In this document: in pieces, positions 1 through 64,000 of the stretch
How the letters are laid out: every line of letters starts with the position of its first letter
Numbering within the stretch: position 1 is the first letter of the stretch
Notes under the pieces: model-generated
Told to the model about the DNA's origin: nothing
The model's input: only the letters and a program-made list of their open reading frames with translations
Database searches by the model: none
Position numbers and translations under genes: made by a program
Origin: Deltaproteobacteria bacterium
GTDB taxonomy: Bacteria > Myxococcota_A > UBA796 > GCA-2862545
Direction of reading: 5' to 3'
Assembly: GCA_006226595.1 (NCBI GenBank)
Contig: SBGP01000111.1
Span: forward strand, 62,001-126,000
Length of the DNA: 64,000 nucleotides

Positions 1-1526
1 TTCGCCCGAGCCGCGAGCTCCCGCTGCTTCTCCACGCCCTCGGCGAGACCCTCGGCCGTGCGGTAGATACCGACACAGTCCTGGTTCACGTCGCGAAGCG
101 CCTCGTGGATGACGTAGGGGTTCTCGCCATCCTCGCGGTTGAGGATGTCGGTGGCGCTGCGGATGATGCGCTTCGCCTGCTCGTGGTCGACGGCCGGAAG
201 GTCCGAGTTCGCGTCAATGAACTCCTTGGCGCCGACGCCCGCGAGGCGGCCGAAGACGAGGAGGTCGGAGAGGCTGTTGCCACCGAGACGGTTGGCACCG
301 TGCAGTCCGGCGGCGCACTCGCCACAGGCGAACAGACCCGGGACCTTGGTCATCTGGCTGTCGGCGTCGACTCGGATGCCGCCCATCATGTAATGGAAGG
401 TCGGGCCGACCTGCATCGGCTCCTTGGTGATGTCGACCTCGGCCAGCTCCTTGAACTGGTGGTACATCGAGGGAAGCTTCTTCTTGATGTACTCGGCGGG
501 ACGCTGCGAGCCGATGTCGAGGTAGGCACCGCCGTTGGTCGAGCCGCGACCGGCCTTGACCTCCTGGACGATGGCACGGGCCACGACGTCACGGGTGAGG
601 AGTTCGGGAGGCCGGCGGGCGTTCTTGTCGCCAGCGAGCCAGCGCGCCGCCTCTTCCTCGGTGTCCGCGGTCTCGGCCTTGAAGCGGTCCGGGATGTAGT
701 TGTACATGAACCGCTTGCCCTCGGAATTCTTGAGAATTCCGCCCTCACCACGCACGCCCTCGGTGACGAGGATGCCGCGAACGGAGGGGGGCCAGACCAT
801 GCCCGTCGGGTGGAACTGGCAGAACTCCATGTCCATCAGCTCCGCACCCGCGCGGTAGGCCATGCCCTGGCCGTCGCCCGTGTACTCCCAGCTGTTGGAG
901 GTGATGCGCCAGCCCTTGCCGCCGCCGCCGGTGGCGAAGATGATCGCCTTGGCGCGGAAGATGACGAAGCGACCGGTCTCACGCCAGTAGCCGACCATGC
1001 CCGCGATGCGGTCCCCGTCCTTGAGCAGGTCGAGGACGGTGCACTCCATGTGGACCGACAGGCCGCTGTGCACGCCCTTGTCCTGAAGGGTGCGGATCAG
1101 TTCGAGGCCGGTGCGGTCACCCGTGTGCGCGAGGCGCGGGTAGCGGTGGCCACCGAAGTTGCGCTGCGCGATCAGGCCGTCCTTGGTGCGGTCGAAGACG
1201 GCACCCCACTCCTCGAGCTCGCGGATCCGGTCGGGAGCCTGCTTCGCGTGAAGCTCGGCCATGCGCCACTGGTTGAGGAACTTGCCGCCACGCATCGTGT
1301 CGCGGAAGTGGATCTTCCAGTTGTCGCGGGAGTCGACGTTGCCGAGCGCCGCCGCAGCGCCGCCCTCGGCCATGACCGTGTGGGCCTTGCCGAGCAGGGA
1401 CTTGCAGACCACGCCGCAGTCGAGGCCCTGGCGGGAGCACTCGATGGCCGCGCGAAGACCGGCGCCGCCGGCTCCGACGACGATGACGTCATGGGTGATG
1501 GTCTGGATCTCGTTGATGTCCAGCAT
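1..1526 (-). CDS. sdhA: succinate dehydrogenase flavoprotein subunit (C-terminus cut by window edge)
   Basis: This subunit oxidises succinate to fumarate at a covalently bound FAD and passes electrons to the iron-sulfur subunit on the cytoplasmic face of the membrane. The first 508 residues are visible. They show the dinucleotide-binding GAGGAGLRAA near residue 18, the AHTVMAEGG segment whose His49 matches the FAD-attachment histidine, HPTG, the RGEGG active-site loop and HYMMGGI. The ATG at 1526 follows a GGGGAGG about 10 bases upstream. It starts 3 bases after the sdhC stop, so the two genes are one transcription unit. The iron-sulfur subunit gene should lie just beyond position 1. Given the sdhC type, it probably belongs to the Sdh1-like class. 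The identity is secure; the subclass is inferred. Confidence 0.95.
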   Translation of the reverse strand, partial: MLDINEIQTITHDVIVVGAGGAGLRAAIECSRQGLDCGVVCKSLLGKAHTVMAEGGAAAALGNVDSRDNWKIHFRDTMRGGKFLNQWRMAELHAKQAPDRIRELEEWGAVFDRTKDGLIAQRNFGGHRYPRLAHTGDRTGLELIRTLQDKGVHSGLSVHMECTVLDLLKDGDRIAGMVGYWRETGRFVIFRAKAIIFATGGGGKGWRITSNSWEYTGDGQGMAYRAGAELMDMEFCQFHPTGMVWPPSVRGILVTEGVRGEGGILKNSEGKRFMYNYIPDRFKAETADTEEEAARWLAGDKNARRPPELLTRDVVARAIVQEVKAGRGSTNGGAYLDIGSQRPAEYIKKKLPSMYHQFKELAEVDITKEPMQVGPTFHYMMGGIRVDADSQMTKVPGLFACGECAAGLHGANRLGGNSLSDLLVFGRLAGVGAKEFIDANSDLPAVDHEQAKRIIRSATDILNREDGENPYVIHEALRDVNQDCVGIYRTAEGLAEGVEKQRELAARA

Positions 1527-1529
1527 GGT

Positions 1530-2339
1530 CTAGAAGCCTCCCCACGTGTTGGGGTCGGTGATGACGCCCATGGCCACGAGGCGAATGTAGAGGTCGGTGA
1601 ACGCGATCCAGATCAGGCTGGTCCAGGCCCAGCGCATGTGGTTCTCGTTCAGCTTGGTCACGCCCTGCCAGGCGCCGTAGCGAAGCCGCGGAACGGCACC
1701 GCAGGAGAAACAGTTCAGCTGGCCGCCGACAAGGTGGCGCCAGGCGTGGCATCCGAGCGTGTAGAAGCTCAGGAACACGCAGTTCATCACCATGATGATG
1801 CTGCCGAGGCCCACGCCGAACTCACCCTCGTGGAAGAAGCCCATCGCAGCCTCGTAGTAGAGGTACGGCAGGAGCAGCAGGGCGCCGTAGAGCGCGTAGC
1901 GGTGCAGGTTCTGGAAGACCAGCAGGAAGGTCTCGCCGCGGTAGTCCTGCGGGCGGGCGCCGACCGCACAGCCCGGGGGCGTGCCGAAGAACGCGCGGTA
2001 GTAGGCCTTGCGGTAGTAGTAGCAGGTGATGCGGAACGCACCGGGCGCGAAGCCCGCGACCAGCGCGGGGCTGATCAGCGCCGGCCACCAGCCCGGCAGC
2101 ATGCCGAAGAAGGCCGCGTGGCCGCCCTCGGGCGCGTGGTGCAGGTAGAACGGGTAGAACGGCGACATGTAGGGACCAGCCGCGTAGTTCGCGTCCGTCC
2201 AGGCCGCCCAGAAGTAGTAAAGCAGCCAGGCCGACAGTCCCGCGAAGGTCACGGCGGGGCCAACCCACCAGTTGTCCGTGCGGAAGGTCTTTGCCCAGCC
2301 GTTCTCGTGACCGCCAACGCCGGTCGGATTCGCTGCCAT
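1530..2339 (-). CDS. sdhC: succinate dehydrogenase membrane anchor, Sdh1-like with a possible Rieske-type site
   Basis: This 269-residue polytopic membrane protein precedes sdhA by 3 bases and takes the place of the SdhC/SdhD haem anchors. Several aromatic-rich hydrophobic segments are visible (about residues 27-45, 82-100, 145-165, 178-197 and 238-256). Between helices lies C197-H198, H202, then C210 and C213 in NCFSCG, a His/Cys set able to hold an iron-sulfur cluster. The mycobacterial Sdh1 anchor is known to carry a membrane-embedded Rieske cluster and no haem. I infer the same class here from the ligand pattern and gene order. The ATG start has AAGGAG 6-8 bases upstream. The quinone site and reaction direction cannot be read from the sequence. 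Confidence 0.75.
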   Translation of the reverse strand: MAANPTGVGGHENGWAKTFRTDNWWVGPAVTFAGLSAWLLYYFWAAWTDANYAAGPYMSPFYPFYLHHAPEGGHAAFFGMLPGWWPALISPALVAGFAPGAFRITCYYYRKAYYRAFFGTPPGCAVGARPQDYRGETFLLVFQNLHRYALYGALLLLPYLYYEAAMGFFHEGEFGVGLGSIIMVMNCVFLSFYTLGCHAWRHLVGGQLNCFSCGAVPRLRYGAWQGVTKLNENHMRWAWTSLIWIAFTDLYIRLVAMGVITDPNTWGGF

Positions 2340-2567
2340 GCCTTCTCCTTGGCGCGTAAGAGGCTGCGAATACTACGCTGGGTGCCTCGTGGCCACGCCG
2401 TGCCGCGATTTGTTTTCGTGCGCTGAGCCGCTGTTCAGCGGCACAGTCCGGGGATGTCGAATTCTCGGAAACGCGACGCCGCGCCAGATCCCGCTGTGCA
2501 CCGAGGCAATGCACCGTCCCGCGCGCGCGGCACCCGAGACGCAGTGGTGCGTTCCTCCAAACGACGA

Positions 2568-2591
2568 GAGCCGCCCCCGGGGGGACGGCTC
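2568..2591 (-). terminator. hairpin downstream of metK
   Basis: This is an almost perfect GC-rich inverted repeat (GAGCCG...CGGCTC with one mismatched position), starting about 28 bases after the metK stop. It is followed on the minus strand by a weakly T-rich GTCGTTT. It plausibly separates metK from sdhCA. The U-tract is short, so the call is tentative. The rest of the 280-base gap (2340-2619) shows no convincing gene or promoter. Confidence 0.45.
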
Positions 2592-2619
2592 CACATCGTC
2601 ACGGCCGGGGCCGCGGATC

Positions 2620-3780
2620 TCAGCCGAGGTAGTTCTTGACCGCGTCGACCATGTCCGTCTTCTCCCAGGGGAAGCCCGGGCGACCGAAGTGGCCGTGCGC
2701 CGCGGTGCGACGGTAGATCGGCTGGAGCAGGCCGAGGTGCTCGATGAGCGCGGCGGGCTTGAGCGGGAAGAGCTCGCGCACACACTCGGAGAGCTTCTCG
2801 TCGCTGACCTTGCCGGTGCCGTAGGTGTCAACCATGACGGAAACCGGGTCCGCCACGCCGATGGCGTAGGCGACCTGGACCAGGGCGCGGTCGGCGTAGC
2901 CGGCGGCGACGAGGTTCTTGGCCACGTAGCGGGTCATGTACGCCGCGGAGCGGTCGACCTTGGACGGGTCCTTGCCGGAGAAGGCGCCGCCACCGTGGGA
3001 GCCGTGGCCACCGTAGGTGTCGACGATGATCTTGCGGCCGGTGAGGCCGGCGTCACCCATCGGGCCACCGATGACGAAGCGGCCGGTGGGGTTCACGAAC
3101 AGGCGGGTGTTCGCGTCGCGCAGGTGCTCCGGGATGGTCTTCTCGATGACTTCCTTGATGATGCCCTCGCGGAGGTCGTCATGGGAGACGTCCTCGGCGT
3201 GCTGGGAAGACACGACCACGGCGTCGACGCGCACGGGCTTGCCATCGCGGTACTCGACGGTGACCTGGGTCTTGCCGTCGGGACGCAGGTACGGAAGCGT
3301 GCCGTTGTTGCGCACCTCGGAGAGCTTCTCGCTCATCCGGTGGCTGTAGTAGATGCTCGCGGGCATGAGCGCGTCGGTCTCGGTGCAGGCGTAGCCGAAC
3401 ATCATGCCCTGGTCACCGGCGCCCTGCTCGGAGTACAGGCCAGCGCCCTCGTCGACGCCCTGCGCGATGTCGGGGCTCTGCTGCTCGACCGCGACCAGGA
3501 TGGCGCAGGTGTTCGCGTCGAAGCCCATGTCGCTGTGGGTGTAGCCGATGTCCCGGACCGTCTCGCGGACGATGGAGGGGTAGTCGATCTTGGCGTGGGA
3601 GGTGATCTCGCCGGCGAGCAGCACGAATCCGGTCTTCACCGAGGTCTCGCAAGCCACGCGGGACCGGGGGTCCTCGGCGAGGTGCGCGTCGAGAACCGCG
3701 TCAGAGATGTTGTCGCAGATCTTGTCCGGGTGCCCTTCGGTCACGGACTCGGAGGTGAAGAGGAAGTTCTGCAGGGCCAT
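2620..3780 (-). CDS. metK: S-adenosylmethionine synthetase
   Basis: MetK makes S-adenosylmethionine from methionine and ATP in the cytoplasm. The protein is 386 residues, the usual length for the family. It shows the N-terminal SVTEGHPDK methionine/ATP-binding segment, [12 protein letters not shown], the [13 protein letters not shown] stretch and the glycine-rich [16 protein letters not shown] phosphate loop. The open frame runs 39 codons further upstream, but that stretch (starting [11 protein letters not shown]) is not MetK-like, and the ATG at 3780 begins the canonical [13 protein letters not shown]. No SAM riboswitch fold was recognised in the short leader. Confidence 0.96.
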
Positions 3781-3860
3781 GGTGAATCGCCTCGGGGGAA
3801 GGGGCACGGATGCCGGAGGGTCCACCGGGTTATCCCAACAGGCCGCTCTGTCAAGAAGCA

Positions 3861-3884
3861 GGGCCGCCCCGAAAAGGACGGCCC
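3861..3884 (-). terminator. hairpin between hpf and metK
   Basis: A 9-base stem with one G-U wobble encloses a TTTTCG loop and is followed on the minus strand by TGCTTCTTG. It lies about 40 bases after the hpf stop and would separate rpoN-hpf from metK. The U-tract is imperfect. Confidence 0.4.
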
Positions 3885-3925
3885 CAAGCTGACTCACGGG
3901 TCAGAAACGCCTTCGAACAACGGAC

Positions 3926-4288
3926 TCAGTAGTCGACGACGACCTCATCCTCGTCGAAGTCCTCGGCACCCTCGGCCTCCGCACCCTCGCCGCGCGAGCG
4001 GTGACGGTCGATGCGACGCTCCTTGGCGCGGCGGAGCTGCTCCTCCATGCCGTGGAACATCTTGTCGAGCGCGGTGCGAAGGTCGTCGTCGGTCACGGCC
4101 TGCTTGTGCGTGGCACCGTGGTTGTTGACGACGCAGTCGACCTCGAAGGTGCCATGCTCCCGGTTGACGGTGATGTGCGCCTCCGCGGCCGGATCGAGGA
4201 AGCGCTGAAGCTTGTCGAACAAGGCCTCGGCACGTCGCCGAACCTCGTCCCTGCCCCGCATGTTCCGGAAGCTCACTTCGAGTCGCAT
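3926..4288 (-). CDS. hpf: ribosome hibernation promoting factor, short form
   Basis: This 120-residue protein has the HPF/RaiA fold signature: MRLEVSFRNM at the start, a predicted helix DEVRRRAEALFDKL, the strand AHITVNREHG, then a second helix LRTALDKMFHGMEEQLRRAKER. HPF binds the 30S decoding channel and promotes inactive 100S ribosomes in stationary phase. The C-terminal dimerisation domain of long HPFs is absent; an acidic tail (EGAEDFDEDEVVVDY) ends the protein. It begins 26 bases after rpoN, the classical rpoN-hpf order. GAGGAGG lies 5 bases before the ATG. Confidence 0.9.
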   Translation of the reverse strand: MRLEVSFRNMRGRDEVRRRAEALFDKLQRFLDPAAEAHITVNREHGTFEVDCVVNNHGATHKQAVTDDDLRTALDKMFHGMEEQLRRAKERRIDRHRSRGEGAEAEGAEDFDEDEVVVDY

Positions 4289-4314
4289 CCCACCTCCTCG
4301 GCCTGTTCGGCCAC

Positions 4315-5787
4315 CTAGAACACCTGCTTGCGCTTGGAGCTCGACAGGATGCCGAGCGCCTCGCGGTACTTGGCGACCGTGCGGCGAGCCACACGAACGC
4401 CGTCTTCACTCAGCTTCTTGGCCAGGGCCTGGTCCGAGAGCGGCTTCTTGGGGTTCTCGTCAGCCACCAGTGAGCGAATGCGCTCCTTGATGGCCTCGGC
4501 CGCCATGTCGCCGCCCGCGTCCTGACGCACGCCGGAGCTGAAGAAGAACTTGAGATCCACGATGCCGTGGGGCGTGTGCACGTACTTGTTGGTCGTGGCC
4601 CGAGACACCGTGGACATGTGGACGTCGATGTCGTCCGCGACATCCTGGAGCACCAGCGGCCGCAGCCCCTGCACACCGTGGTCGAAGAAGTCGCGCTGGA
4701 ACTTGAGAATGCTCTCCATCACCCGCCGAATCGTGCGTCGGCGCTTGTGGATGGACTTGATCAGGAACTCCGCACCCTTGAGCTTCTCGATGAGGTAGTC
4801 CTTGTCCTCCTTCGAAGCGCCCTCGAGGATCTTGCGGTAGTAGCCGCTGATCTTGAGCTCGGGCATGCCCTCCTCGTTGAGGAGCACGATCCACTCGTCG
4901 TTGATCTTCTGAACGTAGAGATCCGGCTCGATGTACCGCGGTTCCTCGGAGACGAAGGCACGCCCGGGGTGGGGCTCCAGCTCCTGGATCATCTTGTGGT
5001 ACTCGATCACGTCCTCGAGCTCGAGGTCGAGGTCGCGGGAAATCGCCGCGTAGTTCTTGCGCTCGAGGTTGCCGAGGTGCTGTCCGAGGATGCGCTCGAA
5101 CATGTCGTCTTCGGGGTAGGCCTGGCGCGCCTGGAAGATCAGGCACTCGCCGAGGTCCCGTGCCCCGCAGCCCGGTGGGTCGAGCGTCTGCACGAGCTCG
5201 AGTGCGTCGTTGGCCAGGTCTTCGTCGACCCCGGTCTCTTCGATGATCTCCTCGAGCGAGCACCCGAGGTAGCCGCGGTGATCCAGGTTGTGCACGATGG
5301 CCTCGGCCGCACGGTACTCGTCGTCGTGCATGCGCATCATGTGCAGCTGGAACAGCAGGTGGTCCGCGAGGGACTCGCCGTAGGTGAGGTTCGTCTCGAT
5401 CGGCGGGAGGTCGTCGTGGATCGTGCCACCGAGTGAGCCCGAGGCCAGCCCCGGCCCACGATCGGACATGTGCTGGAGGAACTTCTCCCAGTCGACGTTG
5501 GTCTCGGCGCCGTTCTGCTGCTCGATGCGGTCATCGCGGTCCGCCGCCGCCTTGTCGCGGAGGCCCCCGTCGCCGAGGCCCTCACCGTGCTCGGTGTGCG
5601 GAACGGCTTCGAGCGTCGGGTTCTCGAGAAGCTGCTCCTCCACGTGGGCCACCATCTCGGTGTGGCTGTACTGCAGAAGCTTGATGGCCTGCCGGAGTCG
5701 CGGCGTGATGACCAGGCTCTGAGTCTGCTTGTACTGGAGGGAAAGGTTGAGCGCCACGGTGTAGGCGGTCTCCGTCGCGGAGCGCAA
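4315..5787 (-). CDS. rpoN: RNA polymerase sigma-54 factor
   Basis: Sigma-54 directs RNA polymerase to -24/-12 promoters that need an AAA+ activator. The 490-residue protein has the N-terminal glutamine-containing region (LQYKQTQSLVITPRLRQAIKLLQ area, about 17-40), a core-binding domain, and the RpoN box ARRTVAKYREA at about 467-477. The start is uncertain. A TTG at 5787 lies 10 bases after AAGGAG. A GTG at 5757 (giving VALNLSLQYK) is closer to the usual family N-terminus but has a poorer ribosome site. The gene is followed by hpf. Confidence 0.95.
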   Translation of the reverse strand: MRSATETAYTVALNLSLQYKQTQSLVITPRLRQAIKLLQYSHTEMVAHVEEQLLENPTLEAVPHTEHGEGLGDGGLRDKAAADRDDRIEQQNGAETNVDWEKFLQHMSDRGPGLASGSLGGTIHDDLPPIETNLTYGESLADHLLFQLHMMRMHDDEYRAAEAIVHNLDHRGYLGCSLEEIIEETGVDEDLANDALELVQTLDPPGCGARDLGECLIFQARQAYPEDDMFERILGQHLGNLERKNYAAISRDLDLELEDVIEYHKMIQELEPHPGRAFVSEEPRYIEPDLYVQKINDEWIVLLNEEGMPELKISGYYRKILEGASKEDKDYLIEKLKGAEFLIKSIHKRRRTIRRVMESILKFQRDFFDHGVQGLRPLVLQDVADDIDVHMSTVSRATTNKYVHTPHGIVDLKFFFSSGVRQDAGGDMAAEAIKERIRSLVADENPKKPLSDQALAKKLSEDGVRVARRTVAKYREALGILSSSKRKQVF

Positions 5788-5825
5788 ACGCGCTCCACTC
5801 CTTGCTTTTCGATGGATTCAAGCTC

Positions 5826-5853
5826 AGTGTACCGCGGCGACTGGCGAGGGCAA
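5826..5853 (-). promoter_or_regulatory. candidate sigma-70-type promoter for rpoN
   Basis: TTGCCC (5853-5848) and TACACT (5831-5826) are separated by 16 bases, 39 bases upstream of the TTG start. Each box matches consensus at four of six positions. This is a sequence match only. Confidence 0.4.
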
Positions 5854-6054
5854 GCCCCCACCCCGCGACGCTCTAAGCGAATTCCGTGCCAAGGTGCGAA
5901 GGACCGCCAACTTGGGCCAATTCAAACTCTGTCACTGAGGCGTCGCTCAGCAATCGAGCCGTGGCGCGCACCGCGAACACGTGGGTCGACGCTGGCTCGC
6001 GGGCGGTTCGCGCCCCCGCACGCGGGTCGTCCGCTGCGCGGGGGAGCCCACCTA

Positions 6055-7686
6055 CTACGCCGTGGCCGCCTGGGCGCTGCGGCTCTTGGCGCGCTTGGCC
6101 TCGGCCACTGCCTTCACGTACGAGGCGAAGAGCGGATGCGGCGCCAGCGGGCGGCTCTTGAACTCGGGGTGGAACTGGCATGCCAGGAACCAAGGGTGGT
6201 CATCGAGCTCGACGATCTCGGCGAGCACGCGGTCCGGCGACCAGCCGCTGATCTTGAGGCCGCCGTCGATGAGCGCCTTGTGGAACGCCGGGTTCACCTC
6301 GAAGCGGTGGCGATGGCGCTCGTCGATGTGGTCTCCGCCGTAGATGGCATGCGCCAGCGTGTCGGCGCCCAGATCACACGGGTAGCTGCCGAGACGCATC
6401 GTGCCGCCCTTCTGGGTGACCTGACGCTGCTCGTCCATGAGCTCGATCACCGCGTGCTTGGGCTGCGGATCGAACTCGCGGCTGTTGGCACCGTCGAGGC
6501 CCAGGACGTGGCGGGCGTACTCGACCACGGCCATCTGCAGGCCGAGGCAGATGCCGAAGAACGGCACCTTGTTCTCGCGAGCGTAGCGAATGGCGGCGAT
6601 CTTGCCTTCGGTGCCGCGGACACCGAAGCCGCCGGGCACGAGCACGCCGTCGATCTCGCCCAGCGAAGATGCCGGATCGTCGATGTCGATGGTCTCGGAG
6701 TCCACGAATACAAGCTCGACCTTCGCGTTGTGGGCGAGACCACCGTGATGCAGCGCCTCGTTGAGGCTCTTGTACGTGTCGGTGAGGTGCACGTACTTGC
6801 CGCAGATCGCGATGCGAACGGTGATCGCCGGGTGCTTCAGCCGCGCGACGAGGTCCTTCCACGGCTCGAGGTTGGCCGAGGCGGCCCAGATGCCGAGCTT
6901 CTCGAGCACGCGGTCGTCCACCGCCTCGTCGGCGAGCTTCTGCGGCAGCTCATAGATGTGGTCGACGTCGGGCACGCTGATCACGTCGCGCTCGTCGACG
7001 TTGCAGAAGCGGCTGATCTTCGCGCGCAGCTCCTTGTCGATCGGCATCTCCGAGCGGCAGAACAGGATGTCGGGCTGGATGCCGACCTCGCGAAGCTCCT
7101 TCACTGAGTGCTGCGTGGGCTTGGTCTTCAGCTCGCCGGAGGTCTTGATGTACGGCACCAGCGTGAGGTGGATGAACAGGACGTTCTCGGGCCCGACGTC
7201 CATGCGGAACTGACGGATCGCCTCGAGGAACGGCAGGCCCTCGATGTCACCGACCGTGCCACCGACCTCGACGATGCACAGGTCCACATCCTCGGCCGCC
7301 ACGTGGATCCGTCGCTTGATCTCGTCGGTGATGTGGGGAATGACCTGGACCGTGCGGCCGAGGTACTCGCCGGAGCGCTCGCGGTTGATCACGGACTGGT
7401 ACACCTTGCCGGTCGTGAAGCTGTTGCGCTTGCGCATGACCGAGGTCGTGAACCGCTCGTAGTGGCCCAGATCGAGGTCGGTCTCCGCGCCGTCCTCGGT
7501 CACGTAGACCTCGCCGTGCTGGTACGGCGACATCGTGCCGGGATCCACGTTGATGTACGGGTCCATCTTCACGTTGGTGATCGACAGGCCACGCGTCTCG
7601 AGGATCGCCCCAAGCGCCGCAGCGGAGAGCCCCTTGCCAAGGGAGGACAGCACGCCACCGGTGATGAAGATGTACTTCTTGCGCAT
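6055..7686 (-). CDS. pyrG: CTP synthase
   Basis: PyrG aminates UTP to CTP using ATP and glutamine. The protein is 543 residues, close to the E. coli 545. The N-terminal synthetase domain begins [18 protein letters not shown] (P-loop). The C-terminal glutamine amidotransferase domain carries the nucleophile in [11 protein letters not shown] and the His/Glu pair in the [12 protein letters not shown] segment. Two ATGs abut (7689 and 7686); I take 7686 because GAGG is then 6 bases away rather than 3. A perfect intrinsic terminator ends 17 bases upstream of this start, which suggests leader attenuation (separate entry). Confidence 0.96.
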
Positions 7687-7703
7687 CATTCGCCTCGAAA
7701 CGG

Positions 7704-7726
7704 AAAAACCCGCCTCTGGAGGCGGG
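7704..7726 (-). terminator. intrinsic terminator in the pyrG leader, candidate attenuator
   Basis: An 8-base perfect stem (CCCGCCTC pairing with GAGGCGGG, two-base loop) is followed at once by TTTTT on the minus strand, 17 bases before the pyrG ATG at 7686. The upstream rpsI gene already has its own hairpin at 8041-8065, so this one is unlikely to be the rpsI terminator. It could attenuate pyrG, as in the Bacillus pyrG leader, or end a small RNA made from 7727-8040. Confidence 0.7.
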
Positions 7727-8040
7727 TGGTTTGGCTGGGTCAGGCGCCGATCGCGAGGGCGACTCGCCCAGCCCCTCGGACCGAGGTGCGCTGGGTGACA
7801 AGTTGCCGGGTCCGCGACAGTGGCCCTCCTTCCCCGCTTTTGCAGGGAAGTCCTGAAAACTTGCCGCGCAAAGTAACGGCGCCGACAGGCTGTGTCCTGC
7901 AACTTCCAAGAAACAGACACGGAGGAGGAGGCTCGCCCGCTCCACGCGGCCCGGCGCGCTCGGGCCTACCGCTGCCATGCCCCCGGGGGATGGCGCGTCG
8001 AACCCGTCCATACCAGGCAATCACCGACCCCAGACGCACG
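7727..8040. other. gene-free stretch between two minus-strand terminators
   Basis: These 314 bases hold no convincing protein gene on either strand. They lie between the rpsI hairpin and the pyrG leader terminator, so a pyrG promoter, a leader RNA or a small RNA must be in here. A TTGTCA is present on the minus strand near 7797-7802 and a GGTTCGAC near 8000, but I could not complete either into a promoter or a tRNA-like fold. Confidence 0.5.
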
Positions 8041-8065
8041 AAAGCCCCGCCCAGAGGGCGAGGCT
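8041..8065 (-). terminator. terminator after rpsI
   Basis: A 10-base stem with one G-U pair and a three-base loop, followed by TTTCG on the minus strand, lies 23 bases after the rpsI stop. It most likely ends the rplM-rpsI operon. Confidence 0.6.
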
Positions 8066-8087
8066 TCGGTGTTCTCGACGAAGCAGA

Positions 8088-8483
8088 CTAGCGCTTGGAG
8101 AACTGGAACCGGCGACGGGCGCCCGGCTGACCGTACTTCTTACGCTCGACCTTACGGGCGTCGCGGGTCAGGAAGCCAGCGCGCTTGAGGGCCTCGCGGA
8201 GGTTCGGGTTCGCCGAGCACAGGGCGCGGGCGAGACCGAGGCGGATGGCGCCGGCCTGGCCGGTGTGGCCACCACCACGCACCGTGACGAACGCGTCGAA
8301 CTGCGCGGCGGTCTCGGTGAGGTTGAGCGGCTGGGTCAGGTCCATCCGCAGCGTCTCACGGACGAAGTACTCGTCGACGGGAGACTTGTTCACGAAGATG
8401 CGGCCGTTGCCGGGACGCAGGTACACGCGCGCGGTGGCGGTCTTGCGGCGGCCGGTGCCGTTGTACTGGGAAGTGCGAGCCAT
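8088..8483 (-). CDS. rpsI: 30S ribosomal protein S9
   Basis: This 131-residue protein has the S9 hallmarks: [19 protein letters not shown] at the N-terminus, the [21 protein letters not shown] core, and a basic C-terminal tail ending [11 protein letters not shown], whose last residues contact P-site tRNA. It starts 11 bases after rplM, the conserved rplM-rpsI order. The identity is certain. Confidence 0.97.
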
Positions 8484-8494
8484 GGAACTGGACC

Positions 8495-8926
8495 TCAGTT
8501 GACCGGCAGCGGCTTGGGCTGCTGGGCGGCGTGGGGATGCTCGGAGCCGGCGTAGACCTTGAGCTTCTTGATGAGCTGGCGGGAGAGGCGGTTCTTCGGG
8601 AGCATGCCCTTCACAGCCTGCTGGAGCATCCGCTCGGGATCCTCCTCGCGCACGGTGCGCGCGTCGATGCTGCGAAGTCCACCCGGGAAACCGGAGTGGC
8701 GGTGGTACAGCTTCTGGTCGAGCTTGCGGCCGGACAGACGGATCTGGCTGGCGTTGGTGACGATGACGAAGTCACCGGCATCGACGTGAGGCGTGAACGT
8801 GGGCTTGTGCTTGCCGCGCAGAACCATCGCGATCTGGCTCGCAAGACGACCGAGGGTGTGCTCGGATGCGTCGACGACGAACCACTCGCGCTCGATCTCA
8901 CCGGGCTTTGCGGAGTAGGTGCGCAT
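8495..8926 (-). CDS. rplM: 50S ribosomal protein L13
   Basis: This 143-residue protein is full length for L13. It shows [18 protein letters not shown] near the N-terminus, [18 protein letters not shown] and the [13 protein letters not shown] motif. The frame is open for 27 more codons upstream, but the ATG at 8926 begins the canonical [10 protein letters not shown]. It is the first gene of the rplM-rpsI operon. The leader carries a hairpin that could be a target for autogenous control (separate entry). Confidence 0.97.
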
Positions 8927-8948
8927 GGTGGGCTTTCCAATCTGGTTT

Positions 8949-8968
8949 GGGAACCTGACCTGGTTCCC
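8949..8968 (-). promoter_or_regulatory. hairpin in the rplM leader, candidate L13 autoregulatory element
   Basis: A perfect 7-base stem, GGGAACC with GGTTCCC, and a 6-base loop end 22 bases before the rplM ATG. L13 represses its own operon through a leader structure in several bacteria. The position fits, but I cannot match the known consensus folds. Confidence 0.4.
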
Positions 8969-8978
8969 GAGCCCGCGG

Positions 8979-9007
8979 GGTTTATTCGACCCCGGCGGCA
9001 CTGTCAA
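8979..9007 (-). promoter_or_regulatory. sigma-70-type promoter for rplM-rpsI
   Basis: A perfect TTGACA (9007-9002) is followed after 17 bases by TAAACC (8984-8979). The -35 box overlaps the stop codon of the upstream lipoprotein gene. Transcription would begin near 8971, leaving a leader of about 45 bases that includes the hairpin. Confidence 0.6.
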
Positions 9008-10488
9008 CCGCCAGCGTCGCCTCCGCCGCTTCCCTCGACCTCATCCGCGTCTACGGGCACGAGCTCTGCCTGCTCTCCGAGGGTCAGGCCATGGAAATAC
9101 ACGTCCGCACTTCCGCTGCGTCCATCGACCCACACACCGCGCAACTGGTCGGCGACCAGGGCGATATCGACGTCGACCTTGTACGACGAGCCCGGCGTGA
9201 GCGCGTCCAGTCGCAGATCGAGCGAGGAGAAGGTCACGCCGTTGTCCGTGGAGCCGGCGTAGTAGAGGTCGTTGTAGCCCTGGTTGCCGCCGTCATCGCG
9301 GTGATCGCGCCACACCACCGCGAGCGTGGCGTCCGACGCCGTATCGCACGGCCCCCACGCCTCGACGATCGGGTCGACGCTGTTCGCCTCGCCGCGGCCG
9401 CCGCCGTTGAGCGTGCGCTCCTCGTCCTGGAACGCCCCCCCAATCGCGCGGCGGTAGTACACGTCGTAGCCACCGTTGCGGTCGTCCTGCCACACCAGGT
9501 GACCGACGCCACAGGCGACGGCGACGTCCGGGAGGATGGAGTCGTGGAAGCCCGGGTTGTCGGAGTCGACGCGGACGGCCTCCCCCGCCCAGCTCGCTCC
9601 GCCGTTGCTGGTCCAGTTGATGTACACGTCGCGTCCGGCCTCGCCGTTGCGGGCGTCGTGCCACGCGACGTAGGCCGTCCCGGTCGCGTCCATCGCGACC
9701 TGCGGGGAGAACGAGTCCGCCGAGCCCGCCGGATCGCCCACATCCAGACGGAAGTCGTCTCCAAAGGACAGACCTCCGTCGTCGGACCAGGCCGCGTAGA
9801 TGTCCGACAGGCCGTCGCGGCTGTCCTCCCACGCGACCAGCACCATGCCGCCGCGAGCCGCCGCGATCTGCGGAAGCGAGGAGTAGGCCTCTCCGGGGGC
9901 ATCCGAGTCGAGCCGCCGCGGCGCATAGAAGAACTCGCCCGCATCGTCGGAGGTGGCCACGTAGATGTCGTAGGCACCGTTGCGCTGATCGCTCCACGTG
10001 ACCCACACGCCGTCTCCGCGCGCGGCGATACGTGGGTGAAGGCTGTGGGCGTTCCCCTCCTCGTCGTCGTCGAGCGCGATCGGGTCATCGAAGCGCAGGT
10101 TGCCCGCGCTGCCGCGGAAGCCGCGCACCAGGTACACGTTCTTGTTCTCGAGCACGCCGTCGCGCGTGTCCTCCCAGGTGACGAACACGTGGTCCTGGGT
10201 GCAGGCGATGTCTGGATGGGAGGCGTCGCCCACGCCATCACTGATGCGCTCGGGCTGAGAGAGCCAGGTGAGCCCGCCGTCCGCCGAGGCGTTGAGCCAC
10301 ACGGCCGCGTTGCCTCCGCGTGCGTCCGCCCACACGGCGTACACCTCTTCGCCGACCGAGCAAACGCGGGAGCCCTCGCTGTCCGGGTCGGCGCCGGGGT
10401 CGGCAAGGTCCACGCGGACGTCGCTCGACACGAGCACCTGGTCGCCGCCACATCCCGCCAGCACTGCGAGCAGCAGGCAGATCCGCAT
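9004..10488 (-). CDS. lipoprotein with eight Asp-box-like repeats, probable beta-propeller
   Basis: The 494-residue precursor begins [15 protein letters not shown]: a short signal peptide with lipobox LAGC and lipidation expected at Cys13. The rest is a repeat of the form [VTA]-W-x-D-x-R-x-G, seen eight times (for example [32 protein letters not shown]). These are interleaved with S-x-D-x-G-x-x-F strands typical of sialidase-like (BNR/Asp-box) propellers. No sialidase catalytic arginine triad or Tyr/Glu pair was recognised, so I read it as a non-catalytic surface or periplasmic propeller. It diverges from the FYDLN-acid gene. The function is unknown. Confidence 0.85.
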
Positions 10489-10539
10489 CGCGTTCCTCCA
10501 CTTCCGTCCCCAGGCTAACCGAGGCGGGAGCCGGCTGCC

Positions 10540-10567
10540 TTGACGCGCGCCCGGGGTGTGGTATGTG
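10540..10567 (+). promoter_or_regulatory. candidate promoter for the FYDLN-acid gene
   Basis: TTGACG (10540-10545) and TATGTG (10562-10567) are separated by 16 bases and lie 36 bases upstream of the ATG. The -35 is strong and the -10 weak. Confidence 0.4.
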
Positions 10568-10602
10568 CGGCTGGATTACGTACCCCGCCTGGAGGCATCC
10601 GG

Positions 10603-10899
<297 letters not shown>

Positions 10900-10902
10900 T
10901 CG

Positions 10903-11721
10903 TCAGCCGTCCGAGTCCGAGGATTCGTCGAGAGGCCCTCCACCGTGCCACGGTGGGGGGCCTTCCTCGTAGTGGACGGCGATCTTGGTCAGGCCCGCTG
11001 CCGGCGCGGTCCTGCCGGCTCGTGCACGGTCCTGGCTCGCAAGCACCTCGCCCACCCATGCCGGGCCTTGGGCTCCCCGGCCGACTTCGTGCAGTGTCCC
11101 GGCGATGATGCGCACCATGTGCCGCAGGAAGCCGTTGCCATGGACGTCGAGGTGGACCTCGTCCCCTACTCGCGTGACCGACGCGCCGGTCACCTCGCGC
11201 ACGGCGTGTGCCGCGGCGCACCCGACTGCCCGAAACGCGCCAAAGTCGTGCCGCCCCACGAGCAGTGCAGCGGCCGCGTCCATCGCGGCGACGTCGAGCG
11301 GTCCACGGACCTTCCACACATGGGGCGCCCGTAGAGGACTGCGGGCGTCGCGGTCGAGCCAGCGGTAGCGGTAGTGCTTGGACCACGCCCATCGACGCGG
11401 ATCGAAGGCCAGCGGCACCTCGCGGGCGGTGACCACCGCGACGTCATCGGGGAGCATGCCGTTGAGGGCCTTGGCCATCGCCGCGACCGGACGCCGAGCC
11501 CGGGTCTCGAAGCTGATCACCTGCCCGAGGGCGTGCACACCCGCGTCCGTGCGGCCCGCGACCGACACGCGCACGGGGTGCCCGAGGAAGCGCTCGAGCG
11601 CGGCCTCGATTTCGGCCTGCACCGTGCGCTGACCGGGCTGTACCTGCCAGCCCGCGAACCGGGTGCCGTCGTACTCGAGGACCAGCGCGTAGCGACGGCC
11701 CGGCGGCTCCGGCTCGGCCAA
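10903..11721 (-). CDS. truA: tRNA pseudouridine(38-40) synthase
   Basis: TruA converts U38-U40 of tRNA anticodon arms to pseudouridine. The 272-residue protein has LEYDGTRFAGWQVQPG, the catalytic Asp59 in AGRTDAGVHALGQ, and the C-terminal GNGFLRHMVRIIAGTLHEVG. The start is a TTG at 11721, 4 bases after the stop of the upstream gene; no better start is visible. The last 20 residues (Gly/Pro/Asp/Ser-rich) lie beyond the conserved domain and coincide with a long hairpin that may terminate the convergent gene. Confidence 0.95.
   Translation of the reverse strand: MAEPEPPGRRYALVLEYDGTRFAGWQVQPGQRTVQAEIEAALERFLGHPVRVSVAGRTDAGVHALGQVISFETRARRPVAAMAKALNGMLPDDVAVVTAREVPLAFDPRRWAWSKHYRYRWLDRDARSPLRAPHVWKVRGPLDVAAMDAAAALLVGRHDFGAFRAVGCAAAHAVREVTGASVTRVGDEVHLDVHGNGFLRHMVRIIAGTLHEVGRGAQGPAWVGEVLASQDRARAGRTAPAAGLTKIAVHYEEGPPPWHGGGPLDESSDSDG
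10934..10962 (+). terminator. long hairpin inside the truA 3' end, candidate terminator of the FYDLN gene
   Basis: A stem of about 14 pairs (GGCCC...GGGCC outer, CACCGTG/CACGGTG inner, one G-U pair) is followed on the plus strand by TTCCTCG. It lies 35 bases after the FYDLN-acid stop, within the coding tail of truA. The T-tract is poor. Confidence 0.45.
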
Positions 11722-11725
11722 AGGC

Positions 11726-14044
11726 CTAGTAGTCCAGCTTGAGGCCGACGCTGACGTTGCTACCCGAGAGGTCGAAGCCCTCGCCCGGGTTCACGGTGGT
11801 GCGCCGGTACTCGATGGTGATGAACGTGTCGTTGATGCCCGTCTGCGCCTCGAGCAGGGACGCGCGGCCGGGCGCGAACGGGTCGAGGAGCAGGTTCACG
11901 CCTGCGCCCCAGTGATTGCCGAGCTTCGCGCCCTTCACGAAGTCGCGTCCACCCGCGCCGTCGTCCCAGCGCTCGCCGAACATCACGTAGTCGAGGCCGC
12001 CGCGCACGAAGGGCACGAGCAGCTGCTCGTCCATGAGCTGCAGGCGGAAGGTTCCGCTGAGCGACAGGGGCCACAGGGTGAGCATGGTGTCGACGTCGGA
12101 GCTGAGCCCGTCGGAGGACACGGCCCGATCGAACTTCCGGTACAGGCCAAAGCCGAGGTCGAGCTCGACCAGACGATGGATCTGCGGCCCCGCCTCGAAC
12201 ATGAGGATGCCGTGAGCATTGGAGCCGTACACGGACTGGATGTCCGCATCTTCGATGGTGCGGCTGCCGTAACGAATCTCGAAGTCGGCGCAGGTCGGCG
12301 TCATGTCGGTCCCGCGCTGACCGGGATGGAAGATGTCCTTCCAGCCGGCGCACAGCTTCTCGACGCCCTTCGGCTTGTCGCGCTCGATGGTGCTGTCCTG
12401 GGCCGATGCGGTGCTCGCGACGAGCAGCCCCGCGGCCACCACCGAGCGGCGACGACCGAGCAGACCAAACAGGCCGCCGAGGAACAGCCATCCCGGACCC
12501 TGAGTGGTCGCACAGCTCACTCCGCCGCTCTCGTTCGCGAGCTCGGCGGCGCTGTACACCTCTTCGGGGGTTCCGGTCTGCGTACGACTCATGGGTCCCT
12601 CCTGGCCACCCGCGTCCACTGCGCGCGCGCCAATCGTATAGCTCACCCCGTTGGTGAGCGGAGATAGCGTGACCTCGACGGCCTCGCCCGGGTTGGCCGA
12701 GACCTCGATCGGCAGTACGAGCTCGTCGGTACTGTCGAAGTCCGCGGGACCGCCGGTGGCGTAGTCGTCCGCGGAGAAGCTCTCGGTCGATGCATAGATG
12801 ACGTAGTGGTCGAGATCTTCGTCGTCCACGCCACTGACGGTGACGTGGAGTGAGCTCTCTCCGAAGCCCACACTCAGGGTGGGCGCCGGCGGCGGCGAGT
12901 CCACGACCACATCCGCGCGGTCGTGCCCCTCCACCCCGGAGGCGGTGGCGTACACCCAGATCCCGGTCGAGCCCTCGGCGAAGCGGCTATCGACGGTGAT
13001 CGGAAGCGTGACGGCCTGCCCGGAGAGCGCGGAACCGCTGCTGATCTGGCTGCCGTCGAGCACGACCCTGTAGGTCGCATCGCGGTCGACCACGAAGCTG
13101 AGGTCGACCTGGTCGCCGTCCTCGGCCTCTTCGGGAGTCACGGAGGCCTCGACCCACGGTGCCGCGGTGGCGATGTCGAGCTGACCGCCGCTGTTGCCGA
13201 GAAGCGCATAGCCATCGACCACCCGGATGTCGCGCACGGTGCCGGTCGGCGTGAGCGTGCGCACCACCCCGCCAATGCCGGAGGCCGCGTCGCGGACCTC
13301 GAGCCCGGCGCTCGTTGCAACCACCGCCCAGGGGTCGCTGGTGTCTTCGGAGGTCGCGAGTGCCGTGGGGCTGGAGAGTCCAGCGAGCGCGATCTGGAAG
13401 CTGGTGCCGACGAGCTCGGCGACCGTGCCCTGGTCACCGATCACGCCGTAGGCCGTGTTGTTGAACGACACCGCCACATCGTCGAAGGTGCCGGTCGCGA
13501 CGGCGACCGCGCTGGTCGGCACGCCCGTCGGCAGCGTGACCGTGGAGATGTCGTCGGCGCCGTGCCAGATGTACAGCCGATTTCCGACGAGCTGGCCCTC
13601 CGAGACCCCGGCGATGACTGCGGTCGTGGACGCGGCGGTGCCGTTGCTGACGCGCAAGAACTCGCTTGCCGAGGTGGCCTCGCGCACCACGAACAGCTCG
13701 TCGTCGTAGGCCCACAGGCCCTCGATGGACGCCTCCGAGGTCCACTCGGCACCGCGATCGACCAGGCTTCCGTGCACGAGTTCGTAGCGATGGACGTCGG
13801 TACCGCTGCACGCCACGTACAGCGCGCCGTCATCGACCGTCGCCGCCGTCGCCGTGCAGGCGACCGGATGCAGCTCCCAGGAACCCACGTCCAGCAGGTA
13901 CGCCGTGCTCCCCGAGAGAAAGCTCACCCACTGCTGATCCGGGCTGACGTCGAAGCGTTCGGGCAGCGACGAGCCGGCGGACACGGACGCGACGACGTCC
14001 GTGGGGGCGTCGGCGTAGGCGAGAGCGAGGAACAGAGCGAGCAT
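11726..14044 (-). CDS. exported propeller/Fn3 protein with internal MYXO-CTERM-like tail fused to an outer-membrane barrel
   Basis: This is one open frame of 772 residues from the ATG at 14044 (a GTG lies two codons upstream; AGG is 7 bases before the ATG). A signal peptide (MLALFLALAYA) leads into a repetitive beta region (to about 300), an Ig-like stretch and a fibronectin-III-like domain (about 386-490). Then comes a textbook MYXO-CTERM-like element: SCATTQ with invariant Cys511, the hydrophobic run WLFLGGLFGLL and RRR at 531-533. Instead of ending there, the frame continues with a second signal-peptide-like segment (SVVAAGLLVASTASA, cleavage after about 548) and about 220 residues resembling a myxobacterial outer-membrane barrel ending in KLDY. 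It may be two former genes fused by loss of a stop. Confidence 0.8.
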   Translation of the reverse strand: MLALFLALAYADAPTDVVASVSAGSSLPERFDVSPDQQWVSFLSGSTAYLLDVGSWELHPVACTATAATVDDGALYVACSGTDVHRYELVHGSLVDRGAEWTSEASIEGLWAYDDELFVVREATSASEFLRVSNGTAASTTAVIAGVSEGQLVGNRLYIWHGADDISTVTLPTGVPTSAVAVATGTFDDVAVSFNNTAYGVIGDQGTVAELVGTSFQIALAGLSSPTALATSEDTSDPWAVVATSAGLEVRDAASGIGGVVRTLTPTGTVRDIRVVDGYALLGNSGGQLDIATAAPWVEASVTPEEAEDGDQVDLSFVVDRDATYRVVLDGSQISSGSALSGQAVTLPITVDSRFAEGSTGIWVYATASGVEGHDRADVVVDSPPPAPTLSVGFGESSLHVTVSGVDDEDLDHYVIYASTESFSADDYATGGPADFDSTDELVLPIEVSANPGEAVEVTLSPLTNGVSYTIGARAVDAGGQEGPMSRTQTGTPEEVYSAAELANESGGVSCATTQGPGWLFLGGLFGLLGRRRSVVAAGLLVASTASAQDSTIERDKPKGVEKLCAGWKDIFHPGQRGTDMTPTCADFEIRYGSRTIEDADIQSVYGSNAHGILMFEAGPQIHRLVELDLGFGLYRKFDRAVSSDGLSSDVDTMLTLWPLSLSGTFRLQLMDEQLLVPFVRGGLDYVMFGERWDDGAGGRDFVKGAKLGNHWGAGVNLLLDPFAPGRASLLEAQTGINDTFITIEYRRTTVNPGEGFDLSGSNVSVGLKLDY

Positions 14045-14131
14045 GCACACACCTGCTGCAAGAGGCGTACCAGTCCAGCATAGCCGTCTGGAGCGCGATT
14101 CGAGGCCTCTTCGCAGGCCGAGCCCGACAAC

Positions 14132-14171
14132 CTGTCAGGTGCCCACCTCGACGGCGACGCACCCCTGACAG
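14132..14171 (-). terminator. inverted repeat after the Asd-like gene
   Basis: CTGTCAGG and CCTGACAG form an 8-base perfect stem core (extendable with GTG/CAC) and begin 4 bases after the stop at 14176. The spacer is long and no T-run follows, so it may be a terminator or an operator. Confidence 0.35.
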
Positions 14172-14175
14172 AGTG

Positions 14176-15171
14176 TCAACGCTGGCGGAGCATGGCTCCG
14201 GCCACGGCCACCGCCGCGGTAGCCGTACCGCGCAGGTTGTCGAGACCCGCCCAGATCTGCAGGCCATGTGGCGTCTGGCGAACGCGCCCGATGTGTACGA
14301 ACGGCTGGCCTTCCACGCGCCGCGGACGCGGCAGGTACCGCTGTCCAGAGGTCTCGGGGGCGATCATGCCGGCGTCGGTGAGCACGCGCTCGACCAGATC
14401 CGGTGCGGTCAGCCGCGAGGTGCGAATCGACAGGTTCACCGTCATGCCGGAGAACACGGGCACTCCGACCAGGGTCACGTGCACCGGGATCTCGGCACCG
14501 AGCAGGCGCTGGAGCTGGGTCGCGACCCGTGTCTCGCGGTCGGTCCAGCCGTCCGCACCGATGCCGCCGATGGCCGGCAGCAGATCGAAGGCGAGACCGT
14601 CCGGGAACACCTTCCGCGGCGGCGTTCCGCCGGAGAACAGCGCGACCACCTGCTTGGAGAGCTCGTCGATGCCATCGCGACCCGCGAGGCTTGCTGGCAC
14701 GAGCACGGTGGCCTCGACCTCGCCGACGATGCCCGCGCGTCCAAGCGCCGAGAGGATGGGCCCGATGAGCGTCGCCTCGGGTGCGGGCAGGCTGATCAGA
14801 CCCTTCGGTGCGGGCTCGGCGAGCAGCTCGGGGTTGACCCACGGCACGATCAGCGGGACGTCGGGGTCGTTCTCGAAGGCACCCGTGCAGTCGACGGTGA
14901 GCACGCCCTCGGCGACCGCACGCTCCCCCGTCTCACGGGCGATGTCCGGCGGAAGGGCGAGGAAGAGCAGGTCGAGGTCCTCGACGGCCTCGAAGCCGAG
15001 ATCATCAACAGCCACTTGGTGGTCGTTGTACTCGACGAACGGCACGGTGGTGCGCTCGCTGGCGAGCGGCACGATGGTGTCGGGCTTCCAGGGAGCGGCC
15101 TGGAGCACCGACAGGATCTCCTTGCCGAGCGCGCCGGTGGCACCGGCGACGCCTACGCGAAGCTGGGACAT
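14176..15171 (-). CDS. aspartate-semialdehyde dehydrogenase-like protein lacking catalytic residues
   Basis: The 331-residue protein has the Asd architecture: VGVAGATGALGKEIL nucleotide loop, VDCTGAF, VPVFSG and the C-terminal WAGLDNLRG. However, the NPNCSTI active-site loop is replaced by SLPAPEAT (residues 127-134, no Cys). The Gln-bearing loop reads VPASLAGRDG, and the catalytic His after VPVFxG is Met243. It therefore cannot use the known Asd mechanism and resembles the USG-1 type of Asd paralogue, whose role is unclear. It starts 7 bases after tsaB and probably shares its transcript. A functional asd may be elsewhere in the genome. Confidence 0.85.
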   Translation of the reverse strand: MSQLRVGVAGATGALGKEILSVLQAAPWKPDTIVPLASERTTVPFVEYNDHQVAVDDLGFEAVEDLDLLFLALPPDIARETGERAVAEGVLTVDCTGAFENDPDVPLIVPWVNPELLAEPAPKGLISLPAPEATLIGPILSALGRAGIVGEVEATVLVPASLAGRDGIDELSKQVVALFSGGTPPRKVFPDGLAFDLLPAIGGIGADGWTDRETRVATQLQRLLGAEIPVHVTLVGVPVFSGMTVNLSIRTSRLTAPDLVERVLTDAGMIAPETSGQRYLPRPRRVEGQPFVHIGRVRQTPHGLQIWAGLDNLRGTATAAVAVAGAMLRQR

Positions 15172-15178
15172 GGGTCTC

Positions 15179-15835
15179 TCAGTCGAACTTGGGCGGCCGG
15201 GCGTCCGGCGGCCGGATGTAGACGGGGCGGAGCGAGACGGGGTCGATCCCCTCTCCTCGCGTCAGCGCTTCCTCACCCATTCTCGCGAGAGCGTCCACCG
15301 CTGGCGACGGCCAGTCCGCGTGGACCCGCCCTCCGGCGGTCTCGACGAGCAGGCGGTACACACCCGCCCCCTCCCCGGTCGCGACGAAGCCGGCAGCAAC
15401 CTCGGCGAGCAGCGCCTCGGGCGTGACGTCGCGTGCCTCGCCTTCACCCCGACCGTCCACGAACCACTGCGCGTACACACGTGCCTTGCGCGCGTCGAGC
15501 ATCGACAGCACGCGGCCCTCGACGTTTCGTGCTCGGCTCGCCAGCGACGACAGACCGACGACCGGCAGGTTCGCCGCCATCGCGAGCCCACTCGCCGTCG
15601 CGAGGCCTACGCGGAGCCCGGTGAAGGCGCCCGGCCCCACCGCCACGGCGATGCCGTCGAGGTCGGCGATGCGCAGCGACGCCTCGGCGCACAGTTCCTG
15701 CGCCCAGGGAGTCAGACGCTGCTCGGAACCGCGCTGCACCCGCTCCGTGCGCTCGCGCACCTCGCCAGCCACGCGCAGCGCCACGCCGATGACGGGGCCG
15801 GTGGTGTCGATGGCGAGCACGCGACGCGCGCTCAC
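15179..15835 (-). CDS. tsaB: tRNA t6A biosynthesis protein TsaB
   Basis: TsaB partners TsaD and TsaE in making threonylcarbamoyladenosine at A37 of ANN-decoding tRNAs. The 218-residue protein has the ASKHA start RRVLAIDTTGPVIGVAL and the family motif VAVGPGAFTGLRVGLATASGLA. The gene starts with a GTG whose last two bases overlap the rseP TGA (GTGA, 4 bases), so it is translationally coupled to rseP. TsaD is encoded at 27837-28799 in this window. Confidence 0.93.
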   Translation of the reverse strand: MSARRVLAIDTTGPVIGVALRVAGEVRERTERVQRGSEQRLTPWAQELCAEASLRIADLDGIAVAVGPGAFTGLRVGLATASGLAMAANLPVVGLSSLASRARNVEGRVLSMLDARKARVYAQWFVDGRGEGEARDVTPEALLAEVAAGFVATGEGAGVYRLLVETAGGRVHADWPSPAVDALARMGEEALTRGEGIDPVSLRPVYIRPPDARPPKFD

Positions 15836-17547
15836 GTCGGCCCACCGAAGAGCACGCGGTTCACGTCGAACACGGTGACGAGGAGCATGAGACCGACGAG
15901 GAACAACACGCCCGCCATCTGGATGCGCTCGCGCACCGCCAGCGGAAGTGGGCGTCCGCGGATGCCCTCGAGGGAGTAGAACAGGATCTGGCCGCCATCG
16001 AGCACGGGAATCGGCAGCAGGTTGATCAGCCCGAGGCTGATGCTGAAGATGCCGATGAGACGGGCGTAGGAGTGCAGGCCGCGCTCGGCGACCTGGGCCG
16101 CGATGCTGAAGATGGCAACCGGGCCGCCGAGCCCCTCGCGGATGCGCATCTCGCCGGTGAGCAGCGAGGTCAGGCCCGAGATGGAGTCCTTGAACGCGCG
16201 GCCGACCTGGGGAACGCTGCGGCGTGCCGCCTCGAACGGACCGTAGAACACCGGGACGGTGTCACCGTCGAGGGTCGCGTCAGGCAGCAGGCGCACGCCG
16301 ATGAACGGGCGATACGCGATGCCGCCGGGCACCTGCGTGCGGTCCATGCGAGGTGTGAACGTCATCGGGATGCGCTCACCATTGCGCATGACCACGACAT
16401 CGAGCGCACGCGGGGTGGTGTTCGCATCGGTGCTCTGCGGCACCGTCGCATTCACCGCGTCCTTGATCTCATGGAACGCCGCGACCCGCTTGCCGTCGAT
16501 GGACCACAGGCGATCGCCCTTCTCCATCCCCTGCAGGCGCGCCGGCGCCGCGCCGGACTCGGGGTGGTCCTGGAAGTCCCACACGAAGACCTCGACCGGT
16601 ACCAGACCCCAGCGGTTGCCCCACAGGTCGTCCTCTGGCGGCGCCCACTCGCTGGCCTCGACAGTCAAGGTGAGGTCGGTAAGCGCGTCTCCCACCTGCC
16701 GCTTCACCGACAGGGTGTGGCGCGAGCCATCGAGGGCTGCGAGCAGCTCGCGGTAGGTCCGGACCGACGCGCCGTCGACCGCGACGATGCCGTCGCCGAC
16801 CTCGAGTCCCGCCACACCGGCCGGGCTCGACGGCTGGTCGACACCGATCCGTGCCGACTGTCGCCAGTGGCTCACGCCCATCGCGAGCGAGTCGAACTCG
16901 CCGTCCACCCAGCGCAGCTCGTCGGCCGGCAGGGCGACGTCGACCTCGGCCCCGCTGCGAGCGACGGTCAGGGTCACGCCGTTGCCGGGCCCCTTGCCCT
17001 CGATCACCCCGCGCATGTCCGCCCAGGTGTCGACGGCGACACCGTCCACCGCGACGACCCGATCGTCGGCGTGCAGACCGCGCTCCGCGGCAATGGAACC
17101 CGGGTAGACCTCGCCGATCTTCGTGTCCGCATGCGGTTCGCCGAGCATCAGCACAGCGGTGAACACGACGAAGGGCGTCACGAGGTTGAACAGCGGCCCA
17201 CCGAGCATCACGAGCAGCCGCTGCCAGATGGGCTTCTTCATGAAGTTCTCTTCGTCCGGGAGGTCCGCTTCCCAGTCCGGATCGCCGAACGGGTCGGCAC
17301 CGGAGAGCTGGACGTAGCCACCTACGGGAACCGCCGAGACTCGGTAGTCCGTGCCGTTGCGGTGGAAGCCCCACACGCGCGGGCCCATCCCGATCGAGAA
17401 CACGGGCACGCCGATGCCGAACAGCTTCGCGAAGACGAAGTGCCCGAACTCGTGGACCACGACGAGCACGCCGATCATGGCGATGCCCGCGAGTCCCGCC
17501 TGCGCGCCTCCCCAGAGGCCGGAGCTGGCGGCGAACAGTGCTGTCAC
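15832..17547 (-). CDS. rseP: RseP-family site-2 intramembrane metalloprotease with three PDZ domains
   Basis: RseP cleaves membrane-bound anti-sigma factors and remnant signal peptides within the inner membrane. The 571-residue protein has the zinc motif HEFGH in the first helix (VLVVVHEFGHFVFAK) and the C-terminal LLPIPVLDGG helix that supplies the third ligand. Three PDZ-like units are visible (around TKIGEVYPGS, SSPAGVAGLEVGDG and AAPARLQGMEKGD), one more than in E. coli RseP, which explains the extra length. The GTG at 17547 overlaps the cdsA TGA by 4 bases. The frame stays open further upstream but reads as a shadow of cdsA. Confidence 0.93.
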   Translation of the reverse strand: MTALFAASSGLWGGAQAGLAGIAMIGVLVVVHEFGHFVFAKLFGIGVPVFSIGMGPRVWGFHRNGTDYRVSAVPVGGYVQLSGADPFGDPDWEADLPDEENFMKKPIWQRLLVMLGGPLFNLVTPFVVFTAVLMLGEPHADTKIGEVYPGSIAAERGLHADDRVVAVDGVAVDTWADMRGVIEGKGPGNGVTLTVARSGAEVDVALPADELRWVDGEFDSLAMGVSHWRQSARIGVDQPSSPAGVAGLEVGDGIVAVDGASVRTYRELLAALDGSRHTLSVKRQVGDALTDLTLTVEASEWAPPEDDLWGNRWGLVPVEVFVWDFQDHPESGAAPARLQGMEKGDRLWSIDGKRVAAFHEIKDAVNATVPQSTDANTTPRALDVVVMRNGERIPMTFTPRMDRTQVPGGIAYRPFIGVRLLPDATLDGDTVPVFYGPFEAARRSVPQVGRAFKDSISGLTSLLTGEMRIREGLGGPVAIFSIAAQVAERGLHSYARLIGIFSISLGLINLLPIPVLDGGQILFYSLEGIRGRPLPLAVRERIQMAGVLFLVGLMLLVTVFDVNRVLFGGPT

Positions 17548-18365
17548 CCGAGGTCCTTCATGAGACGAAGGTATCCAACCAGAAGCGGCGCGACGAAGAG
17601 CACGGAGTCGATCCGATCGAGAAGGCCGCCGTGGCCGGGCATGATCCACCCGGAGTCCTTCACCTTGAACGCCCGCTTCATCAGGCTTTCCGACAGATCG
17701 CCGGCCACCGCGGAGGCTCCGAGGAACACCCCGAGCACCACGCAGTCGATCGGCGTGAGGCCGTGCCAGTCGCCGTAGGTCGCGCCGACAAAGCGCACCA
17801 GGAACAGCCCGACCACGCCGCCGAGCAGGCCACCGAAGAACCCTTCCCAGGTCTTCTTGGGGCTGACGAGCTCGTAGAGCTTGTGCTTTCCGAAGGCGCG
17901 GCCGGCGAAATACGCGAAGGTGTCGCCGGACCAGCTCACCGCCAGGACGACGAACACCCAGCCGAGCCCGTGGTCGAGCTGGCGAAGCCACACGAGCGAG
18001 GCGAGGAACAGGCCGATCCACACCTGACCGAGCACGTAGCGGCCCACGCTGTCCGCGGCGCGCTCGAGGTCACCGCCCGGACGCAGCATCACAAACGCCA
18101 TGGTCGCGACGACGAGGATCGGCAGCACCCAGCCGAGCGCCCCCTCCCCCGCGTACAGCGCCGCGGCGTGGGCCCCGCCGGCGGTGAGCGCGAGCCAGAT
18201 GCGGGCGACGAACACATCTTCCTTGAACGCCATCGACGCGAACTCGTCGACGCAGACGAGCAGCGCGAGTGCGGCGATGATCTGCACCGCCAGCACCCCG
18301 CCCAGGAACAGGGACGGCAGCAGGACGGCGAGCCCGACGACACCAGCGAGGATGCGCGTCTTCAC
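17544..18365 (-). CDS. cdsA: phosphatidate cytidylyltransferase
   Basis: CdsA makes CDP-diacylglycerol from phosphatidate and CTP at the inner membrane. The 273-residue polytopic protein carries the signature around LSESLMKRAFKVKDSG and PGHGGLLDRIDS near the C-terminus, and an SWSGDTFAYFAGR segment in the middle. Its GTG start at 18365 overlaps the uppS stop by 4 bases, and its own stop overlaps rseP. The order uppS-cdsA-rseP is widely conserved. Confidence 0.95.
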   Translation of the reverse strand: MKTRILAGVVGLAVLLPSLFLGGVLAVQIIAALALLVCVDEFASMAFKEDVFVARIWLALTAGGAHAAALYAGEGALGWVLPILVVATMAFVMLRPGGDLERAADSVGRYVLGQVWIGLFLASLVWLRQLDHGLGWVFVVLAVSWSGDTFAYFAGRAFGKHKLYELVSPKKTWEGFFGGLLGGVVGLFLVRFVGATYGDWHGLTPIDCVVLGVFLGASAVAGDLSESLMKRAFKVKDSGWIMPGHGGLLDRIDSVLFVAPLLVGYLRLMKDLG

Positions 18366-19084
18366 GCGTCGTCCTCGACCTGGTCGCCAGTCTTGCCGAA
18401 GCGGCGCTGACGGCGAGCGTAGGCGTCGATGGCCACCTCGAGGTGCGGGCGGCGGAAGTCCGGCCACAGCACGTCGGTCACGTACAGCTCGGAGTACGCA
18501 ACCTGCCACAGCAGGAAGTTCGAGAGGCGCAGCTCACCGCTCGTGCGCACGAGCAGCTCGGGATCAGGGAGATCCGCGGTGTACAGCGCGTTGGACACGG
18601 TCTCTTCGCCGATGTCCTCGGGAGCCAGATCTCCGGCCTGAACGCGAGTGGCGATGTCGCGCACCGCGCTGACCAGCTCGGCCCGGGAGCCATAGGACAG
18701 CGCGAGCGTGAGGTTGAGCCGGGTGTTCTGCGCGGTCGCCTCGGAGACCTGCTCGATGAGGGTGCGAACGGTCGTCGGCAAGCGTCCGAGCTCACCGATC
18801 GCACGCAGGCGGACCTGCTGATCGAGCAGCTCGGAGAGCTCGGTGCGCAGGTAGCGCTCGAGGAGCGCCATCAGCGTCTGCACCTCGTCCTCGGGGCGAC
18901 CCCAGTTCTCGGTGGAGAAGCTGTACAGCGTCAGATACTCGATGCCGAGGGCGCCGCAGGCTCGCACGGCCTCGCGCACGGAGTCGGCACCCGCGGAGTG
19001 CCCCTCGGTCCGGGGAAGGCCGCGCTGCTGTGCCCAGCGCCCGTTGCCGTCCATGATGATCGCGACGTGGCGCGGGACGGACAT
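18362..19084 (-). CDS. uppS: undecaprenyl diphosphate synthase
   Basis: UppS makes the C55 isoprenoid lipid carrier for peptidoglycan and surface glycans. The 240-residue protein has the cis-prenyltransferase signature RHVAIIMDGNGRWAQQRG (catalytic Asp in MDGNGRW), the SFSTENWGRP motif and the C-terminal ELLVRTSGELRLSNFLLWQ. The ATG overlaps the frr stop by one base (TGATG), so translation is coupled. Confidence 0.96.
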   Translation of the reverse strand: MSVPRHVAIIMDGNGRWAQQRGLPRTEGHSAGADSVREAVRACGALGIEYLTLYSFSTENWGRPEDEVQTLMALLERYLRTELSELLDQQVRLRAIGELGRLPTTVRTLIEQVSEATAQNTRLNLTLALSYGSRAELVSAVRDIATRVQAGDLAPEDIGEETVSNALYTADLPDPELLVRTSGELRLSNFLLWQVAYSELYVTDVLWPDFRRPHLEVAIDAYARRQRRFGKTGDQVEDDA

Positions 19085-19644
19085 CAGACCTCCTGGACCT
19101 CGGCCTCCTTCTTGGCGACCTCCTCGTCGACACGCACCACGCCGGCGTCGGTGGCCTCCTGCACCTTCGCGAGCAGACGGCGGGTATCGTCCTCGGAGAT
19201 GTCCCCGTCCTTCTCGGCCGCCTTGAAGATGTCGTTGTACTCGCGGCGCACGTGACGAAGGCGGACCTTGGTCTCCTCACCGACGCGACGCACCTGCTTC
19301 ACCAGGTCCTGGCGACGCTCGGCAGTCAGCGCGGGCACCGGAAGGCGCACGATCTGTCCGTCGCTGGACGGGTTCAGACCAAGGCCAGCGGCGATGATGC
19401 CGCGCTCGATGTCGCTGATCGTCGTCTTGTCCCACGGGGTGATCACGAGCAGGCGCGCATCGGGCGCCTGAATCGTCGCGAGCTGGTTCAGAGGCATCTG
19501 GGTGCCGTAGGTCGCGACGTGCACCAGCACGCTCTCGACGAGGGCCGGCGACGCCCGTCCGGTGCGGATCTTCGCCAGACCGGCCTGCAGGGCCTCGATG
19601 GCCTTGCCCATGTCGTCGCTCATCGCCTCGAGATACTCGTCCAT
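19084..19644 (-). CDS. frr: ribosome recycling factor
   Basis: RRF splits post-termination ribosomes together with EF-G. The 186-residue protein has the typical KAIEALQAGLAKIRTGRASP start, the ITPWDKTTISDIERGI turn, and the C-terminal helix ERRQDLVKQVRRVGEETKVRLR. The ATG at 19644 is preceded by GGAGAGAGG at the right distance; the frame extends 17 codons further up, but that start would overlap the pyrH end and is not RRF-like. It follows pyrH, the conserved order. Confidence 0.96.
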   Translation of the reverse strand: MDEYLEAMSDDMGKAIEALQAGLAKIRTGRASPALVESVLVHVATYGTQMPLNQLATIQAPDARLLVITPWDKTTISDIERGIIAAGLGLNPSSDGQIVRLPVPALTAERRQDLVKQVRRVGEETKVRLRHVRREYNDIFKAAEKDGDISEDDTRRLLAKVQEATDAGVVRVDEEVAKKEAEVQEV

Positions 19645-19691
19645 CGCCTCTCTCCAGTTGACTACAGCGGCTAACCCGCCCTCACGGGGCA

Positions 19692-20414
19692 TCAAGCCCC
19701 AGTTGCGGTCACCAGGGTGCCCACCGGCTCACCACGCGCCGCACGCGCCACGTTGCCAGGCACGTTCAGGTCGAGGACCATGATGGGAAGCTTGTTCTCC
19801 ATGCACATGGAGATGGCGGTCGAGTCCATCACCTTGAGCTCGCGGGAGAGCACGTCGAGGTAGGACAGGCGGTCGAAGCGGACCGCGTCGTCGTGCTTCG
19901 CCGGGTCCTTGTCGTAGACGCCATCGACCTTGGTGGCCTTGAGGATGATGTCGCAGCCGATCTCGGCGGCACGCAGCGCGGCGGCGGTGTCGGTCGAGAA
20001 GTACGGGTTGCCGGTTCCCGCACCGAAGATCACCACGCGTCCCTTTTCGAGGTGACGCACCGCCCGACGGCGAATGTAGGGCTCGGTGACCTGGTGCATC
20101 TGGATGGCACTCATCACGCGGGTGTAGCACCCGCGCTGCTCGAGCGCGTCCTGCAGCGCCAGCGAGTTGATCACCGTGGCGAGCATGCCCATGTAGTCGG
20201 CCTGCGCCCGATCCATGCCCTTCGCGGCGCCGGCGAGCCCGCGGAAGATGTTGCCGCCACCGATGACGATGCTGATCTGCAGCCCGGAGTCGGACAGCTC
20301 GTGCACTTCCTCGGCCAGTCGCGCGAGCATGAACTGGTCGATTCCCTGGCCGCCATCCCCGGCGAGCATCTCGCCAGACAGCTTGAGCATGATGCTCTTG
20401 TAGGCGAAGTCCAC
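19692..20414 (-). CDS. pyrH: UMP kinase
   Basis: PyrH phosphorylates UMP to UDP. The 240-residue protein shows [11 protein letters not shown], the [11 protein letters not shown] loop, [21 protein letters not shown] and the [15 protein letters not shown] segment of bacterial UMP kinases. It starts with GTG at 20414, 5 bases after a strong GGAGG. A perfect terminator separates it from tsf upstream, so it may have its own promoter or rely on read-through. Confidence 0.96.
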
Positions 20415-20486
20415 GTGCGCCTCCCTCGGTCGTCGCCGACCCTAGTCCCGCCGTGTGGCGGGGTCGTCACGCCCCGATTTCGAGGC

Positions 20487-20512
20487 AAAAAAAAGGGCGG
20501 CCGAAGCCGCCC
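20487..20512 (-). terminator. strong intrinsic terminator after tsf
   Basis: A perfect 7-base GGGCGGC/GCCGCCC stem with a TTCG tetraloop is followed by eight T on the minus strand, 8 bases after the tsf stop. This is the clearest rho-independent terminator in the window. Confidence 0.9.
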
Positions 20513-20520
20513 TGATTTCC

Positions 20521-21165
20521 TTACTGGCCAGCGGCCGCAGCCACTTCCGCAGCGAAGTCGTCCTGCTTCTTCTCGAGACCCTCGCCGAGCACGAAGCGCG
20601 CGAAGCGACGGACCTTGAGGTTCTCGCCGATGCGGGCCACCGCGTCGGTGAGCATCTGCTCGACGGTCTTGCTGTCGTCCTTGACGAACTTCTGCTCGAG
20701 GAGGCAGATGTCCTCGTAGAACTTGCCGATACGGCCCTCGACGATCTTCTCGGCGATGTGAGCGGGCTTGCCCTCCTCCATCACGCGAGCGATCTGGACT
20801 TCCTTCTCCTTGGCGACGGCGTCCTCGGGGACCTCGTCACGGGAGACGTACTCGGGCGCGGCGGCCGCGATGTGCATCGCGATGTCCTGAACGAGCTCCT
20901 GGAAGCCCTCGTTCTTCGCGACGAAGTCGGTCTCGCAGTTGACCTCGATCAGCACGCCGATCTTGCCGCCGGCGTGGATGTAGCTGTGCACCAGGCCCTC
21001 GGTCGCCGCGCGGGTCGCCTTCTTGGCGGCCTTCGCGATGCCCTTGGCGCGGAGCCAGTCCACAGCCTTGTCGATGTCCTCGCCGCTCTCGGCGAGCGCC
21101 TTCTTGCAGTCCAGGATGCCAGCGCCGGTGCGGGCGCGCAGCTCCTTGATCTCGGCCATGCCCAT
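20521..21165 (-). CDS. tsf: translation elongation factor Ts
   Basis: EF-Ts exchanges GDP for GTP on EF-Tu. The 214-residue protein has the N-terminal UBA-like helix (KELRARTGAGILDCKKAL) and the EVNCETDFVAKNEGF core. It is a short EF-Ts compared with the 283 residues of E. coli. Two in-frame ATGs (21165 and 21159) are possible; GAGG is 8 bases before the first. It follows rpsB and is closed by a strong terminator. Confidence 0.95.
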   Translation of the reverse strand: MGMAEIKELRARTGAGILDCKKALAESGEDIDKAVDWLRAKGIAKAAKKATRAATEGLVHSYIHAGGKIGVLIEVNCETDFVAKNEGFQELVQDIAMHIAAAAPEYVSRDEVPEDAVAKEKEVQIARVMEEGKPAHIAEKIVEGRIGKFYEDICLLEQKFVKDDSKTVEQMLTDAVARIGENLKVRRFARFVLGEGLEKKQDDFAAEVAAAAGQ

Positions 21166-21271
21166 GAGTGTGTCCTCGGCAGGGCCCCGAAAAGTGGGGC
21201 GAATGGGAGTTGGGGTCGGAGGGACTCGCCGCCCCTCCAGAAGTGAGAGCACGGGGCCGAAGCCCCGCGAA

Positions 21272-22069
21272 TCAGGCCTCGGCGCCCTCTTCCGGGTCGG
21301 CCGACGCGCCACCGCGCTTGATGACCTCGACGGAGGCCTCGTCGGCCTGCTCGCCGCCGCCGACGTACACCTCGTTCTGGCGGGAACGGGAGGTCGAGCG
21401 GCCCTCGGCGATCGCGTCCGCGAGCGCGCCGGTGAACAGGCGGATGCTCTTGATCGCGTCGTCGTTGCCGGGGATGACGTAGTCGACGCCGGCCGGGTCA
21501 CAGTTGGTGTCGCAGAGGGCGACCACCGGGATGCCCAGCTTCTGGGCCTCGTCGATGGCGATGTGCTCCTTCTTCGGGTCGATCACGAAGATCGCCGCGG
21601 GGAGGCCCTTCATGTTCTTGATGCCGCCGAGGTTGCGGTCCATCTTGGCGATCTCGCGGGAGAGCTCGAGAGCCTCCTTCTTGGTGAGAAGGTCGAAACG
21701 ACCCTCGGCGCGCGCCGCCTCGAGCTGCGTGAGGCGCTCGATGGACTTCTTGACGGTCTGGAAGTTCGTGAGGGTGCCACCGAGCCAGCGGTGGTTCACG
21801 AAGTGCATGCCACAACGGGCGGACTCCTCGGCGACGATGTCGCGGGCCGCGCGCTTGGTGCCGACGAAGAGGATCTGGCCGCCCTGGCCAGCCTTGGCGC
21901 CCAGGAAGCGGGTGGCCTCGACCAGGCCGCGAGCGGTCTGCTGCAGGTCGATGATGTGGATGCCGTTCTTCGAGCCGTAGATGTACGGCTTCATCTTCGG
22001 GTTCCAGCGACGGGTCTGGTGGCCGAAGTGGACGCCGGCCTCGAGGAGGTCGCGGAGCGAGACGTTCAT
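21272..22069 (-). CDS. rpsB: 30S ribosomal protein S2
   Basis: This 265-residue protein is S2, with [20 protein letters not shown] at the N-terminus, [18 protein letters not shown], and [24 protein letters not shown]. The last 40 residues, a Ser/Gly/Glu tail, go beyond the conserved fold. It is the first gene of rpsB-tsf. The 242-base region upstream of its ATG probably holds its promoter and leader; no clear boxes were found. Confidence 0.97.
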
Positions 22070-22267
22070 GATGTCATCCTGGTCGCCATGCGGCGATCGC
22101 GGTCGGCGTCGCTGGTTCGTTTCGAAGCGGGCCGACCGGCCCTATGGGGCGTTTGGTTTGGCTACCACCGGCGCGGCGTCCGACCTCCGAGGAGGCACCG
22201 AGGACGACGGCGGGATCCGGTGTGTGACTTACGCTGGGAAGCCCAGCGGTCGACGCGAGTAGCACGG

Positions 22268-22311
22268 CCCCCGTCAGGGGGCAAGCGACCCGCGTCCAGG
22301 GGTGCCGCGGG

Positions 22312-22312
<1 letters not shown>
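22268..22312 (-). terminator. tandem hairpins after secA
   Basis: Two GC hairpins follow the secA stop at once: GACCCGCG/CGCGGGTC with an 11-base loop, then GCCCCC/GGGGGC with a four-base loop. Neither has a T-tract, so termination is plausible but not certain. Confidence 0.4.
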
Positions 22313-25062
<2,750 letters not shown>

Positions 25063-25192
25063 CTCGTCTCCGTGCGGGCGCCGTACTTACCCGGCGACGG
25101 GTCAACCTGCACACGACGGGACCGACGACAAGCCCGGAAATCGCCGAAGTTCGAGGCTCCGCGGCGGACGAGCACGCGAATTCGAGTTCGAC

Positions 25193-26167
25193 TCAGCGCT
25201 GGATGTAGTCCAGCGGATCGACGGCCTGACCGTCCAGGCGCACCTCGAAGTGCAGGTGCGGGCCGCTTACACGACCCGTGGAGCCGACGCGACCGATCAG
25301 CTGGCCGCGCTCGACGATGTCCCCTTCCTCGACGTGCAGCAGGCTGCAGTGCGCGTAGGTCGTGGTGATGCCGAAGCCGTGGTCGAGCAGGATCTTCTTG
25401 CCGTAGCCGCTGACCGTGCGGGACTCGACGACCCGACCCGAGGCCGCCGCGTAGATCGGTGCGCCGCGCTTGTTCGAGATGTCGATGCCCGCGTGGAAGG
25501 CCCACTGCCGACGGTCGAGCGGGTCGCGGCGATAGCCGAAGGTCGAGGTGAGCTGACCCTTGGCCGGCCAGCGACTCGGAAGTGCTTCCTCGAGAGCGCG
25601 CAGCTCCTCGAGTTCTTCGACGATCCAGGACACGTCGGGCTCGGCCGCTTCCATCGTCGACAGGAAGGTGTCGGCGCGCGCGTCGAGCGCGGCGGCCCAC
25701 TCCTCGGCGGGGCGCAGATCGGGACGCGCATCGTCGAGGAGCAGCATCTCGTCGGCCTGAGCGAGGCCATCGAGGCCCGGCCGTGCCGCCGGAACGTCCT
25801 CGATCTCGCCTTCGCCCTCACCCATGGTGTGGTGCAGCGGGCCCGAAGGTCCGAGCGGATCGGTCAGCGAGCGCAGCTGGGCGTCGTACAGGCGCAGCCG
25901 CAGGAGCAGCCGGTCCATCTCGTCGACCCGCGCGTCCATCTGCTCGAGCGAGCCCTTGAGCTCGAGGTTCTCTTCGACGAGCTGCGGGTAGGTCAGCGAC
26001 CGCGGCAGCGCCACGCCGAAGGCGATGACGATCAGCGCACCGACGCCGATGAGCGACCGCACCTGGCGCTTGAGGCCCTGGTTCTGCTCACGCAGACGCA
26101 CGAGCTCGGAGCTCTCGCCCGGCCCGTCCAAGGACTCGGAGGTCGCGCCGGCGTCGAGTTCGCTCAC
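25193..26167 (-). CDS. membrane-anchored M23 (LytM) peptidase with coiled coil
   Basis: This 324-residue protein has one transmembrane segment (about 38-58), a predicted coiled coil (about 62-100), an acidic linker and a C-terminal LytM domain (about 200-324). The zinc ligands are present: H225 and D229 in HAGID, and H304-x-H306 in HLHFE. It is therefore likely an active peptidoglycan endopeptidase facing the periplasm. The GTG at 26167 overlaps the phosphatase stop by 4 bases (GTGA), implying coupled translation of a phosphatase and a wall hydrolase. The specific substrate is unknown. Confidence 0.9.
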   Translation of the reverse strand: MSELDAGATSESLDGPGESSELVRLREQNQGLKRQVRSLIGVGALIVIAFGVALPRSLTYPQLVEENLELKGSLEQMDARVDEMDRLLLRLRLYDAQLRSLTDPLGPSGPLHHTMGEGEGEIEDVPAARPGLDGLAQADEMLLLDDARPDLRPAEEWAAALDARADTFLSTMEAAEPDVSWIVEELEELRALEEALPSRWPAKGQLTSTFGYRRDPLDRRQWAFHAGIDISNKRGAPIYAAASGRVVESRTVSGYGKKILLDHGFGITTTYAHCSLLHVEEGDIVERGQLIGRVGSTGRVSGPHLHFEVRLDGQAVDPLDYIQR

Positions 26168-26919
26168 TCCACGCTCTCCACGCGGACGATGATCACGGTG
26201 ATGTTGTCCTCACCGCCGCGCTCACAGGCCATCTCGATGAGGTGGCGCGCGGAGTCCTGGAGCGAAGAGCCGATCTGCTCGCCGAGCTCGTCGCCGTCGA
26301 CGTGACCCGACAGGCCGTCGCTGCACAGCAGGAACTCGTCGCCGATGTTCAGCGGGAGGACGGAGATGTCGACCTCGACGTCCTCCTGGTAGCCAAGCGA
26401 GCGCGTGATCACGTTGCGCATCTTGTGATTCTTGGCTTCTTCGGCGGTGATCAGGCCAGCCTTGAGCTTCTCGTTGACCAGGCTGTGGTCCTCGGTCACC
26501 TGCTCGATCTTGCCCTCGCGCTTGCGGTACACGCGGCTGTCGCCGACGTGCGCGACGAAGGCCTGGCCGTTCGACACGAGCACGGCCACCGCGGTGGTGC
26601 CCATGCCGTGGAACTCGCGCTCTTCGCGCGCCTTCTCGAAGATCCGGCGTCCCGCGAGGCGGATCGCGTACTTCAGGCGCTCGCGGGTGACCTCGACCGG
26701 GTCGTCGGAGTCGACCGGAATGTCGTCGTGGAGCTCCATCGAGGTCACGATCTCCTCGACGGTGTTCACGCAGATCGCGCTGGCGTACTCGCCGCCAGCG
26801 TGGCCTCCCATGCCATCCGCGACCACGAACAGGGAGAGCTCCTCATTGATGAGGTAGTTGTCCTCGTTGTGTCCGCGCTTGAGGCCAACGTCGGTCATCC
26901 CGACGGATGCGATCCGCAT
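26164..26919 (-). CDS. PP2C-type Ser/Thr protein phosphatase, Stp-like
   Basis: This 251-residue protein has all the PP2C metal and core motifs: GLKRGHNEDN, FVVADGMGGHAGG, GMGTTAVAVLV, VAHVGDSRVYR, LLCSDGLSGHV and GGEDNITVIIV. Bacterial enzymes of this type (Stp/PrpC) reverse Hanks-type kinase phosphorylation and need two Mn/Mg ions. AAGGAG lies 8 bases before the ATG. No kinase gene is adjacent in this window. Confidence 0.94.
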   Translation of the reverse strand: MRIASVGMTDVGLKRGHNEDNYLINEELSLFVVADGMGGHAGGEYASAICVNTVEEIVTSMELHDDIPVDSDDPVEVTRERLKYAIRLAGRRIFEKAREEREFHGMGTTAVAVLVSNGQAFVAHVGDSRVYRKREGKIEQVTEDHSLVNEKLKAGLITAEEAKNHKMRNVITRSLGYQEDVEVDISVLPLNIGDEFLLCSDGLSGHVDGDELGEQIGSSLQDSARHLIEMACERGGEDNITVIIVRVESVE

Positions 26920-27003
26920 GCGCTCTCTCCTTTGGCCGTGTACCCGTCACGCACTGGAAACGACGGCTACTAACGGATCATGCCAGAGCGCGCCCGCGGC
27001 GTG

Positions 27004-27840
27004 TCAGCTCGACGCGCTCTCGGAGTCCGCGAGGGCCTCGGCGAGGGCGACGAATGCGGCATGGTCGAGCGTCTCGGCCCTGGCCTTCGGATCGACGCCT
27101 GCGCGCTCGACCGCCTGGCGGGAGCGCTCCTTGCCGAACACGGTCGTCAAGCTGTTGACCAGGGTCTTCCGACGCTGGCTGAAGCCGGCGCGCACGACGC
27201 GATCGAAGAAGTCCATGCTCACCCGACCGGTGCGCGGGGCGTCGTACAGATCGATGCGCACGACAGCCGACTCGACCTTCGGCGGCGGATGGAAGGCCTC
27301 GGGGGGCACGCCGAGCAGCCACCGCGCCTGGCCGCGGGCGGCGATCTGCACGGTGAGCGAGCCGTACGTCCGCGAGCCGGGCTCGGCGAGCATGCGCTGC
27401 ACGACCTCGCGCTGGAGCATGACCGTGATCGTGCTCACCTTCTCGGGGACGTCGATCAACCGGAGCACAAGCTGTGTGCCCACGTTGTACGGCAGGTTCG
27501 CGACCACCTTGGCGGGCGGGTTCGGGATCGCCTCGTCGAGATCGACGGTCATCGCGTCGCCCTCGATCAGCCGGATGTCCGGCTCGCGCTCGCGCAGGAA
27601 GGCCGCGAGATCGCGGTCGCGCTCGACCTCGGTCACCTTGGCGCCCGCGGAGAGAAGGGCGCGCGTGAGCACGCCGAGTCCCGGTCCGATCTCGAGGACC
27701 TCGTCCCCTTCCTCGACCCGGGCTCCGCGAACGATGCGGGCGACGATCGACGGTCGCGCCAGGAAGTGCTGACCGAAGCGCTTGCGCGCACGCTGCTCGA
27801 GCGCCCGCAGGAGTACCGCCGGGTGGAGCTCTTCGCTCAT
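27004..27840 (-). CDS. rsmA: 16S rRNA dimethyladenosine transferase
   Basis: RsmA dimethylates A1518 and A1519 of 16S rRNA late in 30S assembly. The 278-residue protein has the KRFGQHFLARP start, the SAM-binding EVLEIGPGLGVLTRAL, and the catalytic NLPYNVGTQL. The ATG at 27840 overlaps the tsaD stop (ATGA). The open frame reaches 35 codons upstream into tsaD without family similarity. Confidence 0.95.
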   Translation of the reverse strand: MSEELHPAVLLRALEQRARKRFGQHFLARPSIVARIVRGARVEEGDEVLEIGPGLGVLTRALLSAGAKVTEVERDRDLAAFLREREPDIRLIEGDAMTVDLDEAIPNPPAKVVANLPYNVGTQLVLRLIDVPEKVSTITVMLQREVVQRMLAEPGSRTYGSLTVQIAARGQARWLLGVPPEAFHPPPKVESAVVRIDLYDAPRTGRVSMDFFDRVVRAGFSQRRKTLVNSLTTVFGKERSRQAVERAGVDPKARAETLDHAAFVALAEALADSESASS

Positions 27841-28799
27841 GCCACTCTCCACCCCGGGCGTGCGCCCGAGTCCAGTCCATGGCGCTCGCCGCGGATCAGC
27901 CGCTGACGGCCCGCGTTGGCGATCATCGCGCCGTTGTCGGTGCACCGGCTGCGCGGCGGCAGGAACACCTCGAGATCGAGCTCGGCCGCGCGCCGGCGGA
28001 GCTCGGAGTTCGCGGCCACCCCGCCGGCCAGCGCCAGGCGCCGCACGCCCGTCCGGTCGGAGGCCTGCTGCACACGCGCCAGCAGGCAGTCGACGACCGC
28101 CGCCTGAAAGCTCGCGCAGACGTTGGCGTCCGTGTCCCGGTTCGCGCCCTTCACATGGGTGCGCACCGCCGTCTTCAGGCCCGAGAACGACCAGTCGTGC
28201 TCGTTGGGCAACGGCCGCGGAAACGGCACGGCGGTGGGATCGCCCTCGGCGGCGAGCCGATCGACCACGGGGCCGCCCGGGTAGCCGAGGCGCATGAGGC
28301 GAGCGCTCTTGTCGAAGGCCTCGCCAGCAGCGTCGTCGATGGTCTCGGCGAGCACTTCGTAGTCGCCGACATCGCGCGCCAGGTACAGCGTGGTGTGCCC
28401 CCCGCTGACGACGAGGCCCAGGAACGGAAAGGCCGGGGCGGGGTCCTCCAGCAGCGCCGAGAGAAGGTGTCCCTCGAGGTGGTTCACACCCACGAAAGGC
28501 ACGTCCCAGGCCGCTGCCAGCCCCTTGGCGAAGGACAGCCCGACGAGCACGGCGCCGATCAGACCCGGTCCGGCCGTGGCCGCCACCGCATCGGGGCGCT
28601 CGATGCCCGCCTTGTCGAGGGCCGCTCGCACCACCGCGCCGATCTTCTCGACGTGGGCCCGCGACGCGAGCTCGGGGACGACCCCGCCGTACTCCGCGTG
28701 CACCTCCTGGCTGTGCACCACGTCGGAGAGCACGCCCGCCGCGCTGACCACACTGGCTGCCGTCTCGTCGCAGCTCGTCTCGATTCCGAGTACCTTCAT
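27837..28799 (-). CDS. tsaD: tRNA N6-threonylcarbamoyltransferase TsaD
   Basis: TsaD transfers the threonylcarbamoyl group to A37 of tRNA. The 320-residue protein has the start VLGIETSCDETAASVV, PGLIGAVLVGLSFAKGLA, the metal-ligand segment NHLEGHLLSALL, VVSGGHT and the ALAGGVAANSELRRR loop. The ATG at 28799 is chosen because the open frame further upstream is antisense to the divergent oxidoreductase gene. Its partner TsaB is at 15179-15835. Confidence 0.95.
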   Translation of the reverse strand: MKVLGIETSCDETAASVVSAAGVLSDVVHSQEVHAEYGGVVPELASRAHVEKIGAVVRAALDKAGIERPDAVAATAGPGLIGAVLVGLSFAKGLAAAWDVPFVGVNHLEGHLLSALLEDPAPAFPFLGLVVSGGHTTLYLARDVGDYEVLAETIDDAAGEAFDKSARLMRLGYPGGPVVDRLAAEGDPTAVPFPRPLPNEHDWSFSGLKTAVRTHVKGANRDTDANVCASFQAAVVDCLLARVQQASDRTGVRRLALAGGVAANSELRRRAAELDLEVFLPPRSRCTDNGAMIANAGRQRLIRGERHGLDSGARPGWRVA

Positions 28800-28889
28800 G
28801 CGCTGCCCACTACCCGAACCGGGGCGAGTTCGCCCGTGAAACGCATCCCGCTGCTCGGCGGACGTCAGGGTCCAAACCTCGGAGAATCC

Positions 28890-30002
28890 ATGCACATCGC
28901 CATCGTCGGTGCAGGCCCCATCGGAATCGAAGCCGCCCTCGCCGCCCGCGAGAAGGGACACGAGGTCGACGTGTACGAGGCCGGCGCGATCGGTCAGGGC
29001 ATGCGCGACTGGGGGCACATCCGCCTGTTCACGCCGTGGTCGATGAACACCACGGTCCGCGGTCGCAAGGCGCTCGGCCTCGACCTCGCCGAGGGCTGCC
29101 CTACCGGCGCGGAGCTCGTGGAGCACTACCTCGCGCCTCTCGGCGACCGGCTCGGCGTGCACGAGCATCACCGGCTCGTCGCTGCGACCCGCGGGGCGCT
29201 TCGCAAGCCCCAGGAGATCGGCGGCGGCGCTCGTCACGACACGCCGTTTCGGCTGCTGTTCGACACGCCCGACGGCGAGGTCGTCGTCGAGGCCGACGCG
29301 CTCTTCGACTGCACCGGCGTCACCGCCACACCGAACCCGGCGGGCGTCGGCGGCATCCTCGCCCCCGGAGAGCGCGCGGCGGCGGCGGCAGGCCGCGTGC
29401 ACCGCGGATTCCCTACCCTCGCCGACCTGGGACCCGGACGCATCGCCGTCCTCGGTGCCGGCGCCACCGGCGCGACCCACGTGACCCGCCTGCGCGACGC
29501 CGGCCGCGAGGTGGTGTGGCTCACGGGGGCCGAGGCCCCGGCGTTCGCATCACCCGAGGACGACCGACTGCCCGAGCGGCGTGCACTGTGGCTCGCCGCG
29601 CGCGAGGCCCGGGACGCGGTGGAGTGGCTCGCGGACGCCGCCATCGCGCGCATCGACACCACAGAGGACGGGCTGGTCCTGCACCTCGCGGACGGCCGTC
29701 TCACCCGAGTCGCCCACCTCGTCGTCGCCACTGGCTTTCGGCCCGACCTCGGCCTCACGCGCGAGCTTCAGGTGCACCACTGCTACGCGAGCGAGGGGCC
29801 GATGAAGCTCGCGGCCGCCCTGCTCTCGGCATCGGGTGGCGGCGGCGATTGCCTCGACCAGACCAGCCAGGGCCCCGCCGTCCTCGTCAGCCCCGAGCCA
29901 CGCTTCTTCGTGCTCGGCGCGAAGAGCTACGGCCGCCGCAACGACTTCCTGCTGCAGATGGGCTTCGCCCAGGTCGAGGACGCCCTCAGCCTCCTCGGGT
30001 GA
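28890..30002 (+). CDS. FAD/NAD(P)-dependent oxidoreductase of unknown substrate
   Basis: The 370-residue protein has an N-terminal FAD-binding Rossmann motif (IAIVGAGPIGIEAALAAREKG) and a second dinucleotide motif near the middle (IAVLGAGATGATHVTRLRDAG). A conserved LVVATGFRPD segment follows, a plan typical of flavin monooxygenases and pyridine nucleotide-disulfide-type reductases. A redox CxxC pair is absent, which argues against thioredoxin reductase. GGAG lies 6 bases before the ATG. Its 3' end overlaps the convergent peptidase gene by 17 bases. The substrate is unknown. Confidence 0.85.
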   Translation: MHIAIVGAGPIGIEAALAAREKGHEVDVYEAGAIGQGMRDWGHIRLFTPWSMNTTVRGRKALGLDLAEGCPTGAELVEHYLAPLGDRLGVHEHHRLVAATRGALRKPQEIGGGARHDTPFRLLFDTPDGEVVVEADALFDCTGVTATPNPAGVGGILAPGERAAAAAGRVHRGFPTLADLGPGRIAVLGAGATGATHVTRLRDAGREVVWLTGAEAPAFASPEDDRLPERRALWLAAREARDAVEWLADAAIARIDTTEDGLVLHLADGRLTRVAHLVVATGFRPDLGLTRELQVHHCYASEGPMKLAAALLSASGGGGDCLDQTSQGPAVLVSPEPRFFVLGAKSYGRRNDFLLQMGFAQVEDALSLLG

Positions 30003-30882
30003 CCCCGCGAACGATGGCCCGCGCGACGATCACCGCTGCAGCGTGGCCCAGCCGGGTGAGCATGCCAGCCTCCACCGGCGTTCCCTTGCCCGTCGAGACG
30101 CAGAACACGGTGTCGCCGTCGAAGGGTGAGAACGCCGGGTAGGTCGCACGCGCGAGGCCCGCACTCGCCATCTTCGCGAGGATCTTGCACTGCGACTTGG
30201 TCATCGGCGCGTCGGTGACGACCACCACCAGGGTCGTCTGCCCCCGCGGATTGAGCGGGTTCGACGGCGCCTCTTCGGGATGGAGCAGGCCGATCGGCGG
30301 AGGGCCCGCGACGAAGGCACCCGTCTCGGGATCGCGAATGCTGCCGAGCGCGTTCACCGCGGCGCCCGCACCCAGCGTGTAGTCGTCGATCACGTAGCCC
30401 GAACAGCCAAAGCCTCCGGGTTCCGAGCCGCCTGCGAACTTGGCGACCGTAGCTCCGGCGCCAGCTCCGAGGCGCCCTTCCGCGAGGGGGCGGGACGACG
30501 CTGCCTCCGCCGCGTGTCGACCGGCTTCGGCATCGGGCCGCCACGGGCCCCGCTCGAGGTCGAACAACACCGCAGCGGGCACGATGGGCACCGCGCCGTG
30601 CGGCGTCTGAAAGCCGATGCCCTGCTCGGCGAGAACCGCCATGACGCCATCGGCCGCCGACAAGCCGAATGCCGAGCCGCCCGAGAGCGACAGACCATGG
30701 ATGTGCGGCGCAAGCTGGTCGGACTCGAGCACCGCGAGCTCGCGGCTGCCGGCGGCGCTACCGGGGGCCCACACGCCGGCCACCGCTCCCTCGGGAAACA
30801 GGAACGCGGTGCACCCGGTGGTGCCGCGCTCGTGCGTCCAGTGCCCCGCGAACACACCAGGAACGGAGGTCGGAGAAGACAT
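29986..30882 (-). CDS. P1-family (DmpA-like) N-terminal nucleophile peptidase
   Basis: This 298-residue protein matches the DmpA/BapA P1 family: GLSLSGGSAFGLSAADGVMAVL, AGAGATVAKF, GSEPGGFG, and the autocleavage-site region NPRGQTTLVVVVTDAP. In this family, self-cleavage before a Ser/Thr frees the nucleophile of an aminopeptidase. The usual N-T-T is Q-T-T here, which keeps the Thr. The ATG overlaps the upstream multihaem gene's stop by one base (TGATG), so the two are coupled. Confidence 0.88.
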   Translation of the reverse strand: MSSPTSVPGVFAGHWTHERGTTGCTAFLFPEGAVAGVWAPGSAAGSRELAVLESDQLAPHIHGLSLSGGSAFGLSAADGVMAVLAEQGIGFQTPHGAVPIVPAAVLFDLERGPWRPDAEAGRHAAEAASSRPLAEGRLGAGAGATVAKFAGGSEPGGFGCSGYVIDDYTLGAGAAVNALGSIRDPETGAFVAGPPPIGLLHPEEAPSNPLNPRGQTTLVVVVTDAPMTKSQCKILAKMASAGLARATYPAFSPFDGDTVFCVSTGKGTPVEAGMLTRLGHAAAVIVARAIVRGVTRGG

Positions 30883-32414
30883 CAGTGCTCCACACGCTTG
30901 AGGTAGCGCTCGAACTCGAAGCGCCCCATGTCACGCTCGCCATCATGGCACTCGGTGCACGTGGCTTCACTCGGAGTCTTCACCGGCTTGTGCCCAGCGG
31001 GGTCCCGCACATGCGCGCCCGCGGGTCCGTGGCAGCTCTCGCACTGGACGTCGCGGAACGGGCCGACCAGGCTGGCCTCGCTCGGGCCCCCGTCCTTGTG
31101 CGCGCCGGTGACGTGACAGCTGAAGCACTCCGGGTCCATCGCCCGCTGCGCCTTCACGAGCCCCGCATAGGCCCGCGAGTGCGGCGTGCGCGACCACTGC
31201 ATGTGCTGGTCGCTGTGACAGCCACTGCACTGGTCGGAGCCCGCCCACGGCGAGTCGCCGGGGATCAGCCTCGGCACCGCAGCCAGCGCGTCGACATCCT
31301 GTCCTCCGGTGGCCGCCGCCGTCACCGCCTCCTTGGCCGCGGTCACGCGGGCCAGGGTCTCGCCATGATCCGCGAGGTGCTCGTCGAGGGGGTCGATGCG
31401 ATTGCGGAGCAGGTTGCGCTTGGGGCCCTCGCTGTTCGCCAGCGCGTCGAGCTTCTCCCGCTCCTTGGCGAGGGTCAGCTCGTAGCGCTCGACCATGCCG
31501 CGGTACCGCGTCTGGTCCGCTTCCTTGTCCGCGGCATCGAGCCGCTTCTGGATGCGTTCGCGAAGCGCTTCCGTCTTGTCGATCTCGGCCTGGATCTCGA
31601 GCACGGGGTCGACCACCCAGCCCTGGCCTGCCTCGACCTTCACGAGCTCGGTGGTGCCGATGTACTTGGTCTGGCCGCCGGCACCGGCCTTGTAGCCGCC
31701 GCGCCAGGGTTGTAGCGCCTCGTAGCGGACCGGCTCGCCACCCGTGACCACCAGGTTCGCGCCGATCGCCTCGCCCTCTCCGAGCTTCGCGAGACGGTAC
31801 GGCAGCAGCGCGATCACGAAGTCGGCCTCGAGCGCCGCGGTCGCCTGTTGCACCGCGACGACGGGATCCGTGACCTCGCAGCCGTCGACCTCGCCAGCGG
31901 TCACGCCGACGATGCCGAAGCGCAGTCCACCGCGCTCGACCACCGTGGACCCTGGCCACGGCTGGGCTCCGTCGCAGGTGAGGTTGGCGGCGAGCACGGG
32001 AAGCCCGGCGCTGTGCTCGGTGAGCCACGCGCGACCGAGCCGCCAGTCCTCCTCGCCGAACACGAGTGCATCGACGGCGTCGGCCTTGGCTGTCTCGAGG
32101 ATCAGCGCGGCCTTGATGCGCTCGGCCTCGCCGAGATCACCGTGGTTCATGCGCGCCGAAGGCACGAGGTCGTTGCCGGCGTCGACATAGACCACCGGAG
32201 CTTCGGAACGTCGCGATGCGAGGTAGCTGCTGCGCCTGGACAGACCGCCCAGAGGATGGCGCGGTCAACCACAGGGCTCGATCTCGCCCTCTCCATGACC
32301 GGTGTACACGATGGACGCGGTGACCGAACCGCTGGATGCGGGCTCGGCGGGGATCTCCGGAGCGGGAGTCTCCGAGCCACAGCCGGCGAGGGCGACGAGA
32401 AGCAGCGTGCGCAA
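30882..32414 (-). CDS. candidate selenoprotein: metallophosphatase-like tetrahaem cytochrome c lipoprotein, in-frame UGA at codon 50
   Basis: Read through one UGA (32267-32265), the frame gives 510 residues. A TTG at 32414, 5 bases after GGAGG, begins MRTLLLVALAGC, a signal peptide with lipobox at Cys12. Then come a UshA-like N-terminal segment with EPCG followed by UGA (residue 50) and PRHPLGGLSRR, a VVYVDAG strand, a metallophosphatase-like region to about 265, a charged coiled coil (about 268-333), and four CxxCH haem motifs at Cys396, 430, 458 and 486. The UGA stands where related proteins, as I recall them, carry the second Cys of EPCGC. A hairpin with a GGUCU loop follows it. Without read-through, the ORF starts at 32195, lacks any export signal and could not receive haem. 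Alternatives are a TGC-to-TGA error or a pseudogene. The substrate is unknown. Confidence 0.7.
32233..32255 (-). promoter_or_regulatory. candidate bacterial SECIS element
   Basis: Immediately downstream of the UGA, CUGGGC pairs with GUCCAG (one G-U pair) and closes a GGUCU loop. The loop spans bases 19-23 after the UGA, the same spacing and loop bases I recall for E. coli fdhF. The stem extends weakly by U-G and C-G pairs. The GGU-CUG also encodes the conserved Gly-Leu, so part of the match could be coincidental. Confidence 0.6.
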
Positions 32415-32472
32415 ACGCACCTCCAGGCCGGGCATCCTATCGTGCGCCCGCCCCGTGCGTTAGTCCGAGCAG

Positions 32473-32982
32473 GTGCGACGCTTCGCTCCCCTTCTGCTGT
32501 TCTTCGTTCTCGGCCGGCCCGCGGTGGCGGAGCCGATCGACCGCGTCGTCGCGGTGGTCGGGGATCAGCTGGTGCTCGCCTCGGACGTCCGTCTACTCGA
32601 GCTGCTCGCGGTCCACGATCCGAGCCCCCTCCCGATCTGGCAGGCCAGCGCGAAGCGGGCGGTCGACGTCGCCGCGGTGCGGGAGCTCGCTTCCGACGTG
32701 AGCGTGTACGCGCCGCGTCCCGAGCAGGTCGCCGCCCGCCTGGACGCGGTGCGCGACAGCTTCGAGACCGACGACGCCTTCCAGGAGTTCCTGGCCGCCC
32801 GCGGCATGAGCGAAGAGGACCTCTACGCCCTCCTGCGTCGACGGCTCACGGTCGAGCAGTTCGTCCGCCGCAACATCGACCTGGACCCGACATCTCCGGC
32901 CTTCGGGGAGGCCCTGGAGTCGCTGTTCGCGCAGGTGCGCGAGCGCGTGGTCATCCGGAACATCCAGGTACAGCCACGGTGA
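32473..32982 (+). CDS. exported SurA-N-like protein without a PPIase domain
   Basis: This 169-residue protein has a signal peptide (MRRFAPLLLFFVLGRPAVA, cleavage before EPIDRV). The next stretch, DRVVAVVGDQLVLASDVRLLELL, is the start typical of SurA/PpiD N-terminal chaperone domains. The helical region to residue 169 ends without any rotamase domain. The GTG start at 32473 has only a weak AGG near it. It is divergent from the candidate selenoprotein and overlaps rimI by 4 bases (GTGA). It may be a periplasmic chaperone; the client is unknown. Confidence 0.75.
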   Translation: MRRFAPLLLFFVLGRPAVAEPIDRVVAVVGDQLVLASDVRLLELLAVHDPSPLPIWQASAKRAVDVAAVRELASDVSVYAPRPEQVAARLDAVRDSFETDDAFQEFLAARGMSEEDLYALLRRRLTVEQFVRRNIDLDPTSPAFGEALESLFAQVRERVVIRNIQVQPR

Positions 32983-33404
32983 TCCGGCTCGCCACCGTCG
33001 ACGACGCGGCCCACATCGCGGCCCTCGAGGCGGCGGGCGCGCACAGTCCGTGGAGCGAGTCCTCCGTACGCGGCCAGCTCGCGACCCCGAGCTGCGTCGG
33101 CCTCGTGTGTGAACACGGCCACGTGCTGTCGACCGTTGTCCTCGACGAGGCCGAGGTACTCACCGTGGTCGTGCACCCAGAGGCCCGACGTCGCGGTCTC
33201 GGCCGGTCCTTGCTCGAGGCGCTGACTGCGCAGTGGCGCCGCCACGGCGTGACGCGCGCCTTCCTCGAAGTCCGCGACAGCAACGCCCCGGCCATCGCCC
33301 TCTACGAAGCGATGGGCTGGACGCAATGCGGCCGGCGTCCGGGCTACTACGCCACCGACGACGGCCGTGAAGATGCGCGGTTGCTCGAGCTCGACCTGGG
33401 CTAG
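32979..33404 (+). CDS. rimI: GNAT acetyltransferase, RimI-like
   Basis: This 141-residue GNAT protein has the acetyl-CoA loop VVVHPEARRRGLGRSLLEAL and the RimI-type LEVRDSNAPAIALYEAMGW followed by RRPGYY. RimI acetylates the N-terminal Ala of ribosomal protein S18. The GTG start overlaps the previous stop by 4 bases. The stop is a TAG sharing CTAG with the convergent gene's stop. The ribosomal target is inferred from motif match only. Confidence 0.82.
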   Translation: MIRLATVDDAAHIAALEAAGAHSPWSESSVRGQLATPSCVGLVCEHGHVLSTVVLDEAEVLTVVVHPEARRRGLGRSLLEALTAQWRRHGVTRAFLEVRDSNAPAIALYEAMGWTQCGRRPGYYATDDGREDARLLELDLG

Positions 33405-35164
33405 GACGGGCGGAAGCTCACCGACTTCGAGATGGGCTGGTCCTCGCGAATGCGCTGGAACTGCCAGTTCTTGACCTTCTCGACGATGCAGGACTCGAGC
33501 TGCGCATCGCGGGTGTCCGTGCCGGTCGCCGTGACGTCACGGGTGTAGCCGTCCGCCTGGACCGTGAACCCGATGCGCCAGCGGCCCTTGAGGTCCGGCT
33601 CGGTCTTGAGGCGGCGCTCGTAGCAGACGCGCAGACGCGGGATCTCCGTCTCCATGACGCGGCGGATCATCTCGATGATGGCCTGATCGTCCTCGAGGCG
33701 GATGCCGAGCTGCTCGCGACGCGAGATGGACACGTCCGGCGTCAGGCCGAGAACCGTGTACTGCGACGCCTTGGTCGTGGTCACGTCGGTGGACGCATCG
33801 ACCTTGACCGACGCCTCGCGAGGTCCGCGGGTGCTGCCGCTGCCGACCTGGGGACGGGAGTCGACCACTCGGCTTCCCGAGGTGGTGCCGCTACCTTCGG
33901 TCGCCGTGCCGAGGTTGCCGACCTGGAAGTTCTCGCTGATCTCGGAGCGAGTGCGAATGCGGCTCGAAGGCAGCAGGTCCTCGTCGAGCGCGGCGAGCTC
34001 CTCGTCGCTGGGCAGGCGACCGTCGGGCGTCGCGGCGATGCCCTCGAGCTCTTCCTCGCTGGCCTCGACCTTCGGGGCCACCGCGATGGCCGTGCCGGTG
34101 AGCGGGTCGATCTTCGCGACGGTGCCCTCTTCGGGGTTGATGATCGTCGCCTGGCCCGTCCGCGGGTTGACGAGGGTCGCGGAGCCGGTCTCGGCATCGA
34201 CCTCGGCCGCCACACCGCTCGTCGGATCGACCACGCGCGTGGTGCCGCTCTCTTCGTTGACGAAGGTCGCGGTGCCGGTGCGGGTGTCGACCTCGGCGGT
34301 CTCGCCGGTCTCGGGGTCGTAGAGCATCGTCGTACCGTCTTCGGTATCGACGACGGTCGCCACGCCGGTGCGGGTGTCGACGTCGGACACGACGCCCGTC
34401 TTGGTGTTGACCACGCTGGTCACGCCCGTGACTTCGTCCTCGATGACCATGAGGCCGGTCTTCGGGTCGACCTCACGGCGCTCGCCGGTCACCGGGTCGA
34501 TGACCGCAGACACCTGCGTGGAGCCCTTCTCGACCACCGAGGTGATGCCGGTACGCGCATCGACGATGCGGGCCTCGCCGGTCTCGGGATCGGTGAGCAC
34601 GGCCATGCCGGTCTCGGTGTCGACCATGGCCTTCTCGCCGGTCGCGATGTCGAAGACCTCGGTCTCGCCGGTCGCCGCGTTGATCACGCGCTTCACGCCG
34701 GCCTGCTCGTCGACGATGACGACGTTGCCATCCGCGTCGGGCTGAATCACCTCACCCGTGCGCGGGTTGCGGTAGCCGGTGGTGCCGGTCGCCTCGTCGA
34801 TGACGACCGGGTCGACGACCAGGCGGCCCTCGCCGGTCTTCGGCGCGTCGGGGTCGGCGACGACCTCGTCGTTGATGTCGGCGATCTCGACCGCGAGCTC
34901 GGTCTGCGTGTTCATGGCCTGGTAGCCGAGGAAACACGCGACACCGCTGAGCGCGAAGCCCACCGCGACCAGACCGAGCATGGGGACCAGCATGCGACGC
35001 TGGGCGCGCTGCTCGTCTTCCTTCGCCTGAGCGGCCTTGACCGCCTCGCCGGGATCGGTGGCCGCCTCTTCGCCCGGAATCTCCCCAAAGCAGCTCGGGC
35101 AGGTCCCGCCGAAGCGGATGAGATCCGCGTTGACCGCGGTGTTGCAGAACGGACAGGGTTCCAA
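33401..35164 (-). CDS. zinc-ribbon membrane protein with 24 decapeptide repeats and AgmX/PglI C-terminal domain
   Basis: The 587-residue protein has four recognisable parts. Residues 1-30 form a zinc ribbon (CPFC and CPSC). A basic stretch and a transmembrane segment follow at about 58-80. Residues 121 to about 361 are a near-perfect 10-residue repeat of the form V-D-x-x-T-G-x-x-x-V, about 24 units with a single 11-residue unit. The last 95 residues match the AgmX/PglI C-terminal domain (IPRLRVCYERRL, KGRWRIGFTV, CIVEKVKNWQF), a TonB-like domain found in myxobacterial motility and envelope proteins. The start is TTG at 35164 with GGGAG 5 bases upstream. The function is unknown; a periplasm-spanning role is plausible. 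Confidence 0.88.
   Translation of the reverse strand: MEPCPFCNTAVNADLIRFGGTCPSCFGEIPGEEAATDPGEAVKAAQAKEDEQRAQRRMLVPMLGLVAVGFALSGVACFLGYQAMNTQTELAVEIADINDEVVADPDAPKTGEGRLVVDPVVIDEATGTTGYRNPRTGEVIQPDADGNVVIVDEQAGVKRVINAATGETEVFDIATGEKAMVDTETGMAVLTDPETGEARIVDARTGITSVVEKGSTQVSAVIDPVTGERREVDPKTGLMVIEDEVTGVTSVVNTKTGVVSDVDTRTGVATVVDTEDGTTMLYDPETGETAEVDTRTGTATFVNEESGTTRVVDPTSGVAAEVDAETGSATLVNPRTGQATIINPEEGTVAKIDPLTGTAIAVAPKVEASEEELEGIAATPDGRLPSDEELAALDEDLLPSSRIRTRSEISENFQVGNLGTATEGSGTTSGSRVVDSRPQVGSGSTRGPREASVKVDASTDVTTTKASQYTVLGLTPDVSISRREQLGIRLEDDQAIIEMIRRVMETEIPRLRVCYERRLKTEPDLKGRWRIGFTVQADGYTRDVTATGTDTRDAQLESCIVEKVKNWQFQRIREDQPISKSVSFRPS
34084..34804 (-). repeat. 30-base periodic coding repeat (decapeptide array)
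   Basis: This is the DNA of the repeat region in the AgmX/PglI-domain protein. The 30-base period keeps V-D at positions 1-2 and T-G at 5-6. Units are diverged at the DNA level, so this is an old array, not a fresh tandem expansion. Confidence 0.85.
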
Positions 35165-35273
35165 GGAGTCTCCCGATGGCCTGGCGACCCGTGCCTATAA
35201 CGGCAGCGAAGCCGCAGAGCTACGGCTCACAGCCCCATGACACCACCGTCTGACCACGGCATTCCACTCGGGT

Positions 35274-36017
35274 TCACGGTGGAACGATGCCGTACAGGGT
35301 GTCCAGCGTGGTCACGGTGACGTTGCACCATGCGTGAAAGATGGCACCAGCCACGATCGCGCCGGTGCGCGAGCGCATCCAACCGAACACCAGGCTCGGA
35401 AAGAAGATGAAGGGATGCCACCATTGCAGCACGACGATCGAGTGGCCGATCGCGAAGATGAAGGAACTCGCAACGAGCCCCCACCCGACCTCGGTGCCAA
35501 AGACCTTCCACCGCGGTGGCCAGATCTCGTCGAGGCGGCTCTGCATGTAGCCCCGGTAGAACATCTCTTCGGGGATGGCCGTGAAGAACAGGTGGTACGC
35601 AATCAGCAGCGCCATGTTCTCTGGCCAGGTGCCCTGGTACTCGAAGCGCAGGATGCGCCGCTCGGAGAACCCCACGAGCTCCATGGCCGCCGGCAGGCCC
35701 TCGGTCTGCCACAGGTGGTAGCCGAGCACGAAAGGCACGGCGACGAGGCCGATGACCCAGGCGTTCAGCCGCAGCGCCTCGAGGTACGGGCGCGCATCGT
35801 TGAACGCGGGAAGCGCCAACGGATAGCGATCCGGATCCTCGCCGCGGCGCTGCATCCACCACACCGGCGCGTACATGAAGAGGATGGGCGCTGCCGCCTT
35901 GAGCAGCTCGGGCGCCCCAGCCTCGGCGGCGCTGTGGACCAGACGCACGATGAGCAACGTGCCGAGCCAGAGGAGCAGGACCTCGCGCAGCACCGCTCCC
36001 CGGGAGCGATCACTCAC
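35274..36017 (-). CDS. CPBP-family glutamic intramembrane protease, possible myxosortase
   Basis: The 247-residue polytopic protein has the CPBP/Rce1 catalytic motifs: PEEMFYRGYMQ (EExxxR), SSFIFAIGHS (FxxxH) and FHAWCN. Related glutamic proteases of the MrtX/MrtC type have been proposed to process MYXO-CTERM tails, and this window contains a MYXO-CTERM-like protein (11726-14044). That link is inference; the gene could equally be a generic CPBP protease. The GTG start lies 8 bases inside the 3' end of the upstream carbamoyltransferase-like gene. Confidence 0.85.
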   Translation of the reverse strand: MSDRSRGAVLREVLLLWLGTLLIVRLVHSAAEAGAPELLKAAAPILFMYAPVWWMQRRGEDPDRYPLALPAFNDARPYLEALRLNAWVIGLVAVPFVLGYHLWQTEGLPAAMELVGFSERRILRFEYQGTWPENMALLIAYHLFFTAIPEEMFYRGYMQSRLDEIWPPRWKVFGTEVGWGLVASSFIFAIGHSIVVLQWWHPFIFFPSLVFGWMRSRTGAIVAGAIFHAWCNVTVTTLDTLYGIVPP

Positions 36018-37590
36018 CGACGATCAGGGGGAAGAGGTCGGCCGCCGTGGCCGTCGCGCGTGCCTGGGCCGCGGTGTGGGCGCACGGTTCCTGAGCCTGC
36101 CCCAAGGGGAAGGCCGCCAGCGCCGGAACCCCGCTCGCCTCGAGCAACGCGAGCAGCGGTCCGCTCGCGATCCTCATCCGGGCGCGACCATCCGCTCCGG
36201 TCACCCCCGAGAGCGCCGAGGTGAGCTCGGGCGGTACCACCGGCGCGGCCGTGCCATAGCGAAGGCACAGATCCAGCTTGTTCGCGTGGCGCACCGTCGC
36301 GAGATCGGCCTCGCGCACGAGCGCCAGCGGCACCTCGTACTCGGAACGGCCGAGCGCCGAGCGAAGCCGCTCCACCGCCGAGGCGTCGTCGGCGCGCACG
36401 AGCGCGGCCCGCGTGCCACCCGCCTCCGGACCGGTGTCGGCGATTCCCGCCGCGAAGGCCACGGCCTCGCCCTTGGCAAGCACCTGCGCCGCCGCGGCGA
36501 TCTCGGCGTCCGCGAGGGCCCCGAGGTCGCTGCCCATGGGGCGCACCGGCCGTGGAGGACGTCCCGCGAGCATCGTCGCCGCGCCGATGGCGAGCGAACC
36601 CCAGCCCGGCTCGGGGCCCGTGAGCACCCGTTCGACCTCGTCGAGCTCCGCGACGGCCGCGACCATTCGCGGGTTGTCGAACACCGAGCCGCCGAGGGCC
36701 ACGGTGCCGATCCCCCAGTGTCCGATGTGCGTCCGCACGAGCTTCTGCACGGTCCGACGCAGGTTCGCCTGCACGCTGGCCGCGGCATCGGCCCGCGACG
36801 AGCGGGCCAGGGCTCGGTAGGTGCGATCCCGCCGGGAAGAAGGCACGAGGAAGGTCTGACGGCTCAAACGCAGGCCGTTCACGTCGACGTGCTCGTCCAT
36901 GATCTCGACGAGGTGCTCACTGGCTTCCCCCTGGGCGGCCATTCCCCACAGGAGCGGGTCCTCGACGTCCGGGGTGAGCCCGAGGGCCGCGGTGCAGCGC
37001 GCGAGGTGTACGTGCAGGCTGGCAAAGCCCTTCTGGGTCCAGAAGCGGTCCAGCTGTGCGCTGTTGCCGACGTGAGCCGAAACGGCGACGCCATCGCCCC
37101 GCGGGTGCATGGTGAGCACGAGCACGTCGGTGGTGTCGTCCTGCTGGCGGTAGGCGGCCTCGGCAAGCGCGCGGTGCACGTCGACGAGGATCACCCGCTG
37201 CGGGTCGATCTCGCGCTCCCGCAGCCGCTCGGAGAGGAAGTCGCCCGCGGCGTCTGCCTCGATCGCGCCGAGCCCGGAGTGCCGCAGGATCGCGGCGTAG
37301 AGCACGCTCCAGTCGTTCACGGGTGAGAACGGGTCGCGGGTGAGTGCACGAAGTGCGGGGTAACGCCGCGCGATCAGCGGTGGCGAGAACCGGCCGGCGA
37401 CGCCGACGAGGTCGATGTCCGACGGGTGCACGCCCGCGTTGTCGAGCACCTCGTCCACCGCCTGCCAAGGGAAGGCGCGTGAGGCCGTGTGGCGGTCGAG
37501 CCGCTCCTGGTGGGCCACGGCGACGAGGTGGCCGTCGACCGTGAGCGCCGCACCCGCGTGGGGTCCGTCCGAGACTCCGAGGATGATCAC
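36010..37590 (-). CDS. carbamoyltransferase-like (NodU/TobZ family) protein with degraded metal motif
   Basis: This 526-residue protein begins IILGVSDGPHAGAALTVDG and has the TVALGGSVFDNPRM segment, both characteristic of the Kae1-like fold of carbamoyltransferases that use carbamoyl phosphate and ATP. The iron-binding HHxxHAxS motif reads DVHRALAEAAY (137-147): only the second His remains. The enzyme is probably inactive or altered. The GTG start has AGGAG 6 bases upstream. The 3' end overlaps a CPBP protease gene. The role is unknown. Confidence 0.75.
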   Translation of the reverse strand: MIILGVSDGPHAGAALTVDGHLVAVAHQERLDRHTASRAFPWQAVDEVLDNAGVHPSDIDLVGVAGRFSPPLIARRYPALRALTRDPFSPVNDWSVLYAAILRHSGLGAIEADAAGDFLSERLREREIDPQRVILVDVHRALAEAAYRQQDDTTDVLVLTMHPRGDGVAVSAHVGNSAQLDRFWTQKGFASLHVHLARCTAALGLTPDVEDPLLWGMAAQGEASEHLVEIMDEHVDVNGLRLSRQTFLVPSSRRDRTYRALARSSRADAAASVQANLRRTVQKLVRTHIGHWGIGTVALGGSVFDNPRMVAAVAELDEVERVLTGPEPGWGSLAIGAATMLAGRPPRPVRPMGSDLGALADAEIAAAAQVLAKGEAVAFAAGIADTGPEAGGTRAALVRADDASAVERLRSALGRSEYEVPLALVREADLATVRHANKLDLCLRYGTAAPVVPPELTSALSGVTGADGRARMRIASGPLLALLEASGVPALAAFPLGQAQEPCAHTAAQARATATAADLFPLIVGE

Positions 37591-37608
37591 GCGCTCTCCT
37601 GGGCTTGC

Positions 37609-38640
37609 TTAGCGACCGCCGAGATTGGCCTCGACACCCGCCGACGCCATCATCAGGCGGCGAACATCGCCCTCCGAGCGGCTTCGTGCAACCCAGTCCA
37701 GCTGCGCGAGTTGTCCATTTGCGTAAGCGAGCTGCTCCGAGAGCGAGCGGATCAGCGCCACGCGCAGGGCGCTGCCTGCCGGCGTATCCGCTACCGCGAT
37801 GGGCTCGAAGGCGTCGCGGGACAGCGTGACCACCGCGACCTTGTCCACGGCGACGCACGAGGCCATGCGCGGCTCGTCCGACACCAGGGCCATCTGGCCG
37901 AACGCCGCGCCGGGCTGCAGCTGCGCGAGCTGCTCGACTCCGCCGTCCGGGGTGCCGATCAGTACCTCGACCTTGCCGCTGGCGAGCACGAAGAAGGTCT
38001 CGCCCATCTCGCCCTGCGTGCACAGGAACGCGCCGGGTCCGAACGAGAACTGCTCCATCACCTGACCGAGCGAGCGCAGGGCGTCGATCGGCGCATCCCC
38101 GAACATGCGGGTCTGGCGGAGCACGAAGGGCACGTCGAGGTGGTCGGTGCGCCGCTGTCCTCCACCGCCGAACATCCGCGCGACACGGGTGAACAGTCCC
38201 GCGGTCGCGTGCGACTTCACCGGCGTGCCCTCCGAAGCATTCGCGATGCGCTCACCCACGGTGCGGAGCCGATCGGTGACCAGCTCCAGCGCCTTCTTCT
38301 CGAGGCGGTGTGCGACCGGACTGTTCGAGTCGCGCAGCTCCGCGTAGCCGGCGCGGTTGAGGAGCAGGATGCGGCATGGGGTCGACGTGACGACGCTCGC
38401 AGTGCGCACCGGGTACCCGAACAGCGCCGCCTCTCCGACGAGCTGGCCCGCGGCGGCCGTGCCGAGGTGGGTGTCGCCGGTGAAGATGTCGAGGCCACCG
38501 GACTCGACGATGAGCATGTCCTCGTCGGCCTCCCCCTCCTCGATCAGCTGGACGCCCGCCTCCAACTCGACGCGCGTGAAGCGCTGGAGCGCCCACTCGA
38601 GGTGGAGTTCGGGGATGCCGTCGAACAGCGGCAAGGTCAT
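37609..38640 (-). CDS. double cyclic nucleotide-binding domain protein
   Basis: The 343-residue soluble protein has two CNB (CRP-like) sensor folds, about 1-130 and 165-290. The second shows FLCTQGEMGETFFVLASGKVEV and the PGAAFGQMALVSDEPRMASCVA phosphate-binding cassette region; the first has GEADEDMLIVESGGLDIF and AGQLVGEAALFG. No DNA-binding winged helix follows, so it is not a CRP-type regulator; it may act as a regulatory subunit or scaffold. GGGAGG precedes the ATG by 5 bases. It is divergent from the NlpC/P60 lipoprotein gene. Confidence 0.85.
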   Translation of the reverse strand: MTLPLFDGIPELHLEWALQRFTRVELEAGVQLIEEGEADEDMLIVESGGLDIFTGDTHLGTAAAGQLVGEAALFGYPVRTASVVTSTPCRILLLNRAGYAELRDSNSPVAHRLEKKALELVTDRLRTVGERIANASEGTPVKSHATAGLFTRVARMFGGGGQRRTDHLDVPFVLRQTRMFGDAPIDALRSLGQVMEQFSFGPGAFLCTQGEMGETFFVLASGKVEVLIGTPDGGVEQLAQLQPGAAFGQMALVSDEPRMASCVAVDKVAVVTLSRDAFEPIAVADTPAGSALRVALIRSLSEQLAYANGQLAQLDWVARSRSEGDVRRLMMASAGVEANLGGR

Positions 38641-38769
38641 CGGTGCCTCCCGTTGGGACCGCAAGTGTACGGCACGCGGCGGGCAATGCCGGCACTTGCT
38701 CGCGTGTCCTGTTCGTGAGGAGGTCGACTGCGACGGCGTTTCGATGTGCCCACCCCGCGATCCGCAGCG

Positions 38770-38798
38770 TTGACGCGGCATGATCGACAGCGCATACT
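38770..38798 (+). promoter_or_regulatory. sigma-70-type promoter for the NlpC/P60 lipoprotein
   Basis: TTGACG (38770-38775) and CATACT (38793-38798) are separated by 17 bases. Transcription would start near 38805, 40 bases before the ATG. Confidence 0.6.
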
Positions 38799-38844
38799 GA
38801 CGGTCCCCTCCGCCGTCCCCGGCACCCTCCCCCTCGCCCGCCCC

Positions 38845-39570
38845 ATGCGCCTCCTGCTTCTCCTGTCGGTCTTCGCCGTCGGCTGCGCGCCGAAGGGGCT
38901 GCGTATGCCCGGTCCCCTGGGTGCGCTGGGCACCGAGGTCGTGCCTCCCCCCGGCCTGCCGGAACCCGTGGTCGCCGAGGTCGAGCCGGAGCCCGAACCG
39001 GAGCCGGACCCGCTCGATGCGACCCACCCGAAGGCGCGCGAGACCGAGCACGGGCGCGCTGTGGCCGCCGCGGCCGCGCACTACCTGACGCACAAGCCGC
39101 CGGGACGGGACGACTGCTCGGGCTTCGTGTGCGCCGTGTACACGAGGGCCGGCGCCCCACTCTCCGGAAACACCCGCTCGCTGTGGGACCTCGCGAAGGA
39201 GCACGGTGCGACCCACAAGCGCAAGATCCCGAGCATCGGGGACCTGGTGTTCTTCGACAACACCTACGATCGCGACCGGGACGGCAAGCGCAACGACGAG
39301 CTCACCCACGTGGCCGTGGTCATGGAGGTGCTCGGCGACGGGACGGTGATCATGGCCCACGCTGGCACCAGCAAGGGGCGCGTCGAGCTCCGCATGAACC
39401 TGCTCCAGCCCGAGGTGCTCGAGGACGAGGCCGGCTCGGTGCTCAACGACTACCTGCGCGCGCGCTACCGCACCGATCCGGAAGGCACGCCGCGCCTCGC
39501 CGGGCAGCTCTTCCGCGGCTTCGCGACGCTCGATCCCGAGCAGCTCGACGCGTGGGCCTCGGCCCAGTAG
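38845..39570 (+). CDS. NlpC/P60 cysteine peptidase lipoprotein
   Basis: The 241-residue precursor starts MRLLLLLSVFAVGCAP, with a lipobox at Cys14. A Pro/Glu-rich linker follows, then an NlpC/P60 domain with catalytic Cys in RDDCSGFVCAVY, His in LTHVAVVMEV and the third-residue region IMAHAG. Family members cleave peptidoglycan stem peptides. No clear Shine-Dalgarno precedes the ATG, but the upstream promoter is good. An earlier in-frame ATG at 38746 would precede the promoter and is rejected. Confidence 0.9.
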   Translation: MRLLLLLSVFAVGCAPKGLRMPGPLGALGTEVVPPPGLPEPVVAEVEPEPEPEPDPLDATHPKARETEHGRAVAAAAAHYLTHKPPGRDDCSGFVCAVYTRAGAPLSGNTRSLWDLAKEHGATHKRKIPSIGDLVFFDNTYDRDRDGKRNDELTHVAVVMEVLGDGTVIMAHAGTSKGRVELRMNLLQPEVLEDEAGSVLNDYLRARYRTDPEGTPRLAGQLFRGFATLDPEQLDAWASAQ

Positions 39571-39573
39571 CCA

Positions 39574-41331
39574 CTACTGACCGAGGACCAGCACTTCCCA
39601 GGGCTGGGCTTCGACCCGCACGGTGCCGGAACCGCTCACCGTCCACGTCCGGGTGTCGCCTTCCGGGAACACGGCGCGCAGCGTGGTGCCTGGCGCGAAG
39701 CCAACCGGCATGTCGCTGCCACCGAACGAGGTGTGCGCCGCCCCCGCGCCCGCGGTGTTGATCACGACGAGCAGGCGCTCGTCGGCGTGCACGCGCTCGA
39801 AGGCGGCGATGTGCGCATCCTCCTCGCCGTTCACCCGGTCGCTCACCCAGCGAACCTCGAAGCCGCCGCGGCGCAGGGCGACGTGCTCCTTGCGGAGCGC
39901 GATGAGGTCGCGCGTCCACGTGAACAGCTCGCCATCGGTCGCGAAGCCGCTACCCCAGAGGGGCTCGCGGTTGGCGGGGTCGTTGCCACCAGCGAAACCC
40001 TGCTCGGTCCCGTAGTAGATGCACGGGATGCCGTCCATCGTGAGCAGGTAGCCGAGCGCGGCCTTGAGGGCGGCGGGCTCGGGCTGGTCGTAGAGGAAGC
40101 GCGGGATGTCGTGGTTGTCGATGAACGTGACCATCGCCTCTTGGGGCGACAGGCCGATGCCATCGGCGTGGGGCGCGTTGTGGTAGTTCGTCGCCCGCTC
40201 GGCGTAGAGCCGCTGAATGCTCTGGGTGGGGCCACCGCGCTTGAAGATGTCGTCGAACACCTGGAACTTGTGGCTGAAGTAGAACAGCGAGTCGAGCTCA
40301 CCATCGAAGGTGTAGCTGCCGATCAGCGCGTCGTCGCCGTCGAAGACCTCGCCGAACTGCAGGAAGTTCTCTTTGCCACCGTCGAGCGCGGCCTGGCGCA
40401 TCGCGGGGTTGAACTGCTGCCAGAAGCTGTGCTCGACGTGCTTGACCGTGTCGATGCGGTAGCCGTCGATGTTCGTCTCGACGATCCAGTACTGGAACAC
40501 GTCGATCAGCGCGGCGACGACCTCGGGGTTGAGGGTGTCGAGGTCCTTGAGGCCGCCGGGGAAGTCGCCCTTCTCGACCTGCTGTTCGACATTCCAGTCG
40601 GTGACCCGGCCGCGGCGGTTGTACCAGCTGTCGTTGTGAAACTCGGCCGGCAGCGGGGGCACGCGGTTGAGTCCGGGCAGGTTCACCCACCCGAGCGGAG
40701 CCGGTCCGGACTCGCCGAGGCTCGTCCACGCCTGGACGCCGCGCCCGTCGTAGGCCGGGTCCCACTCGCTGATGATCTCGATGGGGTCGGTCGTGTCGTT
40801 CGGGTCCTGGCTGCCCGCGCCGAACACGGTCTGGTCGGGCTGACCGTTGCGGTTGATGTCGTAGTAGAACAGCTGCCCGACGTGGTTCACGACGATGTCG
40901 AGGACCACCTTGATGTCGTGGTCGTGCAGGACCTGGACCATCTCGCGGAACTCGGCGAGGTCGCCGAAGTGCGGGTTCACGCCCTTGAAGTCCTGGGTCC
41001 AGTAGCCGTGGTACCCCGCCACACCCGCGTCTTCTTCGACGTTGACGACGATGGGGCTGACCCACACGGTCGTGACGCCGAGCTCGACCAGGTAGTCGAC
41101 CTCTTCGATGATGCCGCGGTAGTCGCCGCCCATGTGGCGTGCGAGCGCTTCGGGGTTCTCGGTGACGTTGTAGTCGTTGTTCAGGTCGCCGTTCGCGAAC
41201 CGGTCGACGAGCAGCTGGTAGATGACCTCGTCCCGCCAGTCCTCGACCTCGGTGGTCAGCTGCGGGGACTCGGCGTACTGCGAGGGATCGTAGCAGCCGA
41301 ACAGGGCGAGAAGCGGCAGTAGACGCGTCAC
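39574..41331 (-). CDS. GH13 alpha-amylase family lipoprotein
   Basis: The 585-residue precursor begins MTRLLPLLALFGCYDP: lipobox with Cys13, so surface or periplasmic lipoprotein. The GH13 barrel is complete: YQLLVDRFANGD, DIVVNHVG (region I), GYRIDTVKHV with the nucleophile Asp, LQFGEVFDG with the acid/base Glu, and FIDNHDIPRF with the third acid. It should hydrolyse alpha-1,4-glucans or related oligosaccharides. The GTG start overlaps the DprE1-like stop by 4 bases. The LamB-like porin at 49863 could import the products. Confidence 0.93.
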   Translation of the reverse strand: MTRLLPLLALFGCYDPSQYAESPQLTTEVEDWRDEVIYQLLVDRFANGDLNNDYNVTENPEALARHMGGDYRGIIEEVDYLVELGVTTVWVSPIVVNVEEDAGVAGYHGYWTQDFKGVNPHFGDLAEFREMVQVLHDHDIKVVLDIVVNHVGQLFYYDINRNGQPDQTVFGAGSQDPNDTTDPIEIISEWDPAYDGRGVQAWTSLGESGPAPLGWVNLPGLNRVPPLPAEFHNDSWYNRRGRVTDWNVEQQVEKGDFPGGLKDLDTLNPEVVAALIDVFQYWIVETNIDGYRIDTVKHVEHSFWQQFNPAMRQAALDGGKENFLQFGEVFDGDDALIGSYTFDGELDSLFYFSHKFQVFDDIFKRGGPTQSIQRLYAERATNYHNAPHADGIGLSPQEAMVTFIDNHDIPRFLYDQPEPAALKAALGYLLTMDGIPCIYYGTEQGFAGGNDPANREPLWGSGFATDGELFTWTRDLIALRKEHVALRRGGFEVRWVSDRVNGEEDAHIAAFERVHADERLLVVINTAGAGAAHTSFGGSDMPVGFAPGTTLRAVFPEGDTRTWTVSGSGTVRVEAQPWEVLVLGQ

Positions 41332-43091
41332 TTGGCGACCTCTTCCTTGTCGTCCGTGGAGGATACCTCGTCGCTCGCCGCTTCGTCCTCGGAGGTCGCC
41401 GTCGCCTCGACGAGCGCCCCATCCTCGGCGCCCTCCCCGCTCGAGGCCTCGTCGTCGACGGACGCCTCGCTCGGGGCCGCCTCTTCGGCCGCCGTGGCCT
41501 CGGGCGGCGCGAGGGTCGGGCTCGTGGGCTGCTTCGTGTCGCGGAGCTCGGTCGGAAGCCCCGCCACCTCGGCCTCGGCCTCGGCCTCGGACATCGGCGC
41601 GGTCGGTTCGCCCGGAGGCTCGGCCGCCGCATCGCGCTCGCCGATCGCCGCGAGCTCCTCCACCATGTCACCGAAGACCCGGCGCAGCTGGCTGCCCATG
41701 AGCAGGCCCTGGGGATCGAGCTTCTTCTTGAGCGCGAAGAAGCGCCCCAGGATGCCGTCCCCGAGCGAGCGACGAACATGGTTGCCGCTCACGGTCGCAT
41801 CCTTGGCGAAGTAGAAGCGGCCGCCGGCCTTCACGACCATCTCGCCATAGTCCTGGGTCAGCTCCCACAGGGCCTGGCGGTTCTTGTCGGTGACCGGGAA
41901 GTCCATCGCGAAGCTGTAGCCGTCGACCGCGTGCGACAGCCAGAACGGGTCCGGGCGGTGGCGCTTCATCACCACGAGCCACGACTCGAGCTTGCGCTCC
42001 TGACCCATCTCCAGCGCCCGTCGGATCACCCCGCGGGCCTTGTCCTTGGGCAGGAAGAACTGGAACTGGATGAGACCGCCTGGCTTGTAGATCCACTTCC
42101 AGTTCGGCACGTAGTCGAGGAGGAAGTTGAAGCGCGCGTGCTCCTGCGGGTGCACCTCGTTGTCGCCGACCTTCATCCACAAGAAGCGCGCGAGGTTGAT
42201 CAGCCGCATGCCCCAGCGGTGCGCGAAGGGCTTCGCGAAGCGCCACAGCCACGCCTTGGGGATGACGAGGAAGAAGCGGTCCGGAAGGTGCTGGCGGTCG
42301 AGTGCGAAGCTCGACTGTCCCTCGGGGTCCTCGCCTTCCTCGTAGTAGCGGGCCGCGTGGATCTGGCCGCGCCCGAGCGCGCTTCCGCCGGGGAAGGCAT
42401 CGATCCACCCGACCACGTAGTCCCAGTCCTCGGCGTTGCAGCGCTCGAAGGTGCGGAACATGCCCTCGAGGTCCTCTTCGAGCAGCGGCAGGACCTTGAG
42501 CCGCCCGGAGTGCACCTTCTTCATCTGCAGCGTGATCGACACGAACACGCCGAGCCAGCCGAAGCCGCCAATGGCCGCATGGAACAGCTCGGGATCGGAG
42601 TCGCGCGTGACCTCGCGCAGCTCGCCGTCCGGGCTGACGAGCTCGAAGGCGAGGATGTGATCCCCGAACGGCCCGTACTTGTGGTTGTTCTTGCCGTGCG
42701 CGTTCGCCGCGACGACACCGCCCAGCGTCGTGAACTGAGTGCCCGTGACGACCGGCACCCAGTAGCCGTCGCCAAGCAGGGTCTCCCACAGCTTGTTCAG
42801 CGTGATGCCGGGCTGGGCCTTCACCACGCCGCTGTCCTTGTCCCAGTCGAGGATGCGGTTCATGCGGCTGAAGTCGAGGAGCAGGTTGCCCTCGTTGAGC
42901 GCGGCATCGCCGTAGGAGCGGCCGTTGCCCCAGCAGTGCACGGTGAGGCCGTGCTCTCGCGCGATGGCGAAGGCGGCCTTCACGTCCTCCGCGTGCTCCG
43001 GGTACAGGACGCGGCACAGGGCCTGGTTGGCCATGCCCCAGCCCTGGCGTCCCTCGAGCTCGACGAGCGAAGTGGTGACTTCCTGGCTCAC
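41328..43091 (-). CDS. DprE1-like FAD-linked oxidoreductase with acidic C-terminal tail
   Basis: The 587-residue protein aligns by motif with mycobacterial DprE1 along its first 465 residues: WGNGRSYGD, ANAHGKNNH, GPFGDHI, ELFHAAIGGFGWLG, GGLIQFQFFLP and VKAGGRFYFAKD. DprE1 oxidises decaprenylphosphoryl ribose as the first half of an epimerisation to arabinose. The Cys387 equivalent lies in YSFAMDFPV and is Ala, so the covalent benzothiazinone target is absent. The last 120 residues are a low-complexity Glu/Ala/Ser tail unlike DprE1. AGGAG precedes the GTG at 43091. It is paired with a DprE2-like gene. Confidence 0.85.
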   Translation of the reverse strand: MSQEVTTSLVELEGRQGWGMANQALCRVLYPEHAEDVKAAFAIAREHGLTVHCWGNGRSYGDAALNEGNLLLDFSRMNRILDWDKDSGVVKAQPGITLNKLWETLLGDGYWVPVVTGTQFTTLGGVVAANAHGKNNHKYGPFGDHILAFELVSPDGELREVTRDSDPELFHAAIGGFGWLGVFVSITLQMKKVHSGRLKVLPLLEEDLEGMFRTFERCNAEDWDYVVGWIDAFPGGSALGRGQIHAARYYEEGEDPEGQSSFALDRQHLPDRFFLVIPKAWLWRFAKPFAHRWGMRLINLARFLWMKVGDNEVHPQEHARFNFLLDYVPNWKWIYKPGGLIQFQFFLPKDKARGVIRRALEMGQERKLESWLVVMKRHRPDPFWLSHAVDGYSFAMDFPVTDKNRQALWELTQDYGEMVVKAGGRFYFAKDATVSGNHVRRSLGDGILGRFFALKKKLDPQGLLMGSQLRRVFGDMVEELAAIGERDAAAEPPGEPTAPMSEAEAEAEVAGLPTELRDTKQPTSPTLAPPEATAAEEAAPSEASVDDEASSGEGAEDGALVEATATSEDEAASDEVSSTDDKEEVAK

Positions 43092-43099
43092 GGTGTCTC

Positions 43100-43843
43100 C
43101 TAGTCGAGCGGCAGGCGGCGGAAGATCACCGACGGGATCGACTTGATCACCGCCATGATCGGCATCCACTGGAACGGCACGTACGCCGTGTCGGCACGGC
43201 GGGCCATGGCCCGGAAGATGCCGTCGGCCGACTGGTCGGCATCGATGGCCATCGGCAGCTTGTCGAGCCCTTCGGTCATCGGGGTGTGGGTCGGCCCGGG
43301 CTTCACGGTCAGCACGTGCACGCCCTTCGGCGCGAGGCGGTTGCGCAGCGCCTCCATGAACGTGTGCAGGGCCGCCTTGCTCGCGGCATACGCGGGCTGC
43401 CCGCGACGGCCGCGGTCGCCGGCGACCGAGCCGATGCCGACCAGCATGCCGCTACCCTGCTTCAGGAAGCGCTCGGCTCCGAGGTCGAGCCACGCCATGG
43501 CGCCGATCACGTTGACGCTCACGATGGCGCGGTCCTTGTCGGCGTCGAACTCGTCGGGCCCCACCGCCGGCATGATGCCCGCGCTGTAGATCAGCGTGTC
43601 GAGGCCATCGAGCTGGGTCACGAGCCCTTCGAACGCCGTGCGGGCGCCGTCCACGTCGGTGACATCGTGCGCGCACACGAACGCGCGCTTGGGTCCGTCA
43701 CCATTGAGCCGGGTGGCGAGCGTATCGAGCGCCTCGCTCCGACGGGCGACGAGCCCGACCTTGTAGCCCTCGCTGACCAGGCGACGCGCGAGCGCCGCTC
43801 CGATACCGCTCGACGCTCCGACGATGATCGCGCGCTTCAGCAT
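43100..43843 (-). CDS. DprE2-like short-chain dehydrogenase
   Basis: The 247-residue SDR has the NAD(P) loop IIVGASSGIGAALARRL, the N-S-Y-K set (GSVAGDRGRRGQPAYAASKAAL) and the VLTVKPGPTHTPM segment. Its C-terminus, IKSIPSVIFRRLPLD, closely resembles the C-terminal RHIPRSIFRKLPI of mycobacterial DprE2 as I recall it, and the next gene is DprE1-like. Together they would make a polyprenyl-phosphate arabinose-type donor. The ATG at 43843 follows GGAGGG by 3 bases; the frame runs 27 codons further without similarity. Confidence 0.85.
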   Translation of the reverse strand: MLKRAIIVGASSGIGAALARRLVSEGYKVGLVARRSEALDTLATRLNGDGPKRAFVCAHDVTDVDGARTAFEGLVTQLDGLDTLIYSAGIMPAVGPDEFDADKDRAIVSVNVIGAMAWLDLGAERFLKQGSGMLVGIGSVAGDRGRRGQPAYAASKAALHTFMEALRNRLAPKGVHVLTVKPGPTHTPMTEGLDKLPMAIDADQSADGIFRAMARRADTAYVPFQWMPIMAVIKSIPSVIFRRLPLD

Positions 43844-43859
43844 GCGCCCTCCGAACCAG

Positions 43860-43930
43860 AAAAACCACGGCCCGGTGAACGCCGCGGGAGCGGCACACCC
43901 CGCCACGGCGCGAACCGTGGCCACCGGGCC
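43860..43930 (-). terminator. branched terminator after the DksA/TraR gene
   Basis: GGCCCGGTG pairs with CACCGGGCC across 53 bases that hold two further hairpins, and the 3' arm continues with GTGG and TTTTT on the minus strand. It lies between the DksA-like gene and the DprE2-like gene, 16 bases before the latter's start. Confidence 0.55.
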
Positions 43931-44012
43931 TGCGGGAACCCTCCCGCTGGACGCCGCGCGGACCGGGTTGTCCGCTCGAGTCGACCATCCAGCAGGTAGC
44001 GCGTTCGCGGCC

Positions 44013-44393
44013 TCAGAACATCCGGCGACCGGGCTCCATCTGCTCGGCCTCGGTCTTGCAGTCGATGCACAGGGTCGCCACGGGACGCGCCATCAGCCGT
44101 CCGTAGGTGATGGCATCGCCGCACGACTCGCACACCCCGTACTCACCCGCCTGGATGCGCTCGAGGGCGTACTTGATCTTTCCCACCAGTCGCCGCTCAC
44201 GATCCGCCAGGCGGAGGGTGAAGTCGCGGTTGGACTCGCTCACAGCAAGATCAAGGGGGTCGGCATCGGTCTCGCGAACGGTAGTGAGGGCACTCACCGC
44301 TTCACGGGACTGGGACATCAGGGACTCGAGCTGCTCGTCGAGCATGCCCTTCAGGGTCTTCAGCTCGTCGTCAGAGAGGTACTCGTCCTTCAT
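44013..44393 (-). CDS. DksA/TraR-family zinc-finger regulator
   Basis: The 126-residue protein has an N-terminal coiled coil (about 8-80, ending DRERRLVGKIKYALERI) and the C4 zinc finger CESCGDAITYGRLMARP...CIDC. DksA-type proteins enter the RNA polymerase secondary channel and mediate ppGpp effects. The coiled-coil tip DPLDLAVSES carries acidic residues, as in DksA (DxxDxA). GAGG lies 7 bases before the ATG. It could be DksA itself or a paralogue. Confidence 0.9.
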   Translation of the reverse strand: MKDEYLSDDELKTLKGMLDEQLESLMSQSREAVSALTTVRETDADPLDLAVSESNRDFTLRLADRERRLVGKIKYALERIQAGEYGVCESCGDAITYGRLMARPVATLCIDCKTEAEQMEPGRRMF

Positions 44394-44443
44394 GGGTAAG
44401 CCTCGCGGGAAGGCGGAGACGGTAGCACAGGAAACCGCTCGTC

Positions 44444-46768
44444 CTACAAGGAGGAACCCCACCGAAGCAGCACCCGCACGGAGTCCTCCTGCGCGGGGGC
44501 CTGTTCTTCGGGCACGACGAGCGGGAGCGCAACGGTCAGTCCCACCCCGCGGGGCTCGAGCCCGAGGATGTCGCCGAGCACGTACGCACCGAACACGGCG
44601 CCGACGCCGGTCTCCACCTTTCCGTCGACGTACACCTCGCCGACCTCGAGTCCGCTGCCGAGCTGCAGCTCCGTGCCCCACCCCAGCCCGAACGGCACGC
44701 TCGCATTGCGGATGGGCGCCCAGCGCACCTCAGCGGTCTGCACCGCGCGCAGCGGTCCACGCAGTCCGTCCGGGTCGAGACCACGCACACCCGTGAGCCC
44801 ACCGAGGGGCAGCTTTCGCGTCTCGCCGCTGCCGAGCGCCGTGCCGAAGCGCGCCCCGCAGTCCAGCGCCCAGCGCGGGTGCCACGAGAGCACCGTGCCC
44901 ACGCCGGTGCCAAAGCCGCCCCACACCTCGCCGCCCTCGGGCGCGAGGCCCGCGGAGGTGCTCACGCTCGCGTAGCTGCCGCGGGTCGGGAAGGTCGACG
45001 TCACGCGGGTCGACCACACCCAGGCGGCCAGCGCGCCCAGCGAATAGCGCGTGTCGACCTCGTCCCGGTACCAGGCGTGGTGCCAGCCAGCGGTCGCCGA
45101 CAGGGTGACCCGATGCGAGCGAAGGCGCAGGTCGAGCGGCATGCCGAAGCGATGCGTGTACGACACCCGGGCGCGCGCCAGGTCCTGCTCACTCGTGGAC
45201 AGGGTGCCGGTGACGCTGTTCCGGAGGTCGGCACTGCCGCGGATCGTGCCCTGCAGCGCCGCGGTCATGCGCTTGTCGGTGAGGTTGATGTTGTCGATCC
45301 AGCCCCCGCCGACCAGGGCGTAGCGAGGCGGCCAGCGATCTCCGACTCGGCTGCGCTGCGAGAGGTGGCCGCCCGGATCGATGGTGAAGCGGTCCACCGA
45401 CTGAGACCAGGTCCACACGTCGCTTCCCCATCCGGTTCGCCACGGGACGGTGGCGCCGTCGACCTGGAGGCGCACCCACTCGGGAGGCGCATCCGGCGGC
45501 GCCTGGCGGTGCACGGTGGGCAAGCCGTCCTCGACCACGAGCTGGTAGTCCTGGTCGGGTACCGCGTGACGCCAGCCCTCGAGCAGGCCCGCACTCGGCT
45601 CGGTGGGCGGGATCACCTCGTAGGTCTCCGCTCCGGCGAGCATGACGGCCGCCGCGGCGCGATGGGCGCCCTCCCCGCCTGCGTCGTCGAGCAACTGGAC
45701 CACGGCCGGCCCTGGGTAGTGCGGTGCGTAGACCTCGACGAGGTCGTCGTGGAGCGCATCCTCGATGTAGCGACGCTCGAGCACCTCGCCGAAGAACGGC
45801 ATGGTGCCCGACGTGATCAGCCAGTCGATGCTCGGAATCCATCGGAACTTCTGCGACAGGTCGGCGGCACCGAGTCCTTCGAGCTCCTCGATGTGGTCCT
45901 CGGCCCAGCTCGCGCCGACCCAGTCACGATGCACCGGATCGGCCAGCGGCACGAAGGCCGGTGCCACCTCCCGGGCTAGACCGACGCGATGGAAGCGACG
46001 CAGCCCTGGAAACACGCGAAAGGCGCGATCCGAGACGAGCGCCTGCTCGACCCCGGCCCGCCCGAGCCTCCGGCGGAGCGGCGCCTCGACGAACACGGCC
46101 TTGTCGGACTCCTCCTCGGGGATGGCCTGTCGCGTGAGGGCGCCGAGTTCTTTGCGCAACACCGGGCGCACCCGCCGACGGGCGACGATGTAGGTCTTCG
46201 TGCCCTCGAGCCGCTCCACCACACCGTCGGGCACCACGGCGAGAGACGCGCGCTCACCGGTCCCCGTCCAGCGCACCTCCGCGCCGCCCACCGAGCTACC
46301 GAGCGCCATCACCACGCCCTCGGGGCCACGAACGCGGACCTCCCACTCGAGGGTGGGCAGCGGATCGCCGTCGACCACCGGCTGCGGATACCAGGCCCCG
46401 TTCGCGAACAGGCCGTGGTGTGTGGCGCCGACCCCACCGAAGCGGCGAGGCAGCCACGCGTGGAAGGCGAAGGTTCCCGGCGCGATCTCCGTCCAGGTCA
46501 CGCTCCCCTGCTCGACCAGCCCTGGAAAGGTCCGCATCGAGGTGCGGTCTTCCTCCGGCAGCGGGAGGTCCGCGAGCGGATCGACCACCACGACCGTCGG
46601 CGCGTCGATGGTGAGCGTGCCACGCACGTAGTCCAGGCCGGGTCCGACCTCTGCATCGAGCACCGCGCGCGGCGGGCCGCCGGCGAGGGCCAGCGCGGCC
46701 AGCAGCGCCGTGATCAGTAGGTGAAGCCCATGCCCACGTTGAGCGTGGGGATGGTCGACGGCACCCAC
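44444..46768 (-). CDS. large exported protein with C-terminal outer-membrane barrel
   Basis: This frame of 774 residues has a signal-peptide-like LHLLITALLAALALAGG. About 430 residues of mixed alpha/beta sequence follow that I do not recognise. The C-terminal 330 residues look like a surface-antigen (Omp85-type) barrel: alternating hydrophobic strands and GGLTGVRGLDPDGLRG, reminiscent of the conserved VRGF/Y loop. The N-terminal part faintly recalls the beta domain of M1 peptidases but lacks HExxH. The only standard start is a GTG at 46768, 55 bases inside the upstream gene; a later non-standard start is possible. Confidence 0.7.
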   Translation of the reverse strand: MGAVDHPHAQRGHGLHLLITALLAALALAGGPPRAVLDAEVGPGLDYVRGTLTIDAPTVVVVDPLADLPLPEEDRTSMRTFPGLVEQGSVTWTEIAPGTFAFHAWLPRRFGGVGATHHGLFANGAWYPQPVVDGDPLPTLEWEVRVRGPEGVVMALGSSVGGAEVRWTGTGERASLAVVPDGVVERLEGTKTYIVARRRVRPVLRKELGALTRQAIPEEESDKAVFVEAPLRRRLGRAGVEQALVSDRAFRVFPGLRRFHRVGLAREVAPAFVPLADPVHRDWVGASWAEDHIEELEGLGAADLSQKFRWIPSIDWLITSGTMPFFGEVLERRYIEDALHDDLVEVYAPHYPGPAVVQLLDDAGGEGAHRAAAAVMLAGAETYEVIPPTEPSAGLLEGWRHAVPDQDYQLVVEDGLPTVHRQAPPDAPPEWVRLQVDGATVPWRTGWGSDVWTWSQSVDRFTIDPGGHLSQRSRVGDRWPPRYALVGGGWIDNINLTDKRMTAALQGTIRGSADLRNSVTGTLSTSEQDLARARVSYTHRFGMPLDLRLRSHRVTLSATAGWHHAWYRDEVDTRYSLGALAAWVWSTRVTSTFPTRGSYASVSTSAGLAPEGGEVWGGFGTGVGTVLSWHPRWALDCGARFGTALGSGETRKLPLGGLTGVRGLDPDGLRGPLRAVQTAEVRWAPIRNASVPFGLGWGTELQLGSGLEVGEVYVDGKVETGVGAVFGAYVLGDILGLEPRGVGLTVALPLVVPEEQAPAQEDSVRVLLRWGSSL

Positions 46769-47580
46769 CCGCCGGTGAGGCGGAAGTGCGCGTTGCCGTT
46801 CGTCACCTGCAGGCCGGCGGACACGCGCGGCACGCTGATACCCGGCTGGTAGCTATCCGCGTCCGGCGCCGTGCTCGGGCCGGAGTAGTAGTTCTCGGCG
46901 CCGATGCGCGAGGCCGTGGCGGCATCGAGACGGTGCACCGCCGAGATGCGCAACAGGCTGAAGTCCGCGAACAGCGAGATCTGGGCCTGGTTGATGCCCG
47001 GGTACGAGCCGAAGGCCCAGGTACCGCCCATCGTCGCGCCCATGTCCCACACGCCGAGGTCGAGCTCGGGGTTGCCGAGGTAGGCCGCGTAGCCAGCGTG
47101 CAGGCTGATGTCCGGCGCGGGCTTGTAGCCCTCGACCACGGCCCAGCGGCCAAAGCCCGAGAACACACCCTGACGCGAGTTGCCGACCCAGCCGCCGCGA
47201 GCGCCGACCTCGAAGGACATGGGCAAGCCCTTTCGGATCTGTAGTCCCGGGGTGAACAGGTAGGTGTTCGGGTTCTCGTCGGCGTGCGCTCGCTCCCACG
47301 CGGAGGGCTGGCCGTCCTTGGTGCGCGAGTTGATGAACGCGAAGGTGTTGACGATGCCGACGTCGAAGCCGAAAGCGCCGACGGTCTCGGCCGGGTTGAC
47401 GGCCTGGTTCGCGACGCTGGTGCCGAGCTCCATGATCAGTGCCTTGTACTCCTCGGTGAGAGAGCCCTCGGCAACGGTGACACCGCGGTAGTCGACCATC
47501 TCGGAGAGGACGACGTCCTCGGGAAAGGCGGCGAGCGCGGTGGTGGGGAGTGTGATCGCGAACAGGAAGAGCGGGCGCAT
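46714..47580 (-). CDS. outer-membrane beta-barrel protein, unknown function
   Basis: The 288-residue precursor has a signal peptide (MRPLFLFAITLPTTALA, then AFPEDV) and many amphipathic beta strands. It ends in GMGFTY, the terminal aromatic typical of BAM substrates. I do not recognise a family. GAGG lies 5 bases before the ATG. Its 3' end overlaps the start region of the next barrel gene, so the two are probably made together. Confidence 0.8.
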   Translation of the reverse strand: MRPLFLFAITLPTTALAAFPEDVVLSEMVDYRGVTVAEGSLTEEYKALIMELGTSVANQAVNPAETVGAFGFDVGIVNTFAFINSRTKDGQPSAWERAHADENPNTYLFTPGLQIRKGLPMSFEVGARGGWVGNSRQGVFSGFGRWAVVEGYKPAPDISLHAGYAAYLGNPELDLGVWDMGATMGGTWAFGSYPGINQAQISLFADFSLLRISAVHRLDAATASRIGAENYYSGPSTAPDADSYQPGISVPRVSAGLQVTNGNAHFRLTGGWVPSTIPTLNVGMGFTY

Positions 47581-47710
47581 GCGTTCCTCGGTCGTCACGG
47601 AGCGTAGATGAGTGCGCCGCAAATGCCAAGCGCTGTGCGCCTCCGTGCGCGTGTCCTTTGCCACACTTTGGGATACCTGCGGACTCTTCCCCTTCCGAGG
47701 AGCCCCTTCC

Positions 47711-48811
47711 ATGGGTGAGATCGACCCCGTCAGCCTGCTCGAACCCGCTGCCACCCGCGTCCGTGACCCGGTGAGCGGCAAGAGTGTGTGGCTCGCGCAG
47801 ATGGTGCGCCGTCCGCGCGTCGAGGACGGCACGCTCAAGTTCGACCTGGTGTTCGGCACCGACCACACCAAGCAGGACCGCACCGACATCCAGGCGATGG
47901 TCGTGCAGAATCTCAAGGCCCTCGGCGTCGACGACGTCCAGCCGTTCGCGCGCCTCGAGACCCCGCGGCCCGGCCCCTCCGGCAAGCCCGCGGGCCCGCC
48001 GGTGCGCGGCATGGACCAGGGCGCGATGGCTCCGCACGGTGGACCGATCCACAAGCGTTCGATCCCCGGCGTGAAGCACATCGTGGCCGTGGCCTCTGGC
48101 AAGGGCGGCGTCGGCAAGTCCACGGTGGCCACCAACCTCGCCGTCGGCCTCAAGCAGTTCGGCCTCAACGTCGGCCTCATGGACGCGGACGTCTATGGCC
48201 CGAGCCTGCCGACGATGATGAACGTCCACAGCAAGCCGGTGGTCAACAAGGAGAAGCGCATCCAGCCCGTGCAGGCGCACGGCGTCTCCTGCCTCTCCAT
48301 CGGCCTCGTCGTCGACCCGGAAGAGGCGATCATCTGGCGCGGCCCGATGATCATGGGCCTGCTCCGGCAGTTCATCCAGGACACCGACTGGGGCGAGCTC
48401 GACTACCTCATCGTCGACCTGCCGCCGGGCACCGGCGACGCCCAGCTGTCGCTGATTCAGGCAGTTCCGCTCGCGGGCGCCGTCATCGTCACCACGCCCC
48501 AGGACATCGCGCTGGCCGACGCCGTGCGCGGCATCACCATGTTCCGCAAGCTCGATGTGCCGCTGCTCGGCCTGGTCGAGAACATGGCGTACTACCCCCT
48601 CCCCGATGGCACGCGCGACTACGTGTTCGGCCAGGACGGTGGCAAGAACGCGGCCGAGAAGTACGGCACGGAGCTGCTTGCAGAGGTGCCGCTTCAGACC
48701 GCCGTGCGTCGCGCCGGCGACGACGGCACCCCCGCGGTGCTCGGTACCGACCCGGTCGCGCACACCTTCTCGCACATCGCCAAGCGCATCACCGAGAAGC
48801 TGCCCGTATGA
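47711..48811 (+). CDS. Mrp/ApbC-family P-loop ATPase without the CxxC iron-sulfur motif
   Basis: The 366-residue protein has the deviant Walker A GKGGVGKSTVATNLAVGL (130-147), MDADVYGPSLP and VDLPPGTGDAQL. These are the hallmarks of the Mrp/ApbC/Nbp35 iron-sulfur carrier family. Most bacterial members carry a C-terminal CPxCG that bridges a [4Fe-4S] cluster; here the matching stretch is ENMAYYPLPDGTRDY with no Cys. GAGGAG lies 8 bases before the ATG at 47711. Its stop overlaps moaA (ATGA), so it may serve MoaA maturation, but cluster binding is doubtful. Confidence 0.88.
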   Translation: MGEIDPVSLLEPAATRVRDPVSGKSVWLAQMVRRPRVEDGTLKFDLVFGTDHTKQDRTDIQAMVVQNLKALGVDDVQPFARLETPRPGPSGKPAGPPVRGMDQGAMAPHGGPIHKRSIPGVKHIVAVASGKGGVGKSTVATNLAVGLKQFGLNVGLMDADVYGPSLPTMMNVHSKPVVNKEKRIQPVQAHGVSCLSIGLVVDPEEAIIWRGPMIMGLLRQFIQDTDWGELDYLIVDLPPGTGDAQLSLIQAVPLAGAVIVTTPQDIALADAVRGITMFRKLDVPLLGLVENMAYYPLPDGTRDYVFGQDGGKNAAEKYGTELLAEVPLQTAVRRAGDDGTPAVLGTDPVAHTFSHIAKRITEKLPV

Positions 48812-49833
48812 GCCTGCCCGTCCGCCAGCGCAAGACCATGCCCGAGTCAGGGCCGCTGGTGGATCCGTTCAATCGCGTGCACACCTACCTGAGGGTGAGC
48901 GTCACCGACCGGTGCAACTACCGGTGCGTGTACTGCCTGCCCGCCGAGGGCGTGGCGTTCATGCGCCGCGATCGATTGCTCACCTACGAAGAGATCGCGC
49001 GACTGGTCCGCATCTTTGCGTCGATGGGCATCGAGCGCGTGCGGCTGACGGGCGGTGAGCCGACGGTGCGCAAGGACCTCGTGGCACTCGTCGAACAGCT
49101 CGGCCAGATCGGGCTGAAAGACCTCTCGATGACCACGAACGGGCACCTGTTCGCGCCCCACGCGGAGGCCCTCGCCAAGGCCGGGCTGACCCGCGTGAAC
49201 GTGAGTCTCGACACGCTGGATGCCGAGAAGTTCGAGCGCATCACCCGAGGGGGTTCGCTCGAGCGCGTGCTCGCCGGTATCGACGCGGCCAGGGCACACG
49301 GCATCACCCCCATCAAGATCAACTGCGTGGTCGTCCGCGACGAGAACGAAGACGAGCTGGAGCGCATGGTCGAAGCTTTCGGCGCCCACGCCAAGGACAC
49401 GCAGGTGCGCTTCATCGAGAAGATGCCCTTCGGCGCCGAGAGCCAGCGCTTCGTACCCTCGCAGAGCCTGCGCGAGCGGCTCGCGGAGCGCTTCACCCTC
49501 GAGCCCGTGGATCGCCTGGCCGGTGTCGGCCCCGCCACGACCTTCCGCATCGCGGAGACCGGCCTCGTGGTCGGGTTCATCTCGCCGATGAGCGAGCATT
49601 TCTGTCACCACTGCAATCGCCTGCGCCTTCAGGCCGACGGCGAGCTCCGGACCTGCTTGTCGCGCGACGACACCCCGTCCCTCCGCGACCTGATGCGCCG
49701 CGGAGACAGCGACGAGGCGCTCGAGCAAGCGATCCGCCGCATGGTGTGGGGCAAGGTCGCCGGTCACGAAGCGCACCTCGACGGCGACGCGTTCACGGCC
49801 TTCGAGGGCGTGATGACCACGATTGGCGGCTGA
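48808..49833 (+). CDS. moaA: GTP 3',8-cyclase MoaA
   Basis: MoaA is the radical-SAM enzyme that starts molybdenum cofactor synthesis from GTP. The 341-residue protein has the N-terminal cluster motif C36-x3-C40-x2-C43 (DRCNYRCVYC), the RLTGGEPTVRKDL glycine loop, the C-terminal cluster motif EHFCHHCNRLRLQADGELRTC, and the conserved Gly-Gly end required for activity. The ATG overlaps the mrp-like stop by 4 bases. MoaC is not adjacent. Confidence 0.95.
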   Translation: MSLPVRQRKTMPESGPLVDPFNRVHTYLRVSVTDRCNYRCVYCLPAEGVAFMRRDRLLTYEEIARLVRIFASMGIERVRLTGGEPTVRKDLVALVEQLGQIGLKDLSMTTNGHLFAPHAEALAKAGLTRVNVSLDTLDAEKFERITRGGSLERVLAGIDAARAHGITPIKINCVVVRDENEDELERMVEAFGAHAKDTQVRFIEKMPFGAESQRFVPSQSLRERLAERFTLEPVDRLAGVGPATTFRIAETGLVVGFISPMSEHFCHHCNRLRLQADGELRTCLSRDDTPSLRDLMRRGDSDEALEQAIRRMVWGKVAGHEAHLDGDAFTAFEGVMTTIGG

Positions 49834-49862
49834 TCCGGCCTCCCTTGCGATAGAGTCCCGCG

Positions 49863-51188
49863 ATGCTGCTCCTCCTCTCCCTGTCTGCGCTCGCTGGCGA
49901 CGTCGAGTTCGCCGTGGGCAGCTACGGCCGTATCGGCGTGACCTCCGATCTCCAGGGGGGCCGCGGCGAGTCGCCGACCATCGTCTCGCACGGACCGCGC
50001 CTCGAGCTCGGCCCATACTTCGAGCTCGACCTGTCGTGGCGCGCACCAATGGAGGGCATGGACTTCGCCGTGGTGGTCACCCCGGCTCTCGCTGGCGACG
50101 TGTTCCACTACGACGGCTCTTTCGACGAGTCGCTCGCCCTCCGGAACCTGTACGTCGAGGCCGCCCAGAGCGAGGGACCGCTGTCCGTGTGGGCCGGCAG
50201 CCGCATGTACCGCGGCGACGACATCTACCTCCTCAACTTCTGGCCCATGGACGACCTGAACACCACCGGCGGCGGTGCGCGGTTCGCCAGTGGTGGGCTC
50301 GACGTCCAGGCCCACGTCGGCCTGAATCGACTGCTCTACGGCGACCAGTTCCAGGAGGTCGCGCGTCCCCTGCCCGGCGGAGTCGCGAGCGAGCAGGTGC
50401 TCGTGCTGGACCGGCAGCGCACCATCGCGTCGCTGCGCGCCGGATACCAGCTCGGGGACGAGATCGTGTTCCGCACGCGCGTGTACGGCGAGCTGCACTC
50501 GCTGCCCGCAGGTGAGCGGCTCGTGGACGACCCGTTCTCGAGCGACCGCCTCGAGACGCTGCCGTCGGACATGGGCAGCATGGTCGGCGTGCAGTTCTCC
50601 ACCTGGGGCTGGGCACCGCAGTCGTTTGCACACCTCTGGCTGCGCTACGCCACCGGCCTCGCCGCGATCGACGAGCTCGCCCCGAGCGGAGACGTCGCCG
50701 ACGACGAGCGGGTGCGCAGCGCCCACCGCACGACCCTGGCGCTCTCCGGCAACCAGGAGACGGACCTGTTCGCTGTCCAGGTCGGCGCCGAGCTCTCCTA
50801 CTACGTCGATGCGGACGGCCTGCAGCGCGACGTGGACGACCGATGGGAGCTTTCGGCCGCCGTACGCCCCCAGGTGTACGCGACCGAGCACGTCGCCATC
50901 GCCGCGGAGTTCTCGCACCAGCTCGTGCGTCCGAACGGCCTGAACCCGCGCACCGAGCAGTTCGACGTTCCCCACATCACCAAGCTGTCGCTCATCCCCG
51001 GGCTGCAGCCGACCAAGGGCCAGTTCACGCGACCGCGCGTGTACGCCCACTACACGCTGACCCTCATGGATCAGGCCGCCCAGGACTGGTTCCCCGCGGG
51101 GGACGTGCGCGTCGCTCCGACCCAGCATTTTGTCGGTCTCGGCGCCGAGTGGTGGCTCAACTCGCAGCGGCAGATCCTCCCGGAATAA
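49863..51188 (+). CDS. LamB-like carbohydrate porin
   Basis: The 441-residue precursor has a short signal peptide (MLLLLSLSALAG) and starts its mature part VEFAVGSYGRIGV, as maltoporins do. Further LamB-like features are WAGSRMYRGDDIYLLNFWPMD and the C-terminal IPGLQPTKGQFTRPRVYAHYT. It would form an outer-membrane trimer for oligosaccharide uptake. The protein ends RQILPE rather than in Phe, which is unusual for a BAM substrate. It may work with the amylase lipoprotein at 39574-41331. Confidence 0.8.
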   Translation: MLLLLSLSALAGDVEFAVGSYGRIGVTSDLQGGRGESPTIVSHGPRLELGPYFELDLSWRAPMEGMDFAVVVTPALAGDVFHYDGSFDESLALRNLYVEAAQSEGPLSVWAGSRMYRGDDIYLLNFWPMDDLNTTGGGARFASGGLDVQAHVGLNRLLYGDQFQEVARPLPGGVASEQVLVLDRQRTIASLRAGYQLGDEIVFRTRVYGELHSLPAGERLVDDPFSSDRLETLPSDMGSMVGVQFSTWGWAPQSFAHLWLRYATGLAAIDELAPSGDVADDERVRSAHRTTLALSGNQETDLFAVQVGAELSYYVDADGLQRDVDDRWELSAAVRPQVYATEHVAIAAEFSHQLVRPNGLNPRTEQFDVPHITKLSLIPGLQPTKGQFTRPRVYAHYTLTLMDQAAQDWFPAGDVRVAPTQHFVGLGAEWWLNSQRQILPE

Positions 51189-51229
51189 GCCGCCGCGTTC
51201 CGCCACTCGCGAAGATCTGTGAAGTTGCC

Positions 51230-51254
51230 TCAAGGATGCACTTGACAGATCAAG
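51230..51254. promoter_or_regulatory. three alternating TCAAG/CTTGA half-sites over a TTGACA box
   Basis: TCAAG (51230-51234), CTTGA (51241-51245) and TCAAG (51250-51254) alternate in orientation with 6- and 4-base spacers. A perfect TTGACA (51242-51247) sits in the middle. No good -10 follows at 16-18 bases. It is a candidate operator for the LytM gene at 51378. Confidence 0.35.
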
Positions 51255-51377
51255 GGTCACCTGGCATCCCTGGACCTACACCCTCCCGATCCCACCGGAC
51301 GCCCGTCCACCGGGATCACGGCCTCCCGGCCTCCTTCCCCTCGCCTCCCTCCATCCCCGCCCTCCTCGGAGCACTCC

Positions 51378-52397
51378 ATGCGTCTTCAGAACCCGCCCGG
51401 CGGCCTGCCGTGGGCCCTGTACGCCGTCACCGCGGCCAGCCTCGTCCTCAACCTCGTGCTGCTCGTGAAGCTCGGCAAGGACTCGCCCGACGCCCAGCCC
51501 GTCGCCGCTGGTGAGCTCGCGGTCGAAGCCCCCGCCCTCGAGGCGCCGGCGGTGGTCGCTCCCGAGGTGGTTCCCGCGACGGAAGCCCCGGTCGAGGCCT
51601 TCGCGCCGAGCGTCGACGTGCCGAGCGACGTGAACGTCGTCGCCGCCAGCGTCGTGCACAGCCTGGCCCGCACCTTCCAGAACAGCGTTCCCGCCGAGCA
51701 AGCCGACGTGCTCTCCGCGGTCTACGCCCGCCCGTTCTTCTGGGACCTGAACCTGCGCACCGACCTGCAGAAGGGCGACGAGGTCCAGGTGGCCTACACC
51801 TGGGACGGTGAGCTGGCCCACGTCGAGGCGGCGACCTACGCGAGCAAGAAGCTCGGCAAGACGCTGTCCGCCTACCGCTACACCGCGACCGGCGACACCT
51901 ACGCGTCCTACTGGTCGGCCGCCGGTGTCGAGGCCGCCGAGCGCCTCGTCGACAGCCCGCTGCACCAGTACGAGCAGGTCACGTCGCTGCTCAAGGACCG
52001 TCCGACCCACAAGGGCATGGACTTCAAGGTCGAGGTCGGCGCCGACATCGTGTCGCCGCGCTCCGGCAAGGTCATCCGGACCGACTGGAACTGGAAGTAC
52101 AACGGCAACTGCGTCGAGGTGCAGTACAACGACGGCACCCTCGCCCGCTTCCTGCACCTGTCCGAGACCACGGTCAAGCCCGGCCAGTCCGTGACCAAGG
52201 GCACGAAGCTCGGCCTGAGCGGCAACACCGGTCGCTCCACCGCCCCGCACCTGCACTACGAGCTCGAGCAGAACGGCCGCGTGGTCGACCCCATCGACTA
52301 CCACGGCACCACCCGCCGCAGCCTCTCCGAGACCGACATGGCCTCGTTCGGTGGCGAGGTCGAGCGTCTGCAGGCCATCCTCGACAGCGCCGGCTGA
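51378..52397 (+). CDS. membrane-anchored M23 (LytM) peptidase
   Basis: The 339-residue protein has one N-terminal transmembrane segment (about 10-31), an Ala/Pro/Glu-rich linker (40-85), a helical and beta region, and a C-terminal LytM domain from about 205. The zinc ligands are H211 and D215 in HKGMD and H291-x-H293 in HLHYE, so it should be active on peptidoglycan cross-bridges. It differs from the coiled-coil LytM protein at 25193. A 10-base-stem hairpin follows the gene. Confidence 0.9.
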   Translation: MRLQNPPGGLPWALYAVTAASLVLNLVLLVKLGKDSPDAQPVAAGELAVEAPALEAPAVVAPEVVPATEAPVEAFAPSVDVPSDVNVVAASVVHSLARTFQNSVPAEQADVLSAVYARPFFWDLNLRTDLQKGDEVQVAYTWDGELAHVEAATYASKKLGKTLSAYRYTATGDTYASYWSAAGVEAAERLVDSPLHQYEQVTSLLKDRPTHKGMDFKVEVGADIVSPRSGKVIRTDWNWKYNGNCVEVQYNDGTLARFLHLSETTVKPGQSVTKGTKLGLSGNTGRSTAPHLHYELEQNGRVVDPIDYHGTTRRSLSETDMASFGGEVERLQAILDSAG

Positions 52398-52415
52398 GTC
52401 GCCCGCCTCGAACCC

Positions 52416-52441
52416 GACGCCCGGCCCTCGTGCCGGGCGTC
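52416..52441 (+). terminator. hairpin after the LytM gene
   Basis: A perfect 10-base stem (GACGCCCGGC/GCCGGGCGTC) with a 6-base loop is followed by TTCGCTC. The strong stem and weak T-tract give a probable terminator 18 bases after the stop. Confidence 0.6.
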
Positions 52442-52458
52442 TTCGCTCAGGAGCCCAG

Positions 52459-52917
52459 ATGTCCCGCTGGCAGCAGCTGGTCGATACCCTGACCCTCGCC
52501 CCGCACCCCGAGGGCGGCTTCTACCGGGAGACTTTCCGCTCTCCCGTGAGGCTGGACACGCCCCGTGGCGAGCGCTCAGCGTCCACGGCCATCTACTTCC
52601 TCCTGCCGCCGGGCACGTTCTCGGCGTGGCACCGGGTGCTCGGTGGCGACGAGGCCTGGCATCTGTACGAGGGCGCGCTGGATCTGCACCTGCTCGACGA
52701 GCGCGGCCATCGGGTCGTGCGCCTCGACGCCGACCACCCGCAGGCCATCGTCCCCGCCGGTGCCTGGCAGGCCTCGGTACCGGTGGACTACGCCCTGTGC
52801 GGATGCACGGTCGCGCCGGGCTTCGAGTTCACGGACTTCGAGATGCCCCCTGCCGACGTCCTGCACGCACTGTTTCCGGACGAAGCCGACGTGATCGAGG
52901 CACTCACGCGCGGCTAG
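52459..52917 (+). CDS. cupin family protein (DUF985/Cupin_5)
   Basis: This 152-residue single cupin has the family's PHPEGGFYRETFRS start, STAIYFLLPPG, SAWHRVLGGDEAWHLYEG and the C-terminal PGFEFTDFEM. These match the Cupin_5 family of unknown enzymatic role; some relatives are described as sugar-binding or epimerase-like. The His residues of the first cupin motif (WHRV and WHLYEG) are kept, so metal binding is possible. GGAG lies 7 bases before the ATG. Confidence 0.88.
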   Translation: MSRWQQLVDTLTLAPHPEGGFYRETFRSPVRLDTPRGERSASTAIYFLLPPGTFSAWHRVLGGDEAWHLYEGALDLHLLDERGHRVVRLDADHPQAIVPAGAWQASVPVDYALCGCTVAPGFEFTDFEMPPADVLHALFPDEADVIEALTRG

Positions 52918-52935
52918 GCCGGGTACGCTGGCGGC

Positions 52936-53517
52936 ATGCCAAACGGGTACGCCATCCTCATGACCGCGGCGCTGGCGAGGCCACCGGAGGCCGCCGAACT
53001 CCCCTCGCCCTCCGCGGGCCGAGGCCCGTCCCCCGCCGAGGTAGCGGACCCGAGCTATCGCGCACGCCTGCGACGACGACAGCGAGTGGGCGGACTGCTC
53101 GCCACGGGCGGGCTGGTCGTCGGAAGCGTCGGTGTGCTCGCGATCGCGACCACCTGGGACCCGGGCCCCACGCCAGGCGCCATTCTGGGCGGCAGCGCGC
53201 TCGGCCTCGGAGGACTGGGCATGGTCATCGGACTGCCGATGATGAACACCGCGGCCATGCGCGAGGCGACGGTCCTCGAGCGCCAGGGATTCGACATCCG
53301 GAGGGGCTCGGGCACTGCGGCCTGGGTGACCTTTGGCGCGAGCCTCCCCGCCATGGCGTTCTTTCCGGTGGGCGTCCCGCTGTACGTGTTCAGCCTGGTC
53401 CTCGCCTCGGACCAGGTTCGACGGAACGAGCGCGCCGCCTCCACGCCGATGGTGCGGGTGCAGCTCACCCCACGAGCTGGCCGTTCCCCAGGGCTCGCGC
53501 TCCAGGGAACGTTCTAG
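52936..53517 (+). CDS. small membrane protein of unknown function
   Basis: The 193-residue protein has a Pro/Ala-rich N-terminus, an Arg-rich stretch (YRARLRRRQR), and three hydrophobic segments (about 52-72, 83-103 and 130-155). It matches no family I know. It lies 18 bases after the cupin gene, without a clear ribosome site, and ends 10 bases from the convergent aldehyde dehydrogenase gene. The long frame and fitting gap support a real gene. Confidence 0.6.
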   Translation: MPNGYAILMTAALARPPEAAELPSPSAGRGPSPAEVADPSYRARLRRRQRVGGLLATGGLVVGSVGVLAIATTWDPGPTPGAILGGSALGLGGLGMVIGLPMMNTAAMREATVLERQGFDIRRGSGTAAWVTFGASLPAMAFFPVGVPLYVFSLVLASDQVRRNERAASTPMVRVQLTPRAGRSPGLALQGTF

Positions 53518-53527
53518 GGTCGAGGCG

Positions 53528-55078
53528 CTAGTCCTCGACCTTGCCGAGAACCTTCTCGAGCAGCGCGCGGTCGCCCTGGATCGCGGTGCGCTGCCAGTAG
53601 AAGCGCAGGCCACGCTCCCCGCCGAGCTCCTCGCCGCCGCCGGCCTTGCCGGGCCCACCGTGCACGAAGCCGGGCAGCACGGTGCCGGGGCCCATGCCCT
53701 GGTCGTGCACCTTCTTGGAGCCCCACTGGAGACGGCCGTGCCACGGCGCGAGACCGAGGACGACCTCGCCGCCGAAGCCGCGGTCGTCGCTGTACACCGA
53801 GGACACGAGTCCACCGCCACCCTTGGCGACGATGGCGACGGCGTCGGAGGCCTCACCGCTGTACACGACGACCGTACCGACCGGCCCGAACACTTCGTGG
53901 TCGTGCACGAAGGGCGCGTTGATACCCTTGTCGGTGCGGAACAGGCGCGGGGCGACCCAGAAGCCCTTGCCGTCCGGAAGCTCCTGCGGGTGCGTCCAGC
54001 TCGCGTCGGCGGCCGCCTCGAGCTCGGCGATGCCGGCGAGGATGTCGCGCTGCTGGGCTGCGGTGGCCAGCGGCGACACGGTGGTCGCGCGGTCGTTGAC
54101 GTCACCCATGGCGTGGGTGCCCATGCGGTCGACAAGCGCCTCCCACACCCACTCCACGCTCGACGCGGGCACGAGGATGCGGCGGATGGCGGTGCACTTC
54201 TGGCCGGCCTTCTGGGTGAGGTCGCGCACGACCTCGTTGAGGAACATCGCGAAGGTATCGGAGCTCTTCTTGACGTCAGGGCCGAGGATCGCGGCGTTGA
54301 GCGAGTCCGCCTCGACGTTCACGGGGATGTTCAGGTCGAGCACCCGCGGGTGTCCCTTGATCATGCGGCCGGTGTCGCCCGAGCCGGTGAACGCAACGAC
54401 GTCCTGGGCATCGAGGTGATCGAGAAGATCCCCCGCGGAGCCAGCGAGCAGGCTCACGGAGCCTTCGGGCAGCACACCCGCCTCGTGCCACAGCTCGACG
54501 ATGCGCGCCGTGACCACAGCGGTGGCGGTGGCCGGCTTCTCGAGCGCAGGCACACCGGCGAGCAGGCTCACGGCGAGCTTCTCGCCCATGCCCCATGCGG
54601 GGAAGTTGAAGGCGTTGATGTGCACCGCGACGCCCTGGCGGGGCACGAACAGGTGCTGACCGACGAAGCGCGGCGCGCGACCGATCGGCTCGCTGGGCCC
54701 GTCGAGCAGCCACTTGGCGTCGCCCATGCGCTTGCCGAGGGCACCGTAGTACGCGAGGGTGCCGGAGGCGCCGTCGACGTCGAACTTCGCATCGCCACGG
54801 GTGTTTCCGCTGTTCTCGGCAGCCAGCTCGATCAGCTCGTCACGGTGAGCGTGGATCACCTTGCCCATGGCCTTGAGCGCCGCGCCGCGCTCGGCGAAGC
54901 TCATCGCGCGCAGCGTGGGACCACCGACCGTGCGGGCGTACCGAAGCGCCGCGCCGAGATCGAGGCCGCGCGTCGAGGTCTCCGCGATCGCCTCCCCGGT
55001 GACGGCGTTGGTGAGCGTGGATGCAGGGGCGTCCCCGCTGACCCACCGACCCTCGAGGAAGCTCTTGAGCTGACGCAT
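53528..55078 (-). CDS. aldehyde dehydrogenase of PaaZ/BoxD type
   Basis: The 516-residue protein has the ALDH nucleotide and catalytic motifs: AFNFPAWGMGEKLA, AFTGSGDTG, and QKAGQKCTAIRRI with the catalytic Cys. The QKAGQKC context and the PGFVHGGPG C-terminal stretch are typical of the PaaZ aldehyde dehydrogenase domain and of BoxD (3,4-dehydroadipyl-CoA semialdehyde dehydrogenase). There is no C-terminal MaoC-like hydratase domain, so it is not full PaaZ. No other paa or box genes are nearby, so the aromatic-CoA role is only inferred. GGAGG precedes the ATG at 55078. Confidence 0.85.
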   Translation of the reverse strand: MRQLKSFLEGRWVSGDAPASTLTNAVTGEAIAETSTRGLDLGAALRYARTVGGPTLRAMSFAERGAALKAMGKVIHAHRDELIELAAENSGNTRGDAKFDVDGASGTLAYYGALGKRMGDAKWLLDGPSEPIGRAPRFVGQHLFVPRQGVAVHINAFNFPAWGMGEKLAVSLLAGVPALEKPATATAVVTARIVELWHEAGVLPEGSVSLLAGSAGDLLDHLDAQDVVAFTGSGDTGRMIKGHPRVLDLNIPVNVEADSLNAAILGPDVKKSSDTFAMFLNEVVRDLTQKAGQKCTAIRRILVPASSVEWVWEALVDRMGTHAMGDVNDRATTVSPLATAAQQRDILAGIAELEAAADASWTHPQELPDGKGFWVAPRLFRTDKGINAPFVHDHEVFGPVGTVVVYSGEASDAVAIVAKGGGGLVSSVYSDDRGFGGEVVLGLAPWHGRLQWGSKKVHDQGMGPGTVLPGFVHGGPGKAGGGEELGGERGLRFYWQRTAIQGDRALLEKVLGKVED

Positions 55079-55137
55079 GTACCCTCCGTGGCAAGAGGGC
55101 GCGCATAACATAGGTGCCCACGCTTGGAGACCACGCC

Positions 55138-55431
55138 GTGCGATTCGCCACCACCCTGACGCTGTTCCTCGCCGCCTGCCAGCCCGCGCTGGAGATTCCC
55201 CCCCCGCCGCCGCCGGCCCGCGCGGTGCTCACGCTGTACATGCACCCCGACGGCAAGACGAACTGCGTCGAAGCCGAGGGCGGCGAGTGGCAGGCGAATC
55301 CAGCGTGCTGCCCGAAGGGCTTCTCGCCCGCGGGCTTCTCGGCGCCGAGCGCGACGCTGTACCTCGACGAGTCGAACAGCCCGAACCGGCGGATCTTCCG
55401 GCACCTGGTGTGCCTGGAAGATCGCGGGTAG
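55138..55431 (+). CDS. small lipoprotein of unknown function
   Basis: The 97-residue precursor begins MRFATTLTLFLAACQP (lipobox LAAC, Cys14), then a Pro run and a Cys-containing domain with NCVEAEGG and NPACCPKGFSPAGF. The GTG start has GGAG 8 bases upstream; an earlier in-frame ATG at 55114 has no ribosome site. It is divergent from the aldehyde dehydrogenase and ends 2 bases from the convergent lpxA stop. Four Cys outside the lipobox could form disulfides. Confidence 0.7.
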   Translation: MRFATTLTLFLAACQPALEIPPPPPPARAVLTLYMHPDGKTNCVEAEGGEWQANPACCPKGFSPAGFSAPSATLYLDESNSPNRRIFRHLVCLEDRG

Positions 55432-55433
55432 CG

Positions 55434-56216
55434 CTAGCGACGCCCGACGCTGCGGGCGATGCCGCGACGGCTGCTGCTCACGAAGGCGAGCAGCTCCGCG
55501 ACCTCGGCGAGCTCGGCGTCCTCGACCCGAGCCACCGCGGCCCGCAGGGGCAGGCCCTCGGTGAACAGGATCCGCCAGGCCTCCTTGAGGTGGCCGACGG
55601 CCTCGGGGGACACGCCCGCTCGCTTGAGTCCGACCACGTGCAGGCCGAACAGTCGCGCGCGGTCCCCCTGTGCGAGCGAAAACGGCGGCACGTCCTGGGT
55701 GCACATCGCGCCCTGCCCCACCATCGCCAGCCGTCCGATGCGGCAGAACTGGTGCACGGCAGCGCCCACGCCGAGGACGGCGCCATGGCCGACGTCGACG
55801 TTGCCGGCCAGCGTCGCACTCGTCGACAGGACCACGTCGTTGCCGACCTTGCCGTCGCAGGCGACGTGGCTGTGGCTCATGAACACACAGCGATCGCCGA
55901 TCTGCGTGAGCTGACGGCCCGCGGAGCTGCCGCGGTGCACGGTGCAGAACTCGCGGATGACATTGTCCTCGCCGATGACGAGACGCGTCTCGACGGACGG
56001 ATCGTGGCGATTGTCCTGGGCCTCGCCCCCGACCACGGCATGCGCGTCGATGCGGGTGCGCGCGCCGACAGTGGTGGGTCCGAGCACGACCGCGTGCGGG
56101 CCGACGACGACGCCGTCCGCGAGGGTCACATTCGCGCCAATCACAGCGTACGGCCCGACCTCCACGTCTCCGAGAGTGGCGGATGGGTCGACGACCGCGG
56201 TGGGATGCACTGCCAA
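55434..56216 (-). CDS. lpxA: UDP-N-acetylglucosamine acyltransferase
   Basis: LpxA adds the first 3-hydroxyacyl chain of lipid A. The 260-residue left-handed beta-helix protein has hexapeptide repeats from HPTAVVDPSATLGDVEVGP and the catalytic His region CVFMSHSHVACDGKVG. The C-terminal helical domain is present. The start is TTG at 56216 with GGAGG 6 bases upstream. It lies 34 bases after fabZ. The gene implies lipopolysaccharide or a lipid A-like molecule. Confidence 0.94.
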   Translation of the reverse strand: MAVHPTAVVDPSATLGDVEVGPYAVIGANVTLADGVVVGPHAVVLGPTTVGARTRIDAHAVVGGEAQDNRHDPSVETRLVIGEDNVIREFCTVHRGSSAGRQLTQIGDRCVFMSHSHVACDGKVGNDVVLSTSATLAGNVDVGHGAVLGVGAAVHQFCRIGRLAMVGQGAMCTQDVPPFSLAQGDRARLFGLHVVGLKRAGVSPEAVGHLKEAWRILFTEGLPLRAAVARVEDAELAEVAELLAFVSSSRRGIARSVGRR

Positions 56217-56250
56217 GGGTCTCCTCCGTAGGACTACAGGTCCCGGGAGT

Positions 56251-56685
56251 CTACGCCTCGCGGGGAGCCAGCGCCGCCATCAGCGTACCGTTTGCCACGC
56301 GCTGGCCGTCCACGCGGGCCTCGGCCGCGAAGGTCACGATGCCCCGCCGCTCGGACTCGAGCGTCGCTTCCAGCTCGAGCACGTCGCCCGGTCGCACAGG
56401 CTTGCGGAAGCGCAGCCTGTCGTAGCCGACGAGGTACACCGCGTGCCCCTGGGCGCCCGCTTCACCAGCCAGCGCGGCCACGGCCGCCGTCTGCGCCAGC
56501 GCCTCGGCAATGAGCACGCCCGGCATCACCGCATGACCAGGGAAGTGTCCAGGCACCCAGAACGCGTCCTCGCGGACGGCGTGCGTGCACACGGCACGGT
56601 GCCCCGCCTCGAGCTCGGCGATCGCGTCGACGAGCAGAAACGGGGCGCGATGTGGGAGCAGCTCCTCGACCGAGGGGAAGCTCAC
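56251..56685 (-). CDS. fabZ: 3-hydroxyacyl-ACP dehydratase FabZ
   Basis: FabZ dehydrates 3-hydroxyacyl-ACP in fatty acid elongation. The 144-residue hot-dog protein starts VSFPSVEELLPHRAPFLLVD. It has the catalytic His in GHFPGHAVMPGVL and the Glu in IAEALAQTAAV. The GTG overlaps the skp stop by 4 bases (GTGA). It sits in the skp-fabZ-lpxA order common in Gram-negative bacteria, with lpxD absent from its usual place between skp and fabZ. Confidence 0.95.
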   Translation of the reverse strand: MSFPSVEELLPHRAPFLLVDAIAELEAGHRAVCTHAVREDAFWVPGHFPGHAVMPGVLIAEALAQTAAVAALAGEAGAQGHAVYLVGYDRLRFRKPVRPGDVLELEATLESERRGIVTFAAEARVDGQRVANGTLMAALAPREA

Positions 56686-57176
56686 TTGCTGTTGTACCGG
56701 CGGATCAGGTCGTCGGTCATGTCGACCGTCGCGCCACCGGCGAACACCACCGCCGCCTTGTCCACGACCAGGTCGTAGGACTTCTCCTTGGCGATGGTCT
56801 CGGTCAGGGCACGCATCTTCGTGTCGAGATCCGCGAGCAGCTGGTAGTAGGTGGTCTGCATCTCCTGCTCGTACTGCATGTACAGCTGCTGGAAACGCTC
56901 CTGCTTCGCGACGATGCCCGCCTCGACTTCCTTGCGGGCCTCGTCGGACATGACGGCGGCACGCTGCTGGTAGTCGGTGTACTCCTTCTCGAGCTCGACG
57001 CGCATGCCGTCCAGCTCGGTCTTGCGGGAGGCGTACATGGACTCCAGCTGGGACTGGGCAGCCTTGCCCTCCTCGGTCTCGTTGACGGCGCGCTCGAAGT
57101 CGACGACGGCAATCGTGCCCGCCTCGGCAACCGTGGCGCAGAGCAGGGTGAGCAGCAGGAAGATGTGGCGAAGCAT
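56682..57176 (-). CDS. skp: OmpH/Skp-family periplasmic chaperone
   Basis: Skp holds unfolded outer-membrane proteins in the periplasm. The 164-residue precursor has a signal peptide (MLRHIFLLLTLLCATVAEA), the GTIAVVDFERAVNETEEGK start of the mature protein, and a long charged coiled coil (about 45-125). It is normally next to bamA; here two genes lie between them. Confidence 0.9.
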   Translation of the reverse strand: MLRHIFLLLTLLCATVAEAGTIAVVDFERAVNETEEGKAAQSQLESMYASRKTELDGMRVELEKEYTDYQQRAAVMSDEARKEVEAGIVAKQERFQQLYMQYEQEMQTTYYQLLADLDTKMRALTETIAKEKSYDLVVDKAAVVFAGGATVDMTDDLIRRYNSK

Positions 57177-57308
57177 GCAGAGAACCTCGATGAATGCGGG
57201 TCCGCCCCGAAGGCGGGGTCGCGGGGCTTAACCGCTCGGTCACGGCCTTACCAACGCCCCGACGCTGCTACGTGTTCCGAGAGCGCCAAGCCTTCACGCC
57301 ATGCGCCG

Positions 57309-60227
57309 TCAACGCACCACCCGCGCCCCCACCAGGCCGAACCCCAGCACTCGCGCGTCCGCCGAGCGGCCGAGGACCTTGGGGGACACCGGGCGCGCGA
57401 AGCGCAAGCTCAGCGGCACCTCGCCTGTTCGACCGGCGTTCGCGGGCACGTCGACGGTGAAGGCGGTATCGATGCGCACCGGGATGGAGACCTCTGCGAG
57501 GCGCCGTTCACCGGCCCACACCTCGATCCCCTGCTCTGCCCCGGCCGCATAGCCACGACCGCGCAGCTCGATCCGCCACGGCCCCGGGCCCTCCACCGGC
57601 ACGGCGAGGTGGGACGTCTCGCCGAGGCTCCACACGATGTGCGGCTCGGGCCGCGCCCATCCCTCCCTCAGCCAGCCCAGGGGCGGGCCCGCAGGCAGGG
57701 TCTCCTCCGGCACCTCCAAGACGGTGAGGCTCTCTACGTGAAAGCCCAGCAGACGGCGATCCGTCGACCGCCCGAGGGAGATTGGAGAGACCGGAGCCCG
57801 CGGCCGAAAGGTCAGCCGGAGCGCGCCCACGGGTGACACGGCACTGCGCGGCACGCGGAGGACGAACTCGTCCGCACGCCGGTGCGGGGCCTCGAGAGTG
57901 GCGATCCGCCGCTCTCCGGCGTACACGTCGACCACCTGAGGCCCGGTCTCGGCGTAGCCCTGACCGCGCACATGCACCTCGAGATCGCGCTGCGGCAGTT
58001 CGTCGAGCACCACCGTGAGGCTCGCCTCCTCAGCCACCGTCCACACGCCGGTCTTACCGTGCGGAGACCAGCCAGCGCTCAGACGGGTGCCTTCTGGAAG
58101 GACCTCGGCGAAGGAGAGCTCTTGCCCGATGGTCGCGGTGGGGCCGCGGTGTCCGTCGCAGCCGTTTCGGGGCGGGTCGAACCCGAGCAGTGCGTAGCGG
58201 GCCCCCCGCGCAATCACGCGCGGTTCACCATCGAAGTCCAGCACCTGAGCTGCCTCGCGGGCGCCTCCGTCCTCCGGACGAATCAGCGCGACGTCGCAGG
58301 CCGGGTTGAACACCAACCCGAGACGCGCCACGGCTCTGCGCGTGTCCTCGCGAGCGACGTCGAGGACATAGGCGTCGGCGTCCGGCGACTGCATCTCGAG
58401 GCCGTATTCGTAGCGCTTCACCGCAAACACGCGACGCTCGGCGCAGCCGTCGCCCTCGCTCCGGTACAGGTGCCACAGAAGCCCGGCCTGACGATGCTCT
58501 TCGCGTCCTGGCCACACGTGCGGCAGCTCCGAGTCGGTACACAGCGCCTGGAGCTGCGCCTCGAACTGTCGCTCCCGCTCGACGCGGACCTCGCCCGTTC
58601 GCTCGACCGCGCGGAATGCCACGAGGCCGAAGGCGAGCAGCAGGGCGGCATGGGCCGGCCACCGCGTTCCCGGCAGCCTGCGCGCCACCGCGGAGGCCAT
58701 CACCACGAACACCACGCCGACCGCGGTGGGCGCACCCAGCTCGACGACGAGCGCCTGCTGGCGCCCGAAGAGCCACAGCGCACTGGTCGCCGAGACGAGA
58801 GAGGCCACGAGGAACCCCCAGCGCACGCCCCGGCTCCAGCGCTCCACGGGCACCTGACCCAAGAGGATCGGAAGACCGACGACGATCACGGGCACGTGGT
58901 AGCGCAGGGTCGTTCCCTCGTAGTCGTCGAGGCTCGACCAGGGCGAGCGGAGGAGGATCAGCTCGAGCACCAGGGTCGAGAGCGCCCAGCCCGCGAGGGC
59001 TCTCCTTCGCCAGCGCACAGACTCGGACGACGCCCGACCGAGCCATGCCGCCGATCCGAGACCGACGACCAGCGGCACGAACCAGGCGCGCCCGAGGCGT
59101 GCGGCGACGTGTCCCGGAATGCGCGATAGCGTGCCGACGGCATCGGCCTCGAGGTCGACCCAGAGCGTGTGGTGGCGCGACCAGAACGCCGAGGTCTTGC
59201 CCTCGAACAACACGACACCCCCCACTTCGAGCCCTACCGGTGCCAGGGGCGACCCGAAGAGGTCCCACGCGCGGATGGGCCAGATGGCGCCGGCCGCGAG
59301 CGCGACAACGACCGCGACCGCCAGATCGCGTCCTGAACACGCGATGCGGGGCCACCCACGCGTCCACGCCGTGCCCGCAAACGCCACGGTCGCCAGTGGG
59401 AGGTAGATCAGTGCGAGGGACTTGCTGCCCATGCACAGCCCGGCCACCAGCGCGAGGACCCACAGTTCCGCGCGCCCGAGCCGCCGTTCGAGGAGTGTCG
59501 CGACGAGTCCGCTCACCCAGGCGAGCGCCGTCGCTCCGAACCACATGTCCGTGGACGGGAGAATGGCGACCTGAAACAACGGCGTCGCCATCATCGCGAT
59601 GAACGGAAACGGCATCCACAGCAGGCCATCGTTGCCGGAGACCACCCGAAACAGCAGCGCGCTCGACGCGAAGAGCAAGGCAGCCGGGAGCAGGTTCATC
59701 CAGTCGACGACGAGCGGCGAGTCGGCCCACAGCCACAGCCAGCCGGCATGAACGCTGGCCGCCATCGGGTAGGCGTGCTCGGTCGGCGGCACGACCCAGA
59801 GCGAGTGGCCCTGCGCGAAGGTGAGCGCGTTGGGAATGTGGTAGTGCGCCGCGTCGTAGCCGCGCACCTCCGCTTCACGAAGGCTCGCCCATCCCCACTC
59901 CGCGGCCAGTCCGACGAGAAGGGCCAGCCCCGGGATCGCATCGGCAGCCAACGGCTCGAGCTCGGGTCCCTCCTGCCGACGGGCCCATGCCACGCCAGCG
60001 AGTCCGACCACCAGCAAGAGTGCAGAGGTCGTTCCGAGCGAGAGCCCGGTCACCACGGTCGCGACATGAAGGCACGCCATGTGCGCGCCGAGTGCCGCCA
60101 CCACCGCAGAGAACACAGCGCCTTCGCGGTGACGCCAGGGCGTGGATCTCCACCCCGCCAGGCCGCAGCCAAGCAGCTGAACGGCCGTCGCAATCGCCGC
60201 AATCAGACCGATATCGCCCTCCGGCAC
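57309..60227 (-). CDS. GT-C-like polytopic membrane protein with two C-terminal jelly-roll-like domains
   Basis: The 972-residue protein has about a dozen hydrophobic segments in its first 520 residues. An acidic loop after an early helix (RGYDAAHYHIPNALTFAQG) resembles the catalytic loop of GT-C glycosyltransferases using polyprenyl-phosphate sugars. The C-terminal 260 residues hold two related beta domains, each ending in a version of PVSPxxLGRSxDxRxLGF, a motif I associate with domains attached to polysaccharide glycosyltransferases. The GTG at 60227 follows AGGAGC too closely; a slightly different start is possible. The substrate is unknown. Confidence 0.75.
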   Translation of the reverse strand: MPEGDIGLIAAIATAVQLLGCGLAGWRSTPWRHREGAVFSAVVAALGAHMACLHVATVVTGLSLGTTSALLLVVGLAGVAWARRQEGPELEPLAADAIPGLALLVGLAAEWGWASLREAEVRGYDAAHYHIPNALTFAQGHSLWVVPPTEHAYPMAASVHAGWLWLWADSPLVVDWMNLLPAALLFASSALLFRVVSGNDGLLWMPFPFIAMMATPLFQVAILPSTDMWFGATALAWVSGLVATLLERRLGRAELWVLALVAGLCMGSKSLALIYLPLATVAFAGTAWTRGWPRIACSGRDLAVAVVVALAAGAIWPIRAWDLFGSPLAPVGLEVGGVVLFEGKTSAFWSRHHTLWVDLEADAVGTLSRIPGHVAARLGRAWFVPLVVGLGSAAWLGRASSESVRWRRRALAGWALSTLVLELILLRSPWSSLDDYEGTTLRYHVPVIVVGLPILLGQVPVERWSRGVRWGFLVASLVSATSALWLFGRQQALVVELGAPTAVGVVFVVMASAVARRLPGTRWPAHAALLLAFGLVAFRAVERTGEVRVERERQFEAQLQALCTDSELPHVWPGREEHRQAGLLWHLYRSEGDGCAERRVFAVKRYEYGLEMQSPDADAYVLDVAREDTRRAVARLGLVFNPACDVALIRPEDGGAREAAQVLDFDGEPRVIARGARYALLGFDPPRNGCDGHRGPTATIGQELSFAEVLPEGTRLSAGWSPHGKTGVWTVAEEASLTVVLDELPQRDLEVHVRGQGYAETGPQVVDVYAGERRIATLEAPHRRADEFVLRVPRSAVSPVGALRLTFRPRAPVSPISLGRSTDRRLLGFHVESLTVLEVPEETLPAGPPLGWLREGWARPEPHIVWSLGETSHLAVPVEGPGPWRIELRGRGYAAGAEQGIEVWAGERRLAEVSIPVRIDTAFTVDVPANAGRTGEVPLSLRFARPVSPKVLGRSADARVLGFGLVGARVVR

Positions 60228-60281
60228 GCTCCTAGCGCGGCCCGAAGCTCCGTGGTACCCAACCCTGACGCCGGAGCATGC

Positions 60282-60962
60282 ATGGGTCTGCTGCGAAGCC
60301 ACAAGCGGCAGGAGCTGCGCGAACTCAAGCTTCGCACGGTGAGCGCCTTCGACGCCCCGCTCGCGCGGGCCTACTCGCGGGTTCGCTTCGTGATCCTCCG
60401 CGAGCGCTTCCTCGAAGAGCTCGGTCAGTACCTCCCCGAAGAGGGTGAGGTCCTCGATGTCGGCGCGGGATTCGGACTGTTCGCGCTGTTCTTCGCGCAG
60501 CTTCGCCCGGGCATCCACATCACGGCCGTCGAGATGAACCCCCGTCGCGTCGCCGCCGCCCAGCGCGCCGCGGCGGCGCTCGGCGTGACGAATGTCGAGT
60601 TCCGCGTCGGAAGGGCCGAGGACCTACGCTTCGATCGCCCGCTCAGCGGCGCGTACACGCTGGACCTCCTGCATCACCTCGCCCCCGCGGACGTCGCTCC
60701 GCTCGTCGAGCGCCTGACGACCTGGCTCGAGCCCGGTGGCGTGCTGCTCGTCAAGGACGTCGAGACCGAGCCCGCAGCGAAGCGCTGGTTCACACACGCC
60801 ATGGACCTGCTCGTCGATCCCGGCTCCCCGCCGCGGTACCTGCCCCGCCGCGAGGTGGTCGAGATGCTCCAGGGCTTCGGCACGTCGGTGAAGGTGCACT
60901 CGATGCGCGACCTTCTCCCCTACCCGCACGTGCTCTACGTCGCGCACAAGCTCGGGGCGTAG
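60282..60962 (+). CDS. class I SAM-dependent methyltransferase
   Basis: The 226-residue protein has SAM motif I VLDVGAGFGLFALFFA (about 58-73), motif II near ITAVEMNPRRVAAAQ, and TLDLLHHLAPADVAPL. Small-molecule or lipid methylation is likely; the substrate is unknown. GGAG lies 6 bases before the ATG at 60282. It is transcribed against its neighbours, divergent from the GT-C-like gene, and convergent with bamA 49 bases away. Confidence 0.88.
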   Translation: MGLLRSHKRQELRELKLRTVSAFDAPLARAYSRVRFVILRERFLEELGQYLPEEGEVLDVGAGFGLFALFFAQLRPGIHITAVEMNPRRVAAAQRAAAALGVTNVEFRVGRAEDLRFDRPLSGAYTLDLLHHLAPADVAPLVERLTTWLEPGGVLLVKDVETEPAAKRWFTHAMDLLVDPGSPPRYLPRREVVEMLQGFGTSVKVHSMRDLLPYPHVLYVAHKLGA

Positions 60963-61011
60963 CGCCGCCGGAGTCACGCGCTCCGCCGGCCCACCCGATG
61001 CCGAGCCCGAC

Positions 61012-63471
61012 CTAGAAGAACGAGCCGATCGAGAAGTCGAACACCTGCTTGCGCTCGCCGTCGAGCGGCTTGAGCGGGAAGCCCCACTCGAAGCGCAGCG
61101 GGCCGATGGGCGAGCGCCAGCGCACACCGCCACCGACCGCGGTACGCAGGCCGAGCGGGTTGATGTGACCATTGCCCCACGGGTCGCCGAACGCGTTGCC
61201 GGCATCGAAGAACGCGACCAGGGTCACGCCCGCCGACTTGAGGATCGGGCTCTCGATCTCGATGTTGTTCACCCAGGTCTCGTTGCCGCCGACCACGAGG
61301 CGGTCATCGCCCGCCACCGGGTCGTCGGTGCTCGGGCTACGGATCGACGGCCCGAGCGAGAACCAGTTGAAGCCGCGCACGGAGTTGATGCCGCCCGCGC
61401 GGAAGCGGTGGATGAACGGGATGATGCGACCGTCCGTGGAGTCGACGCGCCCAAGCGTGCTGTTCACGCGGAAGACGAGCAGCTCGCTGTTCGGGATGAT
61501 CGGCTGGTACAGGCGGAAGTTCGCGCGGTTCTCGACGAAGTTGAAGTCGCCGCCGAGCATCTCGAGCACCTGGTTGTCGCCGACGCGGAAGCCACCCGCG
61601 AGCTCGGACGACAGGGACATGTAGAAGCCCTTCGTCGGCTGGATGCGGTTGTTGCGCTTGTCGACGGTCAGGTTCACGCCGATCGAGCTCGTCAGACCAC
61701 TGCGGTACAGCTCGCGACCGAGCACCTGCTTGGTGAACGGGTCGAGCGAGGTCAGGCCGACGTCCTCGAACGTGTACGAGAAGCCGAGGCGCATGTCGTT
61801 GCGCGCATCGAGGTACCGGCCGAGCTCCATCGAGGCGCCGCGCTGGTACTGGTTGAGCTGGAACTGCTGCTGGGTGTTGAACCCATCGATGCGGAAGGTC
61901 CACCGGCTGTCCAGGAAGTACGGGTCGTACAGGCTCAGGTTCCACTGACGGCGGATGCCCGACCAGTTGATCGCCGCGCTCATCAGGTAGCCGAGGCCCA
62001 GGAAGTTGTTCTTCTGGACGTTGCCCGTGAGCACGAAGCTCTCGAGGTTGCTGTAGCCGATGCCGAAGCTGAAGCTGCCGGTGGGCTGCTCGGAGACGCC
62101 GATGGAGAGATCGAGCACGTCCTCGCCGTCCCCGCGCGGCGTGGTGATGTTCACCTCGTCGAAGTAGCCGAGGCGCTCGAGGCGCTGGCGCGACGCCTTG
62201 ATGCGGGACCCGCGGTAGATCTCGCCCTCGTTGACGAGCAGCTCGCGGCGCACGACCTTGTCGAAGGTCGGGTCGTTTCCGGTGATGTCGATGCGCCCGA
62301 TGCGCATCTTCGGGCCCGTGTCGATCTGGAAGGTGATGTCCACCTTCTGGGTCTCGGGGTGCGTCTGCGTGAGCGGGATGACGTTGACGAAGGCGTAGCC
62401 CTGGTCGCTGTAGAAGTCCTGGATGTTGGACATCACGAGCTGCAGGGTCGAGTACTTGAACACCTCGCCGGTGGCGACGCGCGAGGTGCGCGTCTCGACG
62501 GCGAGTCGCGGCGCCTTGTTCTCGGTCGCCTCACGCCACTGCTCTTCCTGCACGTCTGCGACCATGCGGCCGTCGACGATCTCGAGCAGCGCGTCGCGGG
62601 TCAGCCCCTCGGCCTCGATGAAGTCGCCGGTGACGTCCACCGCACCGATGCTGTACTGCTCGCCCTCTTCGATGTGGTAGCTGATGAAGATGCTGCGCTT
62701 GTCGGGCGACAGGTACACGTTGGGCTCGCCGACCTGGACGTCCACGTAGCCATCCTCGAGGAACACGTAGCGAATCGTGAACGCGTCCTCGTCGAGGGAC
62801 TCGGCCTTGAAGTTGCCGCGCGAGGACAGCCACGGAAGGATGCCGCCTTCCTTGAGCTGCAGGTAGCGCTCGATCTTCTTGTCCGGGATGTTCTCATTGC
62901 CGGTGAAGTCGACGCGCTGGATGACGACCTTGCGGTTCTCCTGGATCTCGAACACGACCTCGACCTGGTCGTCCGGCAGCTCGCGAACGATCGGAGTCAC
63001 CTCGGCAAGGTAGAAGCCCTTCTCGACGTACACGTCGCGGATGCGGTCGGCGTTCTTCTTGAGCTCGGCGTCGTTGAGCACGGTGAACGTGCGGATGTCG
63101 ATCGCCTCGGAGACATCGTCGTCGTTGACCTTCTTGTTCCCGGAGTAGCGGACGTCGCGGACGGCAGGCTTCTCGTCGACCACGAACACGACCGCCACGC
63201 CCTCGGCCGTGGGGCGCATGTCGACCTTGACGTCGTCGAAGAAGCCGGTGGCGTACACGCCTCGAAGATCTCGGCGAACCTTGGACGCCGAGAGCTCCTC
63301 GCCCGCGCGCATGCGGATGGCGGCGAGCACGGTGGCCTCTTCGATACGACGGGTGCCCTCGACCTCGACGGACACGATGCGACCGCGTGCAGGCACGGGT
63401 GGCGCCGCCTCGGCGAGCATGGGGACAAGCGCCACGAACAGCGCGAGCAGGAACGGAAGCAGGCGCGTCAC
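61012..63471 (-). CDS. bamA: outer membrane protein assembly factor BamA
   Basis: BamA inserts beta-barrels into the outer membrane. The 819-residue precursor has a signal peptide (to about residue 22), a run of POTRA domains (VSVEVEGTRRIEEATV, VRDVRYSGNKKVNDDDV, QRVDFTGNENIPDKKI and so on) and an Omp85 barrel with the VRGFNWFSLGP version of the VRGF loop. It ends in Phe. The GTG at 63471 overlaps the lolD stop by 4 bases, so it is coupled to the lipoprotein-export ABC gene. Confidence 0.96.
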   Translation of the reverse strand: MTRLLPFLLALFVALVPMLAEAAPPVPARGRIVSVEVEGTRRIEEATVLAAIRMRAGEELSASKVRRDLRGVYATGFFDDVKVDMRPTAEGVAVVFVVDEKPAVRDVRYSGNKKVNDDDVSEAIDIRTFTVLNDAELKKNADRIRDVYVEKGFYLAEVTPIVRELPDDQVEVVFEIQENRKVVIQRVDFTGNENIPDKKIERYLQLKEGGILPWLSSRGNFKAESLDEDAFTIRYVFLEDGYVDVQVGEPNVYLSPDKRSIFISYHIEEGEQYSIGAVDVTGDFIEAEGLTRDALLEIVDGRMVADVQEEQWREATENKAPRLAVETRTSRVATGEVFKYSTLQLVMSNIQDFYSDQGYAFVNVIPLTQTHPETQKVDITFQIDTGPKMRIGRIDITGNDPTFDKVVRRELLVNEGEIYRGSRIKASRQRLERLGYFDEVNITTPRGDGEDVLDLSIGVSEQPTGSFSFGIGYSNLESFVLTGNVQKNNFLGLGYLMSAAINWSGIRRQWNLSLYDPYFLDSRWTFRIDGFNTQQQFQLNQYQRGASMELGRYLDARNDMRLGFSYTFEDVGLTSLDPFTKQVLGRELYRSGLTSSIGVNLTVDKRNNRIQPTKGFYMSLSSELAGGFRVGDNQVLEMLGGDFNFVENRANFRLYQPIIPNSELLVFRVNSTLGRVDSTDGRIIPFIHRFRAGGINSVRGFNWFSLGPSIRSPSTDDPVAGDDRLVVGGNETWVNNIEIESPILKSAGVTLVAFFDAGNAFGDPWGNGHINPLGLRTAVGGGVRWRSPIGPLRFEWGFPLKPLDGERKQVFDFSIGSFF

Positions 63472-64000
63472 GCGCCCTCCACGAAGCGGCCGTCCTCGAG
63501 AACGAGACGGCGCGGGAAGCGAGCGGCCAGCTCGTGACTGTGGGTCACGACGAGCAGGGTGCTGCCCAGCTGACGGTTGAGTTCGAGCATCAACTCGAAG
63601 ACGCCACCGGCGGTCTTCGGGTCGAGGTTTCCGGTGGGCTCGTCGGCGAGCACGAGACCCGGCCCCATGACCAGGGCACGCGCCAGCGCGACGCGCTGCT
63701 GCTCGCCGCCCGAGAGCTCTCCGGGCTGGTGCGTGAGGCGGTGACCGAGACCGACCACGCGGAGCAGTGCCTCGGCGCGAGCGCGGGCCACGCTGTTCGG
63801 GCTGCCTGCGAGCTGCACCGGCATCATCACGTTGCGCAGCGCGCTCAGCTCGGGGAGCAGGTTGTGGGCCTGAAACACGAAGCCGACCTTGAGGTTGCGG
63901 GTGCGCGCGCGCTCCGCGTCCCCCATCGTGGTCACGTCCTGGCCGAACAGGTGCAGCGAGCCCGCGGTCGGTCGGTCGAGGAGCCCGAGCATGTGCAGGA
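63468..64000 (-). CDS. lolD: LolD-type ABC transporter ATPase (N-terminus cut by window edge)
   Basis: LolCDE extracts lipoproteins from the inner membrane for the outer membrane. The visible 177 residues run from just after Walker A (LHMLGLLDRPTAGSL) through the Q-loop FVFQAHNLLPELSALRNV, the signature LSGGEQQRVALARAL, Walker B LVLADEPTGNLD and the switch His in VVTHSHELA. The motif context is that of LolD/MacB ATPases; the pairing with bamA favours LolD. The start lies beyond the window. Confidence 0.88.
   Translation of the reverse strand, partial: LHMLGLLDRPTAGSLHLFGQDVTTMGDAERARTRNLKVGFVFQAHNLLPELSALRNVMMPVQLAGSPNSVARARAEALLRVVGLGHRLTHQPGELSGGEQQRVALARALVMGPGLVLADEPTGNLDPKTAGGVFELMLELNRQLGSTLLVVTHSHELAARFPRRLVLEDGRFVEGA

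Follow-up and report, generated by a model that had tools for sequence, protein, structure and literature searches.

Gene and reading frame

On the minus strand of the window, by which we mean the whole analysed stretch of 64,000 nucleotides, a reading frame running from 32435 down to 30882 is open apart from one TGA at 32267–32265 and terminates in a second TGA at 30884–30882. Under translation table 11 the only ORF called in this frame is a 437-aa four-haem product that starts from a GTG (32195..30882, minus strand) and has no signal peptide; the standard-code gene call truncates the gene at the UGA, so that the export signal is missing. The attachment of c-type haem, however, needs export. 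A sequence-only reading of this DNA had already joined the four-haem ORF through the single TGA to an upstream segment, with EPCG placed before the codon and PLGGLSRR after it, and our reading of the frame bears this out: the TGA is flanked by EPCG on one side and PRHPLGGLSRR on the other, and both sides are conserved in the relatives.

The complete gene (30882..32435, minus strand), whose read-through frame is likewise conserved in relatives, would encode a product of 517 aa including Sec57, the last residue of a CxU motif (EPCGU; UGA at 32265..32267, minus strand). It opens with a predicted lipoprotein signal peptide (32379..32435, minus strand; TLLLVALAGC) with the lipobox LAGC and the presumably lipidated Cys19 at 32381–32379. 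Similar lipobox-like hydrophobic leaders were found by a simple pattern test in 38 of the 49 TGA-type genes described below. The lipobox proposed from the sequence alone thus stands, while the TTG start proposed with it is one of two plausible choices: TTG 32414 is preceded by a GGAGG at 32424–32420, 5 nt upstream, and ATG 32435, without a clear Shine-Dalgarno sequence, would bring the signal peptide closer to the usual length.

The Sec/Cys column in homologues

When 379 genomes of the phylum were searched in six frames, 327 gave a match, and the closest matches carry exactly one internal TGA. The TGA-type set that was read comprises 49 genes, the window gene among them. In all 49 the single TGA occupies the identical codon (the EPCG-U-P column), P-C-G directly precedes it and four CxxCH motifs are present. 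The TGA-free homologues have Cys at this column without exception (20/20; PCGC in 17 and ACGC in 3), and Trp was never seen there among the homologues read. The expectation that the UGA sits where relatives carry the second Cys of EPCGC was therefore correct.

A second collection, queried by alignment (80 named loci, in which a scan found 56 such genes), has TGA at the Sec position in 23 genes and Cys in 33; a search of the genome contigs with the window protein as the single query gave no match. Candidatus Desulfobia pelagia and Candidatus Desulfobulbus rimicarensis are among the named TGA carriers, as are uncultured members of the Acidobacteriota, Krumholzibacteriota, Eiseniibacteriota, Rokuibacteriota and Myxococcota. 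Five Sec/Cys state changes are needed on a tree of 80 rows, four of them forced by starred branches. In two uncultured bacteria a Sec-type and a Cys-type copy lie next to each other (L099, 5050–7946; L124, 4068–6882), forming natural Sec/Cys pairs within one genome each. The window's genome also has a haem-free paralogue of 288 aa (L174; G000:C76:3534–4253), in which a UshA-like domain carries GPCGC at the same place.

Selenocysteine machinery and the SECIS element

The window's genome (7.2 Mb, 117 contigs, 97% complete) possesses all four genes that the sequence-only reading had pointed to: selA (489 bits), selB (297 bits, a 624-aa ORF), selD (257 bits, within a fused ORF of 726 aa) and selC, a tRNA-Sec of 63 bits with the anticodon UCA (ARAGORN: tca). 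Across the genomes surveyed, selA was matched in 53 of the 57 with the TGA gene vs 197 of the 322 without it (Fisher p = 6e-7, with kinship ignored); the four TGA-gene genomes in which no selA match was found are all draft assemblies. The N-terminal part of the selD-containing 726-aa ORF (L018, 325–2505) resembles an NADH-dehydrogenase-type flavoprotein and is fused to the selenophosphate synthetase.

A putative SECIS apical hairpin, GGGC-GGUCU-GUCC (32238..32250, minus strand; loop 32246–32242), follows the UGA. The GGUCU loop lies 18 nt after the UGA, a spacing kept in 48 of the 49 TGA-type genes including the window gene, and GGTCT likewise lies 18 nt past the UGA in E. coli fdhF (NC_000913). 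The codons past the UGA are under strong synonymous constraint: Gly+6 is GGC in 48/48, Gly+7 is GGT in 48/49, whereas GGT accounts for 14% of the Gly codons over the TGA-type genes as a whole, and Ser+9 is TCC in 31/31, which means that the RNA sequence GGC-GGUCU is fixed. The GGT bias was not seen in the Cys homologues at the same codons. Most TGA-type genes fit one stem register, GGGC-GGUCU-G(U/C)CC. A second one, (C/U)GGC-GGUCU(C/U)-GCC, is represented by seven distinct sequences, of which six carry GGUCU and one GGACU; here two codons change at their third base in concert with the first base of the codon that follows. The minimum-energy fold of the isolated window RNA contains a different hairpin in place of this one (z = −0.6), and the SECIS assignment therefore rests on comparison and on the likeness to fdhF. 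Covariation is thin, since the apical stem has 4 bp and is mostly invariant; in shuffle tests of the stem pairs only the pair 17–31 rose above the shuffles, and for most pairs the tests are uninformative because these pairs hardly vary. Judged by sequence comparison, the loop position and the synonymous constraint agree with a SECIS element of the fdhF kind.

In TGA-type homologues of other lineages (L104, L106, L108, L116, L134, L154, L156, L157 and L162) the GGUCU loop is missing, and several distant TGA-type genes carry other sequences at its place, GGGCU for example; the SECIS loop thus seems to be lineage-dependent.

Decoding of the UGA

The in-frame UGA is almost certainly decoded as Sec by SelB and the tRNA-Sec(UCA), directed by the SECIS hairpin with GGUCU 18 nt downstream. 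The sequence-only reading of the codon as Sec in a CxU motif is thus upheld by the TGA in 49/49 genes, the Cys in 20/20 homologues, the sel genes and the SECIS constraint. A true stop, a sequencing error or a pseudogene, with the haem ORF translated separately from GTG 32195, would account for the 437-aa ORF that table 11 yields, but it would leave a haem protein without the export signal that its cofactor requires; nor would it explain an identical TGA codon in 49 genes of separate genomes, the conservation of EPCG and GGLSRR on either side, the Sec machinery in the genome or the synonymous constraint past the UGA. We regard it as extremely improbable, and plain termination with re-initiation was rejected. 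Reading of the UGA as Trp, Cys or another residue, through suppression or a reassigned code, is hardly credible either. The frame would be open whatever residue the TGA stood for, but the window gene and many of its relatives themselves terminate in TGA, so that UGA cannot be generally reassigned, a dedicated tRNA-Sec(UCA) is present together with selA, selB and selD, and the homologues read substitute Cys and never Trp; a reassigned UGA was rejected as well.

Domain architecture and the lost metal site

An AlphaFold2 model was built from 57 sequences (pLDDT 90, pTM 0.88). Past the leader, the protein has a UshA-like 5'-nucleotidase N-terminal domain (approximately 31608..32324, minus strand), delimited by sequence and structure comparison; in the model its fold resembles that of 5'-nucleotidases (Z ~29, rmsd ~2.4 over ~265 residues) and of SoxB (Z ~27). 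A predicted long helical hairpin (approximately 31437..31607, minus strand; helices 259–283 and 287–315 of the mature protein) connects it to the haem domain, in which the four sites are CSGCH (C403, 31215..31229), CFSCH (C437, 31113..31127), CESCH (C465, 31029..31043) and CTECH (C493, 30945..30959), all on the minus strand. This module matches cytochrome c554 (PF13435, E = 4e-14, 53.7 bits vs a gathering threshold of 20.8; also PDB 1bvb), which, with the four CxxCH motifs and the lipobox leader, agrees with the tetrahaem domain and lipoprotein signal proposed earlier. Unlike cytochrome c554, however, it is fused to a UshA-like Sec domain, and in contrast to E. coli UshA, other 5'-nucleotidases and SoxB the haems stand where the usual C-terminal domain would be.

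The window protein also differs from E. coli UshA in that the metal-binding and catalytic residues are missing. All eight of the UshA residues that we take to be the dimetal ligands and the catalytic dyad (D41, H43, D84, N116, H117, D120, H217 and H252) are replaced. Four of them, His43, Asn116, His117 and Asp120, have also given way to other residues in almost every Sec-type and Cys-type member. Aligned with E. coli UshA, 2 of the 49 Sec-type proteins retain His43, while Asn116, His117 and Asp120 do not figure among the residues common in this set. The CxU motif has been inserted a short way past the old D-x-H metal loop; Cys55-Gly56-Sec57 lies in the loop immediately behind the site of the first metal ligands. 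The N-terminal domain thus keeps the 5'-nucleotidase fold and is predicted to be dead as a phosphoesterase.

Relation to known selenoproteins

Residues 39–508 of the window protein align end to end with positions 23–518 of the 519 of the NCBIfam model NF041198 ('UshA_like_PCGU', UshA-like (seleno)protein), which covers the UshA-like PCGU family (E = 2.9e-69), and the PCGU motif, the Sec/Cys exchange and the UshA and haem domains are common to both. Together with the 5'-nucleotidase fold, this match supports the UshA-like assignment made from the sequence. The score of 234 bits, however, is below the curated cut-off of 275, and the protein is therefore to be considered a close full-length relative and not a certified member. 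Desulfobulbus-type members score 563–650 and others of the window's branch 243–352; the near relatives L024 and L025 reach 243 and 271 bits, and L031 (320) and L046 (352), from the same divergent branch, pass the cut-off.

The suggestion that this is a new, undescribed kind of selenoprotein does not hold. COG0737 UshA-like CxU selenoproteins were on record by 2008 at the latest (PMC2398784, 76 sequences) and appear also in PMC9312934 and PMC13188914, and NF041198 includes such forms; the family is widespread. By its sequence, the window protein is best described as a new, divergent relative of this already catalogued family. Sec in a haem-bearing protein is not new either: ExtKL of Geobacter (NF040886; PMC5877670) is a multihaem c-type cytochrome with Sec that was known before, a tetrathionate-reductase-type octahaem selenoprotein family is listed in PMC13188914, and PDB 9wt8 ('MccSep') is another multihaem selenoprotein, for which our literature search found no relevant paper. 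ExtKL shares with the window protein the Sec in a multihaem c-type cytochrome but has five haems and is encoded inside a selenite/tellurite-reduction cluster (PMC5877670); its model, NF040886, gives 18 bits against a cut-off of 250, in the haem region only. UshA-like selenoprotein family 2 (NF049981) has a UshA-like N-terminal stretch in common with the window protein but a CxxU motif in place of CxU, and scores 31.7 bits (cut-off 140), with residues 41–110 alone matching.

We found no described function for the catalogued UshA-like family, and the accessible portions of PMC2398784, PMC9312934 and PMC13188914 contain neither a mention of its haems nor a discussion of its lost metal site. What the present analysis adds is the anatomy: the lost metal site, the placement of Cys-Gly-Sec and the tetrahaem module in place of the usual C-terminal domain.

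Gene neighbourhood and proposed function

TsaD and RsmA lie downstream of the selenoprotein gene in 15 of the 17 loci compared. In 9 of 16 relatives (L180, 11996–16591, and eight others) the immediate upstream neighbours are a GldA/GldF/GldG-like ABC system and DUF4340, whereas the window locus has a divergent gene there instead. No conserved neighbour hinting at a substrate was found in the loci compared, and the neighbourhood supports orthology, not function.

Taken as a whole, the window gene very probably encodes a genuine selenoprotein: an exported UshA-like, CxU-related lipoprotein with a dead N-terminal phosphoesterase domain, a tetrahaem c554-like module and a proposed Cys/Sec-haem redox function. 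What can be read from the sequence is the conserved pair (CxU or CxC), the leader of lipoprotein type, the four haem motifs and the loss of the phosphoesterase site; beyond this we infer export, Sec insertion and a haem-coupled redox role of the Cys/Sec pair. Haem-wired selenol/thiol redox in the cell envelope appears to be the most likely function. The Cys/Sec pair may form and break a selenenylsulfide, or attack a sulfur, selenium or metal(loid) substrate, while the four haems would exchange electrons with a redox partner in the envelope; towards this coupled mechanism we lean modestly.

The clear homology of fold and sequence to 5'-nucleotidases and SoxB might instead suggest a working metallophosphoesterase (a hydrolase of the 5'-nucleotidase or SoxB kind) with Sec/Cys as a modifying or structural residue. 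This is highly unlikely, since the four UshA residues are replaced nearly throughout both types, the window protein further lacks Asp41, Asp84, His217 and His252, and the haems take the place of the substrate-binding C-terminal domain. A role of the pair as ligand for a metal or an additional cofactor, as a structural or electron-transfer site and with no thiol chemistry, is also unlikely, if less strikingly so: the CxU motif sits at the old metal site, and Cys and Sec are good metal ligands, but most other conserved ligands of the ancestral site are lost and no sign of a cofactor appeared in the present analysis.

Returning to the haem-coupled redox reading, we would extend it, with evenly balanced confidence, to the whole UshA-like CxU/CxC family, the members of which may use a phosphoesterase fold, now dead, for redox catalysis in the envelope; a Cys-Gly-Sec redox pair, connected to a tetrahaem module, would have taken over from the dimetal site, and Cys and Sec would have replaced each other on several occasions across phyla. 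With its metal site lost, a CxU motif next to that site and a haem module, a family that bears the name of a phosphatase becomes the subject of a testable redox-enzyme hypothesis.

A supporting analogy for the redox role is provided by another ORF of the window's genome (L175; G000:C36), interrupted by the contig end, in which a thioredoxin-like domain with SPTCPHC and a c554-type haem domain are joined; by analogy, this suggests that the c554-like haem module may be reused with thiol-redox domains.
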